Positions 1 to 64,000 of a stretch of 64,000 nt of DNA are shown here, in pieces. Positions within the stretch are counted from its first letter, which is position 1. Each line of letters opens with the position of its first letter. Position numbers and translations under genes: made by a program. The stretch covers positions 1 through 64,000 of the forward strand of contig CAJXIY010000001.1 in assembly GCA_913054495.1 (NCBI GenBank). The letters run 5' to 3'. The notes beneath the pieces are model-generated. The model had not been told where the DNA came from. It searched no databases and saw nothing but the letters and a program-made list of their open reading frames with translations. This stretch comes from an uncultured Gammaproteobacteria bacterium. Lineage in GTDB: Bacteria > Pseudomonadota > Gammaproteobacteria > Pseudomonadales > Pseudohongiellaceae.

Positions 1-2
1 CA

Positions 3-62
3 CCCAGCGCGTTCTACACAGCAAATACTGGACCCCACGAGTTCAATCTCGAAGTCCAATAA
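3..62 (+). CDS. Possible C-terminal end of a gene entering from the left
   Basis: One frame from the left edge reads PSAFYTANTGPHEFNLEVQ and stops at TAA 60-62. The composition looks protein-like, but only 19 codons are visible, so it may be chance. No function can be given. Confidence 0.22.
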   Translation, partial: PSAFYTANTGPHEFNLEVQ

Positions 63-161
63 GCTACCGGTATCACTAATTCCGGCAAATGTAACCAGCA
101 TCACATAAGCGGAAGTATTCGCTGGACTATTCACCGCCATCGGCAACAATGTATTAAGCAA

Positions 162-2666
162 GTGCAATGCCGTACCGTGCCGGGCGAGGTATTTACAATG
201 TGGACCCTCAAGCTACCATGGCTTTCCCCGAGGCAGGACTTGAGTAGAGAGAAACCTGTTATTCACCGCTCTCGCTTTTCGCCTGTCACCTCCACGTCTT
301 CTCGTATTCCCCGCTGCGCAGCGGCGTCTTTGCTCTGCTTGCTGGCTTCGATTGCACTGGCATCGGAGCACGCTGCTATGGGAATGAAAACCAATGCCGA
401 TGGTAGCGCCAGTATCAGCATCAGCGCGCCCCACACCTTCGCCTCTGTTTTTCTGGACGGTGATGTATACAACAGTGACTACAGCCTCGAGATTGCAGCA
501 GAAGATCGTGGCCAGTTGGCCAGTATTTTCATGGCAGGCACATTCAACGGCGACTGGCATTTGAAGTCTGCCAGCGGCTGGAATGCCTGGGACCCTGTCA
601 CCGAGCAGCTAACGCCTTTTGCCGAAGCAGTCCTGACTGAGGTGGTGGATATCGAAGCTTTCACGAATTCCTACCTGGCGGCAGGCGACTATGTAATCTA
701 TGCCGCTTATCAGCTTGCAGGGCAGGACCTGGTGGTCGCTCTGAACCCTCTAGCTTTTGAGGTGCAGGCTGCGAATGCAGATAGCTTGCATCGCTTCGCG
801 TCGGACGCGGCCATGGAAGCCTATTTGAAGCAGGGTCTGGAGACCAGCGCGTCGGATCAGGCCTATGCCGAACTGGAGGCCAGTACCCTGGACGCAGTCG
901 ACGGCAGTATTGCCGCTGATGCGGCGGACCGCGTATCCACCACCAATCTGCAGGAAGGCGATGTGGATGAAGCCGACACTATCAAGACCGATGGCAGTCA
1001 CCTGTTTATGCTGCGCAACTGTGCCACCAAAACTTGCCTGGTCACCTATGAACTCGATGGGTCGGCGGCGACGGCCAGCGAGTTGTCGAGTCTGGAACTG
1101 ACCACCACGTAAACAGTTGATGGCTTGTACCTGATTCAAGACCGGGCGCAAGGCAACGATCTGCTGGTAACCGTGGGAGGCAGAAACTCGTACACCAGTA
1201 GGTGGCTTGACGTCTGGTATTGGACCAGTAATGAAACCCACGTCGAATTTCTGGACGCCAGCGATCCGGCGGCGCTGGTTTCGCTGGAGACCCTCAGCAT
1301 CGAGGGGCAATTGGTTTCCAGTCGCAGAATTGGCGACGTGCTCTACTTGGTTACCCGATACACACCGTACCTGGCGGGTTACGAAACTTATGCCTACAGC
1401 GATGAGTCCCGACAAAATAACGCTGAGCTATTGACTGGCAGTACCCTCGATGACCTGCTGCCCAAGGTCACCGATTCCCAGCAGCAGGTAAGCAATCTGA
1501 TCGACAGCAGCGATTGTTACCTGCCCACCAGGTCGCTGGATGTGAACAGCGATCCTTCCATCATTACCGTTACCGCGATTCCACTGGCTGCACCAGGTGA
1601 GCAGCAAAGCACCTGTTTTCTGGGCGATTCGGAAACCCTGTACATGACCGCCGAGTCCCTCTACCTGGCGACCACCCAGTATAACTATCAGACATTCAGC
1701 ACCGCGGCATTGGTGTACGACCCTCAGCACACTACCGCGATTCACAAGTTTGCCCTGCAGGGCGGGGGCATCGAATATCGCGGATCGGGGCAGGTGAGGG
1801 GGCATCTCGGCTGGGCCGAGGACAAGAAATCGTTTCGCATGGGGGAAAATGGTGACTATCTCAATATCGTGACATCGATAGGTGACACCTGGGGTCAGAC
1901 CTCCAGTACCCGGCTTACGGTGTTGAAGGAAGCTTCTCAGGGCAATGCATTGCAGGTGGTCAGTGTAATCGACGGCATCGGCAAGCCAGGTGAACGTCTG
2001 TACGCCGCTCGTTTCCTCGGCAACCGGGCTTACCTGGTGACCTTCCGTTTGACCGATCCACTGTATGTAGTCGATCTGAGCGATCAGGAAAACCCGGTCA
2101 TCGCCGGCTCCCTGGAAATTGAAGGCTACTCCGATTACCTGCACCCCATCAGCGAGTCCTTATTGCTGGGTATCGGCAAGGACGCCATCTTCGATGATAC
2201 TTCGTCGGATTTCGGTGGCGGCCGCGGGGCCTGGTACCAGGGCTTGAAACTATCCCTGTTCGATGTGAGCGATCCCGCTAATCCCAGCGAGGTGGCGGCC
2301 CTGGTACTGGGTAAACGGGGCACCGAACCCGCGGTGTTGAGCGACCATCATGCCCTGTCGTTCCTGCCGGCCAGCGGCACAGAACCGGCACGCCTGGCAA
2401 TTCCTGTCGATCTTAATGACACCATACCGAGTTCGACATCCTTTAATCCCGCACTCCCCAATGCCTACTACGACTATACTCATAGCGGCTTGTACAGTTT
2501 TGAGATCGATGCCGAAGGGATCACCCAGGCTGGCATTATTTTTGGAACCCAGCTCGGGTCGAATTTATTCTACGGAGAGTATACCGACCGATCCATATTG
2601 TTGAATGACGCGGTATTCTATATCCATCAGGGTGAGGTGTTGTCATCGAACTGGGGAGAACAATAA
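162..2666 (+). pseudogene. Secreted beta-propeller protein interrupted by an in-frame TAA
   Basis: Two open stretches, 162-1109 and 1113-2666, lie in the same frame and are separated only by TAA at 1110-1112. Together they resemble secreted proteins with a C-terminal beta-propeller domain (Beta_propel, PF09826). The family hallmark NLQEGDVDEADTIKTDG lies just before the first propeller strands at about 943-993, and the rest of the propeller is downstream of the stop. A hydrophobic segment with small residues near codons 50-68 looks like an export signal, so the true start may be later than 162 (ATG at 198 or a non-ATG codon). Bacteria have no known efficient TAA recoding, so I call it disrupted. 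A single sequencing or assembly error is equally possible, because the downstream 518 codons show no further damage. Confidence 0.7.
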
Positions 2667-2779
2667 AACCGGGGGCAGTACGGGTCGCCGTCAAGTCTGA
2701 TCTCCGTAACTTTAGTTCGCAGCATAAATATAAAACCAGCAATACTACCCGCAAAGTCCCTATGGTAGGATTTGACACC

Positions 2780-3910
2780 ATGAGAGCACTAACGCGAATA
2801 GCAAGCCTCGCTGTAACCCTGGCGATATCCTTGTCCGGGTTCTCAAGCTGGGCCGCAGAGGCCAGGGTGGCGATCGACGTCGCCTCGCTGGGACCGCAGA
2901 TCGGTGAGCGGGTACCCGATTTTGCCCTGCCAGACCAAGCTGGCCGAATTCAGACCCTTGATTCGATCCGTGGCCCGAACGGTACCATGCTGCTGTTTCA
3001 CCGTTCGGCGGATTGGTGACCCTACTGTAAAGCGCAACTCGTGGAGTTGCAGGGCCGCATGGAAGAACTTAAGAACTCTGGTATTGGTATCGCAGCGATT
3101 AGCTACGACTCACCCGCCGTACTCGCCGACTTCGCCGAGAGGCGCGGAATTACATATCCGTTGCTGGCGGACGTAGGCTCGTCGGTGATCACGGAATTCG
3201 GTATTCTCAATACCGTGGCGGCAGAAGGCATGGGTCCCAACCAGGATGATCCCGGCGTTATTGCCGATGTCGCGAAGTATGTGTCCGTCTTTGGCTCCAC
3301 TCAAGCAATTGTAGGCACCCCCTTTCCTGGCACTTTCATGCTCGACGCCCAGGGTCACGTCAGCTCGCGTTTCTTCGAGGAGTTCTACCGAGAACGCAAT
3401 ACCACGTCGAACGTGATGTTGAAACTGGGCATCGGTCTGTCTCCCATAGCCGCGATTACGGGAGAGACCACGCAGTTAAAGTTCACCGCCTACCCCAGCA
3501 ATACCACGGTGTTCGTCGGTACCCGTTTTTCCATCGCAGTCGACGTAGAACCGGGTCCAGACATGCATGTATACGCGCCGGGCGCGGAGACCTTGGGTTA
3601 CCGCGTCATCGGACTCAATCTGACTCCCTCCAGCCATCTCCGTTTCGAGCCAGTTGAATTTCCAGAGTCGGAGATCTATCACTTCGAGCCGCTCGACGAA
3701 TACGTGCCCGTGTATCTACGTCCGTTTACGTTGTTGCAGGAAGTCGTGGTTGAGGCCTCTGTCGCGGCAGCATCTGCTCTGGAAGACATTGACACACTGA
3801 CCCTGACGGGTAGCTTTGACTACCAGGCCTGCGATGACGAATTCTGCTTTAATCCGGTCTCGGTCCCGCTGACCTTCACCCTCGATTTAGAAGTCCATGA
3901 TAATCAGTGA
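2780..3910 (+). CDS. Redoxin/DsbD-like selenoprotein with in-frame TGA read as selenocysteine
   Basis: The frame runs from ATG 2780 through TGA 3017-3019 to the stop at 3910 (376 residues). Read through, the TGA gives HRSADW-U-PYCKAQLVELQ, a thioredoxin-fold redox motif in which Sec80 replaces the usual first Cys and Cys83 is the partner (UxxC). Residues 1-24 form a signal peptide, so the protein is periplasmic or envelope-located. Residues about 40-220 are the AhpC/TSA-redoxin domain. Residues about 240-376 resemble the N-terminal domain of DsbD, including YQACDDEFC (Cys351, Cys356). A thiol-disulfide or peroxide reductase role is inferred. ATG 2780 is chosen over ATG 2762 because TAGGA precedes it and the signal peptide begins there. 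A conventional reading would call two broken ORFs. The ORF after the TGA keeps frame and conserved domains, which argues for recoding rather than decay. No sel genes are in this window. Confidence 0.85.
3034..3050 (+). promoter_or_regulatory. Candidate bacterial SECIS stem-loop
   Basis: GCAACTC-GTG-GAGTTGC forms a perfect 7-bp stem closed by a GUG loop, inside the coding sequence. The stem starts 14 nt after the TGA, and the loop begins 22 nt after it with G as its first base. Known bacterial SECIS elements need a short upper stem, an apical loop about 16-37 nt after UGA, and a G in the first two loop positions. All three hold here. Confidence 0.75.
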
Positions 3911-3926
3911 TATGGGGTCAGGTCAT
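3911..3926 (+). repeat. Dispersed GGGGTCAG element, copy 1
   Basis: ATGGGGTCAGGTCA starts within a few bases of the selenoprotein stop codon. It matches the core of similar elements at 8535, 17240 and 24101. It may be a remnant of a REP-like or mobile-element end. Confidence 0.35.
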
Positions 3927-4019
3927 GCAAGTTGACACAATCATCGAATTCATCCCTTGCTAAACATCCCACGCCGCAGGAAACTAGTAAGCCCCGTCGT
4001 GGCTATTGAACGAATCATC

Positions 4020-4484
4020 ATGAATCAATATCGAGTCTTAAAACCACTTTTCGTACTGCTCCTCCTGGCCTGCGGTCACGCCAGCGTGCAAGCACAAACG
4101 CAGCAGGCAAGCCAGATCAGCATCGGCAATGGCGAGAACAACTGGATTACGGTAGAAGGTGTTATCCGGGATCAATCAACGCTGACGTTTTCAGAAGTGC
4201 AGATTGCTGGCGATGGCTGGTTGGTGATACATCCCTTCGAAGACGGAGCCCCCAACGGGGATAAATATGTCGCCTCAACCTACCTCGAAGACGGCAAAAA
4301 TCTCAACGTGAGCATCAATGTCCACAAAGGACTCGTCACCGGTGAGATGTTTATCGTGATGCTGCACCGGGATGTAAACGAGAACAAGGTACTGGACTTC
4401 GTTTTTATCGACGATCAAAACGTGATGGATACCGCCGTGTTCGAAGGCAGCACAATGATCGGTCATGCCATCGCCGCACCCTAG
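4020..4484 (+). CDS. Small exported protein, DUF7282-like
   Basis: This 154-residue protein starts with a signal peptide (MNQYRVLKPLFVLLLLACGH, cleavage near AQA) and is predicted to be exported. The mature part reads as a single beta-rich domain: an N-terminal ITVEGVIRDQSTLTFSEV segment, a GWLVIHPFEDG segment and a final D-V-N-E-N-K-V-L-D-F turn. This pattern recalls DUF7282-type domains (value followed by WLVIH, then YLEDGKN). No catalytic motif is visible. ATG 4020 is preferred to an upstream TTG at 3957 because it begins the signal peptide. It follows the selenoprotein gene after about 110 nt. The function is unknown. Confidence 0.8.
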   Translation: MNQYRVLKPLFVLLLLACGHASVQAQTQQASQISIGNGENNWITVEGVIRDQSTLTFSEVQIAGDGWLVIHPFEDGAPNGDKYVASTYLEDGKNLNVSINVHKGLVTGEMFIVMLHRDVNENKVLDFVFIDDQNVMDTAVFEGSTMIGHAIAAP

Positions 4485-4616
4485 TCAATAAATTAGGCAA
4501 GCCAGGCTTGAGCAGTTCACGACTAACGGGCTGAGTAATGCTGCCTGCTGCAAGCTGAAGAGTTTGTGTTCGTGTCGTTGAACAAAACTACTTGAAATAA
4601 CCCCGTCTCCTCCCTC

Positions 4617-5858
4617 ATGTCCAACAACGCTTCTCACGACTACGATGTCATCATTCTGGGTGCAGGTGCCGCCGGTTTGCTGTGTGCAATTACCGCCGCT
4701 AACCGTGGTCGGCGCGTGTTGGTGCTGGAGAGAGCGAACAAAATTGGTAAGAAAATATTGATGTCGGGAGGCGGGCGCTGCAATTTCACCAACCGCTTTG
4801 TGGAGGCCGAGCACTTTATTTCCAACAACCCGCATTTCTGTAAATCGGCGTTGAGTGCTTATACCCCGAGGGATTTCATTGCCCTGGTTGAGAAGCATGG
4901 TATCGAGTATGAAGAACGCCGGCACAGTCAATTATTTTGCCAGCATTCGGCTAAAGACATCCTCACCATGCTGGTTGATGAATGTGAGCTATCCGGCGTA
5001 GAGATACGCACCCACTGTGATATCAATCGTGTCGAGGTTCTGGAACGAAATTCGAAGAAGCCACACTATCGCGTTGAAGTGGAGCAGGGCCAAGCCACAA
5101 CCAGGAAATTATCAGGAATGAATTGTCAGTCACTCGTGGTTGCCAGCGGCGCGCTGTCGGTACCATCTTTAGGTGGCAGCGGTCTTGGTTACAAGATCGC
5201 CAGGCAGTTTTCTCTGCCGCTTACCGAGAGGCGAGCCGGACTGGTGCCGTTTATGTTTACTGATTCCATCAAGCCCCTGTGCGGGCGTCTGTCCGGGTTG
5301 TCCCTGGAAGTTGAAGTCAGATGCAATGCACAGGTTTTTACCGAACAGTTGCTATTTACTCATCGCGGCATCAGTGGTCCGGTCATACTGCAAATTTCCA
5401 ATTACTGGCGTGCCGGCGATGAAATCAGAATCAATCTTTTGCCCGCAACCGATGTCGGCGAGTGGCTATTACAGATCAAGCGGGAAAAAGTAAAAACCCG
5501 GCTAAAAACCTTACTGCGACAGAAGCTCGCTAAATCGCTGGTAAATGAACTAGAGGCGCTATGGTGGCCACGGTTTGCCCACACCCCAATAGTTGAACTT
5601 TCTGCCACCCAGTTGCGAGTCATAGGACGGCAAATTAATGCCTGGCACCTGAAGCCATCGGCTACGGAAGGCTATCGTACCGCCGAAGTAACGCTGGGTG
5701 GTGTCGATACTGACGCCATCAGTTCCAAGACCATGGAGGTAAAAGCACAGGCGGGGCTCTATTTTGTGGGTGAAGTGCTGGATGTTAGCGGTCATCTGGG
5801 TGGCTTTAATTTTCAGTGGGCATGGTCCTCCGGCTATGTGGCGGGGCAGGTTGCGTAG
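4617..5858 (+). CDS. NAD(P)/FAD-dependent flavoprotein, BaiN/YhiN (HI0933) family
   Basis: The 413-residue protein has the N-terminal Rossmann dinucleotide motif ILGAGAAGLLCAI (residues about 12-25). The family signature KIGKKILMSGGGRCNFTN lies near residues 42-60. The C-terminal GEVLDVSGHLGGFNFQWAWSSG is the second FAD-contacting segment of the HI0933-like family (TIGR00275). Members are cytoplasmic flavoproteins of mostly unknown substrate. A clostridial relative (BaiN) acts in bile-acid 7-dehydroxylation, but that role is not expected here. Length and both FAD motifs are normal for the family. ATG 4617 gives the standard N-terminus. It stands alone, 132 nt after its neighbour. Confidence 0.9.
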   Translation: MSNNASHDYDVIILGAGAAGLLCAITAANRGRRVLVLERANKIGKKILMSGGGRCNFTNRFVEAEHFISNNPHFCKSALSAYTPRDFIALVEKHGIEYEERRHSQLFCQHSAKDILTMLVDECELSGVEIRTHCDINRVEVLERNSKKPHYRVEVEQGQATTRKLSGMNCQSLVVASGALSVPSLGGSGLGYKIARQFSLPLTERRAGLVPFMFTDSIKPLCGRLSGLSLEVEVRCNAQVFTEQLLFTHRGISGPVILQISNYWRAGDEIRINLLPATDVGEWLLQIKREKVKTRLKTLLRQKLAKSLVNELEALWWPRFAHTPIVELSATQLRVIGRQINAWHLKPSATEGYRTAEVTLGGVDTDAISSKTMEVKAQAGLYFVGEVLDVSGHLGGFNFQWAWSSGYVAGQVA

Positions 5859-6154
5859 GGGCTCAGCCATGAGGGGACCGGAAGTCCTTGAAAAGCCGTG
5901 GATTGACCAGGACCACATCAGGCCTATCCGGACCAGCCCCAGAGCTAGTTCAGAGTGAGAACAAACGGGTGCTTGCAAAGGCTAACAACTCTGTCGCTGA
6001 AAATAGTAACTTTGTCCTCTTTTTAGCACCTTGTGCCTGCAAAAGTGCTACATTTGGAGCCGATCCGAGAAACTTCCAGAGCCGGCACCCGCAGTAAGGC
6101 GCAGCGATGCAGAGCCAGGCCTGGAACACTAATCTCAAAACAGGGGATGGAACT
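5859..6154. other. Intergenic stretch without a supported gene
   Basis: Short open frames here have no protein-like composition or ribosome binding site. No tRNA, terminator hairpin or repeat stood out. It presumably holds the promoter of the downstream haem/copper protein gene. Confidence 0.5.
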
Positions 6155-7549
6155 ATGAAAGATTCTAATAAGATGCTGTTGACGGGGCTGCTAGCTTTGC
6201 TTGCTTTTCCGGCGATCTCATTCGGCCAGACCGGAGAAATTACATTCCATAAAGACATCGTACCTATCTTGCAGCGTAGCTGCCAGAACTGTCACCGGAT
6301 TGGCGGCGGCGGTCCGATGTCTCTGGTAACTTACGATGAAGTGGCGCCTTTCGCCGGCTTGATTGAATTTAAGACCGGTTTGCGTGACCGGGCCGGTGCC
6401 ATGCCACCGTGGTATGTCGAGAAGAACATCGGCATACAGCGCTTTAAGAATGACACCTCCCTCAATGATGAAGAAATTGCTGCCATATCTACCTGGGCGA
6501 GAAGCGGAACACCGGAAGGAGACCCTGCGGATGCACCGGAGCCGCTGGTTTTCGACGACAGCATAAAATGGAAAGCCGGCACTCCGGATCTAGTCGTCAA
6601 ACTGGGTGAGCTTACCAAGCTGGCTGGAACTGCCGACTGGTGGGGCGAGATTGAGCCGGTGCCAACCGGGATGACCGAAGACCGCTATGTAAAATCGGTG
6701 GAGGTCATTGAGGTAAACGACATCGACATGACACAACTCTCTGGCACCGTCGGCGGTCGTTATATCTTCCACCATATGCTCTGGTTTACGGCACAAATGG
6801 ACAGCGAAGGAAACGTTCAGCGTGGCTTCAATCCACCATGGCCGGTACATGAAGTCGGGCGTAATGCGGATATTTTTGATGATAAAACGGGGCGTCTTTT
6901 ACAGGCAGGATCTGCGATTATTTCTGACTCGATTCATTTGCACTCCAACGGCAGAGATACTACCGCCCACCTGGAGATTGGTTTCATCTTCCAAGACCGG
7001 GACTTCGAGCCCAAGTATAGAGATTCGATCTTTTTTACCGGCAATGGTGTCGATATAAGCGTGGTTCCGAATCAGACAGATCAGGAACTGCATGCCTATA
7101 GTATTCTCCCAGCCCATACCAAGATCGTCTCTTTCGAGCCCCATTTGCATGCCCCTGGCACTCGTATGTGTCTGGAGGCGATCTGGGGTCATCAGGTCGA
7201 AACCCTGTCCTGTGTAGGCTACGACCATAACTGGGTGCGTACCTATCAATTTGAGGATTCCGCGGCACCACTTTTACCCGAAGGCACCATTCTTCATATC
7301 ACTGGTTATATGAACAACACGGACACCAATATGAATATCCCGGACCCGCGCAACTGGCAGGGATCCGGTAACCGATCTACGCAGAACATGTTTCTCGATC
7401 TCGGTATCCGGGTGACCATGAATGAGGAGCAATTCCTGGAAGCCATGGCGGAGAGGCGTGAGGTACTCAATATGGGACCGAATGACCATGTCATTGGCTG
7501 CCCTCTGTGCGGTGCAACTTTGGTATCACCGATCGAAGCAGAAGATTAA
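6155..7549 (+). CDS. Exported c-type haem / copper type II monooxygenase-like protein
   Basis: The 464-residue protein has a signal peptide (residues 1-24), then a CQNCH haem c motif (Cys43, Cys46, His47) with a plausible axial Met in AGAMPPW. The remainder resembles the two-domain copper type II ascorbate-dependent monooxygenase fold (PHM/DBH-like). FHHMLW (His206-His207) fits the CuH site, EPHLHAPGTRM (His330, His332) fits the CuM HxH pair, and the late STQNMFLDL provides a candidate CuM Met. A CPLC pair ends the protein. It is probably a periplasmic oxidoreductase receiving electrons through its own haem; the substrate is unknown. ATG 6155 (GGGATGGA upstream) is chosen over 6107 because the signal peptide begins there. 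The gene after it, 50 nt away, may be co-transcribed. Confidence 0.85.
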   Translation: MKDSNKMLLTGLLALLAFPAISFGQTGEITFHKDIVPILQRSCQNCHRIGGGGPMSLVTYDEVAPFAGLIEFKTGLRDRAGAMPPWYVEKNIGIQRFKNDTSLNDEEIAAISTWARSGTPEGDPADAPEPLVFDDSIKWKAGTPDLVVKLGELTKLAGTADWWGEIEPVPTGMTEDRYVKSVEVIEVNDIDMTQLSGTVGGRYIFHHMLWFTAQMDSEGNVQRGFNPPWPVHEVGRNADIFDDKTGRLLQAGSAIISDSIHLHSNGRDTTAHLEIGFIFQDRDFEPKYRDSIFFTGNGVDISVVPNQTDQELHAYSILPAHTKIVSFEPHLHAPGTRMCLEAIWGHQVETLSCVGYDHNWVRTYQFEDSAAPLLPEGTILHITGYMNNTDTNMNIPDPRNWQGSGNRSTQNMFLDLGIRVTMNEEQFLEAMAERREVLNMGPNDHVIGCPLCGATLVSPIEAED

Positions 7550-7599
7550 ATGGAGACAGACCACGTTTCCCGTTTATACAATTGAGGATATTAGAGAAA

Positions 7600-8532
7600 A
7601 TGAAACTACTAGCCAATGAATTGAGCATGGGTATGAAATTTCTACTGCTCGGCCTGTTGTTCCTGGTTACAATCCCTCTGCTGCAGGCAGAAACATTTAT
7701 GCAAAGCAGACCTGTCTGGCCTGCCTTCGAGGGTTGGCGCCCCAATCCTGATGGAACCTTCAATCTTATGTTCGGTTACATGAACGAAAATTGGGAACAA
7801 CAGCCCTTCGTGGAAATTGGAGATAGTAATTTTTTCTCACCGGGTGAACCGGACCAGGGTCAGCCGACCAATTTTTTCCCGCGCCGCAATCGCTTCACTT
7901 TCGAAGTATCGGTGCCCGCCGATTGGGGTGATAGGGAATTGGTGTGGACGCTGAATGTTAATGGTGTAGAAGCCAAGGCTTATGGGACGCTGAAACCGGA
8001 TTACCTGGTGGATAATATGGTAATTGCGTCTGAAACCGGTTCTTTGGGTATTGGGGTCAGTAGTCCTGAATCCAGAGCCAATATCCCTCCGGTACTCACA
8101 ATTCAGGGCGATGAAGTTCGCACGGCCGAGGTTGGTGAAGCGATTACACTGGTGGTTCAGCTTGAGGATGATGGGCTGCCAAGGTCCAGAAGCAGTTCTA
8201 CCAGGAGTGAAAGCGATCTGCTGCGCGTTCTGTTTCGCGCTCCCCAAAAACCTACGGTAAACAAAATAAATGCACTGTACATGAGCTGGAATGTCTATCG
8301 TGGGGAAGGCAGAGTTACGTTCGATCCGCCGCAAACCAAGGTATGGGAAGACACTCGTGTGTCGGCCAACTCCCCCTGGGGATCCTTGTGGTTGCCGCCA
8401 GAAATTCCGGACGACGGCATGGTTGAAGTAACCGCGACATTCGATGAACCCGGTACCTACGTGTTATGGGTACGCGCCGATGACGGTGGGCTCTATGCCG
8501 ATGGCTACATTACGGTTAACGTAACCGAGTAG
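7600..8532 (+). CDS. Exported protein of unknown function
   Basis: I do not recognise a family. The protein (310 residues from ATG 7600) begins with a signal peptide (FLLLGLLFLVTIPLLQAET); an alternative start at 7633 would give a more typical length before the hydrophobic core. The mature region has a WPAFEGWRPNPDGTFNLMFG segment, two beta-sandwich-like parts rich in V/T, and the C-terminal GTYVLWVRADDGGLYADG typical of Ig/cadherin-like folds. It lies 50 nt downstream of the haem/copper monooxygenase-like gene on the same strand and probably belongs to that transcription unit. A role as its periplasmic partner is only a guess. Confidence 0.75.
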   Translation: MKLLANELSMGMKFLLLGLLFLVTIPLLQAETFMQSRPVWPAFEGWRPNPDGTFNLMFGYMNENWEQQPFVEIGDSNFFSPGEPDQGQPTNFFPRRNRFTFEVSVPADWGDRELVWTLNVNGVEAKAYGTLKPDYLVDNMVIASETGSLGIGVSSPESRANIPPVLTIQGDEVRTAEVGEAITLVVQLEDDGLPRSRSSSTRSESDLLRVLFRAPQKPTVNKINALYMSWNVYRGEGRVTFDPPQTKVWEDTRVSANSPWGSLWLPPEIPDDGMVEVTATFDEPGTYVLWVRADDGGLYADGYITVNVTE

Positions 8533-8534
8533 AA

Positions 8535-8550
8535 ATGGGGTCAGAGTCTG
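8535..8550 (+). repeat. Dispersed GGGGTCAGAG element, copy 2
   Basis: ATGGGGTCAGAGT starts 2 nt after the stop codon of the preceding gene, the same position relative to a stop as copy 1. Further copies are at 17240 and 24101. Confidence 0.4.
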
Positions 8551-8596
8551 AGATGTTTCGCCACCGACCAGCTGACCTGCCAAGACAATTAAGCAT

Positions 8597-9088
8597 ATGA
8601 CAAAACTCCTGAAGCGAGCTGGTTTAAGCCTGCTGCTGTTGTTGCTGGTCGCGCTGGTGTCCCTGCGAACCTTCGGTTTTGAGCCGCAAGATCGGCGTCC
8701 TGGGCTGTGGTTGGTGGGGGATCTGGTAACGGAGCCGGTCTCGGACTGGATCTTTACCGATCAGTTTGGGGAAATATTTGTACAGACCAATACCCGCTAT
8801 GGCATTCCACATTCCATCACTACTTACTGTGTGGAGTACAACGGCAATTTTTACCTGTTCTCCGCCTACTACACCGGTGGTGTCTTTCCCGACACCAGAG
8901 GCTGGAACAGGAATGTGATGCGGGATCCCCGGGTGCGACTGAAAATGGGCGGTCGACTCTATGACCAGACCTTAAGATATGTCACCGATGAGGCCACGAC
9001 CGTACCGGTCATACAGGGGTTTGAGAGTAAGTACCCGGAATGGGAAAGCCCGGGTAACGAGAATGTGCATATTTTCCTGGTGCAATAA
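8597..9088 (+). CDS. Membrane-anchored or exported small protein, possibly split-barrel fold
   Basis: The 163-residue protein has an N-terminal hydrophobic helix (LSLLLLLLVALVSLRTF) acting as signal or anchor. The remainder has short beta-strand segments including GIPHSITTYCVEYNGNFYLFSAYY and NVMRDPRVRLKMGGRLYDQT. The second segment recalls the pyridoxamine-phosphate-oxidase-like/deazaflavin-dependent nitroreductase split barrel, where a similar R-x-P-x-V-R-L-K strand pairs with a flavin site. Sequence support is weak and no cofactor residues can be assigned. It lies between exported-protein genes on the same strand. Confidence 0.7.
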   Translation: MTKLLKRAGLSLLLLLLVALVSLRTFGFEPQDRRPGLWLVGDLVTEPVSDWIFTDQFGEIFVQTNTRYGIPHSITTYCVEYNGNFYLFSAYYTGGVFPDTRGWNRNVMRDPRVRLKMGGRLYDQTLRYVTDEATTVPVIQGFESKYPEWESPGNENVHIFLVQ

Positions 9089-9198
9089 GAGTTGGCAGCG
9101 GGAATTACGCGCAAGTGCCAGAACAAATAACCCTGTCCCTAATTGTCTGAATAAGCTACCTTTTAGCAAGCTCACATAATCTTCACTCGGAACACCTT

Positions 9199-10218
9199 AT
9201 GAAAAAAACTAACTCGCTGATTCTTCCATGCCTCGCCCTGGTGCTTACCTGGTCTTTCTCTGTCATCAGTTTTGCCGCCGATGACTATGTGGCGCCTCGC
9301 ACCCAGTGGGGACAGCCGGATCTACAGGGAGTCTGGAATTTTTCTTCCAACATACCGATGCAGCGCCCGTCGCGGTTTGGCGATCGCCAATTTCTCACGG
9401 CAGACGAGATAGCCGAGGCCCAGGCTCGTCGGGCCGAAGCCGATGCTAACTCCGATGGCGCCCTGCCGATCGAGGGAGTCGATGGTTCCTACAATGATTT
9501 CTGGATCGAGAACGCCGGCATTGGCAGCAACGCTCGGACTTCACATATCATCTATCCTGCCGACGGCCGCCTGCCGGAGTTGGCGGAAGGTGCAATAAGA
9601 CAGAGAGGCGTCTACGGCGGTGCCACCACCGGTGACTCGCGCCCCGTGCGTCTATCAGCTGGCGGTATTGGCACCGACGGCCCGGAAGACCGGGGTCTTT
9701 CCGAGCGCTGCCTGGTTGGCTTCAACGCGGGCCCACCGTTTTTTCCGAGTCTATACAATAACAATGTACAGATTTTTCAGAGTAAAAATCATGCGGTGTT
9801 CCTCACCGAAATGATCCATGATGCTCGCATCGTTCAGATATTCGAATCCGCCGCTGATCAGACGGCACTGGACGCCGATGTGAGGCTGTGGTCAGGTGAT
9901 TCCCGTGGCCATTGGGATGGTGACACCCTGGTAGTAGTAACACGTAATTTCAATGACCTCACTGCGAGCTTCGGTACCGCCGGCACCTCCGAAGACAAAG
10001 TACTCACGGAGCGATTTACCCGTGTAGGTCCCTATACCGTCGATTATGAATTCACCATCGATGATCCCTCGACCTTCACCGATAAGTTCACCGCCATCGT
10101 CTCCATGACCAAGGTGGCGGGCCAGCTTTACGAGTACGCCTGCCATGAGGGCAACTATGGCATGGTGAACATCCTGCGTGGTGCCCGGGTTCAGGAAGCG
10201 CTAGCCGACGCGCAATAG
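9199..10218 (+). CDS. Exported protein of an uncharacterised family (SRGHWDGDTLVV motif)
   Basis: This 339-residue protein starts with a clear signal peptide ending near SFAADD. The mature N-terminus has RTQWGQPDLQGVWNF, and the core has GDSRGHWDGDTLVVVTRNFND. Both are hallmarks of a family common in soil and marine Proteobacteria and Acidobacteria, often beside PQQ dehydrogenases or amidohydrolases. The function of the family is not established to my knowledge. A conserved Cys-His (EYACHEGNYGM) near residue 320 could be functional. The PQQ dehydrogenase gene follows after 95 nt on the same strand, which suggests a shared periplasmic pathway. Confidence 0.8.
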   Translation: MKKTNSLILPCLALVLTWSFSVISFAADDYVAPRTQWGQPDLQGVWNFSSNIPMQRPSRFGDRQFLTADEIAEAQARRAEADANSDGALPIEGVDGSYNDFWIENAGIGSNARTSHIIYPADGRLPELAEGAIRQRGVYGGATTGDSRPVRLSAGGIGTDGPEDRGLSERCLVGFNAGPPFFPSLYNNNVQIFQSKNHAVFLTEMIHDARIVQIFESAADQTALDADVRLWSGDSRGHWDGDTLVVVTRNFNDLTASFGTAGTSEDKVLTERFTRVGPYTVDYEFTIDDPSTFTDKFTAIVSMTKVAGQLYEYACHEGNYGMVNILRGARVQEALADAQ

Positions 10219-10313
10219 GCCTCGCTTGTGATCGCTCAGAGTTAATAGGCAATGGTTTACAAGTAGATCACTGCTTGTTTAGCGTTACTTAGAGATGCTC
10301 CTCGGGCCAAGAA

Positions 10314-12275
10314 ATGAGCGCTACCGATATGAAATTAGACTTCTCCTCAATTAGACGTAGTCTGAGCTCAGTTTCCCTCAATGCAATTGTCTTGCTTGCA
10401 TGCATCTATCATGTCACCGCCATCGCACAGTTGGGCGCCACCGATGGTGAGTGGCATAGTTATGGCGGAGATGCGGGCAACACCAAGTATTCGCCGTTAT
10501 CTCAGATCAACGCCGATAACGTACAACGCCTGCAGCTAGCCTGGACCTGGACCTCGGTCGACGAAGACATCAGGGCGAAGAACGAGATAATCAGGCAGCG
10601 GGGCTCGTTTCGAAGCTATGCCTATGAGGTGACTCCATTGATGGTAAATGGAGTGCTGTACACGACGACTTCTCTCGGCCAGATCGCGGCCATCGATCCG
10701 GCCTCCGGCGAAACCCTGTGGAGCTTCGACCCGGTGTTGTACGTAGACGGCAGGCCGGCGGTCCACGGTTTCATGACCCGGGGTTTGGCCTACTGGAGCG
10801 ACGGCGAAGAAGAACGGTTGTTCTACGCCTCAGGCCGAACCTTCCTGCTCTCCATCGACCCGAAGACCGGCCGGCCGGATCCGGAATTTGGCAGCGCCGG
10901 CAGGGTTGATCTGAAAAAAGGACTCGGCCGCACCATCGATCCCAGCCTTTATGCGGTGAGTTCACCACCGATAGTGGTTGGCGATGTGGTAGTGGTAGGC
11001 TCCGCCATGACCGAAGGCACCGACTTCCGGGAAGCGCCACCGGGACATGTGCGCGGGTTTAATGTGCGCACCGGCGCGATGCAGTGGATATTCCACACCA
11101 TCCCCCAACCTGGCGAGTACGGTGCCGACACTTGGCCGGATGATGCCTGGAGAGTTACCGGCGGCGCCAATGTCTGGACCCTGATGAGCGCCGATGAGGA
11201 ACTCGGTTATGTTTACCTGCCGGTGGGTACGCCAGTCCCGGACTACTACGGCGGCCATCGCTTGGGAGACAATCTGTTCGCCAATTCACTGGTGGCTCTC
11301 GATGCCCGCACCGGGGAACGGGTCTGGCATTTTCAATTTGTGCACCATTCGGTATGGGATTACGATCCGCCCGCCGCTCCCAATCTCATCGACATCGTTG
11401 TCGATGGCCGTCCGATCAAGGCCGTCGCCCAAATCACCAAGCAGGGCTTTACCTTCGTCTTCGATCGCGCCACCGGCGAGCCAGTCTGGCCGATTGAAGA
11501 GCGCCCGGTGCCACAGTCAATCGTGATCGGTGAGCAGACCGCAGCCACTCAGCCCTATCCAACCAAGCCGCCGCTATTTCTGACTAACGGGGCGACGGAG
11601 GATGATGTTATCGATTTTACGCCGGCATTAAGGGCCCAAGGTCTGGAAATCTTTCGTCAGTATCAGGCCGGACCGTTGTATACGCCGCCGACACCGGGTG
11701 ACAATATTATTCGACCCGGCTGGAGTGGTGGCGCGAACTGGTGGGGTGCCGCCTTCGACCCGGACAGCGGGCATCTGTTCGTCCCGAGCTGGGCGCATTT
11801 TTCCCTGGTGCATATTAATCCTCCGCAAGATCCAGCATCGGATCTGATGATTCGACCGCGGGTGCGCAATCTCAGTGGCCCCGATGGTCTGCCCCTGTTC
11901 AAGCCGCCCTACTCGCAACTCGTCGCCTTCGACATGAATGCGGGTGAGAAGCTCTGGGGCGTACCGGTAGGCGAAGGGCCGAGAGATCACGAGGCCCTGC
12001 AAGGACTGGAGCTGCCTCCACTGGGCAACTTTGAAAAACTCGGCGGTCCGCTGCTCACCAAGACCCTGTTGTTCATCGGACAGGGTTTCGAGACCAACCG
12101 ACTCGGCGTGTATGACAAGCTAAGCGGCGAGGAACTGTGGTGGATGCAGTTGCCGGCTCGATTTCACGCTGCGCCTATCACGTATATGGCCGGCGGCAAA
12201 CAGTATATCGTGCTGGCGCTGGGGGGCGGCGTGAGCGGGGCCGCGGAGCGTCTCATGGCGCTAACACTACCCTGA
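10314..12275 (+). CDS. PQQ-dependent quinoprotein dehydrogenase
   Basis: The 653-residue protein has an N-terminal hydrophobic segment (residues about 24-42). It continues with GEWHSYGGDAGNTKYSPLSQI, the usual opening of quinoprotein alcohol/glucose dehydrogenase beta-propellers. Repeated W-motif segments (LVALDARTGERVWHFQFVHH, VWDYDPPAAPNLIDI, GGANWWGAAFDPDSG) match the eight-bladed PQQ fold. The VWDYD region carries the Asp pair expected near PQQ and Ca2+. It lacks a C-terminal haem c domain, and only one N-terminal hydrophobic segment is visible, so electrons probably pass to a separate acceptor. The substrate (alcohol, aldose or other polyol) cannot be told. ATG 10329 is an alternative start. 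Confidence 0.9.
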   Translation: MSATDMKLDFSSIRRSLSSVSLNAIVLLACIYHVTAIAQLGATDGEWHSYGGDAGNTKYSPLSQINADNVQRLQLAWTWTSVDEDIRAKNEIIRQRGSFRSYAYEVTPLMVNGVLYTTTSLGQIAAIDPASGETLWSFDPVLYVDGRPAVHGFMTRGLAYWSDGEEERLFYASGRTFLLSIDPKTGRPDPEFGSAGRVDLKKGLGRTIDPSLYAVSSPPIVVGDVVVVGSAMTEGTDFREAPPGHVRGFNVRTGAMQWIFHTIPQPGEYGADTWPDDAWRVTGGANVWTLMSADEELGYVYLPVGTPVPDYYGGHRLGDNLFANSLVALDARTGERVWHFQFVHHSVWDYDPPAAPNLIDIVVDGRPIKAVAQITKQGFTFVFDRATGEPVWPIEERPVPQSIVIGEQTAATQPYPTKPPLFLTNGATEDDVIDFTPALRAQGLEIFRQYQAGPLYTPPTPGDNIIRPGWSGGANWWGAAFDPDSGHLFVPSWAHFSLVHINPPQDPASDLMIRPRVRNLSGPDGLPLFKPPYSQLVAFDMNAGEKLWGVPVGEGPRDHEALQGLELPPLGNFEKLGGPLLTKTLLFIGQGFETNRLGVYDKLSGEELWWMQLPARFHAAPITYMAGGKQYIVLALGGGVSGAAERLMALTLP

Positions 12276-12296
12276 TGTTTGCCGCCACCTGTGGCG

Positions 12297-13556
12297 ATGC
12301 CGTACAGGACGCATTCAAGTTTGAATTTAAAACAAATCAAGGATAAGGACAGGAACGACAGGCTCGCCCACAAGCGCGACGAATTTCACCTGCCCAGTGG
12401 GCGCATCTATCTCAATGGCAATTCCCTGGGGCCCTTGCCTCTGAGAGCAAAACAGCGCGCCCGGGAACTCGTCGAGCAGCAGTGGGGCGAGGATCTCGTT
12501 GCCAGCTGGAATACCCATGGCTGGATCGAGCTGCCGTTTACCGCCGGCGAGAAAATTGCTGCCTTGATTGGCGCCGGTCCGCAGCAGGTGCTGTGTTGTG
12601 ATTCCATCTCCATCAATCTGTTCAAGCTGCTCGCGGCTTGTCTGCAATTGCAAAGCGGTCGCCGCGTAGTGCTTTCCCAGCAGGATAATTTCCCCACTGA
12701 CCTCTATGCCGCTCACGGCTTGCAGCAACTGCTTGGAGAAAATCGCTGTGAATTGAAAGCAGTTGGCGCAGATCAATTGCGGCAGAGCCTCACGGAAGAG
12801 GTGGCGGTGCTGTTCCTTACCCATGTGAATTTCCGCAGCGGCAAGCTGCACGACATGCAGGCATTAACGCGACAGGCCCAGGAGCAGGGGATACTGGTGG
12901 TGTGGGACCTGGCCCACAGCGCCGGTGTGTTGCCGCTCGAGTTGGACGCCTGGGGCGTGGACTTCGCCGTCGGCTGCGGTTACAAGTTTCTCAATGGCGG
13001 GCCCGGTGCCCCGGCCTTTATCTACGCCAACCGCAAACACCACAACAATTTTGAACAACCCTTGCGGGGATGGATGGGACATGCCTCACCATTCGATTTC
13101 GACCCGGGCTGGGAGCCTGCGCGTGGTATCGCCCAGTTTCTCACCGGTACGCCAAGCATATTATCCTTGGCAACCCTGGATGCCGCGCTGGACATATTCG
13201 ATGACATCGCACTCGGCGATGTCCGACGAAAATCCATCGAGCTCGGCAGATTGTTTTTAGCATTAGTCAAAAGCCACGCCGAGTTGAAAGACCTGGTGCT
13301 GGAATCACCCAGGGATGCTGTCCAGCGTGGCAGCCAGCTGGCTTTTTCACATCCCCAGGCCTATGCTATCTGTCGCGCCCTGAATGCCGAAGCCGTCATC
13401 GCCGATTTTCGCAGCCCTGACTTGTTACGTGTTGGCTTTTCACCGCTGATTCTTACTTTCGAGGATATCTGGCGCAGCGTGGAAATTTTGGCCAAGGTGG
13501 TGGGGGAGGAAAGCTACAAGGCGACTGAATTCAATCAGCGCCTGAAGGTTACCTGA
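12297..13556 (+). CDS. kynU: Kynureninase
   Basis: This is a cytoplasmic PLP enzyme cleaving kynurenine to anthranilate and alanine in tryptophan catabolism. The 419-residue reading shows the family pattern: IYLNGNSLGPLP near the N-terminus, the substrate and PLP region WNTHGWIELPF, WDLAHSAGVLPLEL with the PLP-pyridine Asp, and GYKFLNGGPGAPAF, in which Lys230 is the Schiff-base lysine. GWMGHASPFDFDPGW and FLTGTPSILSL complete it. The length is normal. The exact start is uncertain (ATG 12297 is the only ATG; non-ATG starts exist). It lies 21 nt after the PQQ dehydrogenase gene. No other kynurenine-pathway gene is in the window. Confidence 0.9.
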   Translation: MPYRTHSSLNLKQIKDKDRNDRLAHKRDEFHLPSGRIYLNGNSLGPLPLRAKQRARELVEQQWGEDLVASWNTHGWIELPFTAGEKIAALIGAGPQQVLCCDSISINLFKLLAACLQLQSGRRVVLSQQDNFPTDLYAAHGLQQLLGENRCELKAVGADQLRQSLTEEVAVLFLTHVNFRSGKLHDMQALTRQAQEQGILVVWDLAHSAGVLPLELDAWGVDFAVGCGYKFLNGGPGAPAFIYANRKHHNNFEQPLRGWMGHASPFDFDPGWEPARGIAQFLTGTPSILSLATLDAALDIFDDIALGDVRRKSIELGRLFLALVKSHAELKDLVLESPRDAVQRGSQLAFSHPQAYAICRALNAEAVIADFRSPDLLRVGFSPLILTFEDIWRSVEILAKVVGEESYKATEFNQRLKVT

Positions 13557-13658
13557 AGCAAATGTTATACCCAGGGCAGCTCTGAATGCTTTAGGACTCG
13601 CTGAGACATTACCGTATTATTAAGAGGTACCCTGGCCATCGCCTATAGGAGTATTACC

Positions 13659-14048
13659 ATGAAGCAACTAATTCTAGGGTTCGCGCTCGCATTGGCAGGA
13701 ATCATCACCCTCGCTAACGCCGCGGACGGACCTGTACTGAATCTACCCTTGACCGAGCTGGCACCAAACCAGGAGATGCTGGTGTTGGAAATAGACCTCG
13801 CCCCGGGGCAGGAATCCATGCCCCATCGTCATAATGCCCATGTCTTCGTTTACGTGCTGGAGGGTAAGGTAAACATGCAAGTCGCGGGTGGCGAACTGAT
13901 GACATTGTCACCCGGGGAAATGTTCTACGAGAATCCTGGTGACATCCACAGCGTTTCCCGGAACGCCAGCGCTACCGAACCGGCGAAAATTCTGGTGCAT
14001 ATGATCAGGACTATTGGGACGGCAGTCAGTATTCCTGAGACTCCTTAG
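13659..14048 (+). CDS. Exported single-domain cupin
   Basis: The 129-residue protein has a signal peptide (cleavage near ANAAD) followed by one cupin barrel. PHRHNAHVFVYVLEGKV gives the metal-binding HxH...E pattern, and PGEMFYENPGDIHSV gives the second motif with its His. It is a likely periplasmic metal-binding protein; the reaction is unknown. TAGGAG lies 7 nt before ATG 13659, which supports the start. It is transcribed alone and faces a convergent gene. Confidence 0.85.
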   Translation: MKQLILGFALALAGIITLANAADGPVLNLPLTELAPNQEMLVLEIDLAPGQESMPHRHNAHVFVYVLEGKVNMQVAGGELMTLSPGEMFYENPGDIHSVSRNASATEPAKILVHMIRTIGTAVSIPETP

Positions 14049-14270
14049 GTAAGTTAGGTTAGCAGGGACAGGTAGTTTTTACAGGGTGGCTCGATAATTT
14101 CCTGACCACTGCATCAGCATAGTAATAGCAGCGCGCAGCGCTTCCTTTTTGATTTGATTGTATGGTCAAATTTCCCTGTTTCAAGCCATTTGTTTAAAGT
14201 GAAGCCCGTAACCAGTACCAGCTAGTTACCGACCCAGCAGCCCGATGATTTGAAGGTCAGCAAAGACCGT

Positions 14271-14292
14271 TAACAAGCGGGGGCGCTTGTTA
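14271..14292. terminator. Hairpin between convergent genes
   Basis: TAACAAGCG-GGGG-CGCTTGTTA is a perfect 9-bp stem with a 4-nt loop, lying between the cupin gene and the convergent hypothetical gene. It has no strong T-run, so a bidirectional terminator role is only likely. Confidence 0.4.
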
Positions 14293-14312
14293 TGTTCTGG
14301 CAGGCCCATCCC

Positions 14313-14807
14313 TTAGTTTTCAGAGAACCTATCTAACCAGGTTTGTTCCGATAAATCGATCACTCGGTCCAACTCACTTGCAGCCTCAGAACTGAAGTAA
14401 TCTCGACATATTTGCCAATATTTTCGGCCATCAGGAGTTCGTAGTACCTCTGCTATACCCATTGAATATGCCTCAAGAGGCAGGCCTTCAAAGCTTTCTT
14501 CCTTCTGGTCTACGAATGCTTGCTCCCAATTCGATATCCACGTAAACATCCATATCGAAAATGCCATCTTCTCTTCGGTTGCGAGAGCTTCGAAGTCAAG
14601 CATTCCTCTCAGATGTCTATCTCTCAATTCTGGATCATCGGAGAGCTTTCCAAGAATTGCATTGTTTCGGACGACGAGCTCTCGCGCATTGTTGCGTGTA
14701 TATTCAGATCGTGCTCGGCGCAACTGGATGCTCAGATACGCAAGTGTAAAGACCACTGCTGCAGCGCCTACCAGTTCACCGTTCGCTCCAATTGCATCCC
14801 AATTCAT
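14313..14807 (-). CDS. Small protein with one N-terminal membrane segment
   Basis: The 164-residue protein starts MNWDAIGANGELVGAAAVVF, giving one membrane helix at residues about 10-30. It continues with a charged helical region (QLRRARSEYTRNNARELVVR) and a soluble C-terminus with WISNWEQAF and YFSSEAASELD. This layout is common for unassigned proteins in marine Gammaproteobacteria; no function is known to me. Its base composition looks more AT-rich than the surrounding genes, and it is isolated between two regions with inverted repeats, so it may have been acquired. Confidence 0.65.
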   Translation of the reverse strand: MNWDAIGANGELVGAAAVVFTLAYLSIQLRRARSEYTRNNARELVVRNNAILGKLSDDPELRDRHLRGMLDFEALATEEKMAFSIWMFTWISNWEQAFVDQKEESFEGLPLEAYSMGIAEVLRTPDGRKYWQICRDYFSSEAASELDRVIDLSEQTWLDRFSEN

Positions 14808-15265
14808 ATTAGTGTCTTTTAGCTCACTGTTTACTAATAACTATAAAAAGACGAAGAACATAACATGTGTATACGACGCATGCGCCCTTTGTCATTTCCC
14901 AACCGCAAGTTTATTCCGCAACTCTTTGAATTGGAATAGCTTCTCATAATGTCAGCTAATCTGAATAGAACAAAGCGAGGGGTCCCCATATTTTGGAATA
15001 CGAGACCTCGTATCCCGGTTATGGGGTTTCCTCTATCTATAGCAGCCGAATCTGCAACAGACTGAATTGATAAGCAATTGTAGTTTCAGCAATCCACAAA
15101 GCGTGCCCTGGTAAGCAATTAAGCGAGAGTTTTGGCCAAAATACGGTATTTTGTACTGTCGTTCTTATTGCAATTATTTCGTACAGGGAGCAGTCATTCA
15201 ATAGATTAGGGACGGCCCGGTACTGGAATAGCGGTTGCCATTGCAACAGGAATGCCCCATGGTGA
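14808..15265. other. 458-nt gene-free stretch with nested inverted repeat
   Basis: No convincing gene was seen. The stretch is more AT-rich than its neighbours. It holds a nested inverted repeat: outer arms 14977-14990 and 15020-15033 (11 of 14 pairs), inner arms around ATACGAG/CTCGTAT within 14995-15016. The 14313-14807 promoter must lie at its left end. Confidence 0.5.
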
Positions 15266-15862
15266 TTACAATTCCTTGATCTCGACTTTACGAAAACGCA
15301 AGGTGCCTCGTCCCCACTGGAGAGCGAAGGGCCCACTCGCGAACAGGCTGTCGCGGACGTCGACGGTTTTTTCACCATTTAGTTCCACAACCAGGTGATC
15401 ACCCTGCAGGGTGAGCAAGTAAATATTCCATTTACCACCGGCCATTGGCCTGGGCTCAGCAACTGGCGCGATGTGCACGATGCCGCCGGTGCCGTAAGCA
15501 GGATCGGGGCGTTGATCGTAGATATTCGCCTCGTAGCAATTTCTGTCATTGACCGCGGACGGGTCCTGGCAACGCATGAAGATGCCGCTGTTGGCATCAT
15601 CGCTGGCCCAGAATTCAATGCGCAGGGAGAAATCGCTATAACTTTCCCTGGAGACAAGAAAAGAAGCACCATTACCCGCCGTGGCTTGAATGGCGCCCAT
15701 CTGTGCCGACCAGTTGGCGTCCCCGAGGATTCTAAAATTATCCATGCCGATAGTGCCATCTATCAGCGTGACCCATTCGTTGTCGGCACTACGGGCCAGG
15801 GTACTGGATAAGCCTAAGCAAAGCAGAAGGAAAATTTTGGATAGAGCGGAAGTTTTTTGCAT
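15266..15862 (-). CDS. Exported DUF1080 (3-keto-disaccharide hydrolase-like) protein
   Basis: The 198-residue protein (ATG 15862; GTG 15877 is possible) has a signal peptide ending near ARSAD. The rest is one concanavalin-like DUF1080 domain: WVTLIDGTIGMDNFRILGD, then SDFSLRIEFWASDDANSGIF, then GGKWNIYLLTLQGDHLVVEL and a final GPFALQWGRGTLRFRKVEIK. This domain is called 3-keto-disaccharide hydrolase in Pfam, although few members are tested. It is a likely periplasmic carbohydrate-binding or hydrolytic protein. It is last on the leftward strand of the 15-21 kb block. Confidence 0.85.
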   Translation of the reverse strand: MQKTSALSKIFLLLCLGLSSTLARSADNEWVTLIDGTIGMDNFRILGDANWSAQMGAIQATAGNGASFLVSRESYSDFSLRIEFWASDDANSGIFMRCQDPSAVNDRNCYEANIYDQRPDPAYGTGGIVHIAPVAEPRPMAGGKWNIYLLTLQGDHLVVELNGEKTVDVRDSLFASGPFALQWGRGTLRFRKVEIKEL

Positions 15863-16009
15863 CGATTTGATTCTCACTTAGTGTTGGTTAAAGATACTCG
15901 CGTAATAGCAAAGTTTTAATGCCGTCCTGGCCAGAATCCACATGCAGATTAGAGGTGGTGAAGGCATTAATCCCTTGTCTTTTAATGCCTTCCTAGTGTC
16001 GACTATTTT

Positions 16010-17158
16010 TTATTCGCCGCCTCTGCCCTTGGTGACCAATTTTTGCACGCGCCAGTTGATTAGTTCGGCTACCCAGATTTCATCTTCAGACGGGCAGGCA
16101 ATGCCATGAATCCAGCCAAACTCGCCGAGGTTGCGGCCGGGCTGACCGTAGACCCCGAGCACCTCGCCTTCGAGTGACACTTTATAGATGCGACTCGGAT
16201 ACAGGTCGCCGATAAAGAGCACGGGATTGGGTCCAGGCGTCATGCACAGCGCGTCGGGAGCGCCCGGAGCTAGGGAGCCAGTGGTCCCGTTCGGATTTTC
16301 ACGCCCATACACGATCTTGCCCCGCGTCGTGTCCACAGGTACGTCGACGGTAAATTCACGAATGTAGTTACCATCGGCATCGAACACTTGAATCCGGCGA
16401 TTGCCGCGGTCGGCCACGTAGATTTCGTCCGCGGGTGACACCGCGATGCCGTGGGGAGTATCGAACTGGCCCGGCCCACTGCCAAGCGATCCCCAGCTGG
16501 TTACCCATTCGCCACGGGCGTTTACCTTGCCAATCCTGGAGTTGATATAGCCGTCGCTGAAGTAGGAGTTGCCCTGGGAGTCCCAGGCGACATCGGTGGG
16601 CTGGTTGAAGACGTTGTCCCGATGCACCGGGAGGGGCCAGCGCGGATTATTATTCTCAGGAATATTCACATCCACACCCATGCGCGAGAGCCTTCTGGCC
16701 ATCACGGTCTCGTAATCGGGTGGTACTTGAATGTGCGACGCCTCGCCTTTGCGGCCAAAGACCCAATCCACATGTCCCTCGGGAGTGAATCTGAGGATCA
16801 TGTTGGAGCCCTTGTCCACGATCCAGATGTTGTCCTGGGGATCGATGCGCACGGCATGAGCATAGGACCAGGCGTTGAGATTTTTACCTATCTCGCGCAC
16901 GAAATTGCCCTGTGCATCGAACTCGAGAAGTTGGGAAGCCGTGGCCATGTATGCTGGGCCCACCGAGTTGCCACGAGAGAACACGAAGACATGGCCGTAT
17001 GAATTGACCGCCACGCCGGCGATCTCACCGAAGTGGATATCGTTGGGTAATTTTAGTGGATTGGGCACCGATTCAAACGGCAGTTCCGGAACAGTCTGCG
17101 CGAGCGCCGGGGTAATACCAAGGCCGAGTAATACGGCTGCAAGAAGTAAACGTTTCAT
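16010..17158 (-). CDS. Exported NHL-repeat six-bladed propeller, peptidyl-hydroxyglycine lyase-like
   Basis: The 382-residue protein has a signal peptide (cleavage near ALAQT) and at least four NHL-type blades, for example GEIAGVAVNSYGHVFVFSRG, YAHAVRIDPQDNIWIVDKGS, PTDVAWDSQGNSYFSDGYIN and PHGIAVSPADEIYVADRGNR. The arrangement resembles the PAL domain of peptidylglycine amidating enzymes, but the lyase activity is unproven. ATG 17158 is chosen because AGAGG lies upstream; GTG 17164 would be two codons longer. It follows the cupin gene on the same strand after about 150 nt, which include a REP-like hairpin. Confidence 0.82.
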   Translation of the reverse strand: MKRLLLAAVLLGLGITPALAQTVPELPFESVPNPLKLPNDIHFGEIAGVAVNSYGHVFVFSRGNSVGPAYMATASQLLEFDAQGNFVREIGKNLNAWSYAHAVRIDPQDNIWIVDKGSNMILRFTPEGHVDWVFGRKGEASHIQVPPDYETVMARRLSRMGVDVNIPENNNPRWPLPVHRDNVFNQPTDVAWDSQGNSYFSDGYINSRIGKVNARGEWVTSWGSLGSGPGQFDTPHGIAVSPADEIYVADRGNRRIQVFDADGNYIREFTVDVPVDTTRGKIVYGRENPNGTTGSLAPGAPDALCMTPGPNPVLFIGDLYPSRIYKVSLEGEVLGVYGQPGRNLGEFGWIHGIACPSEDEIWVAELINWRVQKLVTKGRGGE

Positions 17159-17239
17159 AATCACCTCTTTGGGGATTCAAGTGATGCCCGCGTGATGGGC
17201 TGGGGGTGGATAGCCCGAAAACTATAGCATACGGATTAC

Positions 17240-17280
17240 ATGGGGCCAGAGTAAATATGCTGTAGTTTTACTCCGACCCT
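17240..17280. repeat. REP-like hairpin, copy 3 of GGGGTCAGAGT family
   Basis: GGGGCCAGAGTAAA (17242) pairs imperfectly with TTTACTCCGACCC (up to 17279) across a loop of about 11 nt. This copy shows both arms of the element seen as single arms elsewhere. It lies between two leftward genes. Confidence 0.45.
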
Positions 17281-17307
17281 GGTGATTGGATTCGTTGTAG
17301 AAGTTGA

Positions 17308-17943
17308 TTACTCGGTCCGTATCTTAAAGTCCGAACCCAGGGCCGGATTGATGTAGTCGTCTGCCAGCACTCGATCAGGATCGGGACGTACACTCAGGTA
17401 GTCCACATGCACTGGAACCTCGAGCCAGCCGTGCGGGGTGCCGGCAGGGATAATGATGATGTCGCCCTCCTTCACGTGCTTGGCGATCCAGTCCCCCACG
17501 ATCAAGCCACTGCAGGAGGGGCCGTTCAGAACGTTCGTCACCACACCGTCGTCGGCCGACAGATTGCCGTTCATGATCTCACCGCCCGTGACCAGGGTAC
17601 CCGAGCCCGATGCGATGTAATAAGTCTCGGTCTGGTAAATGTGCATAATGCCCCGCGCCCCGCTGTTGCGATTGCTGCTGGTGACGCCACAGGGCCGTGC
17701 CGGGTTTTGAGTGGCCCTACCGCTGCCTCTTTCAACCGCGCCCCGGTGGATGATGCCAACCGAGAGGTTCAGCTTGCCAATATCGCGGCTGACGATCTGC
17801 CTGTCCACACCGGGCAATTCGTTCACCATCTGCCACTGTTCCTCGGTGATGTAGGTGGCGTAAGTTTGGTCACTCTGCGCCATTGCCCCGGCGGAGACTG
17901 CGAGTACCGGTGCGACGAGCAGGAATTTGATGTGCTTATTCAT
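17308..17943 (-). CDS. Exported cupin-like protein
   Basis: The 211-residue protein has a signal peptide (MNKHIKFLLVAPVLAVSAGA, cleavage near AMAQS). The mature part contains a cupin-type core: MHIYQTETYYIASGSGTLVT (first motif, with His/Glu) and GDIIIIPAGTPHGWLEV (second motif, with His). Two of its cysteines (RPCG and PSCSG) could form a disulfide. It is a probable periplasmic metal-dependent or binding protein of unknown substrate. It sits with the NHL-propeller, DUF1501 and DUF1800 genes on the leftward strand. Confidence 0.8.
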   Translation of the reverse strand: MNKHIKFLLVAPVLAVSAGAMAQSDQTYATYITEEQWQMVNELPGVDRQIVSRDIGKLNLSVGIIHRGAVERGSGRATQNPARPCGVTSSNRNSGARGIMHIYQTETYYIASGSGTLVTGGEIMNGNLSADDGVVTNVLNGPSCSGLIVGDWIAKHVKEGDIIIIPAGTPHGWLEVPVHVDYLSVRPDPDRVLADDYINPALGSDFKIRTE

Positions 17944-18069
17944 GGGATTCTCCTTATTTTCATGCTGGAAATCTGAAACGAAAAGCAGACAGGTTTAATT
18001 GGTTTCAATAGTGAGGCGCAACCGGCCATCACTTTCGACTAATTAAATCGGCGCCTTTTTGCACTTTGC

Positions 18070-19338
18070 TCACGTGAACAGGTCAAATGACTCGAAATCG
18101 CCATTGAGCAACTCGGCGGTGTCTCCGTGTCCTAACCATTCCTTGATCATGGTTCGATAGACCCGGCGGAAATCCGTGGTGTGGGGAAGGTTATCGCCTT
18201 CCGTCAACTGGGTCAGGCTTGGCAACTCACCATAGTGGCCGCCCTTCACCGTCTTGCCTACCACGAACATGGCGTTGGCAGCACCATGATCCGTGCCCAG
18301 GCTGACATTTTCCGGTACCCGGCGGCCAAATTCCGAGAAGATCATCAGGGCGACATCGTCGGCCCGGCCGATGCGTTCCAGGTCCTGCATAAATGCAGAC
18401 ACGGCGTCGGAGGTATAGGTCAATAATCTTCTATGCAAGTCGTTCTGGAACACATGGGTATCGAAGGCGTTGTTGCGGTACGAAACATAGTAAATGCGAG
18501 TTGGCATACCGGCATCCAGCAGTGATACGACCTTGGGCAGGTCCAGGCCATTAACGCCATAGTCCACCGGCGAGCTGTAGTTAGACCAGGCCTCACGCAC
18601 CAGCGCCGAGGCATCGTTGGCGCTGCGGGCGATATCCAACAGATATCGGCGTGATGGATTCCCGACCTCACCGACATCCGCGACCATGGCCAGGGCCTCT
18701 TTTTCTTCATAAAAGGACTCGCGCATGAATCTATTGGGCGCATCGAACACCACGGGTACATGTCTGGCACTGCGTACCGCCAGGGATTGCCGGGCACCGA
18801 TGTTGACCAGGTAGTTCGCAGGTGCGGCAGGCGCCATCGCATCCGCTAGTCGTCCGACCCAGCCGTAGGCTTCGCCACTGTTGGGCGCAGCGGTATGCCA
18901 GTAAGCCATCGAGGTAAAGTGCGAATAGGACGGGTTGTCGTAGCCGCAGCCATGGACGATGGCCATCTTGCCGTCCTTGTAGAGACGTTCGAAGCCGGCC
19001 ATTCCGGGATTGAGACCGAAGTGGTCATCGAGGATTCGTAATTCGTTCTTGGGCAGGCCGATGTTGGGTCGGTGTCGGTAATAGGCATCATCGCCGTAAG
19101 GCACCACCGTGTTGAGGCCATCATTACCGCCGGACAGTTCCAATATCACCAGCACTCTGCCGTTGGCCGCCGCCTGCGCCGCCGCTTCAGCGACGCGTCC
19201 AAACATCGAAGGCGCGACGAATGTCGAGCCCAGGGCGCCAATACCGAGTCCGAGGCCAGCCATGCCTCTTCGTAGCAGGTTTCTGCGATTCAGCGTGCGC
19301 TTAAACGGCTCGTCTCCAATCAGACTATGTTTCTTCAT
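18070..19338 (-). CDS. DUF1501 protein with Tat signal
   Basis: The 422-residue protein starts with a twin-arginine leader (RTLNRRNLLRRGMAGLGLG, Arg18-Arg19) followed by an A-rich hydrophobic stretch, so it is exported folded. The DUF1501 core shows VLVILELSGGNDGLNTVVPY near residue 62 and MIFSEFGRRVPENVSLGTDH near residue 335. The latter is the alkaline-phosphatase-superfamily-like metal site (E/D and DHG). DUF1501 proteins nearly always travel with DUF1800 proteins, as here (28 nt downstream of that gene). Their substrate is not established. Confidence 0.9.
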   Translation of the reverse strand: MKKHSLIGDEPFKRTLNRRNLLRRGMAGLGLGIGALGSTFVAPSMFGRVAEAAAQAAANGRVLVILELSGGNDGLNTVVPYGDDAYYRHRPNIGLPKNELRILDDHFGLNPGMAGFERLYKDGKMAIVHGCGYDNPSYSHFTSMAYWHTAAPNSGEAYGWVGRLADAMAPAAPANYLVNIGARQSLAVRSARHVPVVFDAPNRFMRESFYEEKEALAMVADVGEVGNPSRRYLLDIARSANDASALVREAWSNYSSPVDYGVNGLDLPKVVSLLDAGMPTRIYYVSYRNNAFDTHVFQNDLHRRLLTYTSDAVSAFMQDLERIGRADDVALMIFSEFGRRVPENVSLGTDHGAANAMFVVGKTVKGGHYGELPSLTQLTEGDNLPHTTDFRRVYRTMIKEWLGHGDTAELLNGDFESFDLFT

Positions 19339-19365
19339 AACATTCCTCTTATGCGTTTAAGCTGC

Positions 19366-21201
19366 TTAACCCAATTGGTATTCGGGCTGGCTCATGATCA
19401 GATGCAGCACCAGCCTCAGGGAATCTTCCATATAGGTCTGTGCGGAGTCGATATCCGAGGTGCCCAGGTCAGTATCGAGAAACCGGATTAACATCGCCCG
19501 GGAGTCGGCCCCCGGTGGCACTCGCATGAAGCGGGCAATAAAATAGTCGACGACTTCGCTGGTATTCTCTAGTCCCTGTTCCATAACCATCTGGCTCAGG
19601 TTGAGTCTGGCGGTGTGGCGCGGAATCGGCTTCACCCGCTCGATGGCCATCTGCCAACCGCGAAAGCTGCCATAGCGTGTATTGAAGTCTTCGTCACGGT
19701 CGGCCAGCATGTTGGATTCGGCCATGATACGACCATCACCGAGGGAGGACGGTTGCGTCGCCGCAGTGATGTCCATGCCCTGACGGATGCGATTGGAAAC
19801 ACTCTGGATTTCCCTGCTGCCGTTGCGTCGGTCTGGCGGAATAAAATTGATATCCGGGAACAGCACATCCCGAGCAAAATTACCTCGCTCCAGCAACAGC
19901 CCCGGTGTCACCCAACTACGACCTCCTGCCCATCCCGCGACCGTCGGCGGGCGGAACAACGACTGACTCAGGGCGCCGGTGGCGCGGTTGAAATCCGGCA
20001 CACCAGGCACCTTCTCCAGACCGAGTTTGCGATAGGTGGAGATTGCCAGTTGCACCGGAGACTTGATCTGGCTGCCGACGGATGCAGTACTGTAGAAATC
20101 CTTGGACATGAAGATGGTTTCAAGCAGCACAGCCACCTCGTAGTCTGCATCCCGCAAGATATCACCCAACTCGGCCGCAAGTTCTGCGTCGAGCTCCTGG
20201 CGCACAAAGTAGCGGTAGAGCTTGCCGGCGATATACTCGGCAGTCACTGGCTGTGCCATGATGAGGTCGATAATTTCGATACCGTCGAAGTCTCCGGCGT
20301 GGCCAAGAAACGTCTTCGAATCGCCGTCATGCAGATCTTCGTTGATCACGAAATCGAGGTCGACGTAGTTCCAGCCGGTGAAGGCACGAGCGGCCTCGCG
20401 GATATCGGTCTCGCTGTAGTTGCCCACACCCATGGTGAACAATTCCATGATTTCCCGGGCAAAATTCTCGTTCGGTGCGCCCTTGACATTGACGCCGGCA
20501 TCGAGGAAAGACAGCATCGCCGGATCCTGGGCAATCGCCACCATGAGGTCGCGGAAGCTACCGGTGCCCATTTCATGGAATAGCTCCAATTCCATCAGTA
20601 GTTTGCGGTAATCCCGGACCTTGCTTTCGTTGATCGCGTAATGCCCGTGCCAGAACAAGGCCATCTTTTCCTGCAGTGGACTGTTGGACGCGACCATCCG
20701 GTTTGCCCACCAGTAGGCCACGCGATTGGTCTCCAGCACGCTGGCACGCAGCCAATAGAAGAACTTGTTTACCACCGGTTGCAGCCGACGGTTGCCCGTG
20801 GCCTTGACCTTGATTCCCAGGGCCTCGCCGGTTGCCTTCGCCAGCTCGGTGGTGGCGGGTCGGCTAGGTGGAAAGGGTTCCAGCCCGGGATCATGAATAC
20901 CGGAATGCTCGAATGGCAGCAGATGGGAGTTATCGACGCCATCGAAATAGACCAGCCTGCGCACCGCCTCGGCTGGCGACATCGCGGCGAGGATGTCTAT
21001 CTGATCAGGGGTGCCGCCGAAGCCGGCACGTTCGAGCAGGTGCGCGGCCCGGTCGTAGTTCCAGGCTGTCAACCCAATCGGCGCGAGATCATCTTGCCAC
21101 GACGTAGCCCCGGTTTGCTGTGCAATGCCCGGCGCAGATGCCAGCGCCGTCATGAGTACGACGCTACTGAAGACAGTTATCGATTTCAGTCCTCGAAGCA
21201 T
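19366..21201 (-). CDS. DUF1800 exported protein
   Basis: The 611-residue protein (ATG 21201, preceded by GGATAGG; TTG 21216 is possible) has a signal peptide ending near GIAQQ. The DUF1800 pattern is complete: AAHLLERAGFGGTPDQIDIL, MALFWHGHYAINESKVRDYR, NENFAREIMELFTMGVGNY, EAARAFTGW, and FRPPTVAGWAGGRSWVTPG. It is first in a leftward unit with DUF1501 after a 27-nt gap, suggesting a translationally linked pair that works together outside the cytoplasm. The activity of the family is unknown. Confidence 0.9.
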   Translation of the reverse strand: MLRGLKSITVFSSVVLMTALASAPGIAQQTGATSWQDDLAPIGLTAWNYDRAAHLLERAGFGGTPDQIDILAAMSPAEAVRRLVYFDGVDNSHLLPFEHSGIHDPGLEPFPPSRPATTELAKATGEALGIKVKATGNRRLQPVVNKFFYWLRASVLETNRVAYWWANRMVASNSPLQEKMALFWHGHYAINESKVRDYRKLLMELELFHEMGTGSFRDLMVAIAQDPAMLSFLDAGVNVKGAPNENFAREIMELFTMGVGNYSETDIREAARAFTGWNYVDLDFVINEDLHDGDSKTFLGHAGDFDGIEIIDLIMAQPVTAEYIAGKLYRYFVRQELDAELAAELGDILRDADYEVAVLLETIFMSKDFYSTASVGSQIKSPVQLAISTYRKLGLEKVPGVPDFNRATGALSQSLFRPPTVAGWAGGRSWVTPGLLLERGNFARDVLFPDINFIPPDRRNGSREIQSVSNRIRQGMDITAATQPSSLGDGRIMAESNMLADRDEDFNTRYGSFRGWQMAIERVKPIPRHTARLNLSQMVMEQGLENTSEVVDYFIARFMRVPPGADSRAMLIRFLDTDLGTSDIDSAQTYMEDSLRLVLHLIMSQPEYQLG

Positions 21202-21364
21202 GGGGGACCTATCCAATTGTCACTGGGATCACATACTTTATGCTAATTCCGCAGGGTTGGGAATAAAATTAGGGACCCGGCATACAGCTTTAATGTAGGA
21301 CAGTTTTGTGCAAGTGTTATAACTTCGATGGTTCTGTGCCCTGCCGCAGCAGAAGGAGATTTCG

Positions 21365-22525
21365 ATGAGGGCGATTATTTCAAGAATTACGCTGATGGCG
21401 ATGTTCGCCTACACCACTGTAGCCGCCGCACAATCCGTTGGACTGGATCGATTCGATACCGTCTCAGCCGCTTCAGACTTTGCCGAAGCCATCGTGCAGG
21501 CCCGGGCAGAGATCCAGGTATTGATGGACGCCGGGGCGCCGGGGGTGTCCATTGCCGTGGGCGTCGACGAGCAGCTGATCTGGGCGGAGGGCTTTGGATA
21601 TGCCAATGTTGAGTTCAGGGTTCCCGCCACCCCACTGACCAAGTTTCGCATCGGCAGTGTGTCAAAATCCATGACCTCTATCGCCATGGCCTTACTCTAC
21701 GAACAGGGCGTTATCGATTTGGATGCCCCCATTCAAGCCTACCTGAGCGAGTTTCCTGTGAAGGAAAAAGGGCCGATTACCCTGCGTCTATTGGCGTCAC
21801 ACCGGGCCGGCGTGCGTCACTATTTGCCGGACGGGTCGGACAACTTCATCACCAAACACTACGACGACGTAGTGGATGCCTTGGAAATCTTCGCCGACGA
21901 TCCACTGCTGTCTGTTCCCGGCGACGAGTACTCCTATTCCAGCCACGGCTATGAGTTGTTGGCGGCGGCGCTGCAGGAGGCCAGCGGCCAGGATTTCCTC
22001 AGCCTGATGCGGGAACGGGTCTTCAGCCCACTCAATCTGATCGATACGGTTGCCGATCATACCGATTACGTCATCGCCAACCGAGCTGCACCGTACACCC
22101 GCAGAGCAGATGGCCGCCTGCGCAATGCACCTTACGTGGACAACAGTTACAAATGGGCCAGCGGCGGATTTATCTCCACAGCCTCGGACCTGGTGAAGTT
22201 CGGGTTTGGCGTTTTTAATAGCGGCATTATCAAGGCGGAAACCCTGGAACTGTTACTGGCGCCTCCACTGTTGCCGAACGGTACGATCGCCGATCAATCT
22301 TACGGCCTCGGCTGGGTAAGTTTTACTGAAGACGGTGCCTGGGTTGGTCACACCGGTGGTTCGGTCGGTGGCAATACACTGTTTATGGTGCATCCCGAAC
22401 AAAACGTCGTCGTTGCAGTGATTTGCAATCTCACCGGCTGTCTCGGTGCCAATCGCAATTTACGGGATATCGGGAATCTGTTTCTGGAGTTGGGAATGCA
22501 TAAGGACACCGTGCCCCATCTGTAG
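21365..22525 (+). CDS. Exported serine hydrolase, class C beta-lactamase/esterase family
   Basis: The 386-residue protein has a signal peptide (cleavage near AAAQS). It carries the catalytic S-x-x-K as Ser98-Val-Ser-Lys101 in FRIGSVSKSMTS. The second motif appears as YSYSSHGYELLAAALQEASG (Y-S-S rather than the usual Y-x-N), and the third as WVGHTGGSVGGN. This set fits serine esterases or D-amino-acid peptidases of the PF00144 family better than a true beta-lactamase. AGAAGGAG lies 8 nt before ATG 21365. The last base of its stop is shared with the GTG start of the next gene, so the two are likely coupled. Confidence 0.88.
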   Translation: MRAIISRITLMAMFAYTTVAAAQSVGLDRFDTVSAASDFAEAIVQARAEIQVLMDAGAPGVSIAVGVDEQLIWAEGFGYANVEFRVPATPLTKFRIGSVSKSMTSIAMALLYEQGVIDLDAPIQAYLSEFPVKEKGPITLRLLASHRAGVRHYLPDGSDNFITKHYDDVVDALEIFADDPLLSVPGDEYSYSSHGYELLAAALQEASGQDFLSLMRERVFSPLNLIDTVADHTDYVIANRAAPYTRRADGRLRNAPYVDNSYKWASGGFISTASDLVKFGFGVFNSGIIKAETLELLLAPPLLPNGTIADQSYGLGWVSFTEDGAWVGHTGGSVGGNTLFMVHPEQNVVVAVICNLTGCLGANRNLRDIGNLFLELGMHKDTVPHL

Positions 22526-23895
22526 TGAGTGAAGGAGAAAGGCGCATCGAGACAAAGCCTGACGCTGCAGCAATCCGCAAATTTGCCCTGCCTTCCCTGC
22601 TTGGCATCCTGACATTTCTGACACCCGTTCGCGTGGATGGAAACTGGACCATCCTCATGGGTCTGATCGCCGATACCGGGCGAGATCTTGTGGGCGCAGG
22701 GATGCCATGGGTCGTCTATGGATTGTTGTGCATCAGCGCAACCGGGTCGGTGTACGCGAAAACGCTGGGACGTAATCGACTGGCAACAGGATCACTGCCC
22801 GCCAGACTATTTCAGGTCGCGCCAACATGGGTAGGTTTGCGGCTTGCCGGATTCATCATGGGCACGATGACGATGTTTCAGATTGGCCCGGAGATGTTCT
22901 GGCACCCAATTACCGGTGGTACGGTGATGAACGAACTGGCGGTGAATATCGTGCCCATATTCCTCTTCGCTGGTCTATTAATGCCGTTCCTGACTGATTA
23001 CGGCCTGATGGAATTTATCGGCACGCTGGTGAAACGGCTGTTTCGTCGCCTGTTTACCTTGCCCGGGCGTTCCGCTATCGATGCCCTGGCGTCGTGGATG
23101 TCTTCTGCCCCGGTCGGTGTGCTCATAACCATTCGACAATATGTATCCGGACACTACACCGGCAGGGAGGCGGCGGTAATTGCGACGAATTTTTCTGTGG
23201 TTTCCGTGCCCTTCGCCCTGCTCGTGGCCAATACCGCCGGCGTCGGTCACCGCTTTCCCGAATACTATCTCGCCGTGGTGATCACCGGTGTGATAACGGC
23301 GATGATCATGCCGCGCATACCACCGCTATCGCGCTTCGAAGACACGCCATATGACAAGTTACATCCCCTGCGCGAGAAGCAAAGCAACGGTGATGAGTCT
23401 CTCATTCGCGAAGCCATGAACCTCGCAGCAAGTCGCGCGGCCCTGGCACCTCCATTGAGAGAGCAGTTGCGTACAGCCAGTGGCAACATACTCGATATCT
23501 GGTTTGGGCTGGTGCCTGCGGTGATCGCGGTTGGCGGGGCGGGGCTGATATTGGCAGAGTACACGCCGGTGCTTGGCATACTCACCGCACCCATCGTGCC
23601 GGTATTGGAGTTCTTCGGCTTACCCGAGGCATCCGCGGCTGCACCCGCACTGATCGCCGGTTTTCTCGATATGTTCCTGCCGGCGCTGATGGTGGCGAAT
23701 ATTGACGCCGAAATAACCCGCTTCGTCATCGCCGTGATTTCGGTGACGCAGCTCATCTACATGTCGGAAGTGGGTATCCTTATGATCAAGTGCGAGATTC
23801 CCCTGCGCTTCAGTCATCTGCTAGCTATTTTCCTGTTACGCACGCTTATCGGCTTACCGATCGTCATGGCATTTGCACGAATCGTTGTCTATTAA
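22525..23895 (+). CDS. YjiH-family membrane protein (nucleoside-recognition gate domains)
   Basis: The 456-residue protein has about ten hydrophobic segments and matches YjiH-like proteins: FALPSLLGILTFLTPV near residue 21, IDALASWMSSAPVGVLIT (gate domain 1), SVVSVPFALLVANTAGVGH, and a second gate-like region AAAPALIAGFLDMFLPALMV. Transport of an organic solute across the inner membrane is likely; the substrate is unknown. GTG 22525 is used because no ATG occurs before the first helix and it overlaps the previous stop by one base. Coupling to the exported serine hydrolase suggests uptake of the product released by that enzyme. Confidence 0.82.
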   Translation: MSEGERRIETKPDAAAIRKFALPSLLGILTFLTPVRVDGNWTILMGLIADTGRDLVGAGMPWVVYGLLCISATGSVYAKTLGRNRLATGSLPARLFQVAPTWVGLRLAGFIMGTMTMFQIGPEMFWHPITGGTVMNELAVNIVPIFLFAGLLMPFLTDYGLMEFIGTLVKRLFRRLFTLPGRSAIDALASWMSSAPVGVLITIRQYVSGHYTGREAAVIATNFSVVSVPFALLVANTAGVGHRFPEYYLAVVITGVITAMIMPRIPPLSRFEDTPYDKLHPLREKQSNGDESLIREAMNLAASRAALAPPLREQLRTASGNILDIWFGLVPAVIAVGGAGLILAEYTPVLGILTAPIVPVLEFFGLPEASAAAPALIAGFLDMFLPALMVANIDAEITRFVIAVISVTQLIYMSEVGILMIKCEIPLRFSHLLAIFLLRTLIGLPIVMAFARIVVY

Positions 23896-24100
23896 GAGGA
23901 AGTGACGATGCTTTTGGTGCCGGCGACTAGTGTTCTGTCCCCTCAATTTTTACCATGTGTTCCTCAGCTTCACGGGCCTGTGTGAGAGAGCAACTATCGA
24001 CTTTAACTGTACAGATACAAGCTTGTATTAAGTAACAAGTTAAAATATACAGAAGTGCGAGAGCACCTTCATTCGTCCAATTGTTAAGAATCGGCAATAT

Positions 24101-24117
24101 TGGGATCAGAGTAAAAA
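24101..24117 (+). repeat. Dispersed GGATCAGAGTAAAA element, copy 4
   Basis: TGGGATCAGAGTAAAAA matches the left arm of the element at 17240 except at one base of the core. It lies in the 256-nt gap between convergent genes, where a partial CTGTCCCC also occurs at 23936. Confidence 0.35.
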
Positions 24118-24151
24118 TTCTATGCTGAGCTGTTAACAGTCGCAGTGAGGA

Positions 24152-25291
24152 CTAACCTGACAATCTAATCACATCGCCCGCCATCGCAATTTCCGGATGA
24201 ACGTAGTCATAAGCTAACGCCTCCGCGACTGCCTCTACGGTCACCATGCCGTTATGAACATTGAGTCCATTCATCAGGTGCGCATCATTTGCGAGCGCCG
24301 CATCAATACCCTGATCAGCGAGTGCAATTACATAGGGTAGGGTGGCATTGGTCAGTGCGAGAGTTGCGGTACGCGCTACGCCACCAGGCATATTTGCCAC
24401 ACAGTAGTGGATTATGCCGTCGACAATATAGGTCGGATTCGTATGGGTGGTGGGTTTGCTAGTCTCGAAACATCCGCCCTGATCGATCGCTACATCCACC
24501 AGCACCGAGCCTGGTTTCATTAGCTTCAGCATCTCCCTGCTAACGAGCTTTGGAGCGGCCGCACCGGGAATCAGGACGGCGCCGATCACCAGGTCGGATA
24601 CGGCTAGCTGTTTTTCGATAGTTTCCGTGGTCGAGTAGAGAGTACTCAAGCGGTCACCATATAGATCATCGATTTCCTTGAGACGGTTGAGAGAACGGTC
24701 GAGGATTGTCACCTTGGCACCCATGCCGATGGCGATGCGAGCGGCATTAAGTCCGACTACACCACCACCAATAATTAGCACATTCGCCGCTTCGACACCG
24801 GGTACGCCACCCAACAGGATTCCAGCTCCACCCCGGGCTTTTTCGAGGCAATAAGCGCCTTCCTGTACCGACATGCGACCGGCAACTTCGCTCATCGGTG
24901 TGAGTAAGGGGAGACCACCGCTGTCATCGGTGACCGTTTCGTAGGCGATACAGGTGGCGCCGGATGCCACCAATAATCTGGTCTGCTCAGGATCCGGAGC
25001 AAGATGCAAATAGGTAAACAGAGTCTGCCGCGGGCGCAGCATTTTGCATTCTTCTGCTTGGGGCTCTTTCACCTTAATAATCAACTCGGCACGGTCGAAG
25101 ATCTGTTTGGGATCTGCAACTATCTCAGCCCCCGCGTTTCGATACTGCTCATCGTCGAATCCAACACCCTCACCGCCGCCTCGTTGAACCAGCAACTGGT
25201 GTCCACGTTTGCTCAATTCTCGCGCGCCCGCAGGAGTGAGGCCGATACGATATTCCAGATTCTTGATTTCTTTGGGGACCCCAATCAGCAT
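24152..25291 (-). CDS. ald: Alanine dehydrogenase
   Basis: This enzyme catalyses NAD-dependent deamination of L-alanine to pyruvate and ammonia. The 379-residue protein has the classic opening [20 protein letters not shown], the substrate-binding [20 protein letters not shown], and the NAD-binding [20 protein letters not shown] near residue 168. [18 protein letters not shown] and [20 protein letters not shown] follow near the C-terminus. The length and motifs are normal. It is divergent from an Lrp-type regulator across 154 nt, the usual arrangement for Lrp-activated ald. Confidence 0.95.
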
Positions 25292-25445
25292 GATTACCCT
25301 CCTACGGGTACCGAGTTGCGTTCTCGGTTACCAAAGATTATATAAAACAAGCCACAGAACATTTTGCTTATTTCTTTGTAAATATGATAGATAACAGAAT
25401 ATAAACCTGTATAAATAGCATATTGCAGGATAATATACTGATGCT
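25292..25445. promoter_or_regulatory. AT-rich divergent promoter region between ald and the Lrp-type gene
   Basis: The 154-nt gap is markedly AT-rich and contains TATTTCTTTGTAAATATGATAG and ATAATATACTGATGC, typical of Lrp-family binding regions. No single operator could be fixed by eye. Confidence 0.45.
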
Positions 25446-25928
25446 ATGCAGTTACTCGATAAATATGAGCTAGACAGCATCGATAGAAAAATCCTTCGAG
25501 AGCTACAAAAAGAGGGAAGAATTACCTATGCAGAACTGGCCAGGCGAGTAGGCCTATCCACCAGTCCCTGCCTGGAACGGGTTAAGCGCATGGAGCGCGA
25601 GGGAGTCATCAGAGGCTACACTACCTTACTCAATCCGGCTCGCTTGGGTGCCAATCTGGTAGTCTTTGTACAAATCCGACTGCAGCGAACATCCCAAGAC
25701 ATCTTCGAGAAATTCAAACAAGCAGCGATCGACCTGGAAGAGGTGCAGGAGTGCTACCTGGTTTCTGGTAACTTCGATTACTTGATCAAAGCGCGCGTGC
25801 CCGATATGGACGCCTATCGGAAATTGCTGGGAACTACGCTGCTGACATTGCCTGGCGTTCAGGAATCAACCAGCTATGTGGTGATGGAACTGGTGAAAGA
25901 AACAATGAATATTCCCATTCCCCACTAA
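25446..25928 (+). CDS. Lrp/AsnC-family transcription regulator
   Basis: The 160-residue protein has the full Lrp layout. The N-terminal helix-turn-helix reads LDSIDRKILRELQKEGRITY and AELARRVGLSTSPCLERVKR (residues 9-50). A RAM/ACT-like effector domain spans about 65-155 and contains VQECYLVSGNFDYLIKARVP. Members sense amino acids and control adjacent genes. It is divergent from ald, so activation of ald by alanine is the best inference. The GFA-type gene starts 13 nt downstream and is probably co-transcribed. Confidence 0.93.
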   Translation: MQLLDKYELDSIDRKILRELQKEGRITYAELARRVGLSTSPCLERVKRMEREGVIRGYTTLLNPARLGANLVVFVQIRLQRTSQDIFEKFKQAAIDLEEVQECYLVSGNFDYLIKARVPDMDAYRKLLGTTLLTLPGVQESTSYVVMELVKETMNIPIPH

Positions 25929-25941
25929 CAGGAGCACGATC

Positions 25942-26346
25942 ATGATAACTGGCAAGTGTGCATGCGCCATGGTGCAGTACGAAGTGCAGGCGGAGCTTTT
26001 GGATCTGTGCCACTGTCATTGTTCGATATGCAGGAAGATCCACGGTGCTGCGTTCGCTACCTGGGGAGGAATTGCTCGTGACAAATTCGTTTTTATGTCT
26101 GGTGGAGACAGCGTAAAAACCTATGCATTTTCTGAAGATTCAGACAGTATCTTCTGCGGCAACTGTAGTTCTACTTTGCTGGTAGACTACAAGCCGGATG
26201 CCGAGATGCTTTACCTCGCGATGGGTACCATCGACGGTGATGTGAAATGCCCGACTGGTTTGCATCAATACGTAGGCTCCAAGGCCCCCTGGTTTACCAT
26301 CTGTGACGAGTTGCCACAATACATTGAAGAGCCAGATATCCAGTAA
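25942..26346 (+). CDS. GFA-family zinc-binding protein (glutathione-dependent formaldehyde-activating-like)
   Basis: The 134-residue protein has the GFA/CENP-V pattern of cysteine pairs: CACAMVQY near the start, CHCSICRKIHGAAFATW (residues about 32-48) and FCGNCSSTL (about 70-78), which bind two zinc ions. In other members it may aid capture of formaldehyde by glutathione, but many family members have no proven activity. It follows the Lrp-type gene by 13 nt with AGGAG before ATG 25942 and precedes a propeller-like gene on the same strand. Confidence 0.9.
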   Translation: MITGKCACAMVQYEVQAELLDLCHCHCSICRKIHGAAFATWGGIARDKFVFMSGGDSVKTYAFSEDSDSIFCGNCSSTLLVDYKPDAEMLYLAMGTIDGDVKCPTGLHQYVGSKAPWFTICDELPQYIEEPDIQ

Positions 26347-26384
26347 TATTTGGTAAATTGGTCGAGGTATCCCGAAGGAGAGGG

Positions 26385-27320
26385 ATGAAAATAGAATTAC
26401 CGAAATTTATTGCAACATCTGTGGTGCGCGGCAGTAAAAAAGGCGAGAGTCATGGCGGTGTCTTTACCCTCGATTTTGAACGCCAGACGGCAGAGCAGCA
26501 TGTGGATTGGAACACCGGCGATATCGATTTCTCTGGTCGGGGTGCGGACCGGGGGCTTCGAGGTATTAGCTTCGATGGCGATGATATATACATTGCCGCG
26601 TCCGACGAATTGTTCTGTTACAACCGGGAATTCGTCGTGCAGCGGTCCTGGCGCAATCGCTACCTCAAGCACTGTCATGAGATTTGCCGCAAAGACCGCA
26701 AGATTTTTTTGACATCGACCGGTCACGATTGCCTGCTGGTATTCGATATAGATGAAGAAGAGTTCAGCTGGGGTTTTCATATACAAAAGCAACAAGGGCA
26801 GTGGTCCGGATTTGCTTTTGACCCGCTAGGCGAATATGGACCACGGGCTATTAACGAACAACATATCAACATGGTGCATGTTGATTCCAGTGGAATTTAT
26901 TTGAGCGGGCTTCGTACCGAAGCGCTGCTGCATATCAATAGTCGTGATGAGGTGAATGCAGTGTGTGGCCTACCCGCTGGGACTCACAACGCCAGGCCAT
27001 TTAATGATGGTGTTATCTTTAACGATACCGCCAACGACTGCCTGCGTATTGTGCCCCGTCATGGAGCTCAACGAGCCTTTAAGATACGCAGCTACGAACC
27101 CAATGAGATCCGTTATGATGGCATCGATGATTCCAAGATTGCTCGTCAGGGATTTGGGCGGGGCCTGTGTGTTGTCGATGACCGATTCGTGGCAGGTGGC
27201 TCATCGCCATCGACTGTAACGCTCTACGACCTGCAAACCGATCAGGTGGCGAGCTCCGTCAACATGACGATGGATATTCGCAATGCCATCCACGGGTTGG
27301 AGGTCTGGCCCTTCGCTTGA
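26385..27320 (+). CDS. Cytoplasmic propeller-like protein, DUF4915-like
   Basis: The 311-residue protein has no signal peptide. Repeated short beta segments (DRGLRGISFDGDDIYIAASD, KHCHEICRKDRKIFLTSTGH, INEQHINMVHVDSSGIYLSG, ARPFNDGVIFNDTANDCLRI) suggest a beta-propeller. The CHE, H-I-N and H-N-A-R conserved polar groups recall DUF4915/TIGR03032 proteins, whose function is unknown. ATG 26385 is chosen because GGAGAGGG stands immediately upstream; the open frame extends to 26358 but lacks a site there. It is likely in one unit with the Lrp-type and GFA genes. Confidence 0.78.
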   Translation: MKIELPKFIATSVVRGSKKGESHGGVFTLDFERQTAEQHVDWNTGDIDFSGRGADRGLRGISFDGDDIYIAASDELFCYNREFVVQRSWRNRYLKHCHEICRKDRKIFLTSTGHDCLLVFDIDEEEFSWGFHIQKQQGQWSGFAFDPLGEYGPRAINEQHINMVHVDSSGIYLSGLRTEALLHINSRDEVNAVCGLPAGTHNARPFNDGVIFNDTANDCLRIVPRHGAQRAFKIRSYEPNEIRYDGIDDSKIARQGFGRGLCVVDDRFVAGGSSPSTVTLYDLQTDQVASSVNMTMDIRNAIHGLEVWPFA

Positions 27321-27378
27321 TTCGATAGCCATCTTCAAGACGCAATTGATTGAGCCATTGAGCTCTGCCAAACAGAAA

Positions 27379-27404
27379 GGCCGGGATTTCCCCCGGCCTC
27401 TTTG
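27379..27404. terminator. Bidirectional terminator between convergent genes
   Basis: GGCCGGG (27379-27385) and CCCGGCC (27392-27398) form a perfect 7-bp GC stem around a 6-nt loop, followed by TCTTTGCTT. On the opposite strand the stem is followed by TTTCTGTTT. It sits between the convergent propeller-like and TonB-receptor genes. Confidence 0.8.
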
Positions 27405-27435
27405 CTTCACGAAAACATTGGAACTTGTTCAGAGA

Positions 27436-29994
27436 CTAGTTCCCTTGCCAATGATAAATAAACCTTAGCCCGAGTTCTCTGGGACGGTTCGTGGTATATC
27501 GAGTCGTGTGAGCTCGCCCATCCTGCGTACTGGCAGCAGCCCATTCGAAGATTCCCCAGCCGGTTTGCAACCGGGCCCGCTCATCGGTGATGTTGTTAAG
27601 AAATAGCGAAGCTTCCCAGGTGTCGTTGCGAATACCGATGCTGAAGTCGCCAATATCGAAGGCGCTATTCTTGAATTGCGGATTTGGCTCGTCATCCGAG
27701 ATCGCACGGCGCTCCAGGTTGGTAAGGGTTTCGCCGTTATAGGACCACTGCAAGCGGGCATAACCGCTACCGCCTATTGCCGGCATCGGCCAGGTATAAG
27801 TCGCCCATGCGGCCCCGTTAAAATCTGGCGAGAGAGGCAATTTCTGACCTGAGACAACATTGTCGAGGCCGTCACCAGTCAGATCCAATCCCGAGTCTGT
27901 TTCCGCATTCAGCCACTGGCCATTGAAGCCTATCAAGAAGCTGTCCGAGACCGCCCAATCCAGTTCTATTGAGGCGCCGGTGATAGATGCGTCACCACCA
28001 TTAGCGATCACGTTCTGCCAGGGTTGCCCACAAATATTAGCGATCACGGATGGGCCATCGAGCGGGCAGGCTTCAACACTGGGATCGACAATTTCAATTT
28101 GATAGTCTTTCCAGTCCATTAAAAATGCGGTGAGACTGACTCTTGCGGCGCCACCGGCAAAAGTGGATTTATACCCGGCTTCCCAGTTGGTCATGGTATC
28201 CGGCTTATAGGTGATTGGTAACAGCGGATCGCCGCGACCGCGATTTTGCCCAGAAGGCCGATTGCCTTCCGTCCATAGCGCGTACACCATGGAATCGTCG
28301 GTGAGATTGTAGGATGCTGACAGTTTCCCTACGAACTCCTTCTCGCTGCCACTGATGTCCGGTAGCCCAGCTTCTATTTCCGCAAGATTGCCGTTGGGAA
28401 ACTCGGTCCAGAATAAAACCCTGTTCTCACGATCGAAATAGCGGCCACCAGCAGTGATATTGAGGCGGTCCGTGGCGTGCCAGACCACTTCGCCGAATAT
28501 GGCTTTTTGTTCCCAATCGGTGCGGCTCGTTTCATACCAATAGGTCGATGAACTCGGTAGTGACTGGCCCAAAACCTGTTCCATATACTGCAGGGAAATA
28601 GATTCCTGATAGAGGTTTATACCGGGGCCGCCGGGATTGCTCTCGGTTCTGGTGGGATAGGAGAAGTCATAAATATAGTCATTATTTATCTCCTCGTAGA
28701 AAAAACCCACCAACCAATCAAACGTGTCACCTTGGGAGGAGAGACGTAGTTCCTGGGTGAAACGGTCCGTTTGTTGCTCGAAGTCAGTGACAGAAAGATA
28801 ATCCCCATCCACCGTCGGTGCCTTGCAATAGACCGGCCACCAGACCGTTCCGCTACCGTCCGGATCCTGAAAGTAGCCCAGGTAAGCGAGATACTCTTGA
28901 TAGGCCGCATAGGTCTGGCAATAGGTGCCCGCCCATTGGTGGTTATAAACGGTGTTGTCGTAGATAAAGCTATATTCGCGGTCGTAGTACGAGGTCGCAG
29001 ATACGAGCTGGGCGAAACCGAGGTCGGCCTCCAACACCATCGAGTACAAGTCGTACTCATCGTCTCGAAAATCATCAAAAAACCGGACCACTTCGAGGTC
29101 GCCTACGAAGGGGTCATAACCATTCGTCGCGCCCGAGTTGGTTTTTTGGGACAAAGCAGAGAAGGTCGCCGTCCAATCATCGTTGATTTCCCAACGCAGT
29201 GCCGCTCGCCAGCCATCGACTTTGGATTCATTCCAGTTTTTCTCTACCACGTGGGCGTTATCCAGATTGCCGAATCCGCTGGGTAAGGTTTTCCCCGTGG
29301 TATCCGTATCGGGAGTGTGACCGAATACGTTGTCGATAAAACCACCGTCTTTGGCAGAGAATCCCACCAGCCGTAATGCCAACCGATCTTCGATGAGCGG
29401 CAGATTGATCACGATCGACTGGTCGTAGCTATCTTCGCCTTCACTGCCATTGCGACCACTGACGTCGGCGATGATATCGAAGGAGTTCATTTCTGGTTTC
29501 TTGGTAATGATCCGCAGGGTTCCTGCCACCGCATCGGATCCGTACAAGGTCCCCTGTGGACCGGACAGCGCTTCAATCCGCTCGATATCGACCATGCGAA
29601 TGGAGGGTTGTATGTTGGTGCTGCTCACGGATATTTCATCGAGATAAATAGAGGACGTGCCCTGAGCAAGCTCGCCCGATTCGTCCGAATTAGCTCCACG
29701 AAATATCACTACGGTATCGCCGGCCCCGTAAGTGATGACGTTGAGGGAAGGTATAAAACGGCTATAATCGTTTAAGCCACGGGCGCCCATAGCCAAAATA
29801 TCTTCATCAGTCAGCGCCTGAATGCTGGCTGGAACGTCCATAACGGACTCGCTGCGTTTGCGTGCGGTTACGATGATTTCTTCGAGGGTTGTCGCTGCGG
29901 GTGCTTCAGCTGCGTAAGCCACATGAGCAGTAGATAGAGCTGTGGCTACCGCTGCTGCGAGCGGTGCAATTCTAAACTTAGGATATTGTGGCAT
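27436..29994 (-). CDS. TonB-dependent outer-membrane receptor
   Basis: The 852-residue protein has a signal peptide (cleavage near YAAEA) and a TonB-box region EEIIVTARKRSESVMDVP. The plug domain (about 50-170) contains SGPQGTLYGSDAVAGTLRII. A C-terminal beta-barrel has many aromatic strand ends (LTNWEAGYKSTFAGGAARVS). It imports a large or scarce substrate across the outer membrane using TonB energy; its style is that of the sphingomonad/gammaproteobacterial receptors with unknown, often non-iron, ligands. It follows a TPR-sulfotransferase gene on the same strand after about 186 nt, a pairing seen repeatedly in such genomes. Confidence 0.93.
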   Translation of the reverse strand: MPQYPKFRIAPLAAAVATALSTAHVAYAAEAPAATTLEEIIVTARKRSESVMDVPASIQALTDEDILAMGARGLNDYSRFIPSLNVITYGAGDTVVIFRGANSDESGELAQGTSSIYLDEISVSSTNIQPSIRMVDIERIEALSGPQGTLYGSDAVAGTLRIITKKPEMNSFDIIADVSGRNGSEGEDSYDQSIVINLPLIEDRLALRLVGFSAKDGGFIDNVFGHTPDTDTTGKTLPSGFGNLDNAHVVEKNWNESKVDGWRAALRWEINDDWTATFSALSQKTNSGATNGYDPFVGDLEVVRFFDDFRDDEYDLYSMVLEADLGFAQLVSATSYYDREYSFIYDNTVYNHQWAGTYCQTYAAYQEYLAYLGYFQDPDGSGTVWWPVYCKAPTVDGDYLSVTDFEQQTDRFTQELRLSSQGDTFDWLVGFFYEEINNDYIYDFSYPTRTESNPGGPGINLYQESISLQYMEQVLGQSLPSSSTYWYETSRTDWEQKAIFGEVVWHATDRLNITAGGRYFDRENRVLFWTEFPNGNLAEIEAGLPDISGSEKEFVGKLSASYNLTDDSMVYALWTEGNRPSGQNRGRGDPLLPITYKPDTMTNWEAGYKSTFAGGAARVSLTAFLMDWKDYQIEIVDPSVEACPLDGPSVIANICGQPWQNVIANGGDASITGASIELDWAVSDSFLIGFNGQWLNAETDSGLDLTGDGLDNVVSGQKLPLSPDFNGAAWATYTWPMPAIGGSGYARLQWSYNGETLTNLERRAISDDEPNPQFKNSAFDIGDFSIGIRNDTWEASLFLNNITDERARLQTGWGIFEWAAASTQDGRAHTTRYTTNRPRELGLRFIYHWQGN

Positions 29995-30125
29995 GATCGA
30001 TTGAGCCCCTAGGATAGCTTGTTGCTAGTGTATTATTGAGATGACGAATTATTTTCGCTGCTTTATTGCCTTTAATCCTCACCTATCTTCGCTTAATTTC
30101 TCAATTTCGGCTACTGCTGTGCTAC

Positions 30126-30161
30126 CTTCCCTATAGGGTCGGACTTCCCTATAGGGTCGGA
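30126..30161. repeat. Tandem duplication of an 18-bp unit with palindromic core
   Basis: CTTCCCTATAGGGTCGGA occurs twice head to tail (30126-30143, 30144-30161). Each copy contains the perfect palindrome CCCTATAGGG. It lies upstream of the TonB-receptor gene. Confidence 0.7.
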
Positions 30162-30180
30162 ATCCGCGACAAACCTGGTG

Positions 30181-32259
30181 CTAAGCACGCACCCGTAGCG
30201 ATGCAGGTTGCTCATCGGGAGGCCGTGCCAGCAGCAGCGGCTCGAGTATTTCAATCAACTCGGCGAGGTGGGATTCGTAGTGCTGCCAGAGGTTGACGGA
30301 GCTGGAATAAATAGGCCGGCGAACCTGCTCGGAGCTGGCTGTTTTGACGGCCCTGTCGGTTTCGTGAAAATTCAGGCAAGCCTCCTCGAAGGGCAATTCA
30401 CAATAATCCAGAATGCGACGCACCTGGGTGTCGAGGTCTGCGACAACCTCTTCATAGTTTACATCCAATATCCCGCCCGGCATTACTCGATGCCAATGAT
30501 CCATCAGTGTTTGATATTGAAGGTAATATTCGCCTAATTCAGTCAGGTCATAGCTAAATGGTTGACCGCTGGCAAAGAGTTGTTTGTAGCTACCAAAACA
30601 GCTGTCCAGCGGGTGGCGCCGGGCGTTAATGATTTTGGCATTGGGCAAGATGAGATGCAGTAAACCGACATAGGTGAAATTGTTGGGATTCTTGTCAATA
30701 AATCGGGGCAGACCGCTGCGATATTTTTGGGTGCTCGCCAGGTATTTATCACCCAGTTTCGACCACGCCTGAGGCTCGAATCCCTTTACAATTTCAGGAA
30801 ATCGTAGGCCCTTGCGGTTTTTCCGCGCGCTAGCTCGGACTAATCGGGGCAGGTCGCTTAGTTCATGGGTGCCCTCGACCTGGCTGTGACTGGCGAGTAT
30901 TTGTTCGATCAGGGTTGAACCGGATCGGGGCAATCCGATTACGAAGATTGGCGCCGGATCTGTGCTGCCGTGGCCCTGGTTTTTTTCGAAAAACTGTTCG
31001 TCGAAAATTTCAATCAGTTGCTCGGTCGTTACCTCATTAGCAATCGGGTCGTAACTCTCTGATTCACGCCGCTTTTCGTTACAACGCTGGAAATATTCGA
31101 AGGCGCGGTCGTAGTCCCTGCGGCCTTCGTATTCCAGACCCAGGGAATTGCACAATTGCACACTGGTGATGTCGTTCAGACTAGCGTCCTGCAGCAGATC
31201 CTCCATCGCCTTTACTTCCTCGTCTTCGAATCGAAAGGTTTTCAGGTTAGCCAGGCTCCAGTAGGGTTCGGAGTTTCGAGGATTGACAGAAATATTCTGT
31301 CGATAGACTTCGATCGATTCCTGCTGGCGACCTATGGTCTTGAGTTGGTGGGCTAAGCCCATGAAAGCTCCTGGATGCTGCGGGGATATCTTGAGTGCAC
31401 TGCGATAGCTTTCGATCGCCAAGTCTGTGAGGTTAATCTTAGCCTGCGCATTAGCTAATGCGATATGAGATTCGACTATATGAGGAGTCAGTTTAACCAG
31501 TTGCTCAGCACTGCTAACCGCCTCGGCATTCTTTTCTATCTTCATCTGCGTAGCAGACAGATCCAGCCAGGCTCGGGCATAGTGGGGGGCTCGCTTGACG
31601 GCGCGTCGCAGCAGAAGTTCCGAATCTTCATAATATTCCTGATTTGCGGCGATTTGGGCCAACAAGCGCATGGCTTCCACATGGTTAGGATCGCGGCGCA
31701 GAATATCACGATAGATAGATTCAGATTTCTCAGGCTCGTCATTCCTCGTGAATTGTGCCGCTTTCGCCATCTCGTCGGCAAACGCCATAGTCGGTTGAGA
31801 ATCGTCTGCAGCGGTCGATGATTTTTTTAATTCAGTTGCGCGATGAATCTTGGTGTTGATTTGAGAACGGCCAGGATCTAAATGCAAGGCCTGTTGATAG
31901 GACGTTATAGCATCCTCGAATCGTCCTTCTAGTAGCAGCAAGTCTGCAAAAGTTTCGTGACTTGTGGCAAAGGCCGGGTGCAGAGTCTTGGCCTTTTCGA
32001 TATGCCCACGGGCTTCATCAAAGCGCTTTAATGCGATCAGGGATTGCCCTGCGAGGCAGAGGATGTTGGCATCATCGGGATAAAGGTCCAGCCCTTCGAG
32101 GCAGATGCTCGAGGCGAGAGCAGCGTCACCTCCGCGTAGTTGGGCAACTGCACGATCAAAAACTACCTGCTGAGGTGGTAAGCTTGTAATGCCGTTTCTC
32201 CGGTTCTGAAATAGCTTGCGCGTTAGATTGAGCGATAGCTTGCCTGGGCACCATTGCAT
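30181..32259 (-). CDS. TPR-repeat sulfotransferase-family protein
   Basis: The 692-residue protein has N-terminal and central tetratricopeptide repeats (residues about 30-400), for example FDEARGHIEKAKTLHPAFAT, FEDAITSYQQALHLDPGRSQ and LAIESYRSALKISPQHPGAF. A C-terminal sulfotransferase-3 domain contains the PAPS 5'-phosphosulfate loop FVIGLPRSGSTLIEQILASH and the later NARRHPLDSCFGSYKQLF region. Transfer of sulfate from PAPS to a peptide or glycan is inferred; the acceptor is unknown. No signal peptide is seen. It is upstream of the TonB receptor on the same strand and divergent from the first flavoprotein module. Confidence 0.9.
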   Translation of the reverse strand: MQWCPGKLSLNLTRKLFQNRRNGITSLPPQQVVFDRAVAQLRGGDAALASSICLEGLDLYPDDANILCLAGQSLIALKRFDEARGHIEKAKTLHPAFATSHETFADLLLLEGRFEDAITSYQQALHLDPGRSQINTKIHRATELKKSSTAADDSQPTMAFADEMAKAAQFTRNDEPEKSESIYRDILRRDPNHVEAMRLLAQIAANQEYYEDSELLLRRAVKRAPHYARAWLDLSATQMKIEKNAEAVSSAEQLVKLTPHIVESHIALANAQAKINLTDLAIESYRSALKISPQHPGAFMGLAHQLKTIGRQQESIEVYRQNISVNPRNSEPYWSLANLKTFRFEDEEVKAMEDLLQDASLNDITSVQLCNSLGLEYEGRRDYDRAFEYFQRCNEKRRESESYDPIANEVTTEQLIEIFDEQFFEKNQGHGSTDPAPIFVIGLPRSGSTLIEQILASHSQVEGTHELSDLPRLVRASARKNRKGLRFPEIVKGFEPQAWSKLGDKYLASTQKYRSGLPRFIDKNPNNFTYVGLLHLILPNAKIINARRHPLDSCFGSYKQLFASGQPFSYDLTELGEYYLQYQTLMDHWHRVMPGGILDVNYEEVVADLDTQVRRILDYCELPFEEACLNFHETDRAVKTASSEQVRRPIYSSSVNLWQHYESHLAELIEILEPLLLARPPDEQPASLRVRA

Positions 32260-32535
32260 CGTTCAGAGCCGCCCGAAATAGTACATCACAGCTCTACGCT
32301 AAAAGCCATGGCAGCGCCATGCAGGTGCAGTATCCATGCCTACCCGCACGGTAGAATTGGATTGGGTTACATTTTCTACTCTCGAAGTTGTTATGATCCC
32401 GGCCTCGGGGTCAGTGTCGATAACAGGATTTCGGAAAATGCCTTCGATTGTTCCTGTGCGCTTGATAGATGGGTTTCTCCCTAAAATTGACCAGAGAGTT
32501 CCTGTCATTGAAAACTGGTTCAGAGGCTCCCTAGG
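32260..32535. other. Divergent promoter region, ending in an IS-end-like motif
   Basis: The 276-nt gap separates the sulfotransferase gene and module 1. At its right end TTCAGAGGCTCCCT (32519-32532) matches one arm of the inverted repeat at 44104-44160. No gene is supported. Confidence 0.45.
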
Positions 32536-34149
32536 ATGAAGAAGTACGATGCAGTAGTAATCGGGGCCGGCCACAATGGTCTCACCAACGCCGCGTTTCT
32601 CGCCAAGGCCGGGCTCGACGTGGTGGTGCTCGAGAAAAACGACTATGTCGGTGGTGCAACCGTCTCACGCGAGCTGCACCAGGGTTGGCAATACTCCAAC
32701 TGTTCCTACGTTTGCAGTTTATTCAGACCGGAAATCTACCAGGCCCTGGATTTGGGTCGGCATGGATTGGAGGTGGTGCCGTTACAGGGCAGCGCTACCT
32801 TTAAGCAGGATGGTGATTACTTCGGTAGTTACCATCAGCCCGCAGTCAGGCGCCGCGAAATTGCTCGCCACTCTAAGCGGGATGCCGACGCATCGATTCG
32901 TTTCGATGCTGATTTGATGAAGTGGTGTCGGCTGATCCGAGGTTTTCTGCTGCGCACACCGCCGGATCCTGCGTCATTCAAACCCCGGGACGTCATGGAG
33001 TTCGCCTATCTTCTAAAACGGTTTTATACCCTCAGTGAATCCCAAATCTACGAATTCATCCGATTCTTTACCATGTCGATCGCGGAGTATGTCGAGGAGT
33101 ATTTCGAGAGTGACGTGATTCTCGCGCACTTTTCCGGGGGCAGTATTATCGGCACCGGCCTGGGTGTCTATTCACCGGGTACGGCCTATGTTTTGCTGCA
33201 CCATGCCATGGGGGATATCGATGGCAATGTAGGTTCCTGGGGCTTCGCCCGCGGTGGCATGGGCTCGTTGACCAAGGCAATTGCCTCGTCTTTCCAATCC
33301 CATGGCGGGGAGCTTCGCACCAATTCAGAAGTGGAGCAGATCATCGTTAAGGGGCGCAAGGCCACTGGCGTCGTGTTGGCATCGGGGGAAGAAATAGATG
33401 CCCAGGTAGTGATATCCAATCTCGATGCCAAACGTACCTTTCTCGGCGTGATGGACCCCAATGATCTGCCTGCAGATCTGCTGCACCGGGCCGAAAACTT
33501 TAAGATCCGCGGTTCCTCCGGTAAGCTCAATATCGCCCTGGATGGCATGCCGGAATTTCCGGCGCTACCGGAGGGCTCTTCGCTGACCCTCGGACACATG
33601 CACTTTACCGACACCCTGGAACGACTCGAGCGTGCCTATGATGACTGGAAGGACGATCGTTGGTCGGCAGATCCCTATGTGGACACGGTAATCCCCAGCC
33701 AGTATGACCCCACCGTGGCACCGGCCGGCAAGCACATGATGTCGGTATTTGTGCAGTATTGTCCGTTTGAAGTCGAGGGTGGCTGGACCGATGCCAAGCG
33801 TGATGCCTTCGGTGCCACGGTGATCGATCAGATTGCCGAGCATAGCCCGAATTTTAAACAGCTGATTCTCCATGTGGAAGTTCGCACGCCCCTTGAGATT
33901 GAAGCCGAAGTAGGACTTACCGAGGGCAATATCTTCCAGGGTGAGCTGACCCTGGATCAACTGATGTTCAACCGTCCATTCCCTGGCTATGCCCAGTATC
34001 GCGGACCGGTGAAGAATATGTATATGTGCAGTTCATCCACCCACCCCGGCGGCGGTGTTATGGGTGCTCCCGGCACCAACGCGGCCCGGGAAATACTTCG
34101 GGACCTGGGTAGACGAGACTCCACGCCGAGGGATTTTGGTGATGACTAG
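32536..34149 (+). CDS. PYROXD2/phytoene-desaturase-like flavoprotein, clade A, module 1
   Basis: The 537-residue protein has the N-terminal FAD Rossmann motif VVIGAGHNGLTNAAFLAKAG (residues 7-26), then VVVLEKNDYVGGATVSRELH. The C-terminal FAD contact is STHPGGGVMGAPGTNAAREI. It is usually annotated as a phytoene desaturase or PYROXD2-type oxidoreductase, but no carotenoid gene is near, so a carotenoid role is unlikely. A clade-A marker is NIFQGELTLDQLMFNRPFPG near residue 470. The clade-B partner overlaps its end by 8 nt, and a GcvT-like gene follows, so an amine-oxidising complex is inferred. Paralogues in this window are at 39543 and 59928. Confidence 0.88.
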   Translation: MKKYDAVVIGAGHNGLTNAAFLAKAGLDVVVLEKNDYVGGATVSRELHQGWQYSNCSYVCSLFRPEIYQALDLGRHGLEVVPLQGSATFKQDGDYFGSYHQPAVRRREIARHSKRDADASIRFDADLMKWCRLIRGFLLRTPPDPASFKPRDVMEFAYLLKRFYTLSESQIYEFIRFFTMSIAEYVEEYFESDVILAHFSGGSIIGTGLGVYSPGTAYVLLHHAMGDIDGNVGSWGFARGGMGSLTKAIASSFQSHGGELRTNSEVEQIIVKGRKATGVVLASGEEIDAQVVISNLDAKRTFLGVMDPNDLPADLLHRAENFKIRGSSGKLNIALDGMPEFPALPEGSSLTLGHMHFTDTLERLERAYDDWKDDRWSADPYVDTVIPSQYDPTVAPAGKHMMSVFVQYCPFEVEGGWTDAKRDAFGATVIDQIAEHSPNFKQLILHVEVRTPLEIEAEVGLTEGNIFQGELTLDQLMFNRPFPGYAQYRGPVKNMYMCSSSTHPGGGVMGAPGTNAAREILRDLGRRDSTPRDFGDD

Positions 34150-35707
34150 TGCCGCATCGAAACAGGTAATTATTGTGGGAGGGGGCCACAACGGTCTGGT
34201 GTGCGCCACCTACCTGGCTTTGGCGGGCCGCAAAGTTCAAATACTGGAGGCAAGAGATGAGGTGGGGGGCGGTGCCTCCACCACCAGTTTCGCCGAGGGT
34301 TATAAAGTATCGGGGCTCGCCCATATTCTGTATTCCCTCAGCCCCAAGATTTGTACTGATCTTAAATTGGAAACTGCCGGATTGCAGCGGGGCGCGGCCA
34401 TCGACACAATCGCGCTGGATCGCGATGGTCAGCATCTGACACTGGGTGTCGATGAGGCTTCTGGAGCCGGGCTTTCACAACAGGACAGGGTGGCATACAC
34501 CGCCTTTAAACAAGAGTTCCGAAACTATGCAAGAACCCTCGAGCCTTTAATGATGAACAAACCGCCGCGACTCAAGGATATGGATCGCACAGACTTGCTT
34601 ACCCTGGGCAAACTCGGTTGGAAGTTGCGTTTCGGTCTCGGCACCAGGTCTATGCGGGAATTCCTCAGGGTAGGGGGTATCAATATTTACGATGTGTTGA
34701 ATGAGGTATTTGACAATGCCCAGTTAAAAGCTGCCATCGCCGCCGATGCGGTAATCGGTCATCACATGGGTCCCCGCACGCCCTCCACGGTATTGACCTA
34801 TCTCAATCGACTGCGGTGGGAAATCCATGGTCAACAAAGCCTGCCGCCTGGGGGTATGGGGCAGATAGCAAACGCGTTGTCTAAGGCGGCGAAAAGTGCC
34901 GGAGTTACTATTCGAACCGGTGCCAAAGTTCAAAAAATTCTCATCGATGCCGGCAAAGCCTACGGCGTGCAACTGCACTCGGGAGAGCGGCTCGATGCCG
35001 CCATCGTGATCTCCAATGCCGATGCCAAGATTACTTTCCTGGAGCTGGTAGGAGCACTGGAACTAGATGCGATGTTCGCGCAACGAATTCATACTACACG
35101 CAGCAGAGGAAACGTCGCGAAACTGCATGTGGCTTTAGATTCGCTGCCACAAGTGTCAGGGCTGTCGACGCAGCAGCTAGGCCAACGTTTACTTATTGCA
35201 CCCGATATGCGCTATTTAGAGCACGCCTTTAATCATGCCAAGTACGGTGAGTATTCGGAGCATCCGCTACTGGAAATTACCGTTCCCAGTATCGCTGATC
35301 CGACGCTTGCGCCTGACGGACATCACGTGATGTCCATATCAGCCTGCTTTGCTCCCTATTCCCTGAAACAGGGTTGGGAGCGGCAGCGTGAGTCGTTCAG
35401 CGATAAGATTATCGCCGTAGTGGAGCGGTATGCGCCGGGATTTTCCACACAAATTGTCGCCCGGGAATTGCTGACGCCGGTGGATATCGAGGCGCAATAC
35501 AATATTACCGGCGGTCATTGGCACCATGGTGAGATGACCATCGACCAGAGTTTTATGATGCGACCGATTCATGGCGCGGCGCAATATGATACCCCCATTG
35601 CTGGGCTGTTTCTCTGCGGTGCCGCTGCCCATCCAGGTGGAGGTGTCACCGGTATTCCCGGTCACAATGCGGCGCAGAGGATATTGGCCATGGGAGCGGG
35701 GTTGTAA
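34142..35707 (+). CDS. PYROXD2-like flavoprotein, clade B, module 1
   Basis: The 521-residue protein starts at ATG 34142, inside the end of the preceding gene (overlap ATGACTAG), which indicates translational coupling. The FAD motif is VIIVGGGHNGLVCATYLALA, with a C-terminal CGAAAHPGGGVTGIPGHNAA. Its clade marker is the histidine-rich TGGHWHHGEMTIDQSFMMRP near residue 457, replacing the NIFQGE segment of clade A. The coupled stop/start suggests a 1:1 complex with the clade-A protein. The substrate is unknown; an amine is inferred from the neighbours. Paralogues are at 37976 and 61540. Confidence 0.88.
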   Translation: MTSAASKQVIIVGGGHNGLVCATYLALAGRKVQILEARDEVGGGASTTSFAEGYKVSGLAHILYSLSPKICTDLKLETAGLQRGAAIDTIALDRDGQHLTLGVDEASGAGLSQQDRVAYTAFKQEFRNYARTLEPLMMNKPPRLKDMDRTDLLTLGKLGWKLRFGLGTRSMREFLRVGGINIYDVLNEVFDNAQLKAAIAADAVIGHHMGPRTPSTVLTYLNRLRWEIHGQQSLPPGGMGQIANALSKAAKSAGVTIRTGAKVQKILIDAGKAYGVQLHSGERLDAAIVISNADAKITFLELVGALELDAMFAQRIHTTRSRGNVAKLHVALDSLPQVSGLSTQQLGQRLLIAPDMRYLEHAFNHAKYGEYSEHPLLEITVPSIADPTLAPDGHHVMSISACFAPYSLKQGWERQRESFSDKIIAVVERYAPGFSTQIVARELLTPVDIEAQYNITGGHWHHGEMTIDQSFMMRPIHGAAQYDTPIAGLFLCGAAAHPGGGVTGIPGHNAAQRILAMGAGL

Positions 35708-35709
35708 TT

Positions 35710-36930
35710 ATGGTCAGCATTATCCAATCACCGTTAGTGCAGCATGATGCTAAACAGGTGTTGCTGCCATCTCCCTTTCACCCGCGGATAGAGCAGCACT
35801 GCCTGGTTAAAAACTGGATGTCCTGGAATGGCTACCAGACCGCCCGCGTCTACGACACCCTGGCGTCGGAATATTTCGCGATCCGCAGTTCATGCAGCGT
35901 AATGGACCTTACGCCGATGGAAAAGTATCGCATCAGCGGCCCAGATGCGCTTAGTTTTCTAAACCGCCTGGTGGTGCGAGACGTATCCGCTTTAAAACCC
36001 AATCGCGTGACCTATGTGGTCTGGTGTAATGATGAGGGTAAGGTGTTGGACGACGGCACGATTTTTCATCTGCATCAAGGCGAATATCGTCTGTGCTCTC
36101 AGCACCATCAGTTAGATTGGTTGTTGATATCCAGTCTGGGCATGGACGTGTCGATCGTCGAAGAAACCCACGAGGTAGCAGCACTTGCAGTACAGGGGCC
36201 CACTGCCTATTCGGTTCTATCCGCGGCGGGATTTGACGGACTCGATCAACTCAAGCCGTTTGGAATTCTGCACACGCAGCTGGATGGTTTCGAGGTGATG
36301 GTTTCTCGTACCGGCTACACGGGTGATTTGGGCTATGAATTATGGACCAATCCATCTAATGCGCTGGCACTTTGGGATGCTCTGTTTGGGGTTAAGCAGC
36401 GAGGACTATACGATCTGCGCTGTATAGGTCTGGACGCTTTGGAAATGGTGAGAATTGAAGCTGGGTTTATTATGCCCGGAGACGATTTTAATACTGCCGA
36501 GACGACAGTACGCGCAGGCCACGACCGTTCGCCTTTCGAAATCGGCCTGGGTTGGGTGGTCAATTTCGACAAGCCGCATTTTACCGGAAAACAGGCACTG
36601 CTGAGAGAAAAGGACCGACCCATCGAACGGCGCCTGGTTAAACTTGCCGTCGAAGGCAACAAACCTCCCGTAGACTCGTTTCTCTATGATGGCAAGAAGG
36701 GTCGACGTATCGGTACCATCAAAACCCAGATCTGGTCACCTATTCTCAAAGCCAATCTTGCAATGGCCGATGTGGAATATCGCAATGGCAAGTTGCCAGT
36801 TCAGATCTGGGCAGAAATTTATTATCAGAAAGAACTGGAATGGCAGGTGACATGGGCCCAGTGCAGAATATCCGATGTGCCATTTTGGACTCATCCAAGG
36901 CGCTCGGCGACGCCTCCGCAGAACTGCTGA
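35710..36930 (+). CDS. GcvT-like folate-binding protein, module 1
   Basis: The 406-residue protein belongs to the aminomethyltransferase (GcvT/YgfZ/DmdA) fold. MEKYRISGPDALSFLNRLVV lies near residue 57, the hallmark VMVSRTGYTGDLGYELW near 197, MVRIEAGFIMPGDDFN near 246, and SPFEIGLGWVVNFDKPHFTG near 276. These regions bind tetrahydrofolate in T-protein and dimethylglycine dehydrogenase. It is the cytoplasmic one-carbon acceptor candidate for the two flavoproteins encoded just upstream (2-nt gap; GGAGCGGGG lies before the start). No other glycine-cleavage gene is present, so a classic T-protein role is unlikely. Confidence 0.88.
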   Translation: MVSIIQSPLVQHDAKQVLLPSPFHPRIEQHCLVKNWMSWNGYQTARVYDTLASEYFAIRSSCSVMDLTPMEKYRISGPDALSFLNRLVVRDVSALKPNRVTYVVWCNDEGKVLDDGTIFHLHQGEYRLCSQHHQLDWLLISSLGMDVSIVEETHEVAALAVQGPTAYSVLSAAGFDGLDQLKPFGILHTQLDGFEVMVSRTGYTGDLGYELWTNPSNALALWDALFGVKQRGLYDLRCIGLDALEMVRIEAGFIMPGDDFNTAETTVRAGHDRSPFEIGLGWVVNFDKPHFTGKQALLREKDRPIERRLVKLAVEGNKPPVDSFLYDGKKGRRIGTIKTQIWSPILKANLAMADVEYRNGKLPVQIWAEIYYQKELEWQVTWAQCRISDVPFWTHPRRSATPPQNC

Positions 36931-36968
36931 GCCGAGGATACTGCAATTTTTTTGGATAGTCGCGACCG

Positions 36969-37814
36969 ATGAAAGCCAACCTCGCCACCGCTCATATTTC
37001 AGGTCTGGATCTACGCCAGCTAATCAAGCTGGTGGTGTATTCCTTACTGCTGATTAATTTCGCCTTGTATGTCAGGGATGACTGGGTCATAGCCAGTTTT
37101 ACTATGCGTAATGGTGGCTCATTGATTGATTGGACTCGGGCTTTCGCTACCACGCTCGATGAAAGCGCCTGGATAATTCTGCTGCTGCTGTTTGAACTTG
37201 AAACCTTTATTCTGTCGGATCAACCGCTATCTCGCCTGCGAGCATTTCTCATGCACGGCGCTCGCGTCATTTGCTATGCTGTCCTGGCCCATACCTTGTA
37301 CGCCTATGGAAACTACGTCTATGAATTGAGCGGCGTGATTCCCATAGTTGATATCACCAGTCTGTGTCAGTTGCTGGGTAGCGATGTTTCCTACGCTTAC
37401 AACCTGTTGTACACCGAGCTCGATGCAGTAAATTGCCTGGAACTCTCCACTGCATCCCAGTTTTTCTACATCGATCCACCGGAATTCCTCATCATCAATG
37501 ACGCCCCGGGCCTGGTTGTAGAGCGGCAACTGGCCTGGATCGATCTACTGGAGGCGGCCATCTGGTTGCTGATTCTTTTCACCATCGAAGCAGTGGTCTG
37601 GATGCAGGACCGCGGTGTTTCAGCAGGTGCGATGATTCACGGCCTTAACTCGGCCAAAACTCTTCTATATGGATCGCTTTGGCTGGCAATTGCCTATTGG
37701 ATATTCCGGGGCCACTTCATGTTCGCCTGGGATGAATTTGCCTGGATTGCAGGTTTTATTGTCATAGAAATGAATGTTGTGGAATGGCGTCAGGAAATAA
37801 TTGACGACCAGTAA
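36969..37814 (+). CDS. Multi-spanning membrane protein of unknown function, attached to module 1
   Basis: The 281-residue protein has about six hydrophobic segments, including LIKLVVYSLLLINFALYV (17-34), SAWIILLLLFELETFILS (about 67-84), LLEAAIWLLILFTIEAVVWM (about 197-216) and FAWIAGFIVIEMNVVEW. A periplasmic-looking loop between helices 3 and 4 holds two cysteines, in SLCQLLGSD and VNCLELST. I do not recognise the family. It is 38 nt after the GcvT-like gene on the same strand, so it is probably part of module 1; modules 2 and 3 lack it in the visible region. Confidence 0.75.
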   Translation: MKANLATAHISGLDLRQLIKLVVYSLLLINFALYVRDDWVIASFTMRNGGSLIDWTRAFATTLDESAWIILLLLFELETFILSDQPLSRLRAFLMHGARVICYAVLAHTLYAYGNYVYELSGVIPIVDITSLCQLLGSDVSYAYNLLYTELDAVNCLELSTASQFFYIDPPEFLIINDAPGLVVERQLAWIDLLEAAIWLLILFTIEAVVWMQDRGVSAGAMIHGLNSAKTLLYGSLWLAIAYWIFRGHFMFAWDEFAWIAGFIVIEMNVVEWRQEIIDDQ

Positions 37815-37975
37815 CTGCTACAGGGAAGCAATCCTGATCCGGTTATTGTCCCCAAAAACCAGCCATCGAGGCCTGAATTTGGCACGCAACGGGCGTTCTA
37901 TGCGTATAGGCACGGTAGTGAGCCCATTGAAAAACTAATAAGTTCGAACGTCGACTGTGACTCATTGGGCTTCAA

Positions 37976-39532
37976 TTGCAGCATTACGACACCATCATCA
38001 TTGGGGCAGGCCACAATGGCCTGATCTGCGCAACCTACCTGGCAAAGAAAGGCCAGCGGGTTCTGCTACTTGAGGCCTCGGAGACGTTGGGGGGGCTGGC
38101 GGCGACTCGTGAGTTTCATCCGGGCTTCAAGGCAGCAGTTGCCCACACTGTCAGCCATTTCTCAGCGAAGGTGGCGCGAGATCTGAACTTGACCGCCCAT
38201 GGTTTCGATTCTCCCATGGTGCCGATGCCCACAGTGGGACTAAATGCTGCGGGTGAGCATGTCGTCCTCACTGGAATCGGGGTTGACGCAGAAATCATTG
38301 GTGTCAGTGCAGAAGATGCTGCCAGCTATCGGCAATATCGGCAGTTACTGCAGCGCTTCGTCGAGCTGCTGGAGCCCTTCTGGCTCAAGACCATGCCCCG
38401 AGTGGGCGATACTCGCTGGTCGTCACTGCTAACCTTCGCACAGCTTGGGCTCAAAATGCGTCTGCTGGGGAAGCAGGATATGGGCGAGTTTATGCGGCTT
38501 GCAATGTTACCGGCCCGGGATCTGATGGATGAAAACTTTGACAGCGAACTGCTCAAGGCGGTACTGAGTTGGGACGGTCTTATTGGCTCAAAAATGGCGC
38601 CCCGCTCGCCTAATGCTTCGGTATTGACCCTGTTGTACCGGATGAGCGGTGAACTCGGCGGCGCTCATGCTATTCCCAGCGGCGGCATCGAGAGCCTAGT
38701 GCAGGCATTATACAGTGCGGCGACAGCCTCCGGGGTGGAAGTCAAGATCGGTGCCAGAGTCGGCCGTATCCTGATTCAGGGAAATTCAGATGGGCTCAAA
38801 ACCACAGGAGTGGAATTGGCAGATGGTGAACAAATCAACGCGGCTCGCGTAGTCTCCTCCACCGATCCCCAGCGCACTTTCCTGGAATTGGTTGGGGTGG
38901 AAAATCTAGAGATTGAGTTCACCAATAGAATTCGCCGGCTACGCTGTGATGGCTATGTAGCCAAACTGCATCTTGCCCTCGACGGTCTACCCAATTTCAC
39001 AGGTTTGGCGAAGCCTGATGGCCGCATGATTATTGCAGTGGATATGGACGCTATCGAATTTGCCTTCGACGACGCCAAATATGGCGGGTATTCGCAGCAG
39101 CCCGTAATGGAAATCGTCGTGCCCAGCCTGCGCCACGAATCCCTGGCACCTGAGGGTAAGCACGTACTCTCGGCCCATGTGATGTACGTACCCTACAAGC
39201 TCAAAGGCGGCTGGACAGAGGACGCCCGTGCAGCCCTGTGTCAGCGCGTCATCGACACAGTCGCGGTGTACGCGCCCCAGATAAAAGCACAAATTCTTCA
39301 CAGCGAGTTACTGACACCGCAGGATCTGGAACAGACCCACCAAGTCACTGGTGGCCACTGGCACCACGGGGAATTATCCGTCGATCAGATGTTGATGATG
39401 CGACCCACCTATGAAGCGGCCCAGTACAGTACGCCGATTCCCGGCTTGTACCTATGTGGAGCCGGCAGTCATCCCGGTGGCGGATTAATGGGTGGCCCCG
39501 GGCATAATGCGGCGCGAAAGATTTTGGAATAA
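37976..39532 (+). CDS. PYROXD2-like flavoprotein, clade B, module 2
   Basis: The 518-residue protein shows TIIIGAGHNGLICATYLAKK at the N-terminus and CGAGSHPGGGLMGGPGHNAA at the C-terminus. The clade-B marker TGGHWHHGELSVDQMLMMRP lies near residue 460. The start is TTG 37976, since a stop occurs 18 nt upstream in frame and no ATG precedes the dinucleotide motif; a weak start may lower expression. Unlike modules 1 and 3, the clade-B gene comes first here and does not overlap the clade-A gene. FAD-dependent oxidation of an amine-like substrate is inferred from the setting. Confidence 0.85.
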   Translation: MQHYDTIIIGAGHNGLICATYLAKKGQRVLLLEASETLGGLAATREFHPGFKAAVAHTVSHFSAKVARDLNLTAHGFDSPMVPMPTVGLNAAGEHVVLTGIGVDAEIIGVSAEDAASYRQYRQLLQRFVELLEPFWLKTMPRVGDTRWSSLLTFAQLGLKMRLLGKQDMGEFMRLAMLPARDLMDENFDSELLKAVLSWDGLIGSKMAPRSPNASVLTLLYRMSGELGGAHAIPSGGIESLVQALYSAATASGVEVKIGARVGRILIQGNSDGLKTTGVELADGEQINAARVVSSTDPQRTFLELVGVENLEIEFTNRIRRLRCDGYVAKLHLALDGLPNFTGLAKPDGRMIIAVDMDAIEFAFDDAKYGGYSQQPVMEIVVPSLRHESLAPEGKHVLSAHVMYVPYKLKGGWTEDARAALCQRVIDTVAVYAPQIKAQILHSELLTPQDLEQTHQVTGGHWHHGELSVDQMLMMRPTYEAAQYSTPIPGLYLCGAGSHPGGGLMGGPGHNAARKILE

Positions 39533-39542
39533 AGACCCAGTA

Positions 39543-41162
39543 ATGAAAAACTACGATGCAATTATAATTGGTGCTGGCCACAATGGCCTGACCAATGCCG
39601 CCTACCTGGCCAAGGCCGGGTTGGAGGTGCTGGTCGTAGAAAAGAATGACTATATCGGAGGCGCAGCGGCATCCCGGGAGATGCATGACGGCTGGGTCTA
39701 CTCCAGCTGCTCCTATGTCTGCAGTTTGATGCGCCAGACCATACACAGGGATCTGAACCTTACCCGGCACGGACTGCTGCTGGTGCCCTATTTGGGTAGT
39801 TTGTGCTTCGGCGATAAGGGCGAAGTACTGATAAGCTACACCGATCCGGAAGTGGAATATAATGCGCTACGGCGGCATTCGCCCCATGATGCCGATGCCA
39901 TGTTTCGCTTTCACACCGATCTTGGGCGCTATGCACAACTGATTCGCAAGACGCTACTGCGCACACCCCCGGATCCCACCTCGTGGCGGCCGCGAGATAT
40001 TAAGGAATTGCTGTGGTTGGCTAAGGAATTTTGGGCGCTGGGTGAGAGGGAACTGTACGAATACATCCGATTCTTCACTATGAGTGCGGCCGATTTCCTC
40101 GAAGATTATTTCGAGAATGATCTCATCAAGGCATCCATGGCCAGCCCAGGAATTATCGGCACTGCACTTGGGGTGCAATCACCAGGATCGGCCTACATCC
40201 TGTTGCACCATGTAATGGGCGATGTGGACGGCAATATCGGCGCCTGGGGTCTGGCCCGGGGCGGTATGGGCGCCGTCTCCAGTGCCATCGCCGGTGCCTT
40301 GCAGGAACACGGTGGCGAAATTCGCTGTAACGCAGGGGTAAAGCAGATACTGGTTGAAAATCGCCAGGCGGTGGGTGTGATGTTGGAAAACGGCGAGGAA
40401 TTACATGCTGGCATCGTCGTCTCCAATCTGGATGCCAAGCGTACATTTACTCAATGTATGGACAAAAATGACCTGCCTGAGGGTATCTACGAAAAGGCCA
40501 AAAATTTTAAGATTCGTGGCTCCTCCGGCAAGGTCAATATCGCCCTGTCCGCATTGCCGAAATTTACCGGCGTACCAGAAAATCACTATATCAACCGCGG
40601 CGGCCAGGTTTTTGCCGGTTCGCTGGAATCCATGGAGCGGGCCTATGACTGTTGGAAGCACGGCCGCTGGTCCGACGACCCCTTCATAGAATCGGTAATA
40701 CCCTCGGCGTGGGATCCCACAGTGGCGCCGCCCGGTAAGCACTGGATGTCTAACTTCGTGCAGTATTGCCCGTCGAAATTAGCCAACGGTCCATGGACGC
40801 CGGAGCAACGAGATCAGTTTGGTCAGTCAGTGATAGATAAAATCGAACGCTATAGCCCGGGTTTTAAAGATTTAATTGTGCATATGGAAGTTCGTACACC
40901 CTTTGATATTGAGGCCGAGATAGGATTAACCGAGGGCAATATTTTTCAGGGTGAACTGACCATCGACCAATTATTATTCAACCGCCCATTCCCAGGATAT
41001 GCTCAGTACCGCATGCCGATAAAGAACATGTATATGTGCGGCTCATCCACCCATCCAGGTGGCGGTGTATCCTCTGCCTGCGGTGCCAATGCAGCTCGGG
41101 AAATTCTCATGGATCTGAAACGAAGCAACACCGTGCCCGAAGACGATTGTTACGACGAGTAA
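39543..41162 (+). CDS. PYROXD2-like flavoprotein, clade A, module 2
   Basis: The 539-residue protein starts at ATG 39543, 10 nt after the preceding gene; the frame is open further upstream, but this start aligns with its paralogues. It has AIIIGAGHNGLTNAAYLAKA, the clade-A stretch WVYSSCSYVCSLMRQTIH, and NIFQGELTIDQLLFNRPFPG near residue 473, ending with STHPGGGVSSACGANAAREI. Here S-S-A-C replaces the M-G-A-P/M-A-A-P found in the other two clade-A copies at the C-terminal FAD-contact loop, which may change the substrate or flavin environment. Confidence 0.87.
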   Translation: MKNYDAIIIGAGHNGLTNAAYLAKAGLEVLVVEKNDYIGGAAASREMHDGWVYSSCSYVCSLMRQTIHRDLNLTRHGLLLVPYLGSLCFGDKGEVLISYTDPEVEYNALRRHSPHDADAMFRFHTDLGRYAQLIRKTLLRTPPDPTSWRPRDIKELLWLAKEFWALGERELYEYIRFFTMSAADFLEDYFENDLIKASMASPGIIGTALGVQSPGSAYILLHHVMGDVDGNIGAWGLARGGMGAVSSAIAGALQEHGGEIRCNAGVKQILVENRQAVGVMLENGEELHAGIVVSNLDAKRTFTQCMDKNDLPEGIYEKAKNFKIRGSSGKVNIALSALPKFTGVPENHYINRGGQVFAGSLESMERAYDCWKHGRWSDDPFIESVIPSAWDPTVAPPGKHWMSNFVQYCPSKLANGPWTPEQRDQFGQSVIDKIERYSPGFKDLIVHMEVRTPFDIEAEIGLTEGNIFQGELTIDQLLFNRPFPGYAQYRMPIKNMYMCGSSTHPGGGVSSACGANAAREILMDLKRSNTVPEDDCYDE

Positions 41163-41170
41163 TCCAAGCC

Positions 41171-42412
41171 ATGAATACCGATAACAATGCCAAAGTGCCA
41201 GCCGCCGATCCATTCGCAGACGAGCGTTTAAAGCGGACTCATTTCTATCCAAGAGCGGCACAGCTTAATATTCGAGATGCCTGGTCAGCCTGGAATGGCT
41301 ATAAATTCGCCGACTACTATTACGACGCAGAGTATGAGTATTTCTGTGTGCGTAACGGCTGCGCTACCTATGATATCTGTCCGATGCAGAAATATTTCAT
41401 TAGCGGTGCCGATGCCGAAACCATGTTGAATCGTATGGTAAGCCGCGATATCACCAAGCTTAATCTTAACCGTGTGACTTATCTGTGTTGGTGTACAGAT
41501 GCGGGTCGCATGGTCGACGATGGTACTGTTTTTAGGCTGGGTGCCGACAAATTTATGCTGACCTGTGGTAGTCCTTCACTGGCCTGGTTACGCAAGAGTG
41601 CCTTCGGCTTTAATAAGCTGAGCATCATCGATATGTCTGACGAAATAGCTGCGCTGTCGTTTCAGGGACCCACCAGCTGTGAGGTGCTGAAACAAATGGG
41701 GCTGGAGGGGATCGACAGCCTGAAGCCGTTTAACATTATACACTTCCCATTCGGCGACAGCGGTGGCAATAGGGACGATAAACCCCTGATGGTTTCTCGC
41801 ACCGGTTTCACCGGCGACCTCGGTTACGAACTCTGGATAAAACCAGAGTTAGCTTTGGATCTCTGGGATGCCTTGTATGCAGCCGGTGAGAATTACGGGA
41901 TTCAGCCCTTTGGTGAAGCCGCCACCAATATGGCTCGGCTGGAAGCGGGTTTTATTATGCCGGGCATGGAGTTTAACGAAGCGCTTAAAACCATTCACTT
42001 TCAGCACGATCACAGCCCATTTGAGCTGGGTCTGGGTTGGTTGGTGGATTTCAAGAAACCACACTTCAATGGCAGAAAGGCACTACTGAAAGAGCGAGAC
42101 GCGAGACCTGAATATACCCTGGTAAAATTGGATATCGAAGGCAACAAGCCGGCGGAAGAATCCCATTTATACTCAGACAAGCGCTGCAACCATGAAATTG
42201 GCTACGTCACTTCGGCCATGTGGTCCCCGGTGGTTAAGGCTAATATCGCGCTGGCAATGGTCAAGACTAAATATCTGCAAGGCGATATCTGGGCGGAAAT
42301 ATACTATGTTAAGGAGCTTCGACACTATAGTAAGACGGTCAGATGCACCTTACAGGACAAGCCTTTTTGGGCGCCGGCACGGACGCGGGCAACACCACCA
42401 CTCGCCTATTGA
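41171..42412 (+). CDS. GcvT-like folate-binding protein, module 2
   Basis: The 413-residue protein has the same domain layout as the module 1 copy: MQKYFISGADAETMLNRMVS, LMVSRTGFTGDLGYELW, MARLEAGFIMPGMEFNEAL and SPFELGLGWLVDFKKPHFNG. The usual T-protein folate-binding residues appear kept. ATG 41171 is chosen over the longer open frame because the sequence before it duplicates the end of the clade-A gene in another frame. It has 8 nt to the preceding stop. It is the likely folate-linked partner of the two module 2 flavoproteins. Confidence 0.87.
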   Translation: MNTDNNAKVPAADPFADERLKRTHFYPRAAQLNIRDAWSAWNGYKFADYYYDAEYEYFCVRNGCATYDICPMQKYFISGADAETMLNRMVSRDITKLNLNRVTYLCWCTDAGRMVDDGTVFRLGADKFMLTCGSPSLAWLRKSAFGFNKLSIIDMSDEIAALSFQGPTSCEVLKQMGLEGIDSLKPFNIIHFPFGDSGGNRDDKPLMVSRTGFTGDLGYELWIKPELALDLWDALYAAGENYGIQPFGEAATNMARLEAGFIMPGMEFNEALKTIHFQHDHSPFELGLGWLVDFKKPHFNGRKALLKERDARPEYTLVKLDIEGNKPAEESHLYSDKRCNHEIGYVTSAMWSPVVKANIALAMVKTKYLQGDIWAEIYYVKELRHYSKTVRCTLQDKPFWAPARTRATPPLAY

Positions 42413-42486
42413 GTCGCCCCCCCCTTAGTTTCGCCGTCGGGTAAGAAAAATTCAGTTAGGGCTAATGCCATCATCGAGGAAGGACA

Positions 42487-43089
42487 ATGAGCGAGATTAT
42501 CGGTGTGCTTGAGTCAGTCTATGTTGGTCGCTCCGACCAGGAATTTTCCAAACATCCCTGTGCTTCGCTGCAGCTCGAACTCGATGGCATCGTCGGTGAT
42601 CGTCACCGCGCATTGATGCGTGAGGCCTGGAAAGGAGATAAGCAGCCCCAGGGTACCATCAGGCGCAACGAGCGGCAGTGGTCAGCGGTATCGGTGGAAG
42701 AGCTTGCCGCCATGGAACAGCACATGGACCTGCAGGAGTCGCTCACAGCGGCCAAACTGGGGGCAAACCTGTGCTTCCAGGGGATACCCAAACTGTCTCA
42801 ACTACCCAGAGGCACGGTGTTGAAGTTTCCTTCCGGCGCCGAATTGCTGGTGGAAGAATACAATCCACCCTGTGTGGAGATAAGTGAAAAACTCGCATCG
42901 ATATACAGCAACAATGCGGGTGAGCCATTAGGGCGTGGAGCTTTCTCCCAGGCAGCAAAATTTTCCCGCGGGTTAGTCGGCGTAGTGGAGGTGGCAGGGA
43001 TTATTAAATCCGGTGATAAAGTCACTGTTCATCCCTATCAACCACCTCTGTGGCTGACTCGCCTGGAACGGCATGAACAGGGCAGGTGA
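42487..43089 (+). CDS. MOSC-domain protein
   Basis: The 200-residue protein is a stand-alone MOSC domain (molybdenum cofactor sulfurase C-terminal fold): LDGIVGDRHRALMREAW near residue 32, LGANLCFQGIPKLSQLPRGT near 91, and LVEEYNPPCVEISEKL with the conserved Cys near 125. The family binds Moco or pyridoxal-type ligands and may transfer sulfur; YiiM-type members handle N-hydroxylated compounds. AGGAAGGA stands 5 nt before the start. It follows module 2 by 74 nt on the same strand. The function is open, but a role with amine or N-oxide substrates would suit the locus. Confidence 0.87.
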   Translation: MSEIIGVLESVYVGRSDQEFSKHPCASLQLELDGIVGDRHRALMREAWKGDKQPQGTIRRNERQWSAVSVEELAAMEQHMDLQESLTAAKLGANLCFQGIPKLSQLPRGTVLKFPSGAELLVEEYNPPCVEISEKLASIYSNNAGEPLGRGAFSQAAKFSRGLVGVVEVAGIIKSGDKVTVHPYQPPLWLTRLERHEQGR

Positions 43090-43213
43090 TGCTGCGAAAA
43101 TCAAGCGCTAAGCAGTGCCCGGCTACTATGTCATCAACCCCATTCCTGAGATACAATCTGCCAGTGAAGATTTTGGGGACTCCTAAGGTCTTCATAATCA
43201 GGAGCCACTTAGA

Positions 43214-43990
43214 GTGCGTGCCGCAGATTTTGTCCAAAGTTACTTCGATGCCTGGAATCACAGTGATGCCAAGGGCGTAGCCGAACATCTCGCGAAAGAT
43301 GGAACCTACCACGATGTGCCCACCAACCAACAGCACTCCCGAGAGGATCTGGTGGCTAATCTTGCTGATTTCTTCGCCTACGAACAGCACAGTTATCAGC
43401 TAATCGGCGAAATTCTGGCCAGCGATAATTCGATCGCCTTTCAATACCGGATGTCCTCCCTGGATCAGTCCCATGAGGACTGGTTTGGAGCAGAATTTAT
43501 GATGGTCAACGGTGACGGTGCCGTAAAAATTACCGATTATTATGATCATGCCCATACCGTGCGCCCGATCATTGCCAAGGCCGGCGATACGACAACGCCT
43601 AAATATGCGAAATCTGGTCTCGATTCTAGCCAGCTGGAAGATTATTCCAACAAACTAACAAGCCTGATGACTGGCGATAAAGTGTATTTGGAGTCGGAGC
43701 TTACCATGCCTAAATTGGCTAAATTGGTGAAATGCTCGGTAAACCACCTGTCCCAGGCGGTAAACTCCGGATTTGGTATGAGTTTCTTCGATTTTCTCAA
43801 TAGCTACAGAATCGAAGAAGCGAAAGCCATGCTCAGTCAAAGCAAACCTCAATCTCAGGCTATATTGGATATCTCCTTTGCGGTGGGATTTAACTCCAAT
43901 TCGGCATTTTATGCTGCATTCAAGAAGGCCACCGGTCAGACGCCGGCCCAGTATCGTCGGGTCTATTTAGCCGAGAACGGTCAAGCTTAG
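43214..43990 (+). CDS. NTF2/SnoaL-like domain fused to AraC-type DNA-binding domain
   Basis: The 258-residue protein uses GTG 43214 (GGAG 9 nt upstream). Residues about 1-120 look like a SnoaL/NTF2-like small-molecule pocket: ADFVQSYFDAWNHSDAKGVA, a TYHDVP motif, and GAVKITDYYDHAHTVRP. Residues about 155-255 form an AraC/XylS helix-turn-helix pair: TMPKLAKLVKCSVNHLSQAV, FDFLNSYRIEEAKAMLSQSK, and ISFAVGFNSNSAFYAAFKKA. NTF2-like domains are an uncommon sensor for AraC regulators. It likely senses a catabolic intermediate and controls the neighbouring amine genes. Confidence 0.85.
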   Translation: MRAADFVQSYFDAWNHSDAKGVAEHLAKDGTYHDVPTNQQHSREDLVANLADFFAYEQHSYQLIGEILASDNSIAFQYRMSSLDQSHEDWFGAEFMMVNGDGAVKITDYYDHAHTVRPIIAKAGDTTTPKYAKSGLDSSQLEDYSNKLTSLMTGDKVYLESELTMPKLAKLVKCSVNHLSQAVNSGFGMSFFDFLNSYRIEEAKAMLSQSKPQSQAILDISFAVGFNSNSAFYAAFKKATGQTPAQYRRVYLAENGQA

Positions 43991-44103
43991 ATCAAGCCGT
44001 ATTTGCTGAACCTATCGAGACCCGCCGCTTCAAGCCCTTTCACAAAATCGCAGCCGATAGGGCAAGAGGTATCGCTATAACCATTATGGCATAAAACCAG
44101 CCG

Positions 44104-44160
44104 GGGAGCCTCTGAACAAGGTTGACCACGCTCAGAGGTCAACCTTGTTCAGAGGTTCCC
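44104..44160. repeat. 57-nt inverted repeat, MITE-like or terminator hairpin
   Basis: Arms 44104-44127 and 44137-44160 are 24 nt each and pair with a single mismatch around a 9-nt loop. The arm end TTCAGAGGNTCCC recurs at 32519. It lies between the AraC-type gene and the PuuB-like gene. It lacks a T-run. Confidence 0.75.
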
Positions 44161-44213
44161 TGGACTTTTCCCATTCTCAGCACCTGCCAATAACAATTGC
44201 AGCAGTAATCGAC

Positions 44214-45491
44214 ATGACCGCAGCTCAACCTCACACCGGTTCATACTATGCAGCCAGCAGCAATGGGAGTACCGATTATGCGCCGCTGACTGGAGCAAAA
44301 AATGCCGATGTCTGTGTTATTGGGGCCGGCTTCACTGGTCTTGCTACCGCCCTTTTTTTGGCGGAGGGGGGCTACGATGTCCATGTAGTCGAGGCTAACA
44401 GGGTAGGCTGGGGGGCTTCCGGTCGCAATGGTGGTCAGATGATTGGTGGTATTTCCGGCGCGGCTGCCCTCACCAGATCGCTGGGCCGGAACGCCGAGGC
44501 CATCGTCTGGGAATTACGCTGGGCGGGCCACGAGATTATTCGAGAGTGGGTAGCGAGTTACGATATTCAATGTGATCTCAAATCGGGTTACCTGGATGTG
44601 GCGATCAAACCACGCCATGTGCGTGCCTTGCAGGCCAATGTTGAAGCACTGGAAAGGCATGATTTTCCTTTCGAAACCAGGCTGTTATCGAAACAAGAAA
44701 CCCAGGACAGGATTGGCACCGATGCGTACATCGGGGCCTTGTTGAACATGGGCAACGGTCATCTGCATCCCTTGAATCTTTGTATTGGAGAAGCCAAGGC
44801 CGCAGTTTCCCAGGGTGCAACAATTTACGAGCAGTCTCCCGTACTGCGCATCGAAAAAAACAGCAAACCAGTAGTTGTCACCGAACATGGCTCGGTGACA
44901 TCAGACTTTGTTGTGCTGGCAGGCAATACTTATCACTTTTTAGAGCGCAAACTGCAGGGAATTATGTTTCCCGTGAACAGCTTCATCATCGCTTCTGAGC
45001 CACTTAGCCCTGCACTGGTCAGTGAGATCAATCCACAGGATCTCGCCGTCTGTGATCCCAACTATATATTGGAATACTTTCGTTTGAGCGCCGATAAGCG
45101 ACTGCTGTTTGGGGGCCGCTGTAATTACTTCGGCAGTGATCCCGAAGTGATCAAGCGCCAACTGATGCCAAGGATGTTGAGAATATATCCTCAGTTAGCC
45201 GGTATAAATTTCGAGTTCGCCTGGGGTGGCACCATCGGTGTGCCCATTAACAGAGTGCCGCAGATGGGCCGGATCGCCAATAATATAGTTTACTCCCAGG
45301 GTTATTCCGGTCATGGGGTAAACGTTACGCATCTGGCCGGACAGATCATGGCTGATACGGTCGCTGGAACTTTGGAACGCTTCGATATTTTCGCGGACAT
45401 CGAGCCCTTTACAATTCCTGGGCAACGTCTTTTTGGCAGGCAGATGGTGGCGTTGGGCATGCTGTACTATAAGCTCAAGGACAAGCTGTAA
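44214..45491 (+). CDS. FAD-dependent amine oxidase, PuuB-like (DAO family)
   Basis: The 425-residue protein has the Rossmann motif DVCVIGAGFTGLATALFLAE and the DAO-family GWGASGRNGGQMIGGISG (residues about 64-82). It ends with GYSGHGVNVTHLAGQIMADT. It is close to gamma-glutamylputrescine oxidase (PuuB), which oxidises the primary amine of gamma-Glu-putrescine to an aldehyde, but no glutamylpolyamine synthetase (PuuA) is in the window, so the true substrate may be a free or N-substituted amine. ATG 44214 is chosen because upstream in-frame codons fall inside the inverted repeat at 44104-44160. Confidence 0.85.
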   Translation: MTAAQPHTGSYYAASSNGSTDYAPLTGAKNADVCVIGAGFTGLATALFLAEGGYDVHVVEANRVGWGASGRNGGQMIGGISGAAALTRSLGRNAEAIVWELRWAGHEIIREWVASYDIQCDLKSGYLDVAIKPRHVRALQANVEALERHDFPFETRLLSKQETQDRIGTDAYIGALLNMGNGHLHPLNLCIGEAKAAVSQGATIYEQSPVLRIEKNSKPVVVTEHGSVTSDFVVLAGNTYHFLERKLQGIMFPVNSFIIASEPLSPALVSEINPQDLAVCDPNYILEYFRLSADKRLLFGGRCNYFGSDPEVIKRQLMPRMLRIYPQLAGINFEFAWGGTIGVPINRVPQMGRIANNIVYSQGYSGHGVNVTHLAGQIMADTVAGTLERFDIFADIEPFTIPGQRLFGRQMVALGMLYYKLKDKL

Positions 45492-45538
45492 CGAGCCAGC
45501 AGAGCACGTGCCAGACTATTAGAACAAGCGCAAGCATA

Positions 45539-46201
45539 GTGAGAGTCAGCTTGAAGCAATTACTACAGAATAAAGTCCTCAATAACTGGAACCTTTACTG
45601 GCTCATCAGCATCCCCATATCCATTGCTTGTGCATTGGCTATGATACGGGGTGATCTGTCCACTGGTGCAGGCCTGTTACCCTTGATCGAGTTTTCGGTG
45701 TATTGCGCGGTGCCGTTGATTTACCTGGCTTTTGCTGCATCTTCTCTGCATGGCTTGTTTCCCAGCTTGTTTAGTCGCTGGCTGCTGCGTAATCGGAGCA
45801 TTATCGGGCTGTGCTTCGCGACCGCCATGGCTTGGCAGTTGCTGTCTATCTTGTGGTTGGTGCTGGTCCATACCCAGTTTTACCTGGAAGAGCAGTATGT
45901 TCTCTCCGATGCCATCGAGGGGACGGTGGGTTATCTTCTCTTGCTGGCTATGGTATTGACTTCTTTTAAATTTGGCCGTCGTCGTTTAACTCCCAGGCAG
46001 TGGAAATTGCTGCACAAGATCGGAATCTATTATATTTGGGCCTATATTTGGAGTACCTACTGGTGGCAGGTTTTCTCCTATCCTGATCCACTTCCTATCG
46101 ATATCATCTATTACTGGGCTGGGTTCCTGGCCTGGGGTTTGCGACTGGGTGCGTGGATGAAAAAAAACTGGCAACAACCCGCGGTGGGTCGCGCAGTTTA
46201 A
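45539..46201 (+). CDS. Six-helix membrane protein, ferric-reductase/MsrQ-like
   Basis: The 220-residue protein has about six transmembrane segments. Three histidines lie near membrane ends (SLHGLF, LVHTQF, KLLHKIGIYYIWAY). The K-L-L-H-K-I-G-I-Y segment is typical of the ferric-reductase-like/MsrQ haem-binding fold, where such His residues hold b-haem. Assignment is moderate because the second His pair is not obvious. It starts 47 nt after the PuuB-like gene and is followed by a small membrane-protein gene, so it may pass electrons for the upstream oxidase. Confidence 0.65.
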   Translation: MRVSLKQLLQNKVLNNWNLYWLISIPISIACALAMIRGDLSTGAGLLPLIEFSVYCAVPLIYLAFAASSLHGLFPSLFSRWLLRNRSIIGLCFATAMAWQLLSILWLVLVHTQFYLEEQYVLSDAIEGTVGYLLLLAMVLTSFKFGRRRLTPRQWKLLHKIGIYYIWAYIWSTYWWQVFSYPDPLPIDIIYYWAGFLAWGLRLGAWMKKNWQQPAVGRAV

Positions 46202-46210
46202 GCAGGCGTA

Positions 46211-46486
46211 ATGGGAGTTTCAATCGTGCAAGATAAATCAACACAGGCAGATGCTGGTGGATTAGCACGCAGACTATATTTGCTGGCCGGTATTGTGACC
46301 GTACTCATCGGTTTGATCGGTGCTGGTTCTGGATGGGTCTGGGGTGATCGAAGCTACGAATACCTTATGAGTATTGAATTTACCTACTATCTGCAAAGCT
46401 ATCTTCCGTATTATCCGTTTGTACCGTTTTTCCCGATTTTTATTCTTATGTTGGGAGCGTTTTTGCTGGTTAGATCCAGGCAATGA
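46211..46486 (+). CDS. Small two-helix membrane protein
   Basis: The 91-residue protein has helices at about 22-44 (LYLLAGIVTVLIGLIGAG) and 68-86 (FVPFFPIFILMLGAFLLV). No family is recognised. A GGAG within the first codons followed by GTG 46226 makes that GTG an equally good start. It is 9 nt after the MsrQ-like gene and probably its partner. Confidence 0.6.
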   Translation: MGVSIVQDKSTQADAGGLARRLYLLAGIVTVLIGLIGAGSGWVWGDRSYEYLMSIEFTYYLQSYLPYYPFVPFFPIFILMLGAFLLVRSRQ

Positions 46487-46637
46487 AGATGCTACCGAGA
46501 GTAGCTAATAGAAAACCAACATCCGCGACTCCATACTCTTACGTGGTGCTGCTGTTGTCGGTGCGTCTTTCATAATCGTCGAGTCTATAGCGTCGAATGA
46601 TCGCTGGTAAATCTATTTTTGTGTGGCAAGGTCGAGG

Positions 46638-48062
46638 CTAGTCCCCGATTCCCATCACCGCCTTGATTTCGAGAAAATCTTCGAAGCCATATTCAGCACA
46701 TTCACGACCATTGCCTGATTGTTTATAACCACCGAACGGTGCATCAAAGCTGCCTTCATTACCGTTGAGGAGTACCATGCCGGTACGAAGTTGAGAGGCG
46801 AGTTGCATTGCCCGTGCTTCACCGCCGGACACATATCCACACAAACCGTAGGGTGTGTCATTGGCAATGCGGATGGCTTCGTCATCATCCTGGTAGGGAA
46901 TAATCGCCAGCACAGGGCCGAATATTTCCTGCTGTGCAAGCGTCGAAGAGTTATCTACATTCGCGAATATGGTTGGCTTGACATAGTAACCTTTATCAAA
47001 ATTGTCAGGCCTGCCGGTGCCACCACAGACTAATTCTATGCCTTCATCGATGGCCTGTTGAATCAGATGCTGGATCTTGTCGAACTGCAATTTACTCACA
47101 ACCGGGCCGATATCGGTGCCATCTGCTCTGGGGGCGCCCACCACAACACGTCTGGCGGTAGCGACTGCGATGGCTACAGCTTCGTCATGCTGCGCGGCGG
47201 GGACCAGCATGCGGGCCGGTGCATCACAGGATTGGCCGCTGTTAGAGAAGCAACTCAGTGTACCGCCACTCACGGCGCTCTCCAGGTCTGCGTCATCGAG
47301 AATGATGTTGGCCGAGTTGCCACCCAGTTCCTGAGTAACCCGTTTCACCGTGTCGGCGGCTGCCTTTGCTACCAGGATGCCGGCCCGGGTAGAACCGGTA
47401 AACGAAACCATATCTACTTCTGCATGAGCGGCCATGGCTGCCCCCACAGTCGGGCCATCGCCGTTGATCATATTAAAGACGCCAGCGGGTACGCCGGCTT
47501 CGTCCATGATCTGAGCGAACAGATAGGCGGAGAAAGGTGCTATTTCACTGGGCTTGAGAATCATGGTGCAGCCAGTGGCAATAGCAGGTGCAACCTTGCA
47601 GGTGATCTGATTGATGGGCCAGTTCCAGGGTGTAATAAATGCGCAGACACCGATCGGTTCTTTGTAAATTTGAGTTCCGCCCCTGTCTTCTACAAACTGA
47701 AAATCCTTTAGCGCATTGATCGCCGATCGTAGGTGCCCGGTACCACAGCCAGCCTGTTCTTCGATTGCAAATGGCAGGGGTGCGCCCATCTCATCGCTAA
47801 TGGCCAGAGCGATTTCATCGTAGTGCTTCTCATAACTGGCGAGGATGCTCTCCAACAAATCCAGGCGTTCTCGTTGGGTAAATCCAGAAAACGATTTAAA
47901 GGCAGATCGAGCCGCAGCCGCTGCCTTGTCTACATCGGCCTCGGAGCCTAATGAAATGATCCCGGCAATAGACTCATCGGCAGGATTGATAACATCACAG
48001 TTATTCTCCGTTGCAGGATCAATCCATTCGCCGTTTACATAGAATTGTAAGTACTGTCGCAT
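46638..48062 (-). CDS. NAD(P)-dependent aldehyde dehydrogenase
   Basis: The 474-residue protein has the ALDH landmarks: ITPWNWPINQITCKVAPAIA, LKPSEIAPFSAYLFAQ, the VTQELGGNSANIIL general-base Glu, and the catalytic Cys279 in SGQSCDAPARM. It ends with FGGYKQSGNGRECAEYG. ATG 48062 (MRQYLQFYVNGEW) fits the usual N-terminus; the frame is open further to 48173 but without homology. In this locus it could convert 4-aminobutanal or a related aminoaldehyde to the amino acid; substrate specificity is not readable. Confidence 0.88.
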   Translation of the reverse strand: MRQYLQFYVNGEWIDPATENNCDVINPADESIAGIISLGSEADVDKAAAAARSAFKSFSGFTQRERLDLLESILASYEKHYDEIALAISDEMGAPLPFAIEEQAGCGTGHLRSAINALKDFQFVEDRGGTQIYKEPIGVCAFITPWNWPINQITCKVAPAIATGCTMILKPSEIAPFSAYLFAQIMDEAGVPAGVFNMINGDGPTVGAAMAAHAEVDMVSFTGSTRAGILVAKAAADTVKRVTQELGGNSANIILDDADLESAVSGGTLSCFSNSGQSCDAPARMLVPAAQHDEAVAIAVATARRVVVGAPRADGTDIGPVVSKLQFDKIQHLIQQAIDEGIELVCGGTGRPDNFDKGYYVKPTIFANVDNSSTLAQQEIFGPVLAIIPYQDDDEAIRIANDTPYGLCGYVSGGEARAMQLASQLRTGMVLLNGNEGSFDAPFGGYKQSGNGRECAEYGFEDFLEIKAVMGIGD

Positions 48063-48091
48063 GGTTCGAGTTCCTTCGAGTCCAGATTCTA

Positions 48092-49444
48092 TTAGGGGGT
48101 AGTCAAGGCATCCACAATATGTCTGGGTTTGTTCTTGGAAATAAATACTAAAGCCATAATAAACGTAATACATTCGGCTAGGGGTATGGAAATGAATACG
48201 CCGATATCACCCAACCAAACTGGTAGTGTTAACAGAAAGAGAAGCGGTAAGACCAAGCTTCTCGAGAGTGCAATCGAGGCTGATAGGCCTGGCTTGTGAC
48301 AGGCTGTGAAAAATCCGCTGAGAGTGATATTCATGCCGCTGAATAGAAAGGCGGGCCAAAAATAATAGAGGAAACGTGTCGCGATATCCATGGTTGCACC
48401 TTCACCCGGTTGCAGAAAGAAACCGATCAATATCTGTGGGAGTGTGAGAAGTATGCCGCAGAGCACGATGGCGATAAGTAAATTTGAAACCAGGGCAATC
48501 CGAACAAAGTCAGACATCTTAGCTGCCTGGCGTGCGCCATAGTTCTTGCTGATGAGAGGTTGTAAGGATTCGCCGATGCCGTAAAAAGTCATCAAACCAA
48601 TAAAGAAAAGATAGTTGACGATAGTAAAGGCGGCTACTCCACTTACCCCCAGTCGGGTAATCATTATCCAGTTCAATAGTAATGTGGTCAGGCCAATAGA
48701 CATTTCATTGGCAAATTCAGAAAAGCCATTGGCCAGCGCCTTGGGAATGTCGCTCCAACTTCCAGCCAGGTGAATCAACTTGAGCCGGGAAGCCCGTCGA
48801 AAGAAATGCGGTAACAGGACTAACAGAACGGATCCGTGTGCCATGCCCGTGGCGTAAGCCGCTCCCGCAATTCCCATCTCCAACTCCACGATAAAAAACC
48901 AATCGAGAAGCACATTGATAAACGCGCTGGCGATTAAGGAAAACGAGGCGAGCAAGGGATTGCTGTCTATTCTAACGAAGTAGAACAGGAAGAAGCCCAG
49001 TAGGAAGGCTGGCGAAAACGCAAAAATAATTACCAGGTAGTTGGATACCAGCGGGGCCAATTCCACCGTGGCTCCCAGCGCAACAACCAAGGAGTCGAGA
49101 AACACGATACCGAGCAAGCAGCTAAGCAAGGCGATGAATACAGAGCAGGTGAGGGATTTGGTAAAAATATCTTTGGCAGCGGAATAATCTTCCTCGCCCA
49201 GATATTTGCCGCACATTACCGCGCTGCCAATAGCCAGCATGGTGATAACCGCGAACAGTCCAGACCATACCGGCATCGCTAGATTAACTGCCGCCAACGC
49301 CACAGTGCCGACAAAATTTCCAATGAAGATACCGTCGATCATGAAGGCAGAGGATAGGCACAGCATGCCAACAACGGATGGAATTGCGTAGTGCAAAAAA
49401 ACCGTTATTACGCGCCCACTGACAGGATCGTATTTAGAGCTCAT
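48092..49444 (-). CDS. MATE-family exporter
   Basis: The 450-residue membrane protein has about twelve helices in two MATE halves: SVVGMLCLSSAFMIDGIFIG and AAVNLAMPVWSGLFAVITML at the start, and AAFTIVNYLFFIGLMTFYGI with SKNYGARQAAKMSDFVRIAL in the second half. It exports cationic or aromatic compounds by Na+ or H+ antiport. It is encoded 23 nt after MmsA on the same strand and may relieve toxic amine or aldehyde build-up (inference). Confidence 0.88.
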   Translation of the reverse strand: MSSKYDPVSGRVITVFLHYAIPSVVGMLCLSSAFMIDGIFIGNFVGTVALAAVNLAMPVWSGLFAVITMLAIGSAVMCGKYLGEEDYSAAKDIFTKSLTCSVFIALLSCLLGIVFLDSLVVALGATVELAPLVSNYLVIIFAFSPAFLLGFFLFYFVRIDSNPLLASFSLIASAFINVLLDWFFIVELEMGIAGAAYATGMAHGSVLLVLLPHFFRRASRLKLIHLAGSWSDIPKALANGFSEFANEMSIGLTTLLLNWIMITRLGVSGVAAFTIVNYLFFIGLMTFYGIGESLQPLISKNYGARQAAKMSDFVRIALVSNLLIAIVLCGILLTLPQILIGFFLQPGEGATMDIATRFLYYFWPAFLFSGMNITLSGFFTACHKPGLSASIALSRSLVLPLLFLLTLPVWLGDIGVFISIPLAECITFIMALVFISKNKPRHIVDALTTP

Positions 49445-49466
49445 ATTCTAGGGAACTTAGACAGTG

Positions 49467-50966
49467 TTACTTCATGATTGGCATTGAAAAATCACTGCCT
49501 TTGCGTATACCCGTGGGCCACCTGGATGTCATAGTCTTCATGCGTGTGTAAAACCTTACGCCGTCGGGGCCATGCACATGCAGTGGTCCGAACAGTGATC
49601 GTTTCCATCCACCGAAGCTGTGAAAGGCCATCGGTACCGGGATGGGAACATTTACGCCAACCATTCCTACTTGAATGCTGTGGGTAAATTGCCGGGCGCT
49701 GTCGCCGTCCCGAGTGAAAATTGTGGTGCCATTCCCGTATTCGTGGTCGTTGATTAACTCGCAGCCTGCATCGAAACTGGGAACACGGACTACGCATAAG
49801 ACTGGACCAAATATTTCGTCCTTATAAATACCCATATCTTTGCTGACATTATCGAACAGGCAACCGCCCATGAAATATCCCGCTTCATGGCCTGGAACCT
49901 GGTGATTGCGCCCATCGACAATCAGTGATGCACCTTCTTCGATCCCCAGGGCAACATAGCCGGTAACTTTCTCCAGATGCTGGGCAGTGACCAGTGGCCC
50001 CATTTCGGCTTCCGGCTCGGTGCCCGGTGCGACCTTAAGGTTTTGCACCTTCGGGGTGAGTTTCTCTATGAGTTGATCTGCCACTTCATCGCCGACACAG
50101 ACTGCCACCGATATTGCCATACAGCGTTCGCCAGCAGAGCCATAGGCTGCACCCATCAAGGCATCGACAGCTTGATCCAGGTCGGCATCCGGCATGATCA
50201 GCATGTGATTTTTCGCGCCACCTAAGGCCTGAACCCGTTTCCCGTGCTCACTGGCCTTGGCATAAATGTACTCAGCGACAGGCGTCGAACCGACGAAGCT
50301 TACTGCCTTCACATCGTCGTGGCTCAGCAGGGCATCTACGGCGGTCTTGTCGCCATTGATCACATTAAACACCCCGTCCGGGAGCCCGGCTTGCTTGAAA
50401 AGCTCGGCAATCAACAGCCCAGGAGAGGGATCTCTTTCCGAGGGCTTCAAGACGAAGGTATTTCCGCAGGCGACCGCTACCGGAAACATCCACATGGGCA
50501 CCATGACTGGGAAATTAAAGGGGGTTATGCCCACCACTACACCAAGCGGCTGCATTTCTGACCAGGAATCCACTCCGCCACCAACGTTCCTGGAATGTTC
50601 TCCCTTGAGCAGGTGAGGAATGCCGCAGGCAAACTCGATTACCTCCAGTCCACGGGTTACTTCACCGCCGGCATCGCTTAAGACTTTTCCGTGTTCGGCA
50701 GTAATCAATTCCTGGAATTTTTCACGATTTTGCTCTATCAGGTCTTTGAATTTGAACATGACCCGTGCACGGTTCAAGGGAGTAGTTGACGACCAGGCGG
50801 GGAATGCGGCATTGGCCGCTGCCACTGCTGTATTCACTTCCTCCGGACTGGCCAATGCAACACGCGCTGATTCCTTGCCGGTTGCGGGATTGAATACTGC
50901 AGAGCTATTACCGCTGTTGCCGGGGACTATGCTGCCATTGATATAATGTTCGATTGTAGTTGTCAC
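49467..50966 (-). CDS. mmsA: CoA-acylating methylmalonate/malonate-semialdehyde dehydrogenase
   Basis: The 499-residue protein oxidises malonate semialdehyde to acetyl-CoA (or methylmalonate semialdehyde to propionyl-CoA) with NAD and CoA. It shows the MmsA-specific [20 protein letters not shown] and [17 protein letters not shown]. The catalytic Cys282 lies in [13 protein letters not shown], and [19 protein letters not shown] is near the end. GTG 50966 (AAGG upstream) is chosen because it restores the normal length of about 500; the longer frame adds a non-conserved N-terminus. With the aminotransferase gene 40 nt upstream it forms the standard beta-alanine degradation pair. Confidence 0.92.
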
Positions 50967-51006
50967 TTCGCTGCCTTGTTTTGGTTTTGGTGAGTAGCCA
51001 GAATTA

Positions 51007-52344
51007 TCAGGCAGTTGCTTTAATGACCCTGCCCAATGTCTCAAAAATCTGATCAATCTGTGCTTTTTCGATTATCAGTGGCGGGCTTAGTGCAATTATA
51101 TCCACCGACGGCCGAATAAGTAGGCCTTCCTCATGGAAACAACGGGTAAAAATATCATAGACACGCGCTCCGGGTTTTCCTTCTCTGCTGGAAAATTCAA
51201 TACCCGCGATTAAGCCATAATTGCGGATATCTATAATATTGGGGAGTCCTTTAAGAGAATGAACGGCGTCTTCCCAATAGCTTTCTATCTCGATGGTGCG
51301 TTCGAATAGATTCTCCTGTTGATAAATATCCAGGCTTGCCAATGCAGCGGCGGCGGCCACTGGATGACCGGAATAGGTATAGCCATGAAAGAGTTCGATG
51401 CCTTGTCCGCTGCCTTGCATGAATGCCGCGTGAATAGAATCCTTTACGAACACTGCTCCCATGGGCACAGTGCCATTGGTCAGGCCTTTGGCGCTAGTAA
51501 TGATGTCCGGCGTAACGCCGAGGCGCTCTGCCGCGAATGCCTTGCCTACTCTACCAAACCCGGTGATGACTTCATCGAAGATCAGCAATATGCCATGGCG
51601 GTCGCAAATTTCCTTGAGTCTTGTCAGGTAGCCTTTAGCCGGAAACACTACTCCGCCCGAACAGGCTATGGGTTCGACAATAACCGCGGCGATCGTGGCA
51701 GGGTCATGCAGCAGGCACAGCCTCTCCAGGTCGTCGGCAAGTTCGACACCATGCTCCGGCAGTCCGCGACTGAAAGCATTGCGTTCCATGTCCAGAGTAT
51801 GGCGTAGATGATCGACCGCCGGCAGCAGGCTGCCAAAGGCCTCGCGATTCCCGGCGATGCCACCCACCGACATGCCGCCAAAATTGGTGCCATGATAGCC
51901 CTTCTCCCTACCTATGAGCATGGTTCTAGCACTGTCTCCACGAGCCCGGTGATAGGCCAGGGCAATTTTCAATGCGGTATCTACAGACTCGGAGCCGGAA
52001 TTGGTGAAGAAAACATGATTCAAGCCTGGGGGAGTGATCTCACAGAGGCGTTCGGCGAGGCGGAATGCGATCGGATGTCCCATCTGGAAAGTCGGAGCGA
52101 AATCCATGCGTTCGAGTTGCTGTTTGACCGCTGCGGTGATGGATTCTCTGCCGTGGCCCGCGTTGCAACACCAGAGGCCCGAGGTGCCATCGAGAACTTC
52201 GCGGCCATCATCCGACCTATAGTACATGCCCTTGGCCATGGTCAGCATTCTTGGTGTCTGCTTGAATTGCCGATTGGCAGTGAAGGGCATCCAGAATTCT
52301 TGTAGATTCTTAACTTCCGGTGATGGTTTGCTTTTGGCGTTCAT
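51007..52344 (-). CDS. Class III aminotransferase, beta-alanine:pyruvate type
   Basis: The 445-residue PLP enzyme has [39 protein letters not shown], the cofactor Asp in [18 protein letters not shown], and the Schiff-base Lys in [29 protein letters not shown] near residue 58 is typical of omega-amino-acid:pyruvate aminotransferases. Followed by MmsA, it would send beta-alanine to malonate semialdehyde and acetyl-CoA. It is divergent from the PuuR-like gene, with a shared operator region of 118 nt. Confidence 0.9.
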
Positions 52345-52380
52345 AGGGAACCTTGAGAAGTAGGGTGATTATTCGGAAAT

Positions 52381-52439
52381 GTTAAATATATTTGACAAAT
52401 ATGTCCACATTTCCCGGTATATTGTTTAATATATTTAAC
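52381..52439. promoter_or_regulatory. Candidate operator for the PuuR-like regulator
   Basis: GTTAAATATATT (52381-52392) and AATATATTTAAC (52428-52439) are perfect 12-nt inverted arms, 35 nt apart, in the divergent promoter. A TTGACA (52392-52397) and a TATATT (52418-52423) lie between them. The AT-rich half-sites are like those bound by PuuR-type repressors. Confidence 0.6.
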
Positions 52440-52462
52440 TCTTTCAGGCTGGAGTCGTCGCT

Positions 52463-53014
52463 ATGTCGATTGAACTGGGCACCCGATTGAAGACGGTGCG
52501 CAAGCATTTTGAGCTTTCCCAGCGGCAATTAGCCAGGCGCTCAGGGGTAACCAACGCCACTATCTCACTGATCGAACAGAGTAAGGTGAGTCCTTCGGTG
52601 AGTTCATTGAAGAAGGTGCTGGACGGATTGCCCATGTCCCTGGCGGATTTTTTTACCTTCGAATCGGAACCCACGTCGGAACATATCTACTACCGGAAAG
52701 ACCAGCAGCCCGATGTAGGCAGTGGAGACATTCATTTCTATTTGATTGGCGCCAACCGTGAAAATCGTCAGATGTGTGTGTTGCGAGAGGTGTTATTGCC
52801 GGGCACCGACACCGGCGAGGAGATGCTACAGCATGAAGGAGAGGAAGCCGGGGTGATTATCGAGGGGCGAGTCGAACTGACAGTCGGTGCCGAATGTCAG
52901 ATTCTTGTGGAGGGCGAGGGTTACTATTTTGAGAGCCAGACGCCACACAGATTTCGCAATGTGGGTGATGACAAAGCGGTCATCATCAGTGCTAACAGCC
53001 CGGCTAGTTTTTAA
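52463..53014 (+). CDS. puuR: PuuR-like XRE-cupin repressor
   Basis: The 183-residue protein (E. coli PuuR is of similar size) has an N-terminal XRE helix-turn-helix: LGTRLKTVRKHFELSQRQLA, ARRSGVTNATISLIEQ. A C-terminal cupin (about 105-178) contains MLQHEGEEAGVIIEGRVELT and YYFESQTPHRFRNV. PuuR-type proteins repress polyamine-use genes and release DNA on binding putrescine. It lies between the divergent beta-alanine aminotransferase gene and the second aminotransferase gene, so control of both is likely. The symbol is by similarity. Confidence 0.87.
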   Translation: MSIELGTRLKTVRKHFELSQRQLARRSGVTNATISLIEQSKVSPSVSSLKKVLDGLPMSLADFFTFESEPTSEHIYYRKDQQPDVGSGDIHFYLIGANRENRQMCVLREVLLPGTDTGEEMLQHEGEEAGVIIEGRVELTVGAECQILVEGEGYYFESQTPHRFRNVGDDKAVIISANSPASF

Positions 53015-53071
53015 TTAATCGGTAGTTTGCCGCCAGGCGGGACCGCTTGGTGAATAAGGCGAGTACATACT

Positions 53072-54460
53072 ATGAGTAGTGAGCAGAGGTTCGAAATCGA
53101 CGATTTAAGGCGTGCCGACGCCGGCCACCACCTGCACCCTTTTACCGATGCAAAGGAGTTAAATCGGCAGGGCACACGCGTCATCGTCAAGGCCGATGGT
53201 GTCTATATCTGGGATGCCGAGGGCCACAAGTTGCTGGACGCAATGGCCGGGCTCTGGTGTGTCAACATAGGCTATGGAAGAAAGGAACTGGCGCAGGCCG
53301 CCTACCAGCAGATGCAGCAGCTCCCCTATTACAATAGTTTCTTTCAGTGCACCACGCCACCGGCTATCGAACTGGCAGAAGTACTGGCGAAACTGGCGCC
53401 AAGTCATATTAATCATGTGTTTTTTACCGGTTCTGGTTCGGAGAGCAATGACACCATTGTTAGAATGGTGCGGCGTTACTGGGATCTGTTGGGTGAGCCG
53501 CAAAAGACTGTCATCATCAGCCGCAACAATGCCTATCATGGTTCCACTATGGCCGCCGCCAGCCTCGGTGGTATGAAATTCATGCATGCCCAGGGCGGCT
53601 TACCATTGCCGGGATTTGTCCATATCGATCAACCCTATTGGTACGCTGAGGGGGGCGACAGAGATCCCGTTACTTTCGGCCTGGAGGTAGCACAGCAACT
53701 GGAACAGAAAATACTCGAGCTGGGGCTGGATCGGGTGGCGGCGTTTATCGGCGAGCCGATACAGGGCGCCGGCGGTGTGATCATTCCACCCGAGTCGTAC
53801 TGGCCGGAGGTTCAAAGGATATGTGACAAGTATGGTATTTTGCTGATAGTGGATGAAGTCATCTGTGGATTTGGACGCACCGGTAAATGGTTCGGCTCGG
53901 ACTACTATGGCATCAAGCCAGACTTCATGCCGATCGCCAAAGGGCTTTCTTCCGGTTACCTGCCGATAGGCGGCGTCATGGTGGGTGACAGGGTTTCACA
54001 AGTGTTAATCGACAAATGTGGCGAGTTCGCTCACGGCTTCACCTATTCAGGGCATCCGGTAGCAGCGGCGGTGGCCCTGGCAAATTTGAAAATTCTCCGT
54101 GAAGAAGGCATCGTCGATACTGTAGCGGATCAAACTGGACCTTATCTGCAGCAGCGCTGGGCCGAATTAGCGGAGCATCCATTGGTTGGCGAAGCTAGAG
54201 GGGTTGGATTCCTTGGCGCCCTGGAATTGGTTAAGGATAAGGCTAAACGCGAATTCTACCCGAAGCTGGGAAAAGTGGGCGGCCTATGCAGGGACCTGGC
54301 GATCGAAAACGGACTGGTAATGCGAGCGGTCGGTGACACCATGATAATATCTCCACCCCTGATCGCCAGCGAGGCACATATCGATGAGCTGGTAGAGAAG
54401 GTCAGGCTCTGCCTTGATCAGACGCTGCAGGGAATTCCCAAACTGAATTTCGACGAATAA
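53072..54460 (+). CDS. Class III aminotransferase, putrescine/polyamine:pyruvate type
   Basis: The 462-residue PLP enzyme opens with HHLHPFTDAKELNRQGTRVI and LLDAMAGLWCVNIGYGRKEL, typical of SpuC-type polyamine:pyruvate aminotransferases. It has NHVFFTGSGSESNDTIVRMV, LLIVDEVICGFGRTGKWFGS, and the Schiff-base Lys in FMPIAKGLSSGYLPIGGVMV. It would convert putrescine or a related diamine to an aminoaldehyde, which the aldehyde dehydrogenase encoded at 46638 could oxidise. It follows the PuuR-like gene by 57 nt and precedes a beta-hydroxylase-like gene by 31 nt. Putrescine specificity is an inference from residues and context. Confidence 0.9.
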   Translation: MSSEQRFEIDDLRRADAGHHLHPFTDAKELNRQGTRVIVKADGVYIWDAEGHKLLDAMAGLWCVNIGYGRKELAQAAYQQMQQLPYYNSFFQCTTPPAIELAEVLAKLAPSHINHVFFTGSGSESNDTIVRMVRRYWDLLGEPQKTVIISRNNAYHGSTMAAASLGGMKFMHAQGGLPLPGFVHIDQPYWYAEGGDRDPVTFGLEVAQQLEQKILELGLDRVAAFIGEPIQGAGGVIIPPESYWPEVQRICDKYGILLIVDEVICGFGRTGKWFGSDYYGIKPDFMPIAKGLSSGYLPIGGVMVGDRVSQVLIDKCGEFAHGFTYSGHPVAAAVALANLKILREEGIVDTVADQTGPYLQQRWAELAEHPLVGEARGVGFLGALELVKDKAKREFYPKLGKVGGLCRDLAIENGLVMRAVGDTMIISPPLIASEAHIDELVEKVRLCLDQTLQGIPKLNFDE

Positions 54461-54491
54461 GCCTCACAAAATTATCATACGAATTTGACTA

Positions 54492-55052
54492 ATGGATATC
54501 GGTGTTCCCTTAAGAGATCTTGGAGAAATAGACAGCTCCGCCTTGCGTGCATCAATAATAGGCTTCGACGATGCTGTGTGGCTAGAAAATAACTATCGCC
54601 AGCAAGTCTATGATGTACATACACAGACGCACTCACTGGTCATGCTGTTCACCGATGGCAAGGGTTGGCCCGATATTGAGATAACAAAGGAATCTGCCTG
54701 GGATCTATTGGTTGACGAGGCGATGCCGGTTATGCATGGGATATTGAAGGAGTTTTATCCTCCCGGTGGGACCATCGTCCGGGCAATGGCAGCGAAGCTG
54801 CTGGCGGGAGGGATCATCAAAACCCATGTCGACCATCATCCATCGTTTCATGCGGGGCACCGTATTCACATACCCATCACCACCAATTCGAGAGTACGAT
54901 TTATGATCGACGGCCGGCCCTATCGCCTCGAAGTAGGCAAGGCCTATGAATTGAATAATCAAAAGACCCACAGCGTGATGAATAAGGGCAAGGAAGATAG
55001 GATAACTTTTATTTTTGACTATATTCCGCCGGACAAGATTCAAGGCCGGTGA
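54492..55052 (+). CDS. Aspartyl/asparaginyl beta-hydroxylase-like dioxygenase
   Basis: The 186-residue protein matches the Asp/Asn beta-hydroxylase domain (PF05118), a Fe(II)/2-oxoglutarate-dependent double-stranded beta-helix. The H-x-D metal pair appears in GGIIKTHVDHHPSFHAGHRI, the distal arm in KAYELNNQKTHSVMNKGKED (third His), and an Arg follows in DRITFIF. A free-standing enzyme without the membrane and TPR parts suggests a small-molecule or small-protein substrate. It is encoded 31 nt after the polyamine aminotransferase, so hydroxylation of a polyamine-derived compound is a possibility I cannot confirm. Confidence 0.85.
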   Translation: MDIGVPLRDLGEIDSSALRASIIGFDDAVWLENNYRQQVYDVHTQTHSLVMLFTDGKGWPDIEITKESAWDLLVDEAMPVMHGILKEFYPPGGTIVRAMAAKLLAGGIIKTHVDHHPSFHAGHRIHIPITTNSRVRFMIDGRPYRLEVGKAYELNNQKTHSVMNKGKEDRITFIFDYIPPDKIQGR

Positions 55053-55080
55053 CCAAAAAGAGTTAGTGCTTAAATGGAGC

Positions 55081-55887
55081 TTATGACAAGGATCTATTCT
55101 GTCTGAGCATAATCCACCCGGCAACCGCAACACCTATCGACACCGCCAGTATAATCAACGTTGCCAATGCATTGATGTCCGGTGTAACGCCCAACTTTAC
55201 CTTTGAGAATATCACCATGGGCAGGGTATTCGATCCGGCTCCGGAGACGAAACTGGCGATCACCAGATCATCCAGTGATATGGTAAAGGCCAGCAGCCAG
55301 CCGGAAATCATCGCCGGAGAGATTATCGGCAGCGTGATGTCCAGAAACACCTGGAAGGGGCGTCCGCCGAGATCCATGCCAGCTTCTTCTAAGGAGCGAT
55401 CCATACTCAACATGCGCGATTGCACAATCACTGTCACATAGGCCATGGAAAAAGTGATATGGGCGATAGTAATGGTAGTGACGCCGCGGGTGGCGGGCCA
55501 GCCTATTAACTCCTGCAGAGAGACGAACAGCAGTAGCAACGACAGACCGGTAATCACCTCTGGCATTACCAGGGGTGCTGCCACTATGCCGGTGAAGAAC
55601 AGCCTGCCCCTGAATTTGCCCATGCGCGTCAAGGCTAGTCCGGCAAGCGTGCCGAAGATGGTGGCGACTGTGGCGCTGACTACTGCCACCTGCAGGCTCA
55701 GCAGGGCAGCGTCTATAATCTGCTCGTTGGCAAATAAGGCGCTGTACCAGCGGGTGGAAAATCCGCCCCACACCGATATCAATCTGGAATCATTGAACGA
55801 GTAAGCGATAAGCAAGAAAATTGGGATGTACAGGAATGCGAATCCGAAACAGAGCATGGAAAGTAGTGCGGTTGACTGTCTTTTCAT
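55081..55887 (-). CDS. potI: Putrescine/spermidine ABC importer, permease PotI-type
   Basis: The 268-residue inner-membrane protein has six helices and the EAA coupling loop SLEEAGMDLGGRPFQVFLDI (about residues 165-184) followed by ITLPIISPAMISGW. It pairs with the PotH-type permease; its ATG overlaps the PotH stop by one base, so they are translated together. The C-terminal segment VIFSKVKLGVTPDINALATL is typical of PotC/PotI. It is last in the leftward TetR-PotF-G-H-I unit. Uptake of putrescine or another polyamine is the family role. Confidence 0.92.
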   Translation of the reverse strand: MKRQSTALLSMLCFGFAFLYIPIFLLIAYSFNDSRLISVWGGFSTRWYSALFANEQIIDAALLSLQVAVVSATVATIFGTLAGLALTRMGKFRGRLFFTGIVAAPLVMPEVITGLSLLLLFVSLQELIGWPATRGVTTITIAHITFSMAYVTVIVQSRMLSMDRSLEEAGMDLGGRPFQVFLDITLPIISPAMISGWLLAFTISLDDLVIASFVSGAGSNTLPMVIFSKVKLGVTPDINALATLIILAVSIGVAVAGWIMLRQNRSLS

Positions 55888-56795
55888 CAGTCGCTCGACC
55901 TACCGCTGACTTGCATGCGTTGAAATAGCATTATTGGTAGCACCAGAATAAGCAGCAAGATGGTGGCGACGGCGGATGCCAGGGGCCAGTCACGATTAAC
56001 AAAAAATTCATCATAGAGTGTGCGCCCGATCATTAGTGAATCCAGCCCGCCCAGCAGGGAAGGGATAACGAACTCGCCCATGGCCGGGATAAATACCAGC
56101 AGCGAGCCAGCGACGATACCAGGCAGGGAAATCGGCAGGATAATATCCCAGAATACCTGTAATGGTTTAGCGCCGAGATCTGCGGCGGCATCATGGAGAT
56201 CCAGATCTAGTCGCTCCAGATTAGCGTACAGGGGTAAGATCATGAAGGGTAGATAGGTATAGACAATACCGATGTAAACGGCAAAATTCGTGTAGAGCAT
56301 TTGTAAGGGTTCATCGATAATGCCAATCCACAACAACGCACTATTGATGATCCCGTTGGTACTCAAGATTCCCATCCAGGCGTAGACCCGCAACAGAAAC
56401 GAAGTCCAGAACGGCAGGATAATTAACATCAATAGTATATTGCGCCGGGTCGGTGGAGACTGGGCAATGTAATAGGCCATGGGGTAGCCCAGTAACAAAC
56501 AGAGTACCGTGGAGATAGAGGCGATTTTTATGGATCTTAAGTAGCTGACCCAGTAGAGGTTATCATCGAGCAGGAATAGGTAATTATTGAGTGTTCCCTG
56601 GAAACGGTTGAGTAAATTCTGAGTATGATCAAACAGGGCCGTGAAGGGTGGTTGTGCCACGATAGGGTCGGAAAAACTTATCTTGAATACGATGGCAAAA
56701 GGCACCAGGAAAAACAATAACAGCCAGGTATAGGGAACCCATATTACGATTCGTCGCCAGAGTAAATCCCCGAATGTTTGTTGCTTAGTTGCCAT
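55887..56795 (-). CDS. potH: Putrescine/spermidine ABC importer, permease PotH-type
   Basis: The 302-residue inner-membrane protein has about six helices, a long first periplasmic segment with LLNRFQGTLNNYLFLLDDNL, and the EAA loop LDLHDAAADLGAKPLQVFWD followed by IILPISLPGIVAGSLLVFIP. The PotB/PotH signature AMGEFVIPSLLGGLDSLMIG is present. It lies between the ATPase gene (19 nt upstream) and the PotI-type gene (overlapping). Together they form the membrane channel of the importer. Confidence 0.92.
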   Translation of the reverse strand: MATKQQTFGDLLWRRIVIWVPYTWLLLFFLVPFAIVFKISFSDPIVAQPPFTALFDHTQNLLNRFQGTLNNYLFLLDDNLYWVSYLRSIKIASISTVLCLLLGYPMAYYIAQSPPTRRNILLMLIILPFWTSFLLRVYAWMGILSTNGIINSALLWIGIIDEPLQMLYTNFAVYIGIVYTYLPFMILPLYANLERLDLDLHDAAADLGAKPLQVFWDIILPISLPGIVAGSLLVFIPAMGEFVIPSLLGGLDSLMIGRTLYDEFFVNRDWPLASAVATILLLILVLPIMLFQRMQVSGRSSD

Positions 56796-56814
56796 GGATT
56801 AGTCCGCTATTGTG

Positions 56815-57945
56815 TTATTCCAATAGCACGATACTGCTGCCTTGTTCCCAGGACAGATATACTTCATCGTCCCACTCCACCACATGTTCAGAAGATCTCT
56901 GCCGGTTCTGTGCGCTAACTTGGACCATAAGGCCAGATTCGGTTTTCACGCGATAGATAGAATAATTACCGTAATAGGCTAGATCCAGGACCACGCCTTT
57001 GGCTGTGGTGATGTTTTCTCCCATCGGTAGTTGCTTGCTGATGGATATTTTTTCCGGCCGCACGGCGATGCCCACCTTGTCACCGGTGCTTGCGGCGCTG
57101 TCGGTGTGCGCCTTCATTAGTATCTCTGAGTGGTCAAGTTTTGCGGTTAGCCCCGAGTCATCCAACTCGACTACAGTGGCATCGAATATATTGATAGTGC
57201 CAATAAAATTGGCAACGAAACGATTCTTGGGATATTCGTAAATCTGGGCAGGGGTCCCCGTCTGTACAAATTGACCCTCCTTCATAACGGCAATTCTGGT
57301 CGCCAGCGTCATCGCCTCTTCCTGATCGTGGGTCACGACGATGAAGGTAATCCCCAGTTCATCCTGCAGATTCATTAACTCGAATTGGGTCTGTTCCCTA
57401 AGTTTCTTATCCAAGGCTGCCAGAGGTTCGTCCAGTAACAGTAGTTTGGGATTTTTTATGAGCGCTCTGGCCAAAGCAACCCGCTGTTTTTCCCCTCCTG
57501 ACAGACGATTGGGTTTGCGTTTGGCAAAACCGCCCAACTGCACTAGCTCTAACATTCTCTGCACGCGCCGGTCGATCTCTGATCGCTCAATTCCTTGCTT
57601 TCGTAAACCATAGGCAATATTTTTCTCCACCGTCATGTGGGGAAACAATGCATAGGATTGAAACATCATGTTGATAGGGCGGTCGTAGGCGGGCCAGTCG
57701 GTAATATCGTCACCGTCGACTATTATTCTTCCCGATGTCGGTGTCTCCAAGCCTGCCAGCATTCGCAGCAGCGTCGATTTACCACATCCAGAGCCTCCCA
57801 GGATTGCAAACAGCTCACCTTTGCGAATATCCAGGTTGACCTGGTCGACGGCTTTGAATTCATCGAAATCTTTGCTGAGAGACTGGATCTGAACGAAGGC
57901 TTGTGGGTCAGGCGTGGTAGCAAAATTGTTTTTAGAGTCCACCAT
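56815..57945 (-). CDS. potG: Putrescine/spermidine ABC importer, ATPase PotG-type
   Basis: The 376-residue cytoplasmic ATPase has a Walker A LGGSGCGKSTLLRMLAG, the signature NRLSGGEKQRVALARAL, a Walker B LLLLDEPLAALDKKLR, and a switch His in TFIVVTHDQEEAM. A C-terminal TOBE domain (about residues 290-376) follows, which is usual for PotA/PotG. ATG 57945 is chosen; TTG 57948 and GTG 57942 are also in frame. It energises the PotHI channel. The PotF-type gene ends only 6 nt upstream. Confidence 0.94.
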   Translation of the reverse strand: MVDSKNNFATTPDPQAFVQIQSLSKDFDEFKAVDQVNLDIRKGELFAILGGSGCGKSTLLRMLAGLETPTSGRIIVDGDDITDWPAYDRPINMMFQSYALFPHMTVEKNIAYGLRKQGIERSEIDRRVQRMLELVQLGGFAKRKPNRLSGGEKQRVALARALIKNPKLLLLDEPLAALDKKLREQTQFELMNLQDELGITFIVVTHDQEEAMTLATRIAVMKEGQFVQTGTPAQIYEYPKNRFVANFIGTINIFDATVVELDDSGLTAKLDHSEILMKAHTDSAASTGDKVGIAVRPEKISISKQLPMGENITTAKGVVLDLAYYGNYSIYRVKTESGLMVQVSAQNRQRSSEHVVEWDDEVYLSWEQGSSIVLLE

Positions 57946-57951
57946 CAAAGA

Positions 57952-59055
57952 TTACAATCCTGATTTTATTTTGGTCCAGGTTCTCGAGCGTTTTCTTTCC
58001 AGTTTCGGCTCCAGAATATGGGTTATCTCCAACTTCAGGAAGGTTTGCTCATCCGGATAGATGGCAACATCAGAAAAATACTCGGGGCTGATCAGGGGAT
58101 TGGCAGCCAGATTGGCATTGGCATAGCCGATGTAGTTGGTAATTTTTGCGATAACGTCCGGCCTGAGCAGGTAGTTGAGGAACAGATGTGCGTTATCTAC
58201 GTGTGTTGCATCGGCGGGGATATACACCATGTCGTACCAACCAATACCGCCCTCGTCGGCCATTGAATATTTGAAATTAATGTTAAGCCCCACTTCCCTG
58301 GCGCGAGTCGTCGCTACGGCATAGTCACCGGACCAACTCATGGCCATGCAGACTTCTCCACTGGGTAAATCTATCACCAATTTCGACGAACTGAAGTATT
58401 TGATGTAAGGCCTGACGGCGGTTAGCAGTTCTTCCACGGCTTTCAGGTGCTGCGGTTCCACCGAGTTAAAAGGCAAACCCAGATAGATCATAGCCATGGG
58501 TACGACCGAGGTTGGGTCATCCAGAAAAGAAACACCACAATCACTAAATTTGGAAATAACCGCCGGGTCAAAGATAAGAGCATAGCTGTCCACCGGCGCA
58601 TCGGGCATGATTGCCTCAATAATGTCGGCGTTGTAGGCAACCCCGGTCGTCCCCCACATGTAAGGCATGCCAAAGCGATTGCCCGGATCAAACTCATCGA
58701 TTGCCGCCAGAATTTTTGGATCCAGGTTTTTCCAGTTGCTGAGTTTAGCCTTGTCCAGGGGCTGAAAAACGCCGATAGCCACCAGCCTCGATGCGAAAGA
58801 TGCGCCGTGAAAGATCAGGTCATAGCCACTTCTGCCGGCCAGCAGCTTGGTGTCCACGATCTCACTGTTGTCATAGATATCGTAGTTGACCTTGATATCG
58901 TATTCTTCCGTGAACGCCGCTACCACTTCAGGGTGGATATAGTCAGACCAATTGTATAAATTCAGCAGATTTTCTTGCTGTGAGAAAGCGGCGGACGCGT
59001 GCAGTAGTAATGCTTGCAGCATTAGACATCTGAGTACTGTGTTAAGTTTTTGCAT
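57952..59055 (-). CDS. potF: Periplasmic putrescine-binding protein, PotF-type
   Basis: The 367-residue protein has a signal peptide (cleavage near AFSQQ). Its mature form opens with LLNLYNWSDYIHPEVVAAF, the PotD/PotF hallmark; W-S-D-Y helps bind the amine. It continues with DLIFHGASFASRLVAIGVFQ and GNRFGMPYMWGTTGVAYN. The length is normal. ATG 59055 is used; TTG 59067 is possible. The ligand is likely putrescine or a related diamine, but PotF relatives also bind other polyamines, so the exact ligand is not settled by sequence. Confidence 0.92.
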   Translation of the reverse strand: MQKLNTVLRCLMLQALLLHASAAFSQQENLLNLYNWSDYIHPEVVAAFTEEYDIKVNYDIYDNSEIVDTKLLAGRSGYDLIFHGASFASRLVAIGVFQPLDKAKLSNWKNLDPKILAAIDEFDPGNRFGMPYMWGTTGVAYNADIIEAIMPDAPVDSYALIFDPAVISKFSDCGVSFLDDPTSVVPMAMIYLGLPFNSVEPQHLKAVEELLTAVRPYIKYFSSSKLVIDLPSGEVCMAMSWSGDYAVATTRAREVGLNINFKYSMADEGGIGWYDMVYIPADATHVDNAHLFLNYLLRPDVIAKITNYIGYANANLAANPLISPEYFSDVAIYPDEQTFLKLEITHILEPKLERKRSRTWTKIKSGL

Positions 59056-59077
59056 GTCTAGTCTCAAATAGCGGTGT

Positions 59078-59764
59078 TCAGGAACGCTGCCTATTATTAC
59101 TAGGAAAATGCTTCGAGAACAACGCCGACAGATAATTCATGGCGATATTTCGGGCCTGTTCCGGACTGGTTTCTCGGGGTGTAATCAAAATATCCAACCA
59201 CAAACCGTCGGCCAGGGCCGTATAGCCTGTGGTTATACCTTGAGGATCTGAGTGTGGGTAGTTGCCTTCTTCGATCAATTCGCTGAATAAGTTAGTCAGG
59301 CTAGTGGCCAGATCCTTGTCAAGTTTGGAACAGATCTTCGAATAAACCGGGCGGGATTTTGCCTCACCCCAGAAGGCAAACCAGACCGCGAGTTTATTGC
59401 GAGCTACGATGTTCTTGCTGAAATCATATTCGACGTGGGCGACCAGTTTTTCAACGTTGGTTTTGGTCTCGTCGCGAAATATTTTATCGAGACCAGTTTT
59501 GTATTCATCTGCCACCGAGCGCAATGTCTCCAGCAACAGTTTTTCCTTGCTCTCAAAGTGCAGATTGACGATACCGAGGCTGAGACCCGCCTCACGGGTT
59601 ATATCGGCCATGGTGGTGCCGGACAGCCCGTTCCTGGCGATGCTCTTTATGGTGGCCTTGATTAACTGCTGCCGACGTGCCTGCTTGGGCATGACGCGTC
59701 GCATAGCAGCGGCCTTTAATACGGCGCTTGCCATCGGTCTCGTCTCGCTTGTCATATTCAGCAT
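59078..59764 (-). CDS. TetR-family regulator, BetI-like
   Basis: The 228-residue protein has a TetR helix-turn-helix at about 30-75 (QARRQQLIKATIKSIARNGL, TTMADITREAGLSLGIVNLH) and a long helical ligand domain with AVWFAFWGEAKSRPVYSKIC, typical of BetI. BetI senses choline; here the setting suggests a different amine. It is first in the leftward polyamine transport unit, and a perfect palindrome lies 48 nt upstream of its start, also before the divergent module 3. It probably controls both. Confidence 0.88.
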   Translation of the reverse strand: MLNMTSETRPMASAVLKAAAMRRVMPKQARRQQLIKATIKSIARNGLSGTTMADITREAGLSLGIVNLHFESKEKLLLETLRSVADEYKTGLDKIFRDETKTNVEKLVAHVEYDFSKNIVARNKLAVWFAFWGEAKSRPVYSKICSKLDKDLATSLTNLFSELIEEGNYPHSDPQGITTGYTALADGLWLDILITPRETSPEQARNIAMNYLSALFSKHFPSNNRQRS

Positions 59765-59807
59765 GCCTGCTGCGCGGATTTCAGTACATTAAACCATTGT
59801 ACTGCTC

Positions 59808-59836
59808 TTGACAAATGAATGATTATTCATTCATTT
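59808..59836. promoter_or_regulatory. Palindromic operator candidate for the BetI-like regulator, with -35 box
   Basis: AAATGAATGA-TTAT-TCATTCATTT (59813-59836) is a perfect 10-bp inverted repeat. TTGACA (59808-59813) overlaps its left end and could be a -35 for the rightward module 3. It lies midway between the divergent TetR-type gene and the flavoprotein gene. Confidence 0.65.
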
Positions 59837-59927
59837 ATGGACAGTGGGCTGGGGTTTTGGCATGCTACGTTTTTTGGCACTGACACCAGCTGACCAAGTC
59901 ACCATCGACAAAATAGAGTGTAACCGC

Positions 59928-61547
59928 GTGACCAAGAAATACGATGCAATAGTCATCGGCGGCGGGCACAACGGCCTGACCAATGCAGCCTACCTGGCGA
60001 AGGCGGGTCTGGAAGTGCTGGTGCTGGAGAAAAACCCCTACATAGGCGGTGCTACGGTAAGCCGGGAGCTCCATGAAGGTTGGAAATATTCCAATTGTTC
60101 TTACGTGTGTAGCCTGCTGCGACCGGAAATTACTCGGGATCTGGAACTCCCTCGTCATGGCTTGCAGGTAATACCCTACGGCGGCAGCGTAACATTTTGC
60201 CAAAATGGCGATTACTTCGGCGACTATCCCGATCACGGACGCCAGTATCGAGAGATCGCCCGACACTCGGTTCGCGATGCCGATGCCTATGAGCGCTACT
60301 CCGCCGATGTGATGAAGCAGACTCGATTGATTCGTCCTTTTCTGATGCGCACGCCACCAGATCCCACCTCCTTAAAGCTTCGAGATTTGAAGGAGATGCG
60401 GGTGTTGGCCAAGGCCTTCGCAGAGCTGGGCGAAGAGGGACTGGCCGACACCCTCAAGTTCTGGACCATGAGCATCGGCGACTACCTCGATGGGTATTTC
60501 GAGACCGATGTATTGAAGGCACATCTGGCCGGCAGCGGGATTATTGGTACTGCTCTCGGTGTGTATTCGCCGGGCACGGCCTATGTGCTGTTGCATCACT
60601 ATATGGGTGATGTCGACGGCACGGTGGGTGCCTGGGGCTTTGCCCGTGGCGGCATGGGTGCGATAGCGGATGCGCTGGCCGCCGCTCTTCAATCCTATGG
60701 TGGTGAGATAAAGCGCGATGCCGAGGTAGGGCAGATTATTGTCAAGGATGGCGTAACCAGAGGAGTGGCGCTGACTAACGGAGACGAACTCTATGCTGAT
60801 ATCGTGGTTTCGAACCTAGACCCGAAGCGAACCTTTCTGAAGATTATGGACGCGAAGGATTTGCCTGAAGATATTATTCACAAGGCAAAAAATTTCAAGA
60901 TTCGTGGCTCTTCCGGTAAGTTAAACATCGCCCTGGATGGTTTACCGACCTTTAACGGCATTCCCAAGAACAGCCCATTGCTGCGCTGCGATATGCATAT
61001 TCTCGATTCCCTCGAAAGAATGGAGAAGGCCTATGACGATTGGAAGGCTGAGACCTGGTCGAAAGATCCCTATGTCGACATGCTAATTCCGACTCAAGTC
61101 GATCCCACAATGGCGCCTCCCGGCAAGCATATGATGACGGTGTTTGTACAATACGCGCCGCCGAAAATTAACGGTGGCGAGTGGACCGATGACGACCGTG
61201 ATGCCTTCGGCAACAATGTTATCGAGCAGATAGCCAAATATAGCCCGGACTTTAAGGATCTAATCCTGCATTGCGAAGTCAGGACGCCGCGCGAGATTGA
61301 AGATGAGGTGGGGCTGACCGAAGGCAACATCTTCATGGGGGAACTGACCTTCGATCAATTATTGTTTAACCGGCCCTTTCCAGGCTATGCCCAGTATCGT
61401 GGACCGGTACCGGGTATGTATATGTGTGGTTCGGGCACACATCCCGGCGGTGGCGTGATGGCGGCGCCCGGGGCTAATGCGGCACGGGAAATTCTGCTGG
61501 ATCTGAAACGGCCTAACACGGTACCGGCGGGATACCCCGATGACTGA
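59928..61547 (+). CDS. PYROXD2-like flavoprotein, clade A, module 3
   Basis: The 539-residue protein is closest in layout to the module 1 clade-A copy: AIVIGGGHNGLTNAAYLAKA, ATVSRELHEGWKYSNCSYVC, and NIFMGELTFDQLLFNRPFPG near residue 465, ending GTHPGGGVMAAPGANAAREI. GTG 59928 aligns with the MKKYDA start of its paralogues; the frame is also open from 59844 (ATG 59862), which would add a non-conserved extension. It overlaps the clade-B gene by 8 nt, as in module 1. It is divergent from the BetI-like regulator gene and likely controlled by the palindrome between them. Confidence 0.87.
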   Translation: MTKKYDAIVIGGGHNGLTNAAYLAKAGLEVLVLEKNPYIGGATVSRELHEGWKYSNCSYVCSLLRPEITRDLELPRHGLQVIPYGGSVTFCQNGDYFGDYPDHGRQYREIARHSVRDADAYERYSADVMKQTRLIRPFLMRTPPDPTSLKLRDLKEMRVLAKAFAELGEEGLADTLKFWTMSIGDYLDGYFETDVLKAHLAGSGIIGTALGVYSPGTAYVLLHHYMGDVDGTVGAWGFARGGMGAIADALAAALQSYGGEIKRDAEVGQIIVKDGVTRGVALTNGDELYADIVVSNLDPKRTFLKIMDAKDLPEDIIHKAKNFKIRGSSGKLNIALDGLPTFNGIPKNSPLLRCDMHILDSLERMEKAYDDWKAETWSKDPYVDMLIPTQVDPTMAPPGKHMMTVFVQYAPPKINGGEWTDDDRDAFGNNVIEQIAKYSPDFKDLILHCEVRTPREIEDEVGLTEGNIFMGELTFDQLLFNRPFPGYAQYRGPVPGMYMCGSGTHPGGGVMAAPGANAAREILLDLKRPNTVPAGYPDD

Positions 61548-63114
61548 TGCCCAAACCAACACCGATGTCATCATAGTCGGAGGCGGTCACAACGGATTGG
61601 TCTGCGCGACTTACCTCGCCAGGGCCGGGCGCAGGGTGTTGGTTCTGGAAGCCAATGCAGCGCTAGGGGGGGCCGCGGCGACTCGGGAATTTGCGGATGG
61701 TTATTCGGTTTCTACCTGTGCCCAATGGCTATACCAGCTGAACCCGAAGGTGGCTAGCGATCTGGAATTGGAAAAACACGGCCTGGAATTGCTGGCTCGC
61801 GACCTGGATACCATCGCACTGGCGCTGGCGGGCAATCATGTCACGTTGAAAACTGACAGCGTTGAGAGTGACTCGGTGTCGGACGGTGACAAGCTTGCCT
61901 ATCGACGCTTCAACCAACAGATGCTCAAATTCTCCAAACTATTGGCCAGTGCCTGCGAACGTCGGGCGCCGAAGCTGTTGGATAACAATTTCACCGATCT
62001 GCTTACTCTGGCGAAGTTGGGTATCGGCATGAAGATGCTCGGCAAGGCAGATATGCGTGATCTGATTCGGTTGGCGTTGATCAATATCTACGATGTCATG
62101 GAAGAGAATTTCGATAATGAGCTGCTGAAAGCGGCTATTAGCATGGACGGGGTATTGGGTTCACACATGGGGCCGCGCTCACCGAATACCGTGTTCGGTT
62201 ATCTGTACCGGCGTCTGGGTGATGTCTATGGCTACCGGGGACCGGCGGTAGTAAAAGGTGGCATGGGAGCCGTCGGTGAGGCCATGGCCGCGTCCGCCAG
62301 GGCCTGTGGTGTAGAGCTAAGAACTGAAGCCAGGGTAGAAAAAATCAACCTGGAACTGGATCGGGTCACCGGTGTCACGCTGGTGAGCGGGGAGGTCGTC
62401 GATGCCCCTGTGGTGGTGTCCAATGCAGACCCGAAAACCACTCTGGAAAAATTGATAGGTTTTAGGAATATTGAAACCGGAGTGGCGCGGCGTGTGAGTA
62501 ATATCCGCATGCAGGGCAATACGGCAAAATTACATGTTGCGCTCAAGGGATTACCGGATTTCAAGGGCCTCACCGACACAGAACAAGGTCAGCGACTCAT
62601 TATCGCCCCGACCATGAACTATATAGAACTGGCCTTCAACGCTGCCAAGTATGGGGAGTATTCTCCGGCGCCGGCAATGGATATCAGCATTCCGACCCTG
62701 CATGATAAGTCCTTGGCGCCAGCAGGCTGCCATGTGCTTTCTGCCATCGTGCAATTTGCTCCCCACGATTTGAAGCAGGGCTGGAAAGTCGCTAAAGCAC
62801 CGTTCAAGAATCTGGTGATCGACTGCATAGCCCAATACGCCCCCGGTATTAAAGAACTAATTGTCGCCAGCGAATTGCTCACGCCTGAGGATTTGGCGAA
62901 TGAATTTAATATGAGTGGTGGTCACTGGCATCATGGCGAACTCGCGGTCGATCAGATCATGATGATGCGTCCATTCCCTGGTGCAACACAGTACAGTGCT
63001 CCTGTGGACGGCTTGTTTCTTTGTGGTGCCGGTACCCATCCAGGCGGAGGCATCATGGGGCTGGCTGGTCATAACGCCGCGAAGGAAATAATTAAACGAG
63101 GAACTGCAGGATGA
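61540..63114 (+). CDS. PYROXD2-like flavoprotein, clade B, module 3
   Basis: The 524-residue protein has VIIVGGGHNGLVCATYLARA, the clade-B marker SGGHWHHGELAVDQIMMMRP near residue 465, and CGAGTHPGGGIMGLAGHNAA. ATG 61540 lies in the end of the clade-A gene (overlap ATGACTGA), matching module 1 (ATGACTAG). Its own TGA overlaps the ATG of the GcvT-like gene (ATGA), so all three module 3 genes are translationally linked, consistent with a three-part complex. Confidence 0.88.
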   Translation: MTDAQTNTDVIIVGGGHNGLVCATYLARAGRRVLVLEANAALGGAAATREFADGYSVSTCAQWLYQLNPKVASDLELEKHGLELLARDLDTIALALAGNHVTLKTDSVESDSVSDGDKLAYRRFNQQMLKFSKLLASACERRAPKLLDNNFTDLLTLAKLGIGMKMLGKADMRDLIRLALINIYDVMEENFDNELLKAAISMDGVLGSHMGPRSPNTVFGYLYRRLGDVYGYRGPAVVKGGMGAVGEAMAASARACGVELRTEARVEKINLELDRVTGVTLVSGEVVDAPVVVSNADPKTTLEKLIGFRNIETGVARRVSNIRMQGNTAKLHVALKGLPDFKGLTDTEQGQRLIIAPTMNYIELAFNAAKYGEYSPAPAMDISIPTLHDKSLAPAGCHVLSAIVQFAPHDLKQGWKVAKAPFKNLVIDCIAQYAPGIKELIVASELLTPEDLANEFNMSGGHWHHGELAVDQIMMMRPFPGATQYSAPVDGLFLCGAGTHPGGGIMGLAGHNAAKEIIKRGTAG

Positions 63115-64000
63115 GACAACACGACGAAACTATGCTGTTGCAGACTCCGTTCCATTCGCGGATAGCCAAGGCCTGTGAACTCAATCAATGGGATGACTGG
63201 AAGGGTTACACCACGCCGCACGTCTATACCGAGGTTGAGCAGGAATATTTTGCCATTAGGAACAGCACCGGTGTCTTCGATCTCACTCCGATGATGAAGT
63301 ACCGCATCACCGGACCGGACGCCGAGGCCTATCTGAATAAATTGCTGACCCGTGATATCAGGAAAATCGGTGTGGGTCGTGTCGCCTATGCCGTATGGTG
63401 TGACGACGCCGGTCAGGTGATGGACGACGGTACGGTTTTTCATCTCGGGGAAAATGATTATCGCCTGTGTGCCTATAATCGGGTAATGGATTGGATGATG
63501 TGGTCGGCCATGGGATTCGATGTGACAATCGAGGACGAGACTGCCGATGTGGCTGCACTGGCGGTACAGGGACCCACGTCCTGTTCGGTCTTGAAGGCCA
63601 TGGGTTTCGAGGGAATTGAGAATCTCAAAGCTTTTGGAATCAGGACCTATGCCTTCGATGGCGTGATACTAATGGTCAGTCGCACCGGCTTTACCGGTGA
63701 TCTGGGATACGAGCTATGGATTGATCCAGACAAGGCAGAACTGCTATGGGACAGGCTTTTTGACGCCGGTAAAAACTTTGGCATCAGGGCTATCGGCGGT
63801 GCTGCGCTGGAACTGGCTCGAATCGAAGCAGGCTTTCTGCAGGCGGGAATAGATTTCGTTGCGGCGGAGCACGCGGTGCGGATGGGACGATCTCGATCGC
63901 CATTTGAGTTGGGCCTGGAATGGTTGGTAAGCTTCGATAAACCGATTTTCAACGGACGCCGGGCACTGCTGGAAGAGAAGAAAAATGGCTCCCGTTATCG
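63111..64000 (+). CDS. GcvT-like folate-binding protein, module 3 (cut by the window edge)
   Basis: The visible 296 codons start at ATG 63111 (ATGA overlap with the preceding stop) and continue past the right edge. They show MKYRITGPDAEAYLNKLLTR, LMVSRTGFTGDLGYELW, LARIEAGFLQAGIDFVAAEH and SPFELGLEWLVSFDKPIFNG, as in the copies at 35710 and 41171. The C-terminal barrel is outside the window. It is the third copy of the folate-linked partner. The role is inferred from the module; no glycine-cleavage partners are present. Confidence 0.87.
   Translation, partial: MRQHDETMLLQTPFHSRIAKACELNQWDDWKGYTTPHVYTEVEQEYFAIRNSTGVFDLTPMMKYRITGPDAEAYLNKLLTRDIRKIGVGRVAYAVWCDDAGQVMDDGTVFHLGENDYRLCAYNRVMDWMMWSAMGFDVTIEDETADVAALAVQGPTSCSVLKAMGFEGIENLKAFGIRTYAFDGVILMVSRTGFTGDLGYELWIDPDKAELLWDRLFDAGKNFGIRAIGGAALELARIEAGFLQAGIDFVAAEHAVRMGRSRSPFELGLEWLVSFDKPIFNGRRALLEEKKNGSRY

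Follow-up and report, generated by a model that had tools for sequence, protein, structure and literature searches.

Our computational analysis of a 64,000-nucleotide stretch of DNA (the window) strongly supports the decoding of the in-frame TGA at positions 3017-3019 as selenocysteine, and with it a genuine selenoprotein, as the original prediction had proposed. Among the homologues the site holds Cys or UGA only, the sel genes are present in the genome, and the hairpin downstream of the TGA satisfies the rules for a bacterial SECIS (bSECIS) element and has codons under synonymous constraint. A two-domain architecture, in which a redoxin domain is followed by an nDsbD-like domain, is likewise strongly supported by computation. 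The features are listed in Table 1.

Table 1. Positions of the gene and its features in the window. Residues are numbered from ATG 2762.
Feature	Position	Strand	Basis
Full selenoprotein gene	2780..3910	+	376 codons plus stop TGA 3908-3910; homologues align over the full length
AGGA, probable Shine-Dalgarno sequence	2767..2770	+	9 nt 5' of ATG 2780; suggested by sequence
Probable signal peptide, MRALTRIASLAVTLAISLSGFSSWAAE	2780..2860	+	Suggested by sequence, a low-confidence predicted N-terminal helix and hydrophobic N-termini in homologues
Redoxin (AhpC-TSA, thioredoxin fold) domain	2900..3436	+	Residues 47-225; PF00578, E=5.1e-26; fold matches AhpE, BcpB and ResA
UGA read as selenocysteine, first residue of UxxC	3017..3019	+	Alignment to Cys, selA association, frozen codons
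Cys89, second residue of UxxC	3026..3028	+	Present in 73/73 UGA rows and in 7/7 Cys rows
Bacterial SECIS-like hairpin, 7-bp stem, GUG loop	3034..3050	+	bSECIS rules, frozen codons, covariation counts
Invariant Pro189, likely a cis-proline facing UxxC	3326..3328	+	Alignment; cis-Pro suggested by analogy with ResA-type proteins
nDsbD / ScsB-alpha-like beta-sandwich domain	3455..3889	+	Residues 232-376; PF11412 in the family; model fold match to ScsB-N
Cys357 and Cys362 (YQACDDEFC), nDsbD-like redox Cys pair	3830..3847	+	Conserved 70/70 and 69/70

Reading frame and start of the gene

The read-through frame runs from the ATG at 2780 to the TGA at 3908-3910, and the sequence around the internal TGA reads GPNGTMLLFHRSADW-TGA-PYCKAQLVELQ. 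The translation of the window places this codon in frame within RSADW-U-PYC, with ...RSADW on its left and PYCKAQLVEL on its right, so the frame had been read correctly in the original prediction, which gave SADW and PYCKAQL as the flanks. Downstream of the TGA the frame stays open for 296 more codons up to the stop at 3908-3910, against a claim of about 290. A mechanical list of open reading frames cuts the gene into 2762-3019 and 3041-3910, which is the split that had been foreseen for automatic gene callers.

The read-through protein has 382 residues if it starts at the in-frame upstream ATG 2762 and 376 residues if it starts at ATG 2780. Judged from the sequence, ATG 2780 is the more likely start, because an AGGA lies 9 nt upstream of it and the probable signal peptide comes next. 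From this start the UGA would therefore be codon 80, in agreement with the position first given for it, while the residue numbers used here (U86, C89, P189, C357 and C362) are counted from ATG 2762.

The neighbouring gene at 162-2663 encodes a secreted beta-propeller protein (PF09826) and is broken by an in-frame TAA at 1110-1112, with the same domain found in both halves. The interruption may mark a pseudogene or come from an error of assembly; selenocysteine is excluded for this gene because its internal stop is a TAA.

Homologues and the residue at the UGA position

Scanning 84,980 species genomes yielded 80 loci. No search pattern demanded a TGA, and the pattern over the site asked for Cys codons, a bias against UGA copies. 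TGA was found in 74 of the 81 resolved homologous places and TGC or TGT in the other 7, in the context W-[UC]-P-Y-C, and no residue other than Cys or UGA occurred at position 86 in these 81 places. A Cys had been expected here in the aligned homologues, with W, R or a gap named as the outcomes that would speak against selenocysteine; none of the latter appeared in any of the 81 places. UGA copies were found in Gammaproteobacteria, Acidobacteriota and Gemmatimonadota; the Cys copies come from acidobacteria. In a tree built without the active-site columns, a single branch parts all UGA copies from the Cys copies.

The interrupted beta-propeller gene next door indicates that broken genes or assembly errors occur here, yet a nonsense mutation or sequencing error at the TGA, in a pseudogene or misassembly, has next to no probability and was rejected: a sequencing error is implausible because more than 70 other assembled copies from three phyla, at about 58-76% identity and with the remaining frame intact, carry the same TGA, and, moreover, this codon aligns with Cys only and purifying constraint acts on the synonymous sites of the hairpin codons.

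When 245 genomes of the order were surveyed (E <= 1e-40), only the window genome had the gene, and selA was above the cut-off in 34 of the 245. The sporadic distribution of the gene in the order could reflect transfer or loss. A plasmid search returned distant redoxins only.

A UGA paralogue of about 30% identity with the same two-domain layout adjoins the first copy in a Pseudohongiella genome and in another gammaproteobacterium. The adjoining pairs lie at 3653-4714 and 5001-6146 in locus L070 and at 5888-6931 and 4624-5745 in locus L062. At least four UGA copies were found in OX638378.1 (one each in loci L057 and L085, and two in L070).

Selenocysteine machinery

The window genome (3.39 Mb, 99% complete) contains selA (572.7 bits), selD (274.9 bits) and a tRNA-Sec gene (selC) with the anticodon tca. 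The N-terminal and C-terminal parts of selB were found at two contig ends (C143 and C151), split by the contig break. Thus all of the four genes that were to be sought elsewhere in the genome are present, selB as two halves.

Across the family, selA was detected in 40 of 43 genomes with UGA copies vs 0 of 7 genomes with Cys copies (Fisher p ~1e-6), an association that rests on few independent events because UGA and Cys copies form one clade each. The three UGA genomes that lack selA are MAG assemblies; all have strong tRNA-Sec matches, and selB was above the cut-off in two of them. Three Cys-copy genomes gave tRNA-Sec matches of 49-50 bits. These were discounted as selenocysteine machinery, since they lie close to the threshold and several control genomes (Caulobacter vibrioides, Thermotoga maritima and Thermus composti) also scored above the cut-off in that search.

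Three further UGA-interrupted redoxin homologues were found in the window genome, on contigs C97 (L101, WUPFC), C16 (L102, WASWUGC) and C112 (L105, WUPFC). One of the three matches the NCBIfam WAxxUGC family with E 2.4e-74 and 250.7 bits, under the cut-off of 300. Together with the window gene, this makes at least four candidate selenoproteins of the redoxin superfamily in the organism, judged by sequence.

That suppression or a variant genetic code puts Trp or some other residue at the UGA is hardly credible: a near-cognate tRNA would be enough in principle and nothing specific speaks for it, whereas the homologues without UGA have Cys and never Trp, the genome holds the full selenocysteine machinery, and the gene's own terminator is a TGA (3908-3910).

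The SECIS-like hairpin and its frozen codons

The hairpin GCAACUC-GUG-GAGUUGC has its arms at 3034-3040 and 3044-3050 and its loop at 3041-3043. It starts 14 nt past the UGA, the loop starts 21 nt past it, and the first loop base is G. According to the rules set out in PMC13188914, a bSECIS element has a stem of 4-16 bp, a loop of 3-9 nt, a G in loop position 1 or 2 and a UGA-to-loop distance of 16-37 nt. With 7 bp, 3 nt, G first and 21 nt, the hairpin satisfies these rules; its original description, including the well-placed loop G, thus agrees with the published constraints, and its codons proved to be frozen, as detailed below. Among the 2034 TGAs on both strands of the window, a Watson-Crick stem of at least 7 bp that obeys the bSECIS rules follows 11 (0.5%), and such a stem with a 3-nt loop follows 2 (0.1%). 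In folding energy the hairpin region is unexceptional (z = -0.5), and the case was therefore built on conservation, not on the hairpin in isolation. An Rfam scan of 2700-4000 gave chance matches only, with the SECIS family absent from them.

Codon variation was compared across 147 conserved degenerate columns in 73 UGA copies. The four lowest codon entropies of the 147 columns belong to L93, E95, V94 and A91, which are exactly the hairpin codons. In the UGA copies L93 is CTC in 73/73, E95 is GAG in 72/72, V94 is GTG in 72/73 and A91 is GCG in 70/73. CTC makes up 26% of the Leu codons elsewhere in these genes, vs 73/73 at L93, and the remaining conserved Leu columns mostly have a codon entropy of about 2 bits. 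In the Cys homologues the codon at L93 is CTG, ATG or CTT and the V94 codons are mixed. The hairpin codons of the UGA copies are under extreme purifying synonymous constraint.

The codons of Q92 and L96 occur as CAA/TTG in 32 copies and CAG/CTG in 37, with 4 G-U mixed pairs and no disallowed pair (p ~1e-16 by counts). Corrected for relatedness, this covariation is not significant (4-6 changes on the tree, 4 supported independent pairs). We regard it as supporting evidence only and not as proof, because the independent changes are few.

The UGA could also be a true stop that separates two proteins, the second beginning at GTG 3041 or at a comparable start codon inside the frame. Long open frames lie on both sides of the UGA and GTG 3041 is a possible start. 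However, two such proteins would break the thioredoxin fold at its active site, with PYCKAQ translated in neither; the Cys homologues are one continuous chain; and residues 87-92, which lie between the UGA and the GTG, show full conservation among the UGA copies. We consider two separate proteins very improbable and selenocysteine insertion the better reading.

The redoxin domain

The AhpC-TSA family (PF00578) matches residues 47-201 with E=5.1e-26. AlphaFold models were confident (pLDDT 88.8 and 92.4), and AhpE and BcpB were the top solved-structure matches by both sequence and fold. The PF00578 domain and a UxxC site (UPYC) are both present, as in a Prx-like UxxC thiol:disulfide oxidoreductase selenoprotein. 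The alignment shows C89, C357 and C362 as the only conserved cysteines of the protein.

The active-site motif PxxxTxxC/U is absent, the site being RSADWUPYC. As a correction to the original interpretation, the protein is not a classical peroxiredoxin, because it is without this motif. Aligned with AhpE, the protein has C89 at the place of the peroxidatic Cys and selenocysteine at that of the motif Thr; for this reason we prefer a thiol/selenol-disulfide reductase to a peroxidase. The PF00578 domain match and the top ranks of AhpE and BcpB would nevertheless suit a true Sec-peroxiredoxin, for which the nDsbD domain would serve as recycling reductant. The missing motif and the register with AhpE argue against such a peroxidase, as does the thioredoxin-type UxxC with an invariant proline before a strand. 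We regard a peroxidase as possible, with a clearly lower probability than the reductase.

The nDsbD-like domain

The partner domain had been likened to the N-terminal domain of DsbD, and this resemblance was borne out by a Pfam match, a fold match and a Cys pair. PF11412 (DsbD_N) was detected in 34 of 35 aligned members, with a best E=2.7e-11; the window protein alone scored 23.9 bits, just below the Pfam cut-off of 25. The model of the C-terminal domain had a pLDDT of 92, and its best credible fold match was 6c29, the N-terminal domain of ScsB (TM 0.60 on the query). Fold matches to integrin and other beta-sandwich proteins were set aside, as a small part of large chains was covered. The segment YQACDDEFC aligns with YQGCADAGFC of E. 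coli nDsbD (DsbD-alpha), although sequence matches to solved nDsbD are weak (E ~0.6).

Compared with DsbD and ScsB, the protein has the nDsbD-type domain and its Cys pair and lacks the transmembrane electron-transfer and C-terminal thioredoxin domains: no PF02683 match was found in it, and the chain ends after the nDsbD-like domain. The window genome also encodes a DsbD/ScsB-like membrane protein (L106, on contig C140) with two nDsbD-type Cys motifs (CDEICIPG and CDQICIPG) before DsbD_TM and a C-terminal WCxxC.

Proposed mechanism

Most likely, the protein functions as a periplasmic thiol/selenol-disulfide reductase that is fed from DsbD/ScsB via its own nDsbD-like domain. During translation, SelB with Sec-tRNA(UCA) would bind the hairpin at 3034-3050, and selenocysteine would be inserted at UGA 3017 in place of termination. 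The product would then be exported to the periplasm, where the N-terminal thioredoxin-fold domain would present the UxxC active site opposite the invariant proline. Electrons may reach the C357/C362 pair from a DsbD/ScsB-like protein of the membrane, or else another thioredoxin of the periplasm may supply them; within the same chain they would pass to U86/C89, and the UxxC site would reduce its substrate in the periplasm, be it a disulfide, a sulfenic acid or a peroxide. We infer that the protein is exported, which way its electrons flow, that they are relayed within the chain and what is reduced. Taken as a whole, from selenocysteine at the UGA and export through the UxxC redoxin and the nDsbD-like Cys pair to a relay within the chain towards a periplasmic substrate, we hold this explanation with considerable confidence.

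Electrons might instead flow in reverse, or the C-terminal domain might be purely structural or used for docking, so that no relay within the chain takes place. The remoteness of the sequence similarity to nDsbD would allow this, but C357 and C362 are invariant (70/70 and 69/70) and, together with C89, the sole conserved cysteines. We judge such an arrangement rather unlikely and prefer the relay from C357/C362 to the UxxC site.

If the preferred reading is true, the family represents a widespread exported selenoenzyme of marine and soil bacteria that gene callers have probably split into two broken genes, and the fused nDsbD-like domain suggests that the electron source for an extracytoplasmic selenocysteine site is the DsbD/ScsB membrane system, reached via a built-in relay.

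Gene neighbourhood

The window encodes a cytochrome c-like protein, two secreted proteins of unknown family and a PQQ dehydrogenase at 6107-12000, and in 10-24 of the 81 loci the selenoprotein gene has homologues of these genes as neighbours. The recurrent cytochrome c-like and PQQ dehydrogenase neighbours in part of the family give a hint of its setting. Tentatively, and with less than even confidence, we suggest an undescribed selenoprotein subfamily of Gammaproteobacteria, Acidobacteriota and Gemmatimonadota that combines a Sec-active redoxin and its own nDsbD/ScsB-like electron-input domain in one exported chain, and that may serve copper, haem or quinoprotein oxidation systems whose genes lie close by (those for cytochrome c-like proteins and PQQ dehydrogenases).

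Comparison with known systems

UxxC Prx-like selenoproteins with a PF00578 domain were described in 2005 as 'Prx-like protein' (PMC1088965), appeared in 2008 as 'Prx-like 1' (PMC2398784) and are catalogued as 'Prx-like thiol:disulfide oxidoreductase' in PMC9312934 and PMC13188914. The class of UxxC redoxins is thus known, and the extra DsbD-like partner domain is apparently undescribed: no report of a DsbD-N domain fused to a UxxC Prx-like selenoprotein was found in the available portions of these four papers. HEU0032618.1, a 'Redoxin family protein' with UxxC in PMC13188914, could be the same protein. The window family resembles the catalogued proteins in its AhpC-TSA domain, in selenocysteine within a thioredoxin-like UxxC, in its Cys homologues and in abundance in marine metagenomes (PMC1088965, PMC2398784, PMC9312934, PMC13188914). 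However, these are listed without a DsbD-N domain in the available portions of their catalogues, whereas the members of the window family examined at full length have the C-terminal nDsbD-like domain and its Cys pair.

SelL-related proteins (NF040769) and WAxxUGC ResA-like proteins (NF041054) belong to the same redoxin superfamily. Their models gave sub-threshold matches to the window protein that cover the redoxin part only (39.4 vs 120 bits and 29.5 vs 300 bits, respectively); NF040769 matches 35/35 aligned members, with the window member far under the cut-off. No NCBIfam model was above its cut-off on the window protein, and none represents the fusion.

Fusions of a Trx-fold selenoprotein with an extra domain, usually with conserved Cys, are reported from GOS (Prx-like 3/Unknown_3, Prx-like 2/Secretin_N and others; PMC2398784), and the window protein is of this general kind. 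The Prx-like 3 fusion has CxxC and three Cys by its description in PMC2398784, whereas the window protein has a strong PF00578 match and C-x4-C. The rhodanese/DsbD fusion-like TsoB (NF045694, listed in PMC13188914) also joins a DsbD-like part to a selenocysteine redox domain, but it is rhodanese-like with two Sec in UxxxxU, unlike the redoxin UxxC of the window protein. With DsbD/ScsB alpha (nDsbD, PF11412) the window protein shares the beta-sandwich and the YQxC...C(F/Y)xP Cys pair, through matches that are weak but specific. It differs from DsbD/ScsB in having C-x4-C instead of C-x5-C, in being without transmembrane or C-terminal thioredoxin domains, and in the fusion of its nDsbD-like domain behind a redoxin.
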